This document shows, piece after piece, positions 1 to 64,000 of a stretch of DNA of 64,000 nt (position 1 is its first letter; every line of letters begins with the position of its first letter). Under the pieces are notes generated by a model that did not search any database, was not told where the DNA came from, and worked only from the letters and a program-made list of their open reading frames with translations. The DNA is taken from assembly GCF_030463535.1 (NCBI RefSeq), contig NC_132878.1, forward strand, positions 98,152,540 to 98,216,539, written 5' to 3'. Made by a program: the position numbers and the translations under genes. This stretch comes from Salminus brasiliensis. Taxonomy: Eukaryota > Chordata > Actinopteri > Characiformes > Bryconidae.

Positions 1-480
1 AGCTAATAAGCATTTAGAAATGGTGCATAAAAGAATCCAGCTCCGTAGTCAATAGAAAGGCAGAGTGCAACCTTTATTTCTGTATAAAGTATACAAAATA
101 AGTGAAGACTAAGGCACTACATGTAATGCGTTAGCCTGAGACAGCCAGCACTCTCCCAAAGCAGTCTAAAAAGTGAGGCTCCTCTTGGGCCTTATATACT
201 GTCCTTATCTAGCTCTGGCTACCCCCACGCATATTTTTTTATCATAATATCTCACGATTGGGTCCGCTTATATTACTGTGGGAAGCCCCTTAACCCTGTC
301 ACTTTTGTATTCGCTTATGTCCTTCGTTCTTACGACTTTGTTTTTTAAAAGAGTGCTAACACCTGCAAGGCCATTTGTGCTGATGATCACACTACTGCAG
401 AATTTTGGGTTTTTTCCAATCAGTTTACCTCTGATTCACCCCAAGTAGGCTCTGCCTAGCCCCCCAAGGGCATTACACTA
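1..480. other. Non-coding, no recognisable gene
   Basis: No frame of useful length and no family motif were recognised. The sequence is ordinary AT-rich vertebrate intergenic DNA and could be an old repeat that I do not know. Confidence 0.5.
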
Positions 481-659
481 ATCTTGAGTACAGAAATGCT
501 GACTGTCTCAGGCATGGTCATTATAGCAGAATACACATATAAACATGTTAATGAGTACATAATGTATTCTTACACACAAATAATCCATCACTCTCTTCAA
601 AGAAAAGGAGAAGCTGAAGAGCTCAAGATCCAGTACAAGAAGGACATCAGAAGCATTAG

Positions 660-808
660 AAGCTTGAGGAGGAAGAGAAGCAGGAGGTGGAGATGCAGAA
701 GGTGGAGACGTTTGAGGTGGAGATGCAGGAGGTGGAGGATCTTAAGGTGGAAGATCTTGAGGTGGAGATGCAGGAGGTGGAGAAGCTTGAGGTGGAGATG
801 CATGAGGA
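660..808 (+). repeat. Purine-rich minisatellite
   Basis: Imperfect units built from GAGGTGGAGATGCAG and AGGTGGAGGATCTTAAG variants repeat about ten times. The unit is a multiple of three, so all frames stay open and give artificial Val-Glu-Met-Gln-rich or Arg-Trp-rich translations. No gene is inferred. Confidence 0.8.
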
Positions 809-965
809 GAAAGAATGTGGGTCAGTGAACTGTAGGGGGCACGAGAGCCAACACAACACTAGCTCTGGTAAAGTAAAGACAACCTGGCTCTTTACACTCA
901 GAACCAGGGTCCGTTTATGGTTCACGAGGGTCCGGATGGGTGTGAAATGCTAAAGATGTAGAAAC

Positions 966-986
966 GGGGGGGGGGGGGGGGGGGGG
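966..986 (+). repeat. Poly-G tract
   Basis: A run of about 21 consecutive G. It may be a replication-slippage product, and its length is likely to be uncertain in an assembly. Confidence 0.9.
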
Positions 987-1120
987 CCTCCAGGGCCCTA
1001 TTCTGAATTTTTAAAAGAATTTAGTAATTTTGACCCACACACTACTGTAATCATACCCTAGACCAAGCTTTAGGTCTGAGGTGCTGCTGTTATCGTTGAA
1101 ATGAGAGATTTTAACACTGA

Positions 1121-1958
1121 TTAAATTATTAAAACGAGCTGCCGACTAACTAGCAGACTGTGGGCTATGCTGCACGAAAGTAAGGCAGCACCCTCCTGCG
1201 TGGGGTGGACGCCATCCCTACCTAAAAAAACAGGCTTGCCCTCAAACTTTAACCAATTATCTATGAAGCCCACATGATTTTCGAAACACCACTTGGACAT
1301 CCAGCGGTTCAGCACTGTGAGGCGGCTGTAGGACTCAGCGCCGCGCCTCATTGGGATGGGACCAGAGCAAATTACGGCATCGGACATCGTCTGGGCCAGT
1401 TTAACCACCTCTTTAATATTATCCTTAGTAACTTCTGACTGCCGCAGACGAATATCATTGGCCCCTACATGAGTCACTATCCTCGAATATCTCCTGTTTG
1501 CTAAAGCCTTAGCTTTCCGGCTATGCCGCCGAGACGTTACCCATTCGCCCCACTGCGAGGGCTCTAACGCCGGAGTGTGTGTGTGTGTGTGGGGGGGGTG
1601 CTGGCTCTCCCTGAGGCAACGGGGGCTGCTACCAGTGACTCCTGCTCTCTATCCTTCAGTAACCCCATGATGCACACCTCTAACTGGTCCACCTTTTCCA
1701 CCAGAGAGCTACTAACTCACATTTAGAGCAAACACTACCATTATCACTAGCGGTGGAAAAAGGGTCTAGACTAAACATGCCACACTTCTCACACTCAAAA
1801 AGTCCAGCAACAGCCATAATAAAATACAAACTTACAGCTTTCAGCTGATTTAGGCACCGAAATAAACGTTGTTGTAGGGGTACTTCGCTTTTTGTTTTGT
1901 CTTTTTGATACTCTGCTTTTTGTTTTGTCTTTTTGATAAACCTGTGGACTGTAAACAC
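1121..1958 (-). pseudogene. Degraded LINE ORF1-like: CxxC zinc module and SGNH esterase-like domain
   Basis: Read on the minus strand. The proximal part (1958-1680) has a CEKCGMFS ... CSKCELV pair of CxxC motifs. The distal part (1477-1121) reads HVGANDIRLRQ, SGPIPMRRG and FLGRDGVHPTQEGAALLS. This matches the block order (GxND, then DxxHP) of the SGNH/GDSL esterase-like ORF1 in fish CR1/L2-type non-LTR retrotransposons. The two parts are separated by a TG tract and poly-G near 1575-1600 and are not in one frame, so this is a relic. A direct duplication of about 27 bp lies near 1885-1940. A host esterase is unlikely because of the breaks and the neighbouring LINEs. Confidence 0.6.
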
Positions 1959-2040
1959 GATCTAAAAGCAGTTACCACGAAAAGCGCTAGAAAGTGATAG
2001 AAAGCAGAAAGAACAAGCTAAACACGGAGACAGTGATTCC

Positions 2041-4300
2041 TCCAAGGACCGGGTCTGGAGTCAGGATTTCCCACAAGCGTTAGCGGCAGAGTTAACAGCT
2101 CTCTGGTGGAATGCGATGAATACTCTCTGGTGTCATGGAAGGTGGGATGTACCTTCATACTTGCGGGTAGTTGCAGCTAACTGTTCCTCGAGCTGCTCTT
2201 GGCCTATCTGACCACTCTATGGTCCATCTTCTCCCAACCTACAGACAGAAGCTCAAGTGGGCGAAGCCTGAGGTCAGTACTGTGAAGAGGTGGACCAGTG
2301 AGGCTAAAGAGAGGCTTCAAGACTGTATGGAGTTAACAGACTGGTGTGTGTTTGAGGACTCTACAAGCGGCCTGGATGAATACACTGATACAGTGACGTC
2401 CTACATCAGCTTCTGTGAGGATATCTGTGTTACGACCAGGACTCGCATTAGATATAATAATGACAAGCCCGGGTTTAACGCCAAACTGAAGCACCTGCGA
2501 CAGTCCAAGGAGAACGCATTTAGAAGTGGGGGCGGTGCGCTCTACAACAAGGCTAGGAACACACTGAACAGAGAGATCAGAGCTGCAAAGAAGAGCTACT
2601 CCACCAAGCTGAGCAGACTGATGTCCACTAACGAGCCTTCAGCCGTCTGGAAATGACACAACCTCTCAGGCTACAAATGACCACCCCACCAGACAATGGG
2701 GGGTCACCAGCTGGCTAACCTAAACACTCTCTACTGTAGGTTTGAAAAGCCCAGCACCACTCAACAACACAACACCACTTCACACCCTTCTGACTCTCAG
2801 CCACCCATACAGCCCCCCCTAAAGATCTGTGAAGCAGACGTGCACCGACTCTTCAAAAAACAAAGAGTGAGGAAGGCACCAGGCCCAGACGGAGTGTCAC
2901 CCTCCTGCCTGAGGAACTGTGCAGACCAGCTTGCTCCTGTCTTCACCAAGATCTTCAATAAATCACTGGAGCAGTGTGTCGCACCGCTTCACAATAATTC
3001 CCATCCCCAAAAAGCCAACCATCTCAGGACTGAATGACTACAGACCCGTCGCACTGACCTCTGTGGTCATGAAATCCTTCGACAGGCTGGTTCTCACCCA
3101 CCTGAAGGAGATCACTAACTCCCAACTAGACCCCCTGGAGTTCGCGTATCGGGCCTGTGGTCTGTGGACAATGCAGTGAACATGGGACTTCACCACATCC
3201 TCCAGCACCTCGACTGTCCAAGTACATATACAGAGTTCTGTTCTTGAACTTCAGCTCCGCCTTCAACACAATCATCCCCGGACATCTACATATCAAACTG
3301 ACCCACGTCAGTGTGCCAGCCTCCACCTGCCAGTGGATCACAAACTTCCTCACTGGCAGAGAGCAGCAGATGAGGCTGGGAAAAATCACCTCAGGAACCA
3401 GAACCATCAACACAGGAGCTCCACAAGGCTGTGTTCTCTCCCCGCTGCTCTTCTCACTCTACACAAATGAGTGTACCTCCACGGACCCCTCAGTCAAAAT
3501 CCTGAAGTTCGCAGATGATTTGACAGTCATTGGTGTCATCCGGGACAGTGACAATTCTGCTTACAGACGGGTTGTGGAGCAGGTGGTCCTCTGGAGCTAT
3601 CAGAACAACCTGGAGCTGAATACAGCCAAGACAGTGGAGATGAGAGTGGACTTCAGGAGAAGTCCTCCAACTCTTCCAGCACTCACCATCCTCAACAGTA
3701 CTGTAATGGCTGTGGACTCCTACAAGTTCCTGGGCACAATAATATCCAAGGACTTGAAAAGCGGGCCTGCAACATCAGCACCATCATCAAGAGAGCTCAG
3801 CAGAGGCTGTATTTCCTGCGTCAGCTGAGGAAGTTCAACCTGCCCAAAGAGCTGAAGGTGCAGTTCTACACCGCCACCATAGAATCTGTCCTCACCGCAT
3901 CCATCACAGTGTGGGGCAGCTCAGCCACCAAACACGACACCCACAGACTGCAGCACATCATCAGGTCTGCAGAGAAAACCATCAGTGTGAAGTTACCCTC
4001 CCTACCAGACCTGCACACGGCCAGAACCAGGAAGCGTGTAGAGAACATCGTCCGTGATCCGTCACACCCTGGACATCACCTGTTCCAGAATCTTCCCTCA
4101 GGTCGGCGTTTCAGCCAGTTGAGGATCAAGACCTCCAGACTACAGAGAAGCTTCTTCCCACACGCCATCACACTCATGAACAGCTGAACATTACAACACT
4201 ACATTCTGAATACAGTCTATACAAACATCCTATCCAGAGGTTCTCTCACTCTTCTTTCTCTGTACTGCACTTTTATTTATCTGATATTTATCTGATAATT
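2041..4300 (+). mobile_element. Degenerate non-LTR retrotransposon (CR1/L2-type), endonuclease end and reverse transcriptase
   Basis: Several frames together cover the ORF2 of a LINE. 2171-2656 is the endonuclease C-terminus and linker (LSDHSMVHL, then a basic helix). 2696-3037 holds the start of the RT domain (KAPGPDGVSP). 3157-3828 holds RT blocks [24 protein letters not shown] and the catalytic FADD. 3858-4187 is the C-terminal thumb and tail. An in-frame stop near 2656 and frame changes near 2985, 3175 and 3830 inactivate it. The endonuclease N-terminus is missing. A second, different LINE starts directly after its 3' end. Confidence 0.85.
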
Positions 4301-6876
4301 CATCAGGCGTTTCCTGATGGCGGAGCCCGGCGGAAGTGTCATCGCAAGCGGTGCGAGCGAAAGCGGAAGCGCGGTAAGAGAGCCGGGGTTCGCGCGAGGC
4401 TAAAGGCTAGCCCTAGCCGCCCGGCTATAGCGACAGTATTCCAGACAGCGTCATTCAGCTAGACGGGCTAGCCTCGTTCAGAGCGGATAGGAGCGCGGCT
4501 CTGTCCGGGAAGACCCGCGGAGGAGGCGTGTGTGTTTACATCAACACGGAATGGTGTAACAATGCTGTGACTGTCGCTAAGCACTGCTCTCCGCTGGTGG
4601 AGTTCATCATAGTCAAGTGCAGACCTTTTTATTTAGTACGGGAGTTCTCCGCCGTGCTGATAGCCGCCGTATACATACTGCCTAGCGCTAGCGCTAATGC
4701 TAAGGAGGCACTGTGGGAACTGCACGGGGGCATCAGCGATCTGCAGACCAAACATCCAGACGGACTGTTCATTGTCGCCGGAGATTTCAACCATGCAACC
4801 GGGCCGAGCCCCGCCCCCACCTCGCGTTCTCGGACCACATGTCTGTGTATCTGACTCCAGCTTACACACCCCTCATCAGACGCTCCAGACCAGTTCAGAA
4901 GCAGGTGAGAACCTGGCCGGCAGGAGCCATCTCTGCCCTTCAGGACTGTTTTGAGTGCACTGCATGGGACATGTTTAGGGAGGCTGCAACTGAAGGCAAC
5001 TCTGTTAACTTGGAGGAGTATACAGCATCAGTCACTGGCTACATCAGCAAGTGTATTGATGATGTCACTGTCTCCAAGACCATCACCACACGCCCAAACC
5101 AGAAGCTGTGGATGACTCCTGAGGTGCGTGTGCTACTGAGGACCCGCGACTCGGCCTTCAGAGTGGGTGACAAGGTGGCCCTGAGGAAAGCAAGAGCCAA
5201 ATTGTCACGAGCCATCCGAGAGGCAAAGCGCAAACAAGCCCAGAGAATCCACAGCCACTTCAAGGACACCGGTGACACGTGGCGCATGTGGCAGGGCATC
5301 CAGGAAATCACAAACTACAGGACAATGCCACCGTCCTGTGACAGTGATGCTTTCCTCCCTGATGCCCTGAATGACTTCTATGCACAGTTTGAGGCACAAA
5401 ACAACACGTCGGTGAGGAAGACCACGCCCAAGCCGGACGAGCAGGAGTTGAGCCTGACTGCAGTGGATGTAAGGAAAACTCTGTGCAGAGTCAACCCACG
5501 GAAAGCTACAGGACCAGACAGAGTGCTCAGAGAGTGTGCAGACCAGTTGACGGATGTTCTCACGGACATCTTCAATGTCTCCCTGTGCAGCTAAACTGTC
5601 TCAACGTGTCTCAAGACTATCACCATCTTCCCTGTGCCGAAGAAGTCCACAGTATCCTGCCTCAATGACTACCGTTCTGTTGCTCTCACGTCTATCATCA
5701 TGAAGTGCTTCAAGAGGCTAGTTATGAGGAACATCAAGACCCAACTGCTCTCTTCATTGGACCCCCTGCAGTTTGCGTCCCAAACGCTCCATGGATGATG
5801 CCACCACCACCACCCTTCATCTCTCCCTTACCCACCTGGAGAAGAAGGATACCTATGTCAGAATGCTGTTCATAGACTTCAGTTCAGCATTCAACACCAT
5901 CGTACCACAGAATCACACCAGGAAGTTAAGCTTGTTGGGCCTCAACACCTCCCTTTGCAACTGGATCCTGGACTTCCTGACGGGGAGGCCCCAGTTAGTC
6001 CGGTTCGGGGACAGCATCTCCAGCACCATCACACTGAACACTGGGGCATCCCAGGGCAGTGTACTGAGTCCTCTGCTGTTCACCCTGCTGACTCATGACT
6101 GTGCTGCGAAATACGGTTCTAACAGCATCATAAAGTTTGCGGATGATAGAACTGTGCTGGGTCTCATCAGCAAAAGCGACGAGTCAGCATACAGAGAGGA
6201 GGTGCAGCAGCTGACAGACTGGTGTACAGTCAACAACCTGTTGGAAATGGTTGTTGACCTCAGGAAAAAACAAGACACTACCACTCTCCGCTCAGCATCA
6301 ATGGGTCCTCGGTGGAGATCGTTAAGAGCACCAAGTTCCTTGTTGTCCACTTAGCGGAGAACCTTACATGGTCCCTGATCACCAGCTATACTTCCTCCGG
6401 AAGCTGAGAAAGGCCTGTCTCCCTCCACCCATCCTCACCCTCTTCTATAGAGGGACCATACATTTACACTGCCACCCACCCTTCACACAGACTGTTCTCC
6501 CTCCTACCACCAGGAAGAAGGTACCGCAGCATCCGGTCCAACACGACCTGACTCTGCAATAGCTTCTTCCCCCAAGCAATCAGATTTCTCAACTCCAGAG
6601 ACTGAACCCACACAATATGGGAAGCATTTTGCACTAATAACCTTACTACCTCACTGGACTCATCATTTATTGCACACTGCATAATTTGCACACTACCCCT
6701 AAATTATTTATTATTCTTTATCTGTGTTGTCTGTCTGCACTTGTATTGTGTTGCACTTGTGTTTTGTATGCACTGTGTCTATGTTGCACCATGGTCCTGT
6801 GTACTCTGTATGTGTACTCTGTATGTAGTGAAATGACAATAAAAGCCCACTTGACTTGACTTGACTTGACTTGATA
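4301..6876 (+). mobile_element. Degenerate non-LTR retrotransposon with CTTGA tail
   Basis: The 5' part (4330-4854) gives a basic leader, then endonuclease blocks GGVCVYIN and VAGDFNHA (APE-type). The endonuclease N-terminus has an internal deletion. 4713-5594 is the linker and RT start (RKATGPD). 5773-6354 holds RT blocks [24 protein letters not shown] and FADD. The frame changes at least four times. The 3' UTR ends in AATAAAAGCC followed by CTTGA repeated four times (about 6849-6874), a typical simple-repeat tail of a CR1/L2-like LINE. It sits head to tail with the LINE before it but belongs to a different subfamily. Confidence 0.85.
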
Positions 6877-6884
6877 TGATAATT

Positions 6885-7085
6885 TGGGAGGAGACTGAGG
6901 AGAGAGGAGAGGACACAGCATGAGTCCCACAGGGAGTCATAGGTTCCAGGGTAAAAGCCGAATCGCGCTGCAACATGACGCCAGTCCACACTACGTTATG
7001 TGGAGCTGATCCGGACAGAGGGAACATGTTGGAGGGAAGTCCTAAAGGGCAGAGTTTGCAAAGACTTGTCATCAGTTTAATTCTG
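6885..7085 (-). repeat. Dispersed repeat, about 200 bp, second copy near 31.6 kb
   Basis: The reverse complement closely matches 31560-31740, sharing blocks such as CGGATCAGCTCCACAT and GGGACTCATGC. Family unknown; it shows no tRNA promoter boxes and no coding. Confidence 0.6.
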
Positions 7086-7162
7086 TTCTCTATTCTTTAT
7101 CTGTCCATTTAAATCCCTCTCTTTCAGTTTATTGTAAAATCTGTTCATTCTTAATTTTTCAG

Positions 7163-7336
7163 ACTGGCTTCATGTAATCTTGGAGTAAAGACGTGTGAAG
7201 CTCTGGGATCAGTTTTAAAGCTGGAAAACTCCTCCCTGAAAGAGCTGGACCTCAGTAACAATGACCTGCAGGATTCAGGAGTGGAGCTGCTCTCTGCTGG
7301 ACTGAAGAGTTCACACTGTAAACTGCAGATTCTCAG
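7163..7336 (+). pseudogene. NLR copy 1, LRR exon 1
   Basis: A 174-bp exon between TTTTTCAG and GTCAGT. It encodes one leucine-rich repeat of the ribonuclease-inhibitor type ([19 protein letters not shown]). Phase and length equal those of the corresponding exons at 34919-35089 and 62040-62213. Splice sites and frame are intact, but the parent gene is truncated. Confidence 0.85.
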
Positions 7337-7799
7337 GTCAGTGTTTCTGTCAGTTCATTCTGAAATGATAAATGTGAAGATGTGAGATTTAGAGCTTTAC
7401 TAAGATGTTTTTATATCAATATACAAGATGAGGTTTCTAGTGAAGGTCAGAGTTCACTAACTGAACAAAGACCAACTCTCTAACGTCTGCAGTCATCTTT
7501 AGATTGTCTAGAAAGATTTCTGATGAGGTCTTTCTTCCTCATAAACACATTAATCAGAACCTTTGGACTCTACTGAACATTCACTGTGTGGTGATATGTA
7601 TGATTACTCACTCTGACCTCACAATACATTCTGAAATGAAAACTGTTTTTATAGTGATTAATGAACCCAGTCTGACCTAACAGCTCATCTGTGATCCAAT
7701 CAGAGGCTTTTTCTTAGTCTCCTTTAACTCATTATAATCTGCTCCTGAGTAGTGGGTGAGCTGCATGTCCATGTTGGTGATAGTAAAATAGATCAGCAT
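7337..7799 (+). other. Intron of NLR copy 1, no gene
   Basis: Matches the reverse complement of about 61640-62035 in copy 3, including a block around ACTGAACATTCACTGTGTG. It supports common descent of the two loci. No other feature was seen. Confidence 0.6.
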
Positions 7800-7970
7800 G
7801 TGGGCTTTCTGTTTCTGTTCTTGTGCCCCTGTCCCCTCCTGAGCTAGGCTCAGTGGTTTTTCCCGACCTTCTGTTGCCCTACCTGTGCTTATTAAAGTTT
7901 TGCATCGTCCATTCCCTGCAAGTGTTTACTGGTTTTTCACTGCCACGCCTGACCAGGCATGACACAGATC
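7800..7970 (+). repeat. LTR-like fragment
   Basis: Its end (TTAAAGTTTTGCATCGTCC, then TTTCACTGCCACGCCTGACC) resembles the end of the longer repeat at 35265-36073. It is probably a truncated LTR or related element. Confidence 0.45.
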
Positions 7971-7974
7971 AACA

Positions 7975-8290
7975 TAAAATCTTTGACACCATGCCTAATG
8001 CCAAGTGTCCTCTGGAATGATGGTACTCCAACCAAGAATTGTGGTATAGTTTGGAGAGTTGGGAATGGAGGTGGGTTGGTGATCATCCAACATCTTAACC
8101 TCACTGACACTTATCACTGAGTGCAATAAAATCCTCACAGCAATGCTCCACAATCTAGTAGAAAGCCTTCCTGTACAGTAGAGACAGTTACTCCAACAAA
8201 AGCAGGATAAACTATTTTAATACCCTTGATTTCAGAAGAGACAATAAATGAGCAGGTGTCCCAATACTTTTGTCCATATAGTGAATGTAA
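7975..8290 (-). mobile_element. MITE-like DNA transposon fragment
   Basis: It ends in CCCAATACTTTTGTCCATAT, the reverse complement of the terminus seen at 28480, 46005 and 60910. The body (GATCACCAACC, GGAGCATTGCTGTGAGG) is shared by all of these. No transposase is encoded. Confidence 0.6.
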
Positions 8291-8499
8291 AATAGCACAG
8301 GATGGTTTTCTACCAGAAGTGACGAGGCAAACAGTGATTTTTGTGTTTTAGCAACAATTTTTATGAATCAGCTGCAGGAGTGTATTTCTGCATGTGCTTC
8401 TAGAGGCAAATAGACTGAAAACTGAATTTACTGTTTTTACTGCTTAATATTGTAGTAATTATCAGCCAGATAATCACCAGCAACTGTATTTATTACTGC

Positions 8500-8530
<31 letters not shown>

Positions 8531-8582
8531 TAATAATAATCTCTCTGTTCAGTGGTGTGTGTGTGTGTGTGTGTGTGTGTTT
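8500..8582 (+). repeat. AAT microsatellite next to TG microsatellite
   Basis: AAT units (about 8501-8541) are followed within 15 bp by a TG tract (8554-8582). In copies 2 and 3 an LRR exon lies between the equivalents of these tracts. Confidence 0.85.
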
Positions 8583-8619
8583 GATTGTTTCTATGATCAC
8601 AATGAACACAAACTGCTCT

Positions 8620-9790
8620 CTGAATAAGAGGAGACAGAAAAGGTCGATTGTATAAATGATTTGGGGTCAGGAAAGTGGTCATCAACCATGACTCCTTTCA
8701 CATTCTTAGTTTTGCTGAGGAACAGTTTGATCTGATCAAAGGAGTAAGCAGCACAAGAACTCGGCTGACTTCCTAACTCTGACATGTCACTGTCAGACTC
8801 CTCCAAAGTACCAGAATCATCTCCAAGTGCTTCTCTGTGTTTTTCACCCCTGGGAGCTCCCTGTGTCCTCCCAGTTCTTTTCCCAGTCCTAGTCCTCTTC
8901 AGTTTTCTTTTTCCCGGCACCCTAAAGAGCGTTTATTCAGCTACGGCATCAGTATCCATACCCTCTCCCTCCACCAAACTAGCAGCAGCAGCTTCCTCAC
9001 CCTGACCAGCAGCAGCCACAGTTTCAGTAGGACCAGGGTTCAGAACTCTCCTGACTAACGGTGCTGTCCTCACCAACAGACTCAGCTACTGCACCCCCAC
9101 CTCAGCCTGCACCATCACCTCAGCCTGCACCTATCTAAAACAGTAGTCTCCTCTATGGCATCAGCCCTAGAAGCTAACATGCCCTCTCCCGCCCCACCAG
9201 ACTCAACCTCTCCTCTAGACCCCCAAGACAAGACAAACATATTTACCATTTGTGATGGACACAGATAGAATTTGGCTTTTATCCCATCCGTGCAGTGAAC
9301 ACACACACACACACACACACACAAATACACACCGGTGAAACACACACAGTGGACCGTGAGCACACACACACACAGAGCGGCGGGTAGCCATTGCTGCAGC
9401 GACAGGGGAGCAGAGAGGGTGAAGGGCCTTGCTAAAGGGCCCAACAGTGGCAGCTTGCCAAGCCTGGGTATCAAACCCACAACCTTGTCATAAAACACTT
9501 TTTTAAATGAATAAAATTCAGGTGTAAAACAGACTCACCATCCAACACCGAGCACCCCGCCTCCCCACAGCACCACACCACTTTAAAAGTCTCCAGATCA
9601 GACACACACTTATAATAATTAAACTCCATCAAAACCCTGGACTTTACCAGTCTAGAGAGGATCTGAACAGCGTCACAGTCAGCTTACCGCTCCACATGGT
9701 TCTTGTGGCTGATGTACACTGCCCGTTCAGCCTGACCAAGAGTAACATTAATCAGCTGGCACCAGGGGCAGCCATGCAATGAGTTAACGG
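8620..9790 (-). mobile_element. L1-Tx1-type LINE fragment, copy A (ORF1)
   Basis: Minus-strand frames give QAERAVYISHKN...SRLVKSRVLMEFNYYK (about 9770-9580) and, further on, an acidic/basic stretch ending in IKLFLSKTKNVKG and DHFPDPKSFIQ (8920-8650). These recur in copies at 26.2-27.7 and 58.9-59.2 kb. I assign it to the fish L1-Tx1 lineage because copy C continues into an L1-type endonuclease. A SINE interrupts it and stops are present. It lies antisense in the intron of NLR copy 1, as its counterparts do in copies 2 and 3. Confidence 0.65.
9241..9495 (-). mobile_element. tRNA-type SINE, 5'-truncated
   Basis: Contains GGGCCCAACAGTGGCAGCTTG and a degraded box B (reverse of TATCAAACCCACAAC), followed by CA-rich spacers. 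The same body is seen at 26621-26877, 45555-45720 and 51455-51737. It is nested in L1-Tx1 copy A at the same point as in copy B. Confidence 0.7.
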
Positions 9791-9795
9791 GACTC

Positions 9796-10660
9796 AGTGA
9801 GAGTGGACACAGTAAATACTTCCAGAAAGTGTCATTTATTAACACTATAAAAATGTACCCTCCACCACTCCATCACAGTAATGAAGCTTAAAGCAGCTTC
9901 ATCCTATTGGGTGTGTCTGTTTGTTTCATTGTAGCCTACATTGTCTTTATCCACCTAGACTACATAAACCTGCCCCAGACAAAGTAGCTCAGCCTTGGCC
10001 TAGCCTACTACATACCCCACGAACAGTAATAGTATAATAATGAAATTAGAAAGCTGCCGCTGACTGACTGGTTTTGTTGGTGAATGGTGGTTTTAAAAAG
10101 TGTTCTCACATTTAAGACTATTTAGTTCAGGATGGAAGACATAAAAGTACTGACCTAGGCTTCTTTCCTCATCCAGTCTGTGTCTTCTACACAGTGTCTT
10201 ATAAATAGCCGCTAGTGGTGAGGACGTTATTCCCTCATTTCACCTGCGTTTACGATACAAACTAACTCGGCCACAGAACATCAGCCAAAATGATTTTATT
10301 ACTTTTTATCATTTGATCAGATTCACCAAGGAGTAAATCTGCTTTAGCTCCTCATTACATAGCCCAAGTGTCCTGAAAGCAGTCCAGCTTACCGCAGGTT
10401 CTACCACATGTTCCTGTCCACTGTGAATGCCACTGCCAGAACCACCATCGCCACCAGGTTGAACTTCTGCAGACTTCGAAGGGTCAGGAAGGCTCTCATA
10501 CAGCCCAGTAGCACTGACCCAGAGCACCTCAAGTACATCCTGACCAAAACCGACCAAATTATTTTTATTATTATTTATTATTTTAATAGCAGTAACAGTA
10601 GTTTTCATTCTGTTACTCTCAACAACTGTAATGTACAATTTATTAAATGAAGCCAATTAA
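9796..10660 (+). other. Intron of NLR copy 1, no gene
   Basis: Largely matches the reverse complement of 25800-26270 (copy 2) and 58510-58850 (copy 3). No exon or extra repeat was recognised. Confidence 0.6.
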
Positions 10661-10667
10661 ACTGAAC

Positions 10668-10705
10668 TGAGAGAGAGAGAGAGAGAGAGATACTGTCCTG
10701 ATCTG

Positions 10706-10748
<43 letters not shown>

Positions 10749-10804
10749 TTAGAGTGAAACATGGAGGGACGATCAGAATCAAACCTGGACTAAAGAAATG
10801 TAAG

Positions 10805-10858
<54 letters not shown>

Positions 10859-10860
10859 AT
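10668..10860 (+). repeat. GA, TG and CA microsatellites around the 47-bp NLR exon
   Basis: A GA tract (10670-10690) and TG tracts (10704-10747) precede the exon and a CA tract (10806-10855) follows it. The first TG tract ends in the acceptor itself (TGTTTAG). Such tracts flank the same exon in every copy. Confidence 0.9.
10753..10799 (+). pseudogene. NLR copy 1, 47-bp linker exon
   Basis: Lies between TTTAG and GTAAGT and encodes VKHGGTIRIKPGLKK, the short hinge that joins LRRs to the PRY domain in fish NLR-B30.2 genes. The same 47-bp exon is found at 25655-25701 and 22943-22989. Confidence 0.8.
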
Positions 10861-10901
10861 CAGTGCAGTGTTCCTCCTCTAATGTCTCTTCTTGTGTTCA
10901 A

Positions 10902-11464
10902 ACGGCTGTGATCTCACACTGGACCCAAACACAGCACACACACGTCTCTCTCTGAGTGAGGGGAACAGAAAGGTGGTGTGTGGAGAGAAGCTGCAGTCGT
11001 ATCCTGATCATCCAGAGAGGTTTGATGTGTATCAGCAGGTGATGAGTAGAGAGAGTCTGACTGGACGCTGTTACTGGGAGGCTGAGTGGAGCGGGAAGAG
11101 AGTTGTTGTAGCTCTGACTTATAAAACCATCAGCAGGAAAGGAAGGAGATCAGACTGCTGGTTTGGAGGGAATAAAGAGTCCTGGAGTCCGATCTGCTCT
11201 GATGAAGGTTTCTCTGTTTATCACAATAATAACAGAACTGATCTCCCTCCTCCTCCCTCCAGCTGTAGGAGAGTAGGAGTGTATGTGGACTGTCCGGCCG
11301 GCACTCTGTCCTTCTACAGCGTCTCCTCTGATACACACACACTCACAAACTCACACACACTCACACACTTACACACACTCAACACCACATTCACTCAACC
11401 CCTCTATGCAGGGATTGAGTTTTATCAGTATGGCTCCTCAGTGAGTCTGTGTAAGATAGAATAA
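10902..11464 (+). pseudogene. NLR copy 1, PRY/SPRY (B30.2) terminal exon
   Basis: Encodes about 186 residues: PRY blocks CDLTLDPNTAHTRLSLSEGN and RFDVYQQVMSRE, then SPRY blocks GRCYWEAEWSG, RVGVYVDCPAGTLSFYSV and TQPLYAGIEF, ending in SLCKIE and TAA. The frame is open along its full length. The sequence before the exon reads TTCAA where copy 2 has TTCAG, so the acceptor is lost. A histidine/threonine loop after SFYSVSSD is encoded by CACACTCACA repeats. The B30.2 domain is a protein-recognition module; here it is probably not expressed in the normal spliced form. Confidence 0.8.
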
Positions 11465-11469
11465 CCCTG

Positions 11470-11480
11470 TGTGTGTGTGT

Positions 11481-11516
<36 letters not shown>
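11470..11516 (+). repeat. TG microsatellite after the SPRY exon
   Basis: Starts 6 bp after the stop codon. The equivalent tract at 58443-58478 marks the edge of the exon deletion in copy 3. Confidence 0.9.
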
Positions 11517-11517
<1 letters not shown>

Positions 11518-12049
11518 ATTGAGTGACTGCTTCTTCCTCATTGTCTAAAGGGTTCAGTTCTCTAAAGAACAGTGAGAAATCAGTCTGACATCAACAACAA
11601 AAAGTATCATTTTATAGATCTTATCAATATTGTTTGTTTATATTAAAGAAATGTACAGTTTGATGTAGAACCTGGATCATTTATGTTAATAAATATATAA
11701 AAAATAATGAAATCATTTATTTTAATGACTCAGTTTCTTAATTTTAGTGGTTTTGCTGATCCTTATTGTCTCTTTGAATAATTTCTAAATGTTTTTATTC
11801 TTAATAAACAACTAATTTTAATCAGTGTGAGCTTATTTGGGACAGGGTCGAGTTTAAAGTCTACAACATGTACCCATTAAGCACAGCCTGACTTTCTGCT
11901 TTTAGAGATGTCATTCTTTATTTTAAAAGAGAAAAACATTATAATGAAGTGAAATATTTCTGTATGAGAGATTAATATTCCATTTTAACATCATTTCTGC
12001 TGCTGGAATCATTGTGCTGTGCTCTAAAAATGTCTCAGTGTAGATTGTG
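11517..12049 (+). other. 3' flank / probable 3' UTR of NLR copy 1
   Basis: Matches the reverse complement of 57900-58440 (copy 3) and partly of 16250-16345 (copy 4). It has several AATAAA or AATAAT signals, for example near 11687 and 11800. No coding was seen. Confidence 0.6.
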
Positions 12050-12276
12050 GTGAGATTAATAGGTTCTCTAACCCTGCATCGACTGCGACGTACCTGGGTC
12101 AGAGCACTGCTGACCAGTCACAACGACCAGGACGACGATGAGTTTAAAAACAACAAACGGGGGAGGTTGTCCTCACCTTCACTAAGTGAGAAGCAAAACG
12201 GCACTGAAAGTCGGGTCGGTTCTCCCCTAGTGGTTATTAGCATACTTGGCCAATAAAGTCTGATTCTGATTCTGAG
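12050..12276 (+). mobile_element. LINE 3'-end fragment
   Basis: Ends in CCAATAAAGTCTGATTCTGA with a short TTCTGA tail, the usual shape of a fish non-LTR 3' terminus. The short open frame (12047-12256) has no domain I recognise. Confidence 0.45.
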
Positions 12277-12329
12277 AATATGAAAAACATGTTGAAATAA
12301 GGCTTCTAAGGTAATAAGGTAACTCTGAG

Positions 12330-12640
12330 GAAATCAACCGCTAGGTGGGAACAGAGACACAAGTGCACTGAGAGAGGCAGGAGTTTCCCAGGATGCAGAG
12401 TACGAGGGGTTTACACTGGGTACAACAGAAGGATTTATATCTGCGTTATTTATTCGCTAACAAATGAAATGTCTGCGTCTCCCCAGGGTGACCAGATGTC
12501 AGAGAAGAATGGGCCCAGGTAATTAGCCTGTCTCTACAGGATGATCTTAAAGGTGGGTAGAGAGAGACAATTCTTATAACAATACGGGGACCAGGACATG
12601 ATCTCAGCCTCAGACCAAAAAAGGTCTAGATCATGCTGGG
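12330..12640 (-). mobile_element. Gypsy fragment
   Basis: 12330-12545 matches 20095-20285, and 12560-12640 matches the protease-RT linker at 53510-53590 (minus frame TWSEG-like, WSPYCYKN). The fragment runs directly into HERPUD2 exon sequence near 12640, so a deletion joined them. Confidence 0.5.
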
Positions 12641-12779
12641 GTCCTACACATGCTCCCGGATTGACTCCTGACCCCACAGATGCAGTGCAGTGGTAAAGGA
12701 ATCAGAGCTGTCTAGTTAGCTTTCTGTTACTAATTAAATAGTTATAGCTAACAATATCTATCCTCCCTGTTAAGCATAC

Positions 12780-12990
12780 ACACGTGGACAAAATTGTTGG
12801 TACCCCACCAGTTAATGAAAGTTAAAACCCACAATGGTCACAGAAATAACTTGAATCTGATAAAAGTAATAAGAAATAAAAATGCTATGAAGATTAACCA
12901 GTGAAAGTCAGACATTGCTTTTCTACCATGCCTTAACAGAATTATTTTAAAAAGTAAACTCATTAAACCTGGACAGAGAGCATAAAAACA
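12780..12990 (-). mobile_element. Tc1-like terminal fragment
   Basis: Begins with CACGTGGACAAAATTGTTGG, a terminal repeat shared with 21345 and 56180, followed by the same subterminal stretch. Transposase is deleted. It lies in the HERPUD2 intron that also carries Tc1 in units II and III. Confidence 0.65.
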
Positions 12991-13022
12991 GTTAAAAACA
13001 GTGTTGAAACAGGTGATTTTTG

Positions 13023-13059
<37 letters not shown>

Positions 13060-13091
13060 CATAAGTTTGTTTGTGGGTTTTTGTGTCTTAG

Positions 13092-13217
13092 GCCTCAGGG
13101 AATGCTGTTCTCCACACTGGCAGCTCCTTCTGCTGGACTCCCAGCACACCCTGTATACACACCTATGCAGATGCTGTGGTGGCAGCAGATGTATGCCTGC
13201 AAGTACTATATGCAATA
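13092..13217 (+). pseudogene. herpud2: HERPUD2 unit I, exon with QMLWWQQMY
   Basis: A 126-bp exon between TTAG and GTAAGT. It encodes PQGMLFSTLAAPSAG...YTPMQMLWWQQMYACKYYMQY, the last Tyr being split over the next junction. This is the conserved segment before the transmembrane exon. Confidence 0.8.
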
Positions 13218-13485
13218 GTAAGTCATTTACTGGGCCAGTTGTTCCTAAACTAGGACAGAACTGTCCAGAGAGAGGCGGAACATGGTTTGAGATGGGTGGT
13301 GCAGAGGGTTTGGGAAATAGACTGACCTAAATGGAGACAATCCTTCTATTAAGTTCATTAAACTCTTGTTATTCTATAATCCTGTAACACATTAGTTTAA
13401 GACACTGAAAGACTTTAAGTGTGTCTTTATCACACACTAATAACTGAGTCTAATTTCTAAACCTTCCTGTTCACTTCCTCTCCAG

Positions 13486-13821
13486 TCAAGCTGCGATGGC
13501 TGCTTCCCAGGCCCCCTCAGAGCCCCCGCCTCCTCCTCCTAGTCCACGCCCCACCGCGGTTCCACCTCCGCCAAATGAACCCGCAGCCCCCATGGGGCCA
13601 AACCCTGCCCCCAATCCCGTCCCAGAGGAGCAGCCAGCTAATCAGAACCTGCAGATGAACGCTCAGGGTGGGGCTATGCTGAACGAGGATGAGCTGAACC
13701 ATGATTGGCTGGACTGGCTGTACACAGTCTCGCGTGCTGCTATTCTGCTCAGCATCGTCTACTTCTACTCCTCCTTCAGCCGCTTTGTCATGGTGATCTG
13801 CGCCATGCTGCTCGTCTACCT
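13486..13821 (+). pseudogene. herpud2: HERPUD2 unit I, proline-rich + transmembrane exon
   Basis: A 336-bp exon from TCCAG to GTGAGT. It starts QAAMAASQAP, has a proline-rich stretch, then NQNLQMNAQGG, DWLDWLY and a hydrophobic stretch AAILLSIVYFYSS...VMVICAMLLVYL that forms the membrane hairpin in HERPUD proteins. Open throughout. The ATG at 13496 is internal to the exon and is not proposed as a real start. Confidence 0.82.
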
Positions 13822-13895
13822 GTGAGTTCAGTCAGAGCATCCTGGATCAGTACAGCTGAGAGACCATCCTTTACTTTCTGCTCGTTCTTCTTATT

Positions 13896-13900
<5 letters not shown>

Positions 13901-13942
<42 letters not shown>
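13901..13942 (+). repeat. TG microsatellite in HERPUD2 intron
   Basis: A pure TG tract that runs into the acceptor TGCTAG. In unit II the equivalent tract is fused to NLR sequence. Confidence 0.9.
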
Positions 13943-13944
<2 letters not shown>

Positions 13945-13946
13945 AG

Positions 13947-14049
13947 GCACCAGGCTGGCTGGTTTCCATTCAGAGCGGAGCTGCAGAACCCAGTAGCAGC
14001 AGAAGGCCCGCAGGATGAAGCTGAGAGAAACAAAGACATGCAGGAAATG
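13947..14049 (+). pseudogene. herpud2: HERPUD2 unit I, HQAGWFPFR exon
   Basis: A 103-bp exon between TGCTAG and GTAACA. It encodes HQAGWFPFRAELQNPV... ending ..NKDMQEM. HQAGWFPFR is a family signature just after the membrane segment. Confidence 0.8.
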
Positions 14050-14234
14050 GTAACACATGTACAGTATAGCGCCCCCTACTGTACTGTACTGCTACCCCAG
14101 AGGTCTCCTCAGGATCTTCACAGTGAATTCGTAGACTGATGAACAATGTAGTTTATTTGTAGCCCTAATACAGTGTTTATGTACTTAGTACTGTTCTTAA
14201 TACTGATTCTAGTCCTAATCTCTCTCTCCTGCAG

Positions 14235-14399
14235 GAGCGGATCATGGATGAAGGGATTGAGGATGACGATGGTGAGAGTAGGGAGGAAGGCCCTGAGGAT
14301 GCTCTGGCCAGAACGGGCTTTCTGACAGCGACATGGTCATTCATCAGCACTTTCTTCACCTCTTTAGTGCCCGAGGGTCCGCCTCGCACCGCCAACTAA
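14235..14399 (+). pseudogene. herpud2: HERPUD2 unit I, last exon
   Basis: A 165-bp exon after CTGCAG. It encodes ERIMDEGIEDDDG... ending TWSFISTFFTSLVPEGPPR, TAN and TAA, the conserved HERPUD C-terminus. The frame is intact, unlike unit III. Confidence 0.82.
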
Positions 14400-14633
14400 A
14401 CCGACAGGCCAGATAAACAAACACACGAACGAACAGAAACGAATAGAATGTGCTGACAACAAAATCACACAAAAATCATCAATGGAAATCAAATTTATTA
14501 ACCAATGGAGGTCTGGATTTGGAGTCACACAAAATTAAATTAAAGTGGAAAAACACACTACAGGCTGATCCAACTTTGATGTAATGTCCTTAAAACAAGT
14601 CAAAATTAGGCTCAGTATACATTCCTGTCATCC
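14400..14633 (+). other. HERPUD2 3' UTR-like sequence, then non-coding
   Basis: 14400-14450 matches the same position after unit III (57220-57265). The rest shows nothing recognisable. Confidence 0.5.
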
Positions 14634-14896
14634 CTGTTGTCCAAGTCTCCGGTGGCTTCAGGGTTCTTTTTAATCCAGAAGAAGGGAGGGGGGTTAAGGC
14701 CGTGCATCAATTACAGAGCTCTCAATGCAGTCACTAAGAAATATCCCTACCCCATGCCGTTAGTCCTGTCTGCCCTCGAACAGCTATGGGGAGCCCGGAT
14801 TTTAGATCTTTTAAGTTAGATCTGCGCAACGTGTATAACTTAGTATGTATCAGGGAGGGGGACGAGTGGAAGACGGCGTTCATGACCACAAGACGG
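14634..14896 (+). mobile_element. Gypsy reverse-transcriptase N-terminal fragment
   Basis: Encodes [35 protein letters not shown] and ALEQL, then, after a stop and frame change, [11 protein letters not shown]-like blocks. This is the palm/fingers start of a Ty3/Gypsy RT. It is cut off where Tc1 sequence starts near 14897. Confidence 0.75.
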
Positions 14897-15655
<759 letters not shown>

Positions 15656-16345
15656 TTTGTGGACATCTGTCTGCTCCAACCTCCCAGCAGACCAGAATAA
15701 AGGGACAAACACCTGCAGAACTCACAGTAAACTCCAGCAGGACGCCGCGGTTAAAGCTTCTGCGTCTGGATTTATCTTCCTTTTACACTGAGACTCGTCT
15801 CTGTTTTTGTTTCTAAATGATGGAAGAAGACAAATCCAAACCACATAACTGCTTCAGTAAGACCCTTCTCCATTTTCACTGAGTGTAAATAAAGAGGAAT
15901 GATGATCACAGATATGAATATGAGCATCTCACTGAAGATACACTGGATTCATAGTGTGGTGGAAGTGTAGCGCCTCCGAGTGCTTTGTTAAAGCGGTGCA
16001 GTGATTAATCAAGGGTTCCCACAGACCCTTTAAAAGTCTTACAGGTAATAAAATTTATATTAAAAGGCCTAAATTCGACTTTTCCTTTTATTTTATGCAG
16101 TACTTATGTATTTTATGCTACTACTACTAATAACATATAGGGTTAGAGTACCTCACCAAGCTCACCAAAATCAATTAAGCTCATCAAAATCTATACTGAG
16201 ACATTTTCAGAGCACAACACAATGATTCCAGCAGCATAAATGTTGTTAAAATGGAATATTAATCACTAATACAAAATATTGTACTTCATTATAATGTTTT
16301 TCTTATTTAAAATAAAGAAAGCTGTGCTTAATGGGTATAGTTTGA
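15656..16345 (-). repeat. Duplicated NLR 3' flank (copy 4)
   Basis: Closely matches 57370-58080, including blocks at GACGCCGCGGTTAAAGCTTC. It includes the sequence just downstream of NLR SPRY exons. It marks the 3' end of the NLR copy 4 relic and supports a duplicated HERPUD2-NLR block. Confidence 0.7.
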
Positions 16346-18430
16346 AGTCGGAAAATCTCGCCTGAACATGAACCGTAAACTTGAGCTGACCTGAACACAC
16401 TGGCAATGCGTGTGGAATCTCTGAGTGTCCCAGGGATTCGAACGGAGTCAATTCACGGCAGTGAACAAAGAGGGTAAAGGCTTAAGTACTCCTAGTCCCA
16501 AGTGCAACACATGAACAAAACCATGAACAATGAATCAACACAAAAGAACATGAATCAATGGTATGGTATGAACCGGACCTCCCAAGAGAACCAATCTATC
16601 ACCGTCATCACCACCGTGTTCCCCTCTGACTTGGGCAGGTCGGTCACAAATTCTATCACTAGGTGAGACCACAGGCGCTCTGGTATAGGTAGCGGCATGA
16701 GCTTCCCTGATGGAAGCGTTCTAGGGTCTTACACTGAGCAAACTCACTACATAATGCTACCACCTGTAGGATCTCTGCCCACATCCTTTCCCATCAATAC
16801 TTGGATGTGAGCAGATGGTGCATGTGGGCCTCACCTGGGTGACCAGAAGATGGAGATGCATGGGCCCAGGAAATGAGTTTCTCCTTTCACGTTGCTGGGA
16901 CGTTAAGCCTGTCTGGGGAGCAAGAGGGGGGCACGGTGGTGCACGTCAGAGCTTGGGCGATCTCTGTATCCAGGTCCCACTGGATTGCCACAATGGTTAC
17001 CCCTGATGGTAGGATTGGCATTGGAATGGACTCTCACTCATCCATCGACTGGTGGATTACGTGAGCCCGGCCGATACACAATGAAGAATTGGGACCTGGC
17101 AAAGAATAGGGACCACCTAGGTTGCCGGGGGTTCAGACATCTTGACTGACACAGGTATTCCAGATTCTTGTGATCGGTGAATGGGTAAGCAGCGTCCTCT
17201 AGCCAATGACGCCACTCACTTAATGCCATCTTCACGGCAAGGAGCTCCCGATCCTCCACCCCGTAATTGCGTTTGGCCCCAGTGAGCTTCTTTGAGTAGA
17301 AGGCTACCGGGTGGAGCCTGTCACTCTCCCCGTGATGCTGAGAGAGAACACCCCCCCACCCCAGTATTGGATGTATCCACCTCAACAATGAAAACCCTCA
17401 GGGGGTCGGGGTGGCACGGGGCTGAAATAAATGCGCACTTCAGTGCCACGTGATGTGCAATGACATGATGGGTGCTGCTAAACTGCTAAAATCCTGAAAC
17501 AAATCCCTGAAAACGCTAGACCTCCTTAACGGAGCCAGGAGACAACCAGTCTAAGACCGCCTGGACCTTGGTTTGGTCCATCTCAATCCCCCACTTGCTA
17601 TTGATATAGCCTAGAAAAGGGATCTCAGATACCTAAAACATACACTTTTCTAGCTTTGTGAAGAGCTGGTGGGCCCTAGGCCTTGACAGGACCAGGCGAA
17701 CCTGGCGCACATGCATGGGCAGGTTGGGGGAGTAGACCAAAATGTCATCCAAAAAGACCACTACTAAGCCTTTGAGAAAGTCCTTAAGGACATCATTTAT
17801 AAAGGCCTGGAAGACGGAGGGGGTGTTGGCCAACCCATGTGGCATGACCTGGTACTGGTAATGCCCCCTAGTGGTCATAAAGCCATCTTCAATTTATCCC
17901 TCTCCCTGATGCGTACCAGGCTGTACACATGATGCGGCCTGCATATCGGCATAAACTGGAGGCAGGACAACCTGAACATTGGGTTCGGGGCACTCTACCT
18001 GCGAGACAGGAGACTAAGAAGGCAATCTACGCCTGGTCAGACCAAGCACTGCAACAAGACCAAGAAGATACGAACTAGGGAATGTAATGACTGGGCTGGG
18101 AGAGCTAGTGGGCTCCAACAGAGCTTATACTAGCTCCCTTTGGACGCCACCCACTAGCTGGATGACCTGGTGCTGTTGGTCCACCTGTTGCTGCGCCAGG
18201 TAACCAACAGTCTCAGACACACTCTGCAGAGTGAGTTGCTGTTGGGGGGATAATCAAAGTAAGGGTAGAGCGGCGCTCTGTAAACAAAAGAGGAGTAGCT
18301 GACTTTGCAGCGTGCTACCCTGAACGTAGGTCGTCTTGGAACCAAAATGGAAGTGAATGTACCTCGCTTGCCTCTAGAGGAGATCGGAGAACCTCGTCTG
18401 AACATGAACCGCAAACTAGAGCCGACCTGA
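16346..18430 (-). mobile_element. Degenerate Gypsy element inserted between copy 4 SPRY and its flank
   Basis: Minus-strand order, 5' to 3': Gln-rich gag-like piece (18250-18154), RT with VVVFLDDILVYSP (17878-17633), RNase H block [19 protein letters not shown] and DHKNLEYL (17388-17038), and an integrase piece reading [18 protein letters not shown] (about 16660-16580). Long deletions and frameshifts make it inactive. A near-direct repeat of about 40 bp (CTGAACATGAACCG core) is found at both edges (16350-16385 and 18384-18428). Identical LTRs were not seen. Confidence 0.75.
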
Positions 18431-18432
18431 GG

Positions 18433-18765
18433 GGTTGAGTGAATGTGGTGTTGAGTGTGTGTAAGTGTGTGAGTGTGTGTAAGTGTGTGAGTGTGTGTGT
18501 ATCAGAGGAGACGCTGTGAAAGGACAGTGCCGCCCGGACAGTCCACATACACTCCTACTCTCCTACAGCTGGAGGAAGGAGGAGGGAGATCAGTTCTGTT
18601 CTTATTTTGATAAAAAAGAGAAACCTTCATCAGAGCAGATCAGACTCCAGAACTCTTCATTTCGTCCAAACCAGCAGTCTGATCTCCTTCCTTTCCTGCT
18701 GATGGTTTTATAACTCAGCCTCCCAGTAACAGCGTCCAGTCAGACTCTCTCAGTCATTTTGTACA
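18433..18765 (-). pseudogene. NLR copy 4: B30.2 relic
   Basis: Minus-strand text runs from SLTGRCYWEAE through TISRKGRRSD to CPAGT-like and THTLTHLHTLNTTFTQPL, then stops where the Gypsy element starts. About 36 bp are missing between the GCYWEAE block and TYKTI, and a frameshift lies in the middle. The PRY part and the SPRY end are absent. Confidence 0.75.
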
Positions 18766-18769
18766 TTGT

Positions 18770-20090
18770 GTTAAATTGTTATATTTTGTTTTACAAAGTT
18801 AGTACAGAAAATTTTCATTTTAATTTTCAATTCTGATGCTTAAGTCTTTCTCCCACATGGTGAGATATATATGATTTAATAATTTAGCAATGCTATCAGA
18901 ATGATATTGGGTATCGACCGATACACAAAGATATGTATCAGTATTAGAACTGAAAAAGCAGGATTGGTGCATCCTTAATTAGACCTTTAAATAATCTTTA
19001 TAAGGGTGTCATTGCATTATTATGTTGTTATACTATCATTATATCAGTGGCATATAATTATTTCAAAATAATAATAATAATAATAATAATAATATGAGGC
19101 TGAGCTCCTCAATTCTGGAACTAGAATCCAGGTTCTGGTAGTCTACTAAATGAACCAGATTGTGTAAAAGATGGATTGAGGTTTCAATGTAAGCTCTATG
19201 CCACAAGCTCTAATTTGAAGACCTCTGGTGTAGTGCTTTTGGTTGAAAAGCCGTTAGCATTGACTGCCTTTTCGTCTTGATCTCGCAGCAGGAGGTGTAT
19301 TACATGGTACACTTGGTGTGTGCACCACTCCGTCTGCTGACAGCAGCGACCTCACAGCCCCTCCGTGACCTCTGATCACAGTGCCACCGTGAGTCCACTA
19401 CACCTTTACTTCCACCTACATTTACCTGTACTATGGATGTCACGAGAACTGATACTGATTGACACGTCAATATCAGAATTCTGAATACGGTGGAACAGGA
19501 ACTACCTAATCCATCATCAAGACACAAGATTCTGATTTCTCTGGATCTGATAAGAGCAGCATAATAGGTCTACACATGTATCCGACATCAGACACAAACA
19601 CTGTGTGTACAGCAATCTCCAGTCATCTGACGGCTGAGACCATCTACAAGTAGTGCTGGGTTGATTTTACTGTTACTGACATAAAATGATCACTAGACGC
19701 TTCATGGTTATACACCAGTGCTGATTTTATATTAGGTCAAAGCTCTTCTTGTTCTAATCAAGTTATCTGTTTGTGTTCAAATCTAATGTATTTGTATAGC
19801 TTTTAATTACTGGTGTTGTCACAAAGCAGCTTTACAGAATCAGTAATTAGAAAAAAGACAAGAAATCAACAACATAAAATAACCTCTCCAGAAATGCTCT
19901 CCACACTTGAGAGGTGAATTGAGCACCTCTATCTGACACATCCTCTTAGATACCAAAAATGAAAAACATGTTGAAACAAGGCTTCTGTAGTTGAAATGCT
20001 GTGGGTAGTTGTGGGAAAGGTGATGATCAAATGCCTTTTGAGAATCTGTTAACTACAGTTAGAATAACAGTATAGCCTCACAATTCAGGT
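18770..20090 (+). other. Non-coding, AAT microsatellite and an old dispersed repeat
   Basis: An AAT tract lies at 19067-19095. 19760-19890 has the phrase TTGTCACAAAGCAGCTTTAC, common in fish interspersed repeats. No gene was recognised. Confidence 0.5.
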
Positions 20091-20094
20091 AACT

Positions 20095-20870
20095 CTGAGG
20101 AAATCAACCGCTAGGTGGGACCAGGGACGCGAGGGTACTGAGAGAGGCAGAAGTTTCAGAACAGAACGGTTTATATCCGCATTATTTACTTGCTAACAAA
20201 TGAAATGTCCGCATCTCCCCAGGCTGACCAGATGTCTGAGAGGAATGGGCCCAGGTGATTAGCCTATCTCTACAGGATGATGGGATGAACTTTTTGTCAG
20301 GAGGACACTGTTCAGATGGAGGTGTTAGATTACATTGGTCAATTTTTCGTCCTCTACGACACACAACTCCGCTGGGTTGGGGTGTTTTAAGAGGGGAGCT
20401 GACATGAACCAATCTATAATTTCTGGGAAGGCTGAGTCAGCCTGGGCAGTCCATAGGAGCTTTTGGCGTAACCTTTAAGGAGAGCTGCGAGGGGGTCGGC
20501 CACCAAGCTGTATTTTCTAATAAATCTATAAAAGGTTGTAAAACCTAATTACTGCAGTTCTGACTGTAGTAGGTTTAGGCCAGTTAACCACAGCAGCTAC
20601 TTTCCTGTCGTCCATAACCACACCCCTAGGGCTGATGACGCAACCCAAAAAGGAGACAGTCAATGTGATATTCACATTTTTCTCCCTTGGCAAATGACCG
20701 GTTCTCAGGAAGACTTACTAACACTTGACGGATGTGAGTTTCTTTATCTGGAGAGAAAATCTGAATAATATCAATATATGCAATGACGAAACGACCTAAC
20801 ATATCCCTCAAAAACATCATTTATGAAGGCCTGGAAGACAGACGGGGCATTATGGGGGGACATCTACAGA
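20095..20870 (-). mobile_element. Gypsy fragment (RT)
   Basis: 20820-20626 on the minus strand reads FLRDMLGRFVIAYIDIIQI, SPDKETHIRQVL and [16 protein letters not shown], the RT palm of a Ty3/Gypsy element; the usual YIDDI is changed to YIDII, so the second catalytic Asp is lost. Related sequence is at 52940-53400. The left part (20095-20285) is shared with 12330-12545. Confidence 0.65.
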
Positions 20871-21143
20871 TTAGAATTCAGGTGACTGAGAGAGTGGGTT
20901 GCTGGTAGGAGTCATATTATAACTCATAGAGTCTCCCAGAGAATTCTGGGAAATGGTGTCCAAAACAGCTGTACTCGGCGGAGTCAAATAAATAAATACA
21001 TTTATTTATTGTTTTGTTTTTTTGTTGTTGTTGTGGTATTAAACTAAATCCTAGAAAGGAGAACCAAGCCTGTTGTGGCTGATCTGTATAAGGAATGGGT
21101 TAGTGTAGAAATTTGATTTTTCTTTTTCTTTGTTTCTCCTCAG
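20871..21143 (+). other. LTR-like piece and HERPUD2 intron
   Basis: 20871-20985 matches 55640-55760. 21020-21143 matches the intron before the unit III exon at 55937. No coding. Confidence 0.5.
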
Positions 21144-21344
21144 AATGCAGAGACCCCCTCAGTTACTGTGTCATATCAGGATGTTCCTGGACCCTACATC
21201 ACAGGATGCTACACATGCTTGCGGATTGACTCCTGATCCCACAGACGCAGTGCAGTGGTAAATGAACCTGAGCTGTCTAGTTAGCTTTCTGTTACTAGTT
21301 AATTAGTTATAGCTAACAATATCTATCTTCCCTGTTAAGCATAC

Positions 21345-22440
<1,096 letters not shown>

Positions 22441-22532
22441 TAGTAACTCAGCGGTTCTTAACACCATGTTAGCGACGAGGCTGTGTCAACGAGGGCGTGT
22501 TAAAAACAGTGTTGAAACAGGTGATTTTTGTA

Positions 22533-22660
22533 GTGTGTGTGTGTTTGTGTGTGTGTGTGCCTGTGAGCGAGTGTGTGTGGATGTGTGTGTGTGTGGATGT
22601 GTGTGTGTGTGTGTGTGGATGTGTGTGTGTGTATATGCATACGTTTGTTTGTGTTTTTTT
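22533..22660 (+). repeat. Interrupted TG microsatellite
   Basis: TG tracts interspersed with GGATGTG. The artificial Cys-Val frames on it are not genes. Confidence 0.9.
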
Positions 22661-22857
22661 GTACTTAGGCCTCATGGAATGCTGTTCTCCGCACTGGCAG
22701 CTCCTCCTGCTGGACTCCCAGCACACCCTGTATACACACCTATGCAGATGCTGTGGTGGCAGCAGATGTACGCCCGTCAGTACTATATGCAATAGTAAAT
22801 CATTTTCTGGGCCAGCTAGAGAGACCATCCTTTACTTTATACTCGTTCTTCTTATTG

Positions 22858-22860
<3 letters not shown>

Positions 22861-22936
<76 letters not shown>
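22861..22936 (+). repeat. TG microsatellite at a HERPUD2/NLR fusion point
   Basis: Left of it is the HERPUD2 intron (CTTCTTATTGAG, as at 13885). Right of it is the NLR 47-bp exon on the minus strand. The junction lies within the tract. Confidence 0.85.
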
Positions 22937-22937
<1 letters not shown>

Positions 22938-22942
22938 CTTAC

Positions 22943-22989
22943 ATTTCTTCAGTCCAGGTTTGATTCTGATCTTCCCTCCATGTTCCACT
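22943..22989 (-). pseudogene. NLR copy 5: lone 47-bp linker exon
   Basis: Same exon as 25655-25701, with donor ACTTAC (reverse) and a CTAAAC acceptor. No SPRY or LRR exon lies beside it; the left neighbour is HERPUD2 intron. CA tracts (23000-23050) follow. Confidence 0.8.
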
Positions 22990-22996
22990 CTAAACA

Positions 22997-23036
<40 letters not shown>

Positions 23037-23059
23037 CACACACACACACATACAGGTTT

Positions 23060-23660
23060 TTAAGTCTTATGAGGACTTTGCCTCCCAAACTGATTTGAAC
23101 GTGGTTTAAGGGGACTCACCTTTCCCTTTGCTTTAAAGAGACGGCGGAAAGATTAAAATTTTTTTTTAAATTAGAAAATGTTTTTCCCTGCAGAACACAG
23201 ATATCACCTTCATTTTTTTCTACACAAACTGAAACACTTGATATTCCAACCTGACAATATGCTTGCATATGGAGACATGCTGAAAATCTCCCGTCTACAG
23301 TAAGAATCTGGTTTTTGAGGACATACCCGTTTTAGCAGGACACTGAAACACCAATGCAGAAAAACTACAATTTCACAGTGTTGTAGGGACAGCAATGGTT
23401 TACTGGTACTTAAGTAACAAGAAACATACGCAAAACTGCAGGTGCTTGTATACAGTGATATTAGGACATATCATTGCTAAAGGTAAGCATAAAATAATCT
23501 TAGATTCCTAGATAATCCTACATTATTAAACAGAAGTAAAAATGTAAACATAAATAAAATTTCCCTAAACAATAATCTTTAAAACATGAATCACATGAAT
23601 CACCCTAAATAAGGAGTAAACAGAAAAACATGAATTGCATGTCCATAATCAAAAAAATAT
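23060..23660 (+). other. Non-coding AT-rich stretch
   Basis: No exon, known repeat or promoter was recognised. Confidence 0.5.
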
Positions 23661-23893
23661 TTAGCTAGACTGCATTTTCCTTTTATAGATCCCTTGATTT
23701 CTAACAAAATCTCTTATATTTTGTGCAGTTCGACCAGCAAGCACAGGATCTTCAGCCTCCTTGCACTGCTGACATTCTGCCATTGTGGCCAGAGTTCCCT
23801 TTGTTATGTGAGGCTTGAAATGCCTCATTACAGCCATCACCTCCTGTTTTGACCACAGTGTTCTGGTTCTCTTCCTGGGGTTTTTAGTGTCTG
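23661..23893 (-). CDS. Orphan 3' exon: Myb/SANT-like C-terminal domain
   Basis: A 233-bp minus-strand exon after acceptor ATATTTCAG (23894 on), open for 76 codons to a TAA at 23661-23663. The first two bases complete a codon from an upstream exon. It encodes a basic start (PRKRTR), LWSKQEVMAVMRHF, CQQCKEAEDPVLAGR and IRDFVRNQGIYKRK. A helical Trp-Ser/Glu-rich block, a CxxC pair and a C-terminal helix recall a module I know from the C-terminus of multi-copy, transposon-derived fish genes. No upstream exon was found in 23.9-24.9 kb. It may be a relic of a captured gene or of a DNA transposon. The open frame is direct; the family is a tentative recollection. Confidence 0.5.
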
Positions 23894-24229
23894 CTGAAAT
23901 ATGATCATTGAGACAAATTTGATTAATAAATAAAGTTCATAAAATTAATAAATACAGTACCTCCAACAGCACAATGCACTGCTGTATCTTCTTAAATTCA
24001 GGAAATTAATTATAATAAAGTTAATTAGTCAGCATCAGAAAGCTGTACATGCAATTCATAATACAATTACAGCAGACCATCATCAGAGATTTTTAGCTAT
24101 CCAATAAATGTGTTTATATCAACTTGGGTAATCAGATAATGGATTTGATGAATTTTATACAATACTAATCAAACATTTAGACCTCAGTGGTTTATTATTA
24201 TTTTGAGTTTTACCCGCATTGTAGATTAA
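23894..24229 (+). other. Non-coding AT-rich stretch
   Basis: Nothing recognised beyond the acceptor of the exon at 23893. Confidence 0.5.
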
Positions 24230-24762
24230 TACTAAAGTTATCCAAACTATAAAGAAAAACGTGGAATTGTGTTATACCAGAATATATTTCATATTTCATA
24301 TTTTTCAAAGTAGGCACCATCTTGGTATATTTTGGCATTTTCTCAGTCAGCTTTATGAGGTGGTCCCCTGGAATGGCTTTCAGTTGTGCCTGGTCAAGAG
24401 TTAATTACTTGAATTTCTTGCCCTCTTAATGTGTAACTTATAAGAACTACTCATATAAGTTAAGAAATTAAACTTAGTCAATCCAAAACATGTCAAGAAC
24501 TTTGAATGTATCCTCAAGGGCAGATCATCAAACGTTATGATGAAACTGGCTGTCCTCAGAACCGCCCCAGGAAAGGAAGTCAAGGACTTACCTCTGTTGA
24601 GGTATTTTGGTTTGTGTAACAGTAAATCCTTATGTGATCCTTCATAGTATGTATGACTTTTATTAATATTTGTATTTTTATTTTATTATTAGTATTAATG
24701 TAATAAACATAAATACATAAAATAAAAAACAATGAATGAGAAGATGTCCAAACTTTTGAGGG
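24230..24762. mobile_element. Tc1/mariner-type non-autonomous repeat
   Basis: Contains AAAGTAGGCACCATCTTGG and GGGCAGATCATCAAACG, phrases of a widespread fish Tc1-related repeat, and ends with GATGTCCAAACTTTTGAGGG. No transposase frame remains. Confidence 0.5.
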
Positions 24763-24864
24763 TTATTGCTCTGCAACCAGCCAATAAACTCCCAGAATAA
24801 GACATAACAGTACACATGCACTTAGAATTCTGATTACTAAGCAATACTCCAACTCTGTCAATTT

Positions 24865-24896
24865 TCTTACACACACAAACACTGACTCACACACAG

Positions 24897-24960
<64 letters not shown>

Positions 24961-24990
24961 ACACACACACACACACACTCACACACACAC
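24865..24990 (+). repeat. CT and CA microsatellites after the intact SPRY exon
   Basis: CT and CA tracts begin just after the stop codon of the gene (24995). Confidence 0.9.
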
Positions 24991-24994
24991 AGAG

Positions 24995-42014
<17,020 letters not shown>

Positions 42015-42023
42015 CTCGCATCA

Positions 42024-43195
42024 CTGCACACAAAGAATGAAGAGCATCAAGTTTCATTGAGAGTTCAGAAACAGAAAGTACTTAGAGCTTCTTGAATGGG
42101 AGTTGTAGGAGATTTTTTCTTTGGTAGGACTTTTCACCCCTTTGTAAATTTCCTCAGTTTGGGATAAATAAAGGAAACCAGTTCTGAAAGTGGTCAATCG
42201 GTTGACACCTTTGTATTTGTAAACTACCTGTATAATTTAACATAAATATTTTTGTTCTTTATTTCACTAAAGTTTAAACAATCTGAACAAAATAAAAGTG
42301 TTTCAGGGAGTGAGCTACTGCTCACTTTAATTATTTTGGGTACACATAACACAGAAAACTGTTGGAAAAAAACCCTAAAGAAAAAAAAGAAAGAGAAAGA
42401 AAGCATTCTTGATGGACAGTTTGTTACTGGACAACTACAACTTCTCTCATTAAGCAGAACAGAATGGAAAAGGGGAAAGTCGGTTGTACAAGGAACCAGT
42501 AAAAAATATAAATTCTTTTTTGACAAGACAGGAAGCATCTGAGCAGCAAAGAATACCTGTTGTATGCTGTGGAACAGCTAATCATGTTGATCTAAAATCT
42601 CTTCAAGTCAAAAACCTCACACAAACACCAGCTTGCTGTCAGTTGACAATGGACAATTGAACTATTAAATCCAGAGACAGAACTTGGTGTCTTCTTCCTC
42701 ATAATTTTTCATTCATTTATTTTATTTGTTTAGGCAGAAATACAGACAGTATCACAGCATATGTTTAAAAGCAGGTGTTATTTTTACCTTTACCTTCCTT
42801 TATCTTTCAGGACACTGTGTGTGATTTTAGTGAAACAGCCTCTTTCCATATTAGACACCAGGGTCTGTTCAGAGCTGTACTGAGTGTGTGATTGAATGAC
42901 ACTGGGTCACAGTGTCACTAAAACAGGTCTAAACATGATCTAAACCTCAGCACTCAGTGTGTAAGGCAACATTCCACAAACATCTGCCCTACAGTCTCTC
43001 TCTCTCTCTCTCTGAAACACACACACACACACACACACACATAGACTAAATTACACTTCAGGTTAAGCACACAGAAATCCCTCTACATAAAATTATAATC
43101 TTTCATTTTACCTGAACAAAAAGCTGACATTAGAGCACAGCTACAGACTACAAGAATTTGGGGGGAGATAGAGAGAGTGTGAGAGAGAGAGAGAC

Positions 43196-43243
<48 letters not shown>

Positions 43244-43250
43244 TGTGAGA

Positions 43251-43295
<45 letters not shown>

Positions 43296-43965
43296 TGTGA
43301 GAGAGAGAGAGAGAGAGATCAATCGCTCAACAGAAAGACTGTTCATATTCCTGTGCAGATATTATAACTAATGATCACATGATTTGTCTCCTTCAGTTTC
43401 AGAATTAAAGTGACAGGCAGGAACAGCAGTGATGAGATCAGTCACAGCAGGGCTACCTGTTTCTGAACTCAGTCTTCAGAAGAGTCTTCAGTTAGACCAG
43501 TTCAGCTCCGTCTTCATCAGGATATCCAGTCCTACAGCAGACTCATAGCAAACCAAACCGCAGTGTCTTCGTTTCAGTACTATAGTTTCTCCCAGTGTTC
43601 CAGTCTGAAATATTACACACCAGTACACACACTCCACTGGACACACACAGACTAAATAAGGAACTGGCTGCATCTTTGTTTTCTTCAGAAAACCAGTTGG
43701 AGCACATTTTACTCATATTAGAGCAAAGCCAAAAACACAAAAACGCCCAATGAGATTCGACTGCAATTTATACAGAAACAAAACCAGTCTATGAGGAACA
43801 CAGTGTAAAGTACAGTCTGACTTTTAGCTGACTGCTAGCTCTCAATTTTAGCAATGGCTTAGCAGAGCAGGTGATTGGTAAAGTTAAAATGTTGATATTA
43901 AGAAGCTTGTGGTTTTACCTTTTTGCTACATCAAACTAAACAGACCAGTTCAATATAAACAAGAT
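42024..43965 (+). other. Upstream region of the NLR gene, no coding
   Basis: CT/CA tracts lie at 42999-43040 and a GA tract at 43160-43320. The first non-coding exon and promoter of the gene should be here or beyond, but nothing can be pinned down. The Ser-Leu-rich frames are GA-tract artefacts. Confidence 0.5.
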
Positions 43966-43969
43966 GAGC

Positions 43970-44330
43970 GTATACAAATATTTACATTTACATTTAAGGC
44001 ATTTCTTCATTTCTTTCTTCTCCAGAGCAACTTACAAAAGTGCTTTGCTATTTACCCCCAAAAAATCCAGCTAGTTTGAATAGACTAATAATTTAAAGAT
44101 CCTCTAAGTTTAGACATTACTAAACACAAGTCAGTAAGGAGACCTCTCTGCTATTTGCCCAAGTATTCTTGGAAGAGGTGGGTCTTCAGTCTGCGTTTGA
44201 AGACAGTGAGTGACTATGCTGTTCGGACACCCAGGGGAAGTTCGTTCCACCACTTTGGTGCCAGGACAGAAAAAAGCCTGGATGCTAGAAAGATAAAAAG
44301 GCAACACCCCCCTAGCATTCCATTTTGGTT
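43970..44330 (+). repeat. Interspersed fish repeat
   Basis: ATTTACATTTAAGGCATTT...GCAACTTACAAAAGTGCT, then GTTCGTTCCACCACTTTGG, a phrase set familiar from abundant fish repeats. Its start is repeated at 63668-63790. Class not determined. Confidence 0.55.
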
Positions 44331-44869
44331 GTGGGAATTTTGCATTGAAATGTTTCCTCAAGACGATCTGTACAGGGTTTTGTTTTCAAGCTTCCCCATT
44401 TCCCCATTTACCTCAGCCTTATTTGCTCTGACTAAGATATTCAAAAATAATGATTAACTTTTAAATGGCTGTTTTTGCACACATTACTTACAAAGAACAA
44501 ATGTTCTGGAGTTATATATGCCACTTAGTTGCAGAATGAACACAGACTCTAAATGTGTGACATTTTACATTTCCATTTTCATGAAGATGCCCTTAAATAA
44601 CTAACTAATTAAAAAGTTAATTTGTTTAGCTTTAATGCTCCACTAAGCCAGCTGAGCCCCATGTGCACTGGTGTTACCTGGAGCTATGAGTCACTTTTGA
44701 GATGAAGTTATGGGTAAAAGAAAATCCAGAAGGCTCACCATTATTTTGCAGCACAGCAATGTATCTCTTGGGCTACCATACTGATACTGCACAATTCTGT
44801 ACTGATTGGCTACTCACCATTTCCACCTCAGAGGTGCTCGGAGGTCTGAGTACTGTAAACAAAATCTTA
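44331..44869 (+). other. Non-coding
   Basis: Nothing recognised. Confidence 0.5.
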
Positions 44870-45285
44870 ACTTACTAGGATGATCACAAGCAGACATAAG
44901 TAGATGTTCGGGCTACAACTCATGGAGTGACACAATCAGAAAAATGAAAGTCAGCTGAGTGAATGTCAGTGAAAGTGACTGTAATATAAAGACACCTGTC
45001 TAGAAGCTCAGGTCACTGGCTAATCAGTAGTTCTGGCTACCCAAATGCAACATGAAGATATAAGAACTCTCCACACTTATTAAAGAAGCTTATTGAAGAG
45101 TATAAGACAGGAGATGGATACAGAAAAATTGAGACAGGAGATGGACACAGAAAACTGTCCAAGTCATAGGAGTTCAGTTAAATCTATCATTAGAAATTGG
45201 AAAGAATATGGCACATGTGCAAATCTGCCTAGAGCAGACCGTCCTCACATGCTGAGTGACCATGCAAGATGCAAAAAAAGCCTCC
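44870..45285 (+). mobile_element. Tc1-like transposase HTH fragment
   Basis: The frame from 45093 has SVKSIIRNWKEYGTCANLPR and ADRPHMLSDHAR, the second helix-turn-helix and GRPR-like region of a Tc1 transposase. It contains a short internal tandem duplication (RQEMDTE twice). The catalytic core is missing. Confidence 0.6.
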
Positions 45286-45289
45286 AGAG

Positions 45290-45440
45290 AAGTACATTCC
45301 TGTTTTTGCTACATGCAATGAATTAGATCAGTTTTAGAATCCATCACTGCTTTCTATAAGCTACCATGTTTTTGTTGCTAAATAAAACATGTAGTGGGCT
45401 TTTGTTCTTGTTGGATGAGCTGTGTTTTTACCATGAGAAC
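45290..45440 (+). mobile_element. L1-Tx1 relic
   Basis: Matches 59850-59960 of copy C (TTTCTATAAGCTACCATG, GCTGTGTTTTT). Short and non-coding. Confidence 0.4.
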
Positions 45441-45554
45441 ACATTCCACAGATTGTGTTCAAAGAAGCTGCTACCAATAACACCACCACAGATCTCCAGG
45501 AGTACGCAGTACAGATAATTGTCTGTTCATATATCACCAAATGTATTGATAATG

Positions 45555-45720
45555 TAACTAAGCCCCTTGAGCAAGGCCCTTTACCCTCTCTGTTCCACAG
45601 GCACTGGAGTTGGCTGCTCACCACTCTGTGTGTGTGTGTGTGCTCACTGCCCCTAGTTCACTAGTGTGTGTGTGTGTGTGTTTACTACATCAGATGGATC
45701 AAATTCATAGGAAACATTTG
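45555..45720 (+). mobile_element. SINE fragment
   Basis: GAGCAAGGCCCTTTACCCTC and TG tracts match the SINE body at 51455-51737 in reverse. The tRNA head is missing. Confidence 0.6.
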
Positions 45721-46004
45721 GCTGTACGTAATACAGTGACAGATACCTTTACCATTGTTACTGATAATTAAATGGCTGTAAATTACTCTATTATTAGGCA
45801 CTAACTGCAGTAATTATTCAGTTGTCAGATTTTAACATTCAGTCTATTTACCTCGTAACCAACCTTCTAAGGAAAGCCCTAAAATGCTACAACCTTTTTA
45901 AAAGTGCATGCAAAATACACCCCCAAGGCTGGTTCATAAAACATTCAAATAACATTACTGTTTATCTCATCATGGCTGGAAGAAAGCATCTTGCTCTATT
46001 TTAT

Positions 46005-46440
46005 AAATGCTATATGGACAGAGCTATTGAAACACCTCCTCATTCACTGTTACTAAAATTTGGAATAATGTCTCCATTGTCCCGGAAATGCTTTCCACTA
46101 TTCTTTGGAGCATTGCTGTAGGATTCAATTGCATTCAAATGACAGGAGCAATCAGAATGTTGAATGATCACCACTCCACCTCATGCCCAACTCCCTAACT
46201 TATCCCAAAAGTACAGGATGAAACACCATCATTCCAGAGAACACAGTTCCACTGCTCCACAGTTAAATGCTGGGGGGCTTTATAGCCCTCTAGCCCATGC
46301 ATGACATTAGACATGGTGACAATAGGTTCATGTTTATCTACTCCAGAGGGTCCAATTCTTTTGGCAAAGCTTCTCTACAGGGAATAGACAAGCTCAGTTC
46401 ACTGACAGACACCAACGTTAAAATGGAGAAACGTCCTTAG
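46005..46440 (+). mobile_element. MITE-like DNA transposon
   Basis: TATATGGACAGAGCTATTG at one end, GGGGGGCTTTATAGCCCTC inside. Same family as 28480 and 60910. No coding. Confidence 0.6.
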
Positions 46441-47399
46441 AGCATAAAGAAGAATTTCTGAGATGAAACACTATAGAAAGACTAAGAGTTGTTAAATCAG
46501 AGTTAATTCAAAATTAAGAGATACTGTATATTTTCTGTACAGGTAGGGAGAATCACACTATCAACAGTGTAATGTCAGAACAACACCATTTGGTCAATTT
46601 AGCTTCTGCAGCACCCCTTTAGGTTCAACTCTGCAGTACTGTCATCAAATGCCCCCACCTCAGATGACAATGAGTGTCTTGTACTAATGAAATGCATCTA
46701 CTGAAATGCATCATGAAATCTAAGAATAAGCAATACTGAAGGTTAGCTGTGCTAACAAAAGTGAATAGTCACTTCCCCATGAGTGGTGCAGAGAAACCAA
46801 CTTGGTTCTTTTGGTAGTACTTGTCTGTGCTCCACTTACTACTCTACTATTACATTTTTAATGCATATCTGTGAACTTCCTTTTTCATTTTTTACCCATG
46901 CAAAATACACCTCTGCAGGTAGTTCATAAAAAAAATCACGTTTTAAATACACTATATGGACAAAAGTTTTGGAAACAATGCTTATTCGTCTTTCTTCTGA
47001 CTTTTGGGATGATAAAAAAAGTTTTCATGCTTGGAATAAGTGTTTCTACTGTCCATGTGCCATATGAGGTTCCTGATAAACACATCTCTCCTGTCAGTGA
47101 CATTTCATTAACAAGATGAGCATGACTGCACTTCAGTGACTTAAAATGCCTCAAAGTAAAATGCATTTTTTCCACTACATATGTACAAGGACATCCAGAC
47201 AGTGCTACAATAAGGTCCATTCATCATTAACACAGGTGCTCAGTTACCCATACGCAACATGTATGTTTATTGTTTATTTGGATCTATTTGAAAGCAGCTA
47301 TTCTTCCTGGGGACTGACTTACTTAACATACCAAACAAATAATCATACATTATAACTATTCATCCAACAAATATAAAAAATAAAATAAAATAACATAAG
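46441..47399 (+). other. Non-coding with a MITE end at 46950-47060
   Basis: 46953 reads CTATATGGACAAAAGTTTTGG, a terminal repeat of the same MITE family; the rest is truncated. No gene recognised. Confidence 0.5.
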
Positions 47400-50300
47400 A
47401 TTGAAAGGGGTAACTCTAGGGCAAGGTCTCCTGCTGCCACCAGGGGGAGGCCCCGAATCACGCCAGCTAGTAATTAAGCCTGATTTACAACACCTGGGCA
47501 GAAGGCTATATACGCACTCAGATCCAGTTGCCCCAGTGCTGAATCTTTGACTCTGGTTGAGTGTGGGTGTCAGCCATATTCCCAAGCCGAAGGCGGAGTG
47601 GGTCTCACTGTGTGTTTCTCCTGTGTTTGTTTCCCTCTGTTTGAACCCCAGGTTTCCCCTCAAGTTCCCTGTGTCTGTGTGTGTGTGTGTGGGTGTGTGT
47701 GGGTGTGTGTGCGTGTTAGCACACATACACTCGTTAAACAGAGGAAGGCAGGATTGTCTGCCTTCCCTGTAACTCCTCAGTTCTCTTGTTTCTTTTGGGA
47801 GATCCTTTTGCCTTTAGTTTTCATTTTCCTCCTTTGAGGTAGCCAGGGTTTCTTCCCTGGCATCCTTTGTTTGTTTCCCCACCTTTTTCCCCCACATTGC
47901 TTTGTTTGTAGGTGAGCACCACATTACAGAAAGATCCAGCCAAAAAATGGACTCAGCAGAGCCATTTGATCTAGAGCAGGCAAGAATCACTCTAGCTAGT
48001 CAGGGGGTGACTGTAAGGAGGCCCTGCAGCAGATTCTTTCTCAGCTGCAGGGTCTGACAACTCTAGTAAGACAGCTCACTAGCCAGGAAACTCCTGAATC
48101 TCCCCAGTGGGAGGCTGCGACTGCCCAAGCAGCCATGGTGCCTCAAGCTGAGCCCTCTCTACCAGCCCCAGAGCGCTACGCTGGTGAACCAGGAGGCTGT
48201 AGATGGTTCCTTCTTCAGTGTTCACTGGTATTCAAACAGCAACCATCCCGCTTTCCATCTGAGCGTGCTAAGGTGGCGAACATCATCTCTCTCCTCACCG
48301 GTAGGGCATTAGCCTGGGCCACCCCGGTGTGGGAAGACCTCCTCCACGTATGTGCCTCTGCGGCCTGGTTTGTGGCTGCGCTGTTGCAAACCTTTAATCT
48401 TCCAGTCAGTGGAGAAGAGGAGGGGTCCCACCTCCTGCACCTGCGTCAGGGAAAAGGTTGGTGGCTGACTATGCCATCGAATTCCGCACGCTATCGGCGG
48501 AAAGTGGATGGAATGCCAGTGCTCTCATTTCAGCCTTCCACCGTGGTCTCAGTGAGGAGCTCAAAGATGAGCTGGCCTACCGTGACCCTCCCACCTCCCT
48601 CGATCGACTCATTGAGTTGGCCCAACGGGTTGATAACCTCCTTGAGGAGTGGCGTGCCAGAGCCTCTCGAGCTCCTTGTGCTCCACCCACTGTCTCAGGC
48701 TTATTTTGGGGGTTAGAGGAACCCCCCAGCAGTAGGGACCAACCCATGCAACTGGGACACACTCGCCTGCCGCAGCAGGAGTGTAAGGCCCACATGAGCA
48801 AAGGCAGAAGCCTCTACTGCTTGTCCTAAGCTCTCGGGGAAATGCCAACAGCAATCAGAGGAGGGGAGACCACTGACAAACCTGTCGCTTCTCCCTCGGG
48901 CCCAGGGAGTGTTTCTCAATGCCACGCTAGCGTAGGGGTTGTTTGAGATCTGCCTGCCTGCTTTTTTGGACTCGGGAGCAGCAGGAAACTTTCTGGATGC
49001 CGGCCTCGCCAGAAAGCTGGCCCTGCCGCTAGTCCCCTTAGGGAACCCATTCCCATAGCAGCTATAGACAGTCGGTCACTAGATCCCGGAGTGGTGCCCC
49101 ACCAAACCCACCCTCTCACGCTGGTCTCAAGTTGCTCCTGGGGAACCACCTGTTCTTTAAACTGAAGAAATCACAGTTCCATGCGTGGACATCTCCTTTT
49201 TGGGCTTTGTCATGTCCCACACCACCTTGCGCATGTGACCCGGCCAAGATCAAGGCCATGGACAATTGGCCCAGGCCAACCTCTGTACACCTAGTCCAGC
49301 GCTTCCTGGGTTTTGCCAACTTCTTCCGACGGTTCGTTAGGAATTTTGGCTCCATGGCAGCCCCTTTAAACGCTTTAACGAGGAAGACCTCAGGAAAGTT
49401 TGTCTGGTCTACGGAAGCCCAGGAAGCGTTCAACACCCTAAGGTGCCTGTTGACTACGGCCCCAGTTCTCCAGTTGCCTGACCCAGAATTTCTGTTCATC
49501 GTAGAGGTGGACGCCTCTAAGGTAGGTGTGGGGGCAGTCCTCTCCCAGCAGTCTGGCACTGGCCACCCCTGTGCCTACTTTTCTCATTGCCTCATTCCTG
49601 CTGAACGGAATTATGATGTGGGTAACCGCGAATTACTGGCGGTCAAGCTCGCACTAGAGGAGTGGAGACACTGGCTTGAGGGAGCAAAACATCCCTTTCT
49701 GATCTGGATAAACCACAAGAATTTGTCATAATTCACGCCAAGCCAGGTAGGTATTGTTCTTCACTCGGTTCTATTTCGCACTATCGTTCCAACCAGGCTC
49801 GAAGAACATCAAGCCAGATGCTCTCTTTCATGCTTCAGTGGGCAGCACACCCAGGGACTAAACACACGTTTGAGCTTCTGCGATGGCGATTCTGGTGGCC
49901 CCGCATGGAAGGAGATGTGCATGCTCATGTAGCTTCCTGTTTGGTGTGCTCTCAATGTAAAGACCCCAGAACCAGGCCCAATGGTCTGCTGCTCCCACTG
50001 GCTGTTCCCACATGTTCTTGGTCCCACTTGTCCCTTGACATTATCACGGGATTGCCATGGTTACATGGCAACACTGTGATTCTAGTCATTGTGGACAGGT
50101 TCTCCAAGGCTGGCTGCTTTGTGGCTCTCCCAAAGCTGCCGTCAGCTGGGTTCACGGACTCCCCTCTGACATTGTGTCAGATTGTGGGCCCCAATTCACC
50201 AGCCTGTTCTGGGGTGCATTTTGCTGACTGTTGGGGGCAGAGGCCAGCCTAACATCTGGCTTCCACCCCCATTCTAATAGCCACTGTCTGGCCTCCTCCT

Positions 50301-50760
50301 CACCGTCTACCTGGTCGGACCAATTGATTTGGGCGGAATACGCACATAACACCCTCTGGCACTCATTTCTGGGAATGTCACCCTTTGAGTGCCAGTACGG
50401 GTACGCTCCACCCATGTTCCCAGGACAGGAGACAGGAATGGGGGTCCGATCGGCTGAGCAAATGGTCAGGCACTGTCGGAGAACCTGGCAGAAAGCCTGC
50501 AGGTCCCTCCTGTCTGAAGTAGCTGCTCAGAAGCACTATGCGGACAGCACTATGCGACAGCTTTGACCTATCGTCTTGGGCAACAGGTTTGGCTAAGGAT
50601 GTGCCTAGCGTGGTGCTCCCCGCAAGTTGGCACCTCGTTATATCGGACCATTCAAGATCCTTCACAGGGTCAATCCTGTTGCCTACCGCCTTGCCCTTCC
50701 CCCTTTATTGCATGTTAACCCCACCTTCCACGTGTCCCACATCAAGCCCGTCTTGTGTTT
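47400..50760 (+). mobile_element. Gypsy retrotransposon with RT core deleted
   Basis: 47400-47930 is probably the 5' LTR and leader. Gag starts at ATG 47947 (DSAEPFDLEQARITL) and continues in broken frames to 48829 (AKVANIISLLTGRALAW, LIELAQRVDNLLEEW). 48945-49080 holds protease LDSGAAGNFLDAG. The sequence then jumps to the RT thumb (FFKLKKSQFH), so the YVDD-type core is gone. 49280-49731 is the connection and RNase H (FRRFVRNFG, VDASKVGVGAVLSQQ, RNYDVGNRELLAVKL). 49818-50566 is the integrase (zinc Cys pair CLVCSQC, IITGLPWLHGNTVILVIVD, AEYAHNTLWHS). No 3' LTR was seen. Non-autonomous. Confidence 0.85.
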
Positions 50761-50764
50761 AGTG

Positions 50765-51370
50765 GGTCCCGCTAACAAAAGAAACAAACGTACATGATCA
50801 CGTACAAGACCAGACAAACGAAGGCTGAAACAAAGGGGTACTTATACATAGGGACAAATGAGGAATACCTGGAACTAACAAGGCTAATAAGGGGGGTATG
50901 TCTAGGGAGGAGGCACATGGGAACAGGAGGGGCTAGAGAGGGGCTAGAAAGAAACAAACAGAAAACAGTGGGATGCAGGCAGGGATGACAGTACAAGTGC
51001 AGGCAAGACAGAAGCCCCCCCTAAATGCACAACTCCCAGGGCGCATAAATCCAAACTCCCCAGAAGCTGGCAAAAAGGGATGGCCAGAAACAAAGAGGGG
51101 AACAGACAGGCAATTGAACAGGGACATGAAAAGGGAACTGAACTGGGGGCTACACAAGAGAAGAAATAGGAGACTGGACACAGGACTGGACCAGAAAGAT
51201 GATGGGAGAATGAACATTAAGCATGGACGAAGACTGGACAGGAGGCTGGTCACTGGGCAAAAAGAGAGACTGAACACGAGACTGTACGCAGGACTGTGCA
51301 CAAGACTGGACAAAAGACTGGGCATTGTGCACAAACGAAGACTGGACATTAGACCTGACTGAACACCTGC
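50765..51370 (+). repeat. Unclassified repeat with GACTGGACA minisatellite
   Basis: 51130-51360 is built of degenerate units around GACTGGACA and AGACTGG, giving artificial open frames on both strands. 50765-50990 resembles LTR-like material but has no coding. Confidence 0.55.
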
Positions 51371-51454
51371 TGAGGTTTTCTGAATTTTGGGAACTACTAA
51401 GAGGCAGCACCCTGAGATCTAAATAATCTTAATGGTTCATAATCAGTAAAAAGG

Positions 51455-51737
51455 TGCACGTATTCGTCACTGTACAGTGTGGACTGTACAGTGAAATGTG
51501 TCCTCCGCATTTAACCCATCTGGTAGTGAACACACTCACACACACACACGTGTTAGGGGCAGTGAGTACACACACACACCCAGAGCGGTGGGCAGCCAAC
51601 TCCAGCGCCCGGGGAGCAGAGAGGGTAAAGGGCCTTGCTCAAGGGCCCAACAGTGGCAGCTTGCCGAGCCCGGGAATCGAACCCACAACCCTGTTATCGA
51701 TATCCCGGCGCTCTAACCGCTGAGCCACCACTGCCCA
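51455..51737 (-). mobile_element. tRNA-derived SINE, full head
   Basis: The minus strand begins GGGCAGTGGTGGCTCAGCGG (box A TGGCTCAGCGGTTAGAGC at 51727-51710), then box B GGTTCGATTCCCG (51684-51672), and the body GGGCCCTTGAGCAAGGCCC with TG tracts, ending in a 3' part GCGGAGGACACATTTCACTG. The internal RNA polymerase III promoter boxes are well preserved. It is the only copy in the window with a complete head, and it directly follows a U1 sequence on the same strand, with 6-8 bp between. Confidence 0.8.
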
Positions 51738-51743
51738 TAATAT

Positions 51744-51907
51744 CAGGGGAGAGCGCGAACGCAGTCCCCCACTACCAGAAATTATGCAGTCGAGATTCCC
51801 ACATTTGGGGAATTCGCAGGGGTCAGCACAACTGGAGTGCAATGGTTGAGCCTCACCCTGGGTGAACCACCTTCTTGATCATGGTATCTCCCCTGCCAGG
51901 TAAGTAT
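51744..51907 (-). ncRNA. U1 snRNA, full-length 164-nt copy (probable retropseudogene)
   Basis: Read on the minus strand it starts ATACTTACCTGGCAGGGGAG, the U1 5' end that pairs with 5' splice sites, and ends GCGCTCTCCCCTG, exactly 164 nt as in vertebrate U1. Stem-loop II keeps the U1A-binding loop ATTGCACTCC; stem-loop IV keeps GGGGGACTGCGTTCGCGC. Differences from the usual sequence: GATCAAGAAGG in the U1-70K loop (usually GATCACGAAGG) and AATTTCTGG at the Sm site (usually AATTTGTGG). Upstream there is L2 LINE sequence rather than a snRNA promoter (no PSE seen), and downstream a SINE. Function is therefore unlikely; identity as U1 is secure. Confidence 0.85.
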
Positions 51908-52489
51908 GAAAGATCTCACAAGTACTCAGGAGCGAGGCCATGTAGGACTTTGTAGGTCAGTAGTAGAATTTTATAATTACTACTGGATTTAACTGGAAGC
52001 AGTGATGCTGATAGAACTGGACTGATATGGTTAGATGTTCTAGGTTTAGTAAGAACCCTGGCTGCAGCATTGCAGCATAGTTGAAGTGTATTGAGGTTCC
52101 TGCTGGAACAACGTGACAGTAGCGCATTACAGTAATCTAGTCTTGAGGTTATACTAGCTTTTCTGCATCCTGTAGAAAAAAGAAATTGCATAGCTTGCCA
52201 ATGTTCCGAAGATGTGGAAAAGCTGTGCTAGTAATATTAGCTATATGTCGGTTAAATTACTCGCATATGACGGCATATGATGGCAAAATCCTTAGCTGCT
52301 GGACCAGGAATATTGAAAATATCAAGTTTGTCTGATAGTTAATTTTCTGTGGCTTTTGGCCACCTAAAATTAGAACCTCTGTTTTGTCACTGTTTAGGTG
52401 AAGGAAGGTATGTGACATCCAGCATTTTACATCCTTTACACAGTCCTCAATTTTCTTTAATCTAGATTTATCACAATGTCATTGTTAAC

Positions 52490-52935
52490 ATGGTGTGCCA
52501 TAAGAGGTTGAGTGATTTCATAAGACAGAGAATAGTTTGAAATCTTTTACTTTATTATATTAAAAAAAGGATAATATTTTGTCTTGGTAGTAATTACTCC
52601 TAGCCTATTTTGCACATTTTTCATATTTGCTATGGTTGGGAAACGAACCCGATGCTTGCAGATGTAAAATAATGAGAATACGTTAATACATGGAGCTGGA
52701 GTGAGAATAATAACAAGGGCAATTAACCAAAGCTCAAGAAACAGAGTTTACTTTATCTGGGCATTAAATTAACCTCAGAGCTAGGTGAGATGGCAACACT
52801 GAACTTTGAGCCTCTGCTTCAAAACAGTAAAACAAACATGGGGGTAAATGGGGAAAGCAGATGTTAGGCTATATAGTTTGTCTTTTGAGATCCGCATTCA
52901 TCCTCTGCATCCATCTGTCAACTGCTGCGACATCT
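52490..52935 (+). other. Non-coding
   Basis: No feature recognised. Confidence 0.5.
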
Positions 52936-52939
52936 GTAC

Positions 52940-53870
52940 ATCTAATAACACTTGACGGATGTGAGTTTCTTTATCTGGCGAGAAAATTAGAATAGTATCA
53001 ATATATGCAATGACGAAACAACATAACATATCCCTCGTTTATGAAGGCCTGGAAGACAGACGGGGCATTAAGTAACCCGAACGACCCTGTACTCGTAGTG
53101 CCCCCTGATCTGGTCATTAGCACTATGTAAGTCTAATTTAGAGTATTTTGTAGCTCCTCTAAGCTGTTCTAAGTTGACAGGAACGAGGGGCAGAGGATGA
53201 GGATAGGCCTTAGTTATTTGGTTCAATTAATGTTAATTTATACAGGGTCTTAGGTCCCCATCTTTTTTCCTTACAAAGAAAAAGCATGCAACTGCGGGGT
53301 AGGTTGAAGGGCAAATGAACCCTTGAGCTAACACCTCCTGTATGTATTTCTCCATCGCACTCTCAATAGTCTCCTCAGAGCTCACATTCATAGTTTTGAT
53401 AAAGTGGCATTAGTTTTGCTGAATAATTCAGAGTATGCATATTCTGACAATACATACAAGATTTTGAGTTTCAGGGCTTTCAACAGTGGTGGACCTGAAC
53501 TTGGGTAGAGAGAGACAATTCTTATAACAATATGGGGACCAGGACAAGATCTCACCCTCAGACCAAGAAATGTCTAGGTCATGTGTTGTCTGTCGAGTCC
53601 AAAACAAAAGAACAAAGGTCCTCAGCATGTAGTGTGCTGACTTGGAACCAGACAGTCTGTGATGTGTGATAGCCCCCTGTCCCACAGGATCTCCATCAAT
53701 GACAATGAAGTCAGTGCAGATGAGCCAACCATTATGTAAAATGTGACCAGCAGAACCACAATATGTGCACAGCCCCCCCTGAAACCTGTGAATTCTCTTC
53801 TTTGGCGACAGGGACCAGAGCCAGACCCCAAAGGTTCCCGCTTACAGTGAGGTAAGTTGCTCATGTGCTA
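52940..53870 (-). mobile_element. Gypsy fragment: zinc knuckle, protease-RT linker, RT
   Basis: Minus strand, 5' to 3': gag zinc-knuckle-like CTYCGSAGHI (about 53775), linker HDLDISWSEGEILSWSPYC (53580-53520) and RT pieces near 53300-52940 that match 20626-20820 (SPDKETHIRQV at 52965). Stops and frame changes throughout. Confidence 0.65.
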
Positions 53871-53879
53871 GTCTGGACA

Positions 53880-55390
53880 TTGGATGGTGTGGTCAGCTCT
53901 CAGAAACCCTCAGATACTTCCTTCGCCCAAAGGTGACGAGACAACATCAGGCTCTGAGAAGGCAGAGAGAAGGTTACAACACGAGAGCGAGGAAGCAGGT
54001 AATGCAATAAGTCCAGAGGAGAATCTGAAAAGGAGACCATCCAGAAGGTAACAGGCAAAGGACACATCAGGATGGCCCGCCAGATCAGCGGCCAGGGCAG
54101 GCACGTTGACAGAAGTGGAGAGAAACTGGAGCAGTCAACTACTGACAAACTTCGGGGGGCGTCGAGGACAGGAGAAGTGAGAGTGCGCCTGACCGCAATA
54201 TGAGCAGACAGGGAGCAGTCTGCAAGAGGATGCAAAACAGCCAACATGGTTGTGAAGTTATTTCACACCATCTGTCCGTGTAGGAAATACACGAGACGGC
54301 TGTGGCTTGGAGGAGGACAGTCGGGTAGCGGGCCCAGCCTAGCAAGCAAGGGGTGGGGGTTGCCGGAACGAGGAAGAGGGAGCATCCATGAGGGAGCAGG
54401 AGAAAGCAGGATGTGCAGGGCAGCCACAAGCCTCAAAGGCAAGCACAGTGCGGCCAGCAAAGGCCCAGCAGTAGAGCTCCAAGTCCAGGGCACCCCAGTA
54501 CGTGGGGAGATTCCACGGCACAAGTTGGGCCGCAGCTCTCACAGAAAAGAGCTGATGGTACTCGTAAAAACCAGTCCCACCTAAACAAACAGCCAGATCC
54601 AGAATGGTGGCCAGATAATTGTCCAATTCCTGGCATCAAGAAGGGAAGGCAGATCACAGGACATCTTGATAAATAGAGAAGGCCAGGGCAAATTCAGGAA
54701 CTGAGAGAAATTTGAAGGTGCGAAGGTGAGATGAATGCAGAATGAACAACACATCACCTGCATCTGCAGTGCGAGGAGCGGGAGAACCTGGAGATGGGAG
54801 CAGCAAGGAGGAGAGAGCCATGTCCACACCTTGAAGGATGCACTGCCTCAAGGTGGTCGAGAAGAGAGGAGGGCTGAAGATACGAGCATTGGCAGGCGGA
54901 GTTTAACAACGGTCCAATCCGAGGAGTGCAGGACTTTGAAGAAGGAGCATGTGGAGGCGCGGGAGACACAGGAGGATCCGGCGCAGGTGCAGTACGTCTG
55001 GGATGCAAAGAACGGCTGTGCGAAGTTGGGGAGGAAGGCGAAGATCCGAGGGCACGCTGGGAACCAAAATAAGGGAGACGAGAGCATCCGTGTCGGGAAG
55101 AGCCAGACAAGACTGTGCTAGCAGGAGTGGCTGGAACAGAAATGACTGACCTGAGCTGTGGAGTGGAAGGAGGAGGCGCAGGAGAGAGAGAACGCCGGTG
55201 AAGAGAGAAGAGCTCACCATCCGAGGTGGTAATGTTGAGGTCCATGGTGGGAAAGGCGAATGTGAGCGACGCACAGAGTAGGCTTTGCCGGTGCAAGTTT
55301 TCGTCACGAGAAGGAGAAGGGAGAGGAATGGTTTCATAGTGTGTAGAAATGGAGGGGAGGAGTTTGGATGTGGTCCTTCTCTCAAACTTT
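53880..55390 (-). mobile_element. Possible tyrosine-recombinase-type (DIRS/Ngaro-like) retroelement relic, gag to RT start
   Basis: Minus frames give EYHQLFSVRAAAQLVPWN, LDLELYCWAFAGRTVLAFEA (54626-54400) and, in the next frame, ALAADLAGHPDVSFACYLLD, GLIALPASSLSCCNLLSAF (54104-53910). These resemble the gag C-terminus and the region before the RT in YR retrotransposons of fish and corals. The frames are broken and neither the RT core nor a recombinase is visible. It lies within Gypsy material (LTR-like 55395-55760, pol 52940-53870), so it seems to have inserted there. Family placement is from memory and tentative. Confidence 0.4.
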
Positions 55391-55394
55391 CAGT

Positions 55395-55760
55395 TATTAC
55401 ATAACTCCATTTAAAAAAACAAGCAATAGGTATAAATCCAGGGAATCAAAACACAGGCAGAAAGTCCAAAGGGCTAGGCAAAAGACAAGATCGAAAATAC
55501 AAATGGGTGTGGTTATACATGGAATACACAAACAAGCAATAAAGCTCAGTAAATCTCCAAAAAGGAATATAATACTTCACAAGTGTCTGCAGCTAAAGCC
55601 TGGGCTTAAATATTAAACTAATCAGAGATACAACGGGTGGTACACATTAGAATTCAGGTGACTGAGAGCATGGATGGCTGGTAGGAGTCATGTGATCACT
55701 CATAGTGTCTCCCAGAGGATTCTTGGAAACAGCCAAAGTACTCAGCGGAGTCATGACAAG
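55395..55760 (-). repeat. LTR-like sequence
   Basis: 55640-55760 matches 20871-20985 (TCAGGTGACTGAGAG, GTCTCCCAGAG). It lies where the 5' LTR of the minus-strand Gypsy would be. Confidence 0.45.
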
Positions 55761-55936
55761 TTCATGTTAAAATATAGTTCTTTATTGTTTTTTTGTTGTG
55801 GTATTAAACTTTATAGCAAGAATCATAGAAAAGAGAACCAAGCCTGACATCTGTATAAGGCATGTGTTAGTGTAGGAATTAGATTTTTTTTTTCTGTTTA
55901 AAACTTATTAATTTGCAAAAATATGATTCTCCTCAG

Positions 55937-56091
55937 AATGCAGAGACTTTTGGCCACTTCCCCTCAGTTACTGTGTCCTATCAGGATGCTCCTTGCCCCT
56001 CCACCAGAGGAAGTTCAGATGGGCTGTGGCACCGAGGGGGTCCTAAACATGCTTGCGGATTGACTCCTGGGCCCACAGACGAAGTGCAGTG
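55937..56091 (+). pseudogene. herpud2: HERPUD2 unit III, SSDGLxHRG exon
   Basis: 155 bp, splice sites intact. It is the best-preserved version of this exon; unit II lost 41 bp of it and unit I keeps only its last ~50 bp. Confidence 0.75.
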
Positions 56092-56179
56092 GTAAAGGAA
56101 CCTGAGCTGTCTAGTTAGCTTTCTGTTACTAGTTAATTAGTTATAGCTAACAATATCTATCCTCCCTGTTAAGCATACA

Positions 56180-56690
56180 CACATGGAAAAAATTGTTGGT
56201 AGCCCACTGATTAATGAAAGAAAAACCCACAATGGTCACAGAAATAACTTGAATATGACAAAATTAATAATCAATAAAAATGCTATGAAAATTAACCAAT
56301 GAAAATCAGACATTGCTTTTCTACCATGCCTTAACAGAATTATTTTCTAAAAATTAACTCATGAAACAGGCCTGGACAGAAATGATGGTACCCATAACTT
56401 TAATATGTTGTTGCACAACCTTTTGAGGCAATCACTGCAATCAATCTGTAACTGTCAATGAGACTTCTGCACCTCTCAGCAGGTATTTTGGCCCAGTCCT
56501 TATGAGCAAACTGCTCCAGTTATCTCAGGTTTGAAGGATGCCTTTTCCAGATGGCATGTTTACCATTCATATTATCCATCTCTTTGATTTGTCATCAATT
56601 TACCTCCTGTGGCCACGTCCAGGGAGGTTGGCTACAGTCCCATGGATCTTAAATTTCTGAATAATATGTGCAACTGTAGTTAGTTAGCTA
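56180..56690 (-). mobile_element. Tc1-like relic D, transposase mostly deleted
   Basis: Starts ACATGGAAAAAATTGTTGG and keeps the 3' end of the transposase region and a short HTH piece (CATGGATCTTAAATTTCTG). The centre is deleted. It occupies the same HERPUD2 intron as the Tc1 pieces of units I and II. Confidence 0.7.
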
Positions 56691-57051
56691 ACAATATATA
56701 TTCCTCCTGTTCAGCATGAAACCTCACTAGAGACATACACAATGTATAGGTAATATAATATAATGTAATCCTTCTATAAGTTCCCATTCAGAGTGGAGCT
56801 GCAGAACCCAGTAGCAGCAGAAGGCCGCAGGATGAAGCTGAGAGAAACAACGACATGCAGGAAATGGTAACACATGTACAGTATAGCGCCCCCTACTGTA
56901 CTGTACTGCTACCCCAGAGGTCTCCTCAGGATCTTCACAGTGAACTCGTAGACTGATGAACAATGTAGTTTATTTGTAGCCCTAATACAGTGTTTATGTA
57001 CTTAGTACTGTTCTTAATACTGATTCTAGTCCTAATCTCTCTCTCCTGCAG

Positions 57052-57219
57052 GAGCGGATCATGGATGAAGGGATTGAGGATGACGATGGGTAGAGTGGGG
57101 AGGAAGGCCCTGATGAAGCAGCTCTGGCCAGACCGGGCTTTCTGGCGGCCACATGGTCATTCATCAGCACTTTCTTCACCTCTTTAGTGCCAGAGGGTCC
57201 GCCTCGCGCCGCCAACTAA
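57052..57219 (+). pseudogene. herpud2: HERPUD2 unit III, last exon with stop
   Basis: ERIMDEGIEDDDG then TAG. The remaining frame still encodes the conserved C-terminus down to TAA at 57217. Confidence 0.85.
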
Positions 57220-58440
57220 ACCAACAGGCCAGATAAACAAACACACGAACGAACAGAAACTAATAGAAATCGTAACTCCAGCTGAAAGTCCGGCCTGTCC
57301 ATCAGGAGAGGGACGTTTCTATTGGACAGTGCTCGCTCTGGGCTTAGATTATCCAGCTAACTGAGTAAATCCAGATTTGTGGACGTCTGTCTGCTCCACT
57401 CTCCCAGCAGACCAGAATAAAGGGACAAACACCTGCAGAACTCACAGTAAACTCCAGCAGGACGCCGCGGTTAAAGCTTCTGCTTCTGGATTTGTCTTCC
57501 TGTTACACTGAGACTCGTCTCTGTTTTTGTTTCTGAATGATGGAAGAAGACGAACCCAAACCACGTAACTGCTTCAGTAAGACCCTTCTCCATTTTCACT
57601 GAGTGTAAATAAAGAGGAATAATGATCACAGATATGAATATGAGCATTTCACTGAAGATACACTGTGTTTCTGAATAAACAGAAGTTGTGGAGTCACAGT
57701 GTGGTGGAAGTGTAGCGCCTCCTAGTGCTTTGTTAAAGTGGTGCAGTGATTAATCCAGGGTTCACACAGACCCTTTAAAAGTCTTACAGGTGATCAAATA
57801 AATGTTAAAAGACCTAATTTCTACTTTTCCTTTTATTTGATGCAGTACTGCTACTACTACTACTAATAATATATAGAGTTAGAGAACCTATTAATCTCAC
57901 CACAATCTACACTGAGACATTTTAAGAGCACAGCACAATGATTCCAGCAGCAGAAATTATGTTAAAATGGAATATTAATCTCTCATACAGAAATATTTCA
58001 CTTCATTATAATGATTTTCTCTTTTAAAATAAAGAATGACATCTCTAAAAGCAGAAAGTCAGGCTGTGCTTAATGTGTACATGTTGTAGACTTTAAACTC
58101 GATCCTGTTCCAAATAAGCTCATTAGTTGTTTATTAAGAATAAAAACATATTTAGAAATTATTAAAAGTTTTATTTGAAGGTAAAGAGACAATAAGAAGC
58201 AGCAAAACCACTAAAATTGAGAAACTGAGTCATTAAAATAAAGGATTTCATTATTTTTTATATATTTATTAACATAAATAATCCAGGTTCTACATCAAAC
58301 TGTACATTTCTTTAATGTAAACAAACAATATTGATAAGATCTATAAAATGATACTTTTTGTTGTTGATGTCAGACTGATTTCTCACTGTTCTTTAGAGAA
58401 CTGAACCCTTTAGACAATGAGGAAGAAGCAGTCGCTCAGT
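57220..58440 (-). other. Shared flank and NLR copy 3 3' UTR-like sequence
   Basis: 57370-58080 matches 15656-16345. 57900-58440 matches the reverse complement of 11517-12040, so it is the sequence that lies after a SPRY exon. No SPRY exon is present. Confidence 0.65.
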
Positions 58441-58442
58441 CT

Positions 58443-58480
<38 letters not shown>

Positions 58481-58512
58481 TCAGGACAGTATCTCTCTCT
58501 CTCTCTCTCTCT
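58443..58512 (+). repeat. CA and CT microsatellites at an NLR exon-deletion junction
   Basis: CA tract 58443-58478, then GATCAGGACAGTATC and a CT tract. The left flank is post-SPRY sequence and the right flank is the intron that precedes the 47-bp exon in other copies. Confidence 0.85.
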
Positions 58513-58854
58513 CAGTTCAGTTGAATTGGCTTCATTGAATAAATTGTAAATAACAGTTGTTGTGAGTAACAGAATGAAAACTACTATTACTGCTATTAAA
58601 ATAATAAAGATAAGGAATAATAATCAATAATAACAGAATTCTGGTGGGTTTTAAGCCTAGGTCAGTACTTTTATGTCCTCCATCCTGAACTAAATAGTCT
58701 TAAATGTGAGAACACTTTTTAAAACCACCATTCACCAACAAAACCAGTCAGTCAGCGGCAGCTTTCTAATTTCATTATTATACTATTACTGTTCGTGGGG
58801 TGAGTAGTAGGCCAGGCCAAGGCTGAGCTACTTTCTGGCGCTGGAAAAATGTGT

Positions 58855-59960
58855 GTGCTCGGTTTTGGATGGTGAGTCTGTTTAACACCTGAATTTTATT
58901 CATTTGAAAAAGTGTTTCTTCTTATTTATTTATTTATTTTAGTATTTGTTTAGTCTTAATGTATCCCCCCCCCCCCTCTCTCTCTAAGAATGTGAAAGGA
59001 GTCATGGTTGAAGACCACTTTCCTGACCCCAAATCATTTATACAATCAGTTCGGACATTAATGAGGAATGAAGGTGAAGAGCAGTTCACTGTGCAGGAGC
59101 TCAGTGATGATGATGATGATGATGATGATGGGTTTGAGACCCTTTTTGAGAAAGGGTATAGATATCTAGTTTGTTTAAGAAACACACAGTGATCCTGTTA
59201 ATGAGGCTGTCTGGAGAAAAGAATGGGACGGGGAGATTTTTTAGCTATTTGGGATCTTTTTCTGAATACTGTTAATACTGCTCTGCAGAATGTTTGTTCT
59301 GAGGACTTTTTGTTTTGGGGGATTTTAACTGCACTGAGGACGATGTGCTAGATAGAAACCATACTGAACCTCATGCTGCATCACAGCGTATTCTTCCAGA
59401 GTCCATGAAAGCGTACAGCTTGTGTGATGTGTGGAGGGTCCTGAATCAGACCCTTAGGCAGTAGACTTGGGTCAGGGTGAGAGACGGTTTTGTGTCTCTA
59501 TATTTAATATTGGACTGGTTTAATTGGGTTAAGCACCTTAATGTTTATAAAAGCTGTTATATCACGCCTTTACCACGTCTTTCAGATCAGAGCTTGGTTT
59601 TATGTTCTGTTTTTATTGCTAACATTAAATCTAAGAGTGTCTACTCTTAGAATTGTAGCAGTCATTCATTAGTACTGAGAGGTTTCATATGGTTTTAAGT
59701 CTATATAATCCTCAATAATATTGATCAGATCAACATATTTCTAATCCAGTTCTACTCACAGACCCCCTAGCAGAATGTAAATAGACTGAATGTGTTTACT
59801 CGTGTAAATCTGCCTCCAAAGTGCATGCCTCTTTATTCTGCACGCATTCAATCAGATCAGTGTGTAGAATCCATCAGTGCTTTCTGTAAGCTACCATGTT
59901 TTTATTGCTGTAAAAAAGATGTAGAGGGTTTCATTCTTATTGGATGCACTGTGTGTTTTT
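58855..59960 (+). mobile_element. L1-Tx1-type LINE fragment, copy C (ORF1 end, ORF2 endonuclease)
   Basis: 58985-59192 encodes NVKGVMVEDHFPDPKSFIQS, LMRNEGEEQFTVQELS with a poly-Asp run (GAT repeats at 59105-59130). 59200-59500 then reads REEWDGE, a DFNCTEDDVLDRN block, EPHAASQR and LCDVWRVLNQ, the APE-like endonuclease of an L1-type ORF2. This gives the family identity for copies A and B. Frameshifts and a stop near 59463 are present. It is antisense in the NLR copy 3 intron. Confidence 0.7.
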
Positions 59961-60072
59961 CAGAAAGTGTGAGAATTAGAGCTTATTCAGAGAGCAGTTT
60001 GTGTTCATTGTGATCATAGAAACAATAAACACACACACACACACACACACACCACTGAACAGCTGTTGATAC

Positions 60073-60246
60073 CTGAGTGTGGTGAGTGTGCAGTGTGGAT
60101 CCTCCAGTCTGGCAGACAGCAGCTTCACTCCTGACTCTCCTGGGTGGTTGTAGGTCAGATCCAGTTCTTTCAGGTGGGAGGGGTTTGAACTCAGAGCTGT
60201 AGCCAGAGAAGAACAGCCTTTCTCTGTGACCATACAACCAGACACT
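60073..60246 (-). pseudogene. NLR copy 3, LRR exon 2
   Basis: 174 bp between TTTGCAG and [52 protein letters not shown]. Nearly identical to 27869-28042 (SARLED against SARQED). Confidence 0.82.
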
Positions 60247-60248
60247 CT

Positions 60249-60257
60249 GCAAAGAGA

Positions 60258-60307
<50 letters not shown>

Positions 60308-60338
60308 AATGAACAGTGAGAGAGAGAGAGAGAGAGAC

Positions 60339-60388
<50 letters not shown>
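60249..60388 (+). repeat. GA microsatellites
   Basis: Two GA tracts separated by GTAAATGAACAGT; they form the polypyrimidine tract of LRR exon 2. Confidence 0.9.
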
Positions 60389-60389
<1 letters not shown>

Positions 60390-60489
60390 CACTTTGGTAT
60401 CAAATAGACAGTTTCTGAACCAAGAATCTCCTTAAAAATCAACAGCACTCTTCAATATAAAGACTAATTATAATGACACTGAAAAACAC

Positions 60490-60565
60490 ATTATGATTAT
60501 TATTATTATTATTATTATTACAGTTTAAATACAGTTGCTGGTGATTATCTGGCTGATAATTACTA

Positions 60566-60604
<39 letters not shown>

Positions 60605-60745
60605 AACACAGTTTAAATACAGTTGCTGGTGATTATCTGGCTGATAATTACTACATTATTATTATTATTGTTATTATTATTATTATTATTACACAGTTTA
60701 AATACAGTTGCTGGTGATTATCTGGCTGATAATTACTACATTATT
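60490..60745 (+). repeat. Tandem triplication with ATT tracts
   Basis: A unit starting ACAGTTTAAATACAGTTGC and ending in ACTACATTATT plus an ATT tract occurs three times (about 60521, 60606 and 60692). Copies 1 and 2 have it once. Confidence 0.88.
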
Positions 60746-60909
60746 AAGCAGTAAAAACAGTAAATTCAGTTTTCAGTCTATTTGCCTCTAGAAGCACATG
60801 CAGAAATACACTCCTGCAGCTGAGTCATAAAAATTGTTGCTAAAACACAAACATCACTGTTTGACTCGTCACTTCTGGTAGAAAACCATCCTGTGCTATT
60901 TTACATTCA

Positions 60910-61320
60910 CTATATGGACAAAAGTATTGGGACACCTGCTCATTCACGGTCTCTTCTGAAATCAAGGTTATTAAAATAGTTTATCCTGCTTTTGTTGGAG
61001 TAACTGTCTCTACTGTACAGGAAGGCTTTCTACTAGATTGTGGAGCATTGCTGTGAGGATTTGATTGCACTCAGTGATAAGTGTCAGTGAGGTTAAGATG
61101 TTGGATGATCACCAACCCACCTCCTCCCCAGCTCTCCAACTTATACCTCAATTTCTGGTTGGTGTACCATCATTCCAGAGGACACTTGGCATTAGGCATG
61201 GTGCCAAAGATTTATGTTGATCTGCTTCAGAGAGTCTATAGGCAATACTTCTCTACAGGGACTAGACAGGCTGTGTGCATTTGCACATCAGTGTCAGCAA
61301 TGGGTGCAACTTAAAATAGC
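60910..61320 (+). mobile_element. MITE-like DNA transposon
   Basis: Starts CTATATGGACAAAAGTATTG; body as at 28480-28870. It is at the same intron position as in copy 2. Confidence 0.65.
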
Positions 61321-62039
61321 TGAATGCATCATTAGCCTGCATTTACTTCAACATATAGTGTACTGTGATCAGTGACACACATTGTACAGTATGCTAGCCA
61401 CACTGTAATTAAGTTGTCTTAATATGAAAACCTTCACCAATTCTTATGTTAAAATATTGACTTAATTAATATTTAATAAAGTCAGTCAGTTTATTACCAA
61501 CAACTGCCATAATAACAACATTATAAAGGGATTATGAACCTCTATAAAGACGTGTTTCCAGATCATATGGCATGTAGAACTGCTTCTTGTTATGATACTT
61601 GTCTTATAGCATATTACTGCACTTATAACAGGAGCAGATTATAATGAGTTAAAGGAGACTAAGAAAAAGCCTCTGATTGGATCACAGATGAGCTGTTAGG
61701 TCAGACTGGGTTCATTAAACACTATAAAACCAGTTTTAATTTCAGAATGTGTTGTGAGGTCAGAGTGAGCAATCATACATATCACTACACACTGAATGTT
61801 CAGTAGAGTCCAAAGGTTCTGATTAATGTGTTTATGAGGAAGAAAGACCTGATCAGAAATCTTTCCAGACAATCTAAAGACGACTGCAGACGTTAGAGAG
61901 TTGGTCTTTGTTCGGTTAGTGAACTCTGACCTTCACTAGAAACTTCATCTTGTATATTAATATAAAAACATCTTAGTAAAGCTCTGAATCTCACATCTTC
62001 ACATTTATCATTTCAGAATGAGCTGACAGAAACACTGAC
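61321..62039 (+). other. Intron of NLR copy 3, no gene
   Basis: Matches copy 2 up to 61620 and copy 1 (reverse) from about 61640. No other feature. Confidence 0.6.
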
Positions 62040-62213
62040 CTGAGAATCTGCAGTTTACAGTGTGAACTCTTCAGTCCAGCAGAGAGCAGCTCCACTCCTG
62101 AATCCTGCAGGTCATTGTTACTGAGGTCCAGCTCTTTCAGGGAGGAGTTTTCCAGCTTTAAAACTGATCCCAGAGCTTTACACGTCTCTACTCCAAGATT
62201 ACATGATGCCAGT
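62040..62213 (-). pseudogene. NLR copy 3, LRR exon 1
   Basis: 174 bp between TTTTTCAG and [53 protein letters not shown]. Confidence 0.85.
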
Positions 62214-62219
62214 CTGAAA

Positions 62220-62856
62220 AATGAAGAATAAACAGATTTTATTTGAGAATACACTTAAAGAGAAAGTGATACATTTCTGACAGTAAAAATAAGGAGTGTC
62301 TAACAGTAAATAATGTGTTAGTCTAAAGCTAATGTAGGAGAGTACTGGATCACATGCATCAAACATTTCAGGTCGTTAAACTAGACGACCTCCCCGATCC
62401 ATCAGAGGGCACTGGATCCTAGCTCGTCAATAAAACGGGAAAACTTGACTTAGACCCCCTTCTTTGGAGGGCAGAAGAGTGCCCATTCCAGAGCACCCTA
62501 ATTGGTGGGTGATTGTCTCTGTATCCTCTACATGTTACTGATGTATGTTCGTGCCTCAAACCCACGAGTTAATAGAGTTTAGCATTTAACAGTTCTAGCT
62601 GAAGAGGAAGTAAAATAACCTCTTTATTTAACTAGCTGCTTTATTTCTCATCATAGATTCTTTTTCTTAGTTCTTTTCTAGTGGTTCCACCAGAATAATC
62701 AGTGTATTACTCTTATTCATGTGTTCTCGTATTCGTTTATGATTTATTACTCTGAATGGTTTTGTATTATTACTTGTTTATGAAATCTTATTAGTTCACA
62801 GTATGATTATTTACTTTACTTATTTTCAAGAGTAACAATCTTTATATCAGTGTAGG

Positions 62857-62896
<40 letters not shown>

Positions 62897-63099
62897 CGAA
62901 ACAAACAAACTCCTGTCAGTGGTGACTGTGCTCAGGTTTGTTTAGCATCCTATTGTTTCTTTGTAATGTAATCTCTAGTTTATGTGTGTTTAACCAAATG
63001 AAGATTTTTGAGATGTGTCTCAATCCACCACGCCTGTCAATAATGCAAGGATTCAAGGAGACGTTATTTGGCTTTCACATCACATGTGGTACATGAGGT
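62220..63099 (+). other. Non-coding, CA microsatellite at 62861-62895
   Basis: No gene or known repeat was recognised. No NACHT exon is present here. Confidence 0.55.
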
Positions 63100-63667
63100 G
63101 GAACGAAATAGCGATCTCAAGGTCCCAGTTACACCCAAAGAGCAATAAATTGAATAAATAAAATAATAATAATAAAAGAAAATCTAGAATATAAGAATGG
63201 TAGATATAATTAGGAAAGTGAGAAAGCAAAGACATTTGAAAAAGTAGCAGCAGTCTGATCACACTGTAAAAGGAATGTAGCAGCATGAATGAATAAGTAG
63301 TGGAAACATAATAAAGTGTCTAGTGTGGGTAAAGTGTCTCAGTGTCCTCAAAGTGTCAGTGCAGTGTGTTTGGCTAGGAGGAGTTTAGGAGTCTTACAGC
63401 TTCTGGAATGAAGCTGTTTCTCAGTCTGTTCATTTAACACCTAATGCTCTGCAGCCTCCTGCCTGAGGGGGACAGGAATGTCCCTGGATTTTCTGAGCAT
63501 ATGCAGCTTTGGCCCTCTTAACACCTGCAGTCAGCTCTCCTCTAGCCCTCCTCAGTTCATGTGTGTTGCCGGACCTGAAGGCAGCATCCTTCTTTCAGTA
63601 GAGAACGCACCTCTGCATTCAGCCAGGGTTTCTGGTTCATGTAGAAGGTCACAGTCTTTGTGGTGGT
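63100..63667 (-). mobile_element. LINE linker-region fragment
   Basis: Minus frames give GVKRAKAAYAQKIQGH-like and CDLLHEPETLAECRGAF blocks, similar to the linker between endonuclease and RT in CR1/L2 elements. Frames are broken. Confidence 0.4.
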
Positions 63668-63790
63668 GACATTTACATTTACATTTAAGGCATTTAGCAG
63701 ATGCTCTTCTCCAGCACGAGTTACAAAAGAGCTTCACTATTTCCTCAAGAATAACCTCAGCTAGTTTAAATACGTCAGCGAGACATGCTG
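63668..63790 (+). repeat. Interspersed fish repeat
   Basis: ATTTACATTTAAGGCATTTA and GAGTTACAAAAGAGCTTCAC, the same family as 43970-44330. Confidence 0.5.
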
Positions 63791-64000
63791 AGATGAGGGT
63801 AGAAACCTGTGTGTCAGACGGTGGGAAAAGAAAAGGAACAGAGAGACAGAAAGGTCAAGGCCTGAGTTAAAGTTCCAGTTAGCTTAAAGAACGGAGCTCC
63901 AGAAGAAGAAGAGAAGAAGCCTCAGCTAAAAAAATATTTATTATTATTATTTATTATACAGTATTATTATTTAGAACTATTATTTATCTATTATTTATAG
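63791..64000 (+). other. Non-coding, AT-rich end of window
   Basis: ATT-rich low complexity at 63930-64000; nothing else. Confidence 0.5.

Follow-up and report, generated by a model that had tools for sequence, protein, structure and literature searches.

Organisation of the U1-SINE locus

The window, by which we mean the whole 64-kb stretch of DNA that was analysed, carries on its minus strand a full-length copy of the U1 snRNA, which is followed after a short linker by a tRNA-derived SINE, and this unit lies within an L2 LINE. The features are given below with the basis of each assignment in brackets.

51744..51907, minus strand: U1 snRNA copy, full length, 164 nt (Rfam RF00003, 164.7 bits; comparison with 30 U1 loci)
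51737..51743, minus strand: junction linker ATATTAT, 7 nt, between U1 and the SINE (sequence)
51450..51736, minus strand: tRNA-derived SINE, full length, 3' end ..GTGCACCTTT (sequence, repeat comparison)
51717..51727, minus strand: A-box-like stretch TGGCTCAGCGG in the SINE head (sequence motif)
51673..51683, minus strand: B-box-like stretch GGTTCGATTCC in the SINE head (sequence motif)
51912..52472, minus strand: L2 LINE, 5' side of the insertion (77.8% to 34571-33993, 586 columns, E 4.6e-133)
51380..51449, minus strand: L2 LINE, 3' side of the insertion (51443-51380 is 87.7% to 33983-33919, E 6e-17)
33919..34571, minus strand: uninterrupted paralogous L2 copy, used as empty-site reference (alignment to the L2 flanks)
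45561-45755, plus strand: partial SINE copy
9491-9249, minus strand: partial SINE copy
26624-26846, plus strand: partial SINE copy

In the Rfam search, the U1 copy covers model positions 1-166 of 166 (E 1.2e-42; gathering score 69.5) and is the only match in the 64 kb at the gathering threshold. It aligns to the U1 genes of the genome without an indel over 164 nt and differs from the commonest gene type at a single base (75 G>A), and its free energy gave no distinguishing signal (z -1.3). The L2 match extends to at most 4 bases from the first base of U1, so that there is no snRNA gene promoter upstream, as a functional U1 gene would have, and the 5' flank common to the U1 genes in tandem arrays is quite different.

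The SINE starts with GGGCAGTGG at 51736, and its head contains two stretches which we take to be A-box-like and B-box-like promoter motifs. It is a genuine repeat, with three further partial copies in the window and many across the genome, several of which end in TTTACC-like tails. The tRNA-related head with both boxes, the interspersed copies and the repetitive tail are those of a tRNA-derived SINE, although a tRNA model scored 19 bits on 51734-51662, under the gathering score of 29, and ARAGORN called no tRNA on the SINE. The border between the SINE tail (CTTTTTAC) and L2 is ambiguous to the base in alignments of the joined flanks. Over 287 nt the SINE matches a solo copy at C1:64860801 with 100% identity. 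With a U1 part one base off the commonest gene and a SINE identical to a solo copy, the window copy appears to be young, and it may be polymorphic. The preliminary description of this DNA had proposed a full-length U1, a SINE following soon after on the same strand and an L2 continuing on both sides, all of which is borne out here.

U1-SINE composites across the genome

We searched the window's own assembly (1.066 Gb, 103 contigs). The first genome search returned 15 places, the window among them, that match across both U1 and SINE, and in total we found 35 loci, including the window copy, at which a complete or partial U1 is fused, in the same orientation, to the 5' side of the SINE (L001-L015, L035, L059, L074, L081, L084-L087, L095-L103, L108, L109 and L111). 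These composites are spread over many contigs. Their number is a lower bound, as it comes from exact or best-scored candidates only, and a loose pattern met 216 places, about 100 of which were among the matches listed. L098 and L099 were counted despite U1 parts of only 78% and 71% identity. The exact pattern CTCCCCTG-N0..30-GGGCAGTGGTGG was found at 21 places, 18 with U1 and 3 without, and its reversed control at none; the three places without U1 (L104-L106) were dropped.

Most searches required U1 to precede the SINE on the same strand, and only a census of an exact U1 21-mer, which is biased to young copies, was neutral with respect to orientation. This 21-mer occurs at 232 places genome-wide, with 219 on one strand. 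The 100 places listed first comprise 81 on contig C9, which holds U1 tandem arrays, and 19 on contigs C1-C8. Among these 19 listed matches, 16 are joined to the SINE, two to a LINE-like 3' end (L107 and L110) and one, L112, to neither, and thus joins to retroelements account for 18 of the 19 sampled U1 retrocopies. U1 lies 5' of its partner and on the same strand in 16/16 SINE-joined and 2/2 LINE-like copies. The arrays on C9 were seen at 11.05-11.12 Mb and 14.06-14.20 Mb at least, with a spacing of approximately 5.3 kb and 1.8 kb. Pattern scans for the SINE, L2 or U1 letters in a viral contig set and a genome contig set gave no match, and a literature text search for the SINE letters found none.

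Junctions, U1 variants and SINE trees

The U1 part starts at +1 in 22 of the 35 composites and is aligned to base 164 in 27, with other ends at 158 (four loci), 153 (one) and 149 (one); in L011 and L103 the alignment is shorter owing to internal decay. L059 and L085 have 5'-truncated U1 heads that begin at bases 102 and 67, respectively, as expected from incomplete cDNAs. The 27 composites with a complete U1 3' end have 25 distinct linkers. The linker ATATTAT is unique to the window copy, and the one repeated linker, ATTTTTTA, occurs in L004, L095 and L096, which have no U1 mutations in common.

Apart from gene-type variants and CpG decay, the U1 parts have little in common. Thirty fetched U1 loci fall into two types, with 19 and 10 members, plus one single locus; one of the 19 is the composite L035, whose U1 is identical to the gene. 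Heads of the composites carry 62A, as gene type I does, or 77C, as type II does, or neither, and this indicates that U1 was taken repeatedly from genes. Changes common among 23 U1 parts are the gene-type G62A and CpG transitions; six bases are common to L074 and L084, and five other non-CpG changes each occur in two of the 23 copies. The gene 3' flank continues in the linkers of L005 (9 nt), L059 (7 nt) and L102 (6 nt). As an observation apart, L074 and L084 (and also L103) have the changes A19T, T22C, A33C and G34A in common, and those at 44/45 in part, and their linkers begin with TT or TC instead of AT; these heads probably derive from another U1 gene class.

The SINE parts were compared in two trees with solo SINEs, a set of 38 rows representing 37 places (L067 and L090 coincide), of which eight were chosen by similarity to the window SINE and the rest by a pattern requiring GCTCT upstream. 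Tree 1, with 53 rows (20 composite and 33 solo, after exclusion of 3 composite and 5 solo short rows), shows 15 changes between the composite and solo labels compared to 14.9 for shuffled labels, at least 7 of them forced by starred branches, and a single composite clade is rejected (p-AU 2e-54). In tree 2, with 69 rows (35 composite and 34 solo; 4 solos excluded), there are 19 changes compared to 21.6 when shuffled, and one clade is again rejected (p-AU 1e-5); this tree is poorly resolved, with 1 of 57 branches starred, which forces 4 changes, and a bootstrap that had not settled. The junctions thus differ and the SINE parts are scattered among the solo subfamilies, as expected of independent events; copies of one fusion, which would have the same junction and form one clade, are not what we see. 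From this it follows that such fusions arose again and again, each from the U1 and SINE transcripts present at the time. The preliminary description had held that many copies with one junction would define a new composite SINE and a single copy a chimera. Many copies exist, but not with the same junction, and the composites thus represent repeated independent fusions rather than one accident or one family that propagates.

Direct repeats around the composites

In a permutation test, the 5' and 3' flanks of each copy were paired with each other or at random among copies, and shared letters were counted. For the flanks of the whole composite, 16 copies gave 83 shared letters compared to 71.4 expected from random pairing (P 0.0022). 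With 11 more copies, that is 27 of the 35 composites (in the other 8 the 3' end or the 5' flank could not be placed), there were 132 compared to 121.7 and the P value weakened to 0.026. Around the SINE alone (P 0.87 with 16 copies and 0.80 with 27) and around U1 alone (P 0.73 and 0.68), no repeat signal was seen. Examples of direct repeats are TTACAGACTT in L013 (by eye), ATCAATA in L003 and GGCCAT in L005, and many are just 3-5 bp long. The insertion in L013 also has a second copy of the initial U1 bases (ATACTTAC) at its 5' end.

Across copies, the repeats thus flank the whole composite and not its parts, which for the window copy taken by itself is not decisive. Its direct repeat, CTTT, is 4 bp long and was found by eye, and a repeat at least as long occurs in 55% of random pairs; the 6-letter match credited to it by the permutation is an L2 self-match and not a target duplication. 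Of the target-site duplication looked for at the borders of the window copy, only this short repeat was recovered. Two findings that the preliminary description had named as speaking against a chimera, repeats around one part alone and an snRNA promoter upstream of U1, did not turn up: the permutations gave P values of 0.68-0.87, and L2 occupies the upstream position. Its reading as a chimera made by template switching gains support from the composite loci, their differing junctions and the repeats around the whole unit, whereas a new snRNA-tRNA composite SINE family does not fit.

Other RNAs and other partners

A U6 covariance search gave 13 matches, with 48 of 94,448 first-look candidates scored. 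Eleven places were fetched from these, and five are joined to the SINE: L115/L124 (one place), L116, L119, L120 and L123. In L123, the U6 3' part is joined through a T run to a 5'-truncated SINE. A U6-SINE pattern built on a presumed U6 3' end had 0 matches, but this genome does not contain the 3' end in question; the control thus failed and the zero is void. The U6 3' end in this genome reads GCGTCCAATCTTTT. U1 seems to be the commoner partner, in searches for U1 and U6 that were of unequal depth.

Besides L107 and L110, a third join of U1 to a LINE-like part, L093, was found on C27. All three have the same short 3' end (GGGACTAATAAAGGA...ATCTTATC), which resembles a LINE tail; the label LINE-like reflects appearance alone.

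Discussion

We conclude, with a probability of roughly 0.9, that U1 and the SINE were inserted together in one step, and that this happened recurrently in this genome. The two were likely joined by template switching rather than by prior RNA ligation, with a reverse transcriptase presumably supplied by a LINE. To this end, the SINE RNA would be reverse-transcribed from its 3' tail at a nick, in the window in L2. Having copied the SINE RNA up to its 5' end, the enzyme would jump to a U1 RNA, either a precursor or a tailed form, and copy it from the 3' end to the +1 nucleotide or stop earlier. In the last step, the joined U1-SINE cDNA would be integrated as one insertion. Such events recurred many times independently in this genome, mostly with U1 but in some cases with U6, and a LINE-like 3' end served as a starting part as well.

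Instead, ligation could have come first, linking a U1 RNA or one of its decay products to the SINE RNA at its 5' end; reverse transcription of the hybrid would then lead to insertion in one step. This predicts identical anatomy, that is sense orientation, variable linkers and repeats around the unit. The ligation route is tied to the chemistry of the U6 3' end, yet U1 seems to be the commoner partner here. In addition, the structure of L123 fits a polymerase jumping inside the template and argues against ligation. Although RNA ligation is one of the proposed routes for U6/LINE-1 chimeras in the available text of the source (PMC13174262), we consider it unlikely for the composites described here.

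Two independent, nested insertions into L2, of U1 and then of the SINE 7 bp downstream or in the reverse order, were favoured on the window alone. Read together, the linker and the initial base of the SINE give ATATTATG, which is also the sequence of the empty site in the paralogous L2, and ATTATG is met again directly after the window SINE. The empty site holds 191 of 127,988 7-mers of the window (0.15%), 58 of 127,986 8-mers (0.045%) and 22 of 3,664 7-mers made of A and T only (0.6%), and none of 20000 random 8-mers reached the alignment score of the nested model. However, this reading was overturned by the 15 places in the genome that match across U1 and SINE: the same order and spacing at 35 loci are not those of coincident pairs, and the permutations found no repeat around either part alone. 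Taking out the whole unit likewise leaves L2 flanks that meet without a gap, and the two models have equal scores of 87. Nested insertions are thus very improbable, and the match between linker and empty site is best taken as coincidence. Least credible of all is a composite SINE family like SINEU, in which one U1-SINE fusion became a propagating master, for despite at least 35 copies, many with similar linkers of A plus a T run and three with ATTTTTTA, a single clade is rejected in both trees, linkers and U1 end points vary, and heads with 62A, 77C or neither point to repeated capture from genes.

Given one-step insertion with template switching, each junction preserves the point at which a captured U1 RNA ended. 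The loci could therefore serve to date variants of the U1 genes and reveal which forms of U1 met the retrotransposition machinery. In this respect, the base composition of the linkers deserves attention. In 20 linkers from the first 23 composites, entered by hand, 71% of the bases are T (143/201), compared to 35% (135/390) in the 10 nt that precede solo SINEs. Among 27 linkers, 21 start with AT and 20 contain TTTT, with 69% T overall, and T-rich linkers also precede the LINE-like partner in L107 and L110. In L087, the U1 part ends at 158 and the bases after it, ATTTTTT, are not gene-encoded there; alternatively, this end may reflect a later 6-base deletion. One might tentatively speculate that the SINE reverse transcriptase prefers U1 precursors that are 3'-extended or 3'-trimmed and carry untemplated oligo(U) tails, that is TUT-DIS3L2 substrates. 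If true, the junctions would be a fossil record of U1 3' ends in RNA surveillance. DIS3L2 of human cells binds snRNAs in both trimmed and 3'-extended form. Untemplated U tails are present on the extended molecules, whereas the trimmed ones mostly have none, as seen in clones of U12 and U5, according to the available part of that study (PMC5069555); the latter point speaks against this reading. The 3' flanks of the U1 genes themselves start with ATTTT, ATTT or ATCT, and the T run of the linkers is therefore partly templated; as an alternative to oligo(U) tails, the run could also be added by the reverse transcriptase.

SINEs with snRNA-derived heads, named SINEU, were reportedly described by Kojima in 2015. 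SINEU are propagating families, and while they likewise have snRNA-related sequence at the SINE 5' end, the composites described here do not form one clade and have no common junction.

For the other systems we draw on the accessible parts of the respective reports. Doucet et al. (2015) described U6 chimeras with L2-mobilised SINEs, platypus Mon-1 and lizard AnolisSINE2, made by template switching, in a vertebrate comparison that spanned marsupial to amphibian (PMC4476161). As in our genome, an snRNA head sits on the 3' part of a SINE or LINE, the events are single and recurrent, direct repeats are short (1-9 bp in 72.5% of the platypus chimeras), and stand-alone processed copies are few or absent with a LINE of the stringent type (PMC4476161). 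In contrast, platypus U6 parts are almost all 5'-truncated whereas U1 here mostly starts from +1, and U1 seems to be the commoner partner here whereas in human no template-switch U1/L1 chimera is given among 33 U1 sequences in the text at hand (PMC4476161). Fusions of U1-U6 to LINE-1 have also been reported, and in these mammalian RNA/LINE-1 chimeras the snRNA is likewise mostly full length, on the same strand and 5' of the retroelement, and they are likewise independent events, usually without propagation (PMC13174262). The donor in mammals is L1 (PMC13174262). In our genome its place is taken by a tRNA-derived SINE, the tail of which is (TTTACC)n-like, and the captured RNA is mainly U1. A tRNA-related head is also found in the HAmo SINE of cyprinid fish, the tail of which is LINE-dependent and has the repeat TAAATG, different from the tail of the SINE described here (PMC2873951).

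The kind of event is thus already known from the U6/SINE chimeras and the U1-U6 fusions to LINE-1, as far as these sources extend (PMC4476161, PMC13174262). Apparently new is U1 as the partner of a tRNA-SINE, in dozens of independent events and in a teleost; a search of open-licence literature, outside which most subscription papers lie, found no report of U1-SINE chimeras in fish. For annotation, this means that an snRNA adjoining a SINE is not necessarily a new SINE family.

Other features of the window

The window U1 contains GACCCCTGCGAAT, the complement of the Dada-U1 target, which is given for ray-finned fish in the accessible part of the source (PMC8869645). Together with the L2, SINE and Tc1-like content, this points to a teleost genome. 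Two pairs of inverted duplications are present, 8645-10162 with 27487-25935 (95%) and 10558-11515 with 25906-24944 (92%), and the first pair encloses two of the SINE copies (9.4 and 26.7 kb). By eye, the open reading frames at 37709-39463 (minus strand), 10892-11464 (plus strand) and 24995-25564 (minus strand) look like portions of fish NLR genes (NACHT and SPRY/B30.2), and that at 21784-22251 (minus strand) looks like a Tc1-type transposase.
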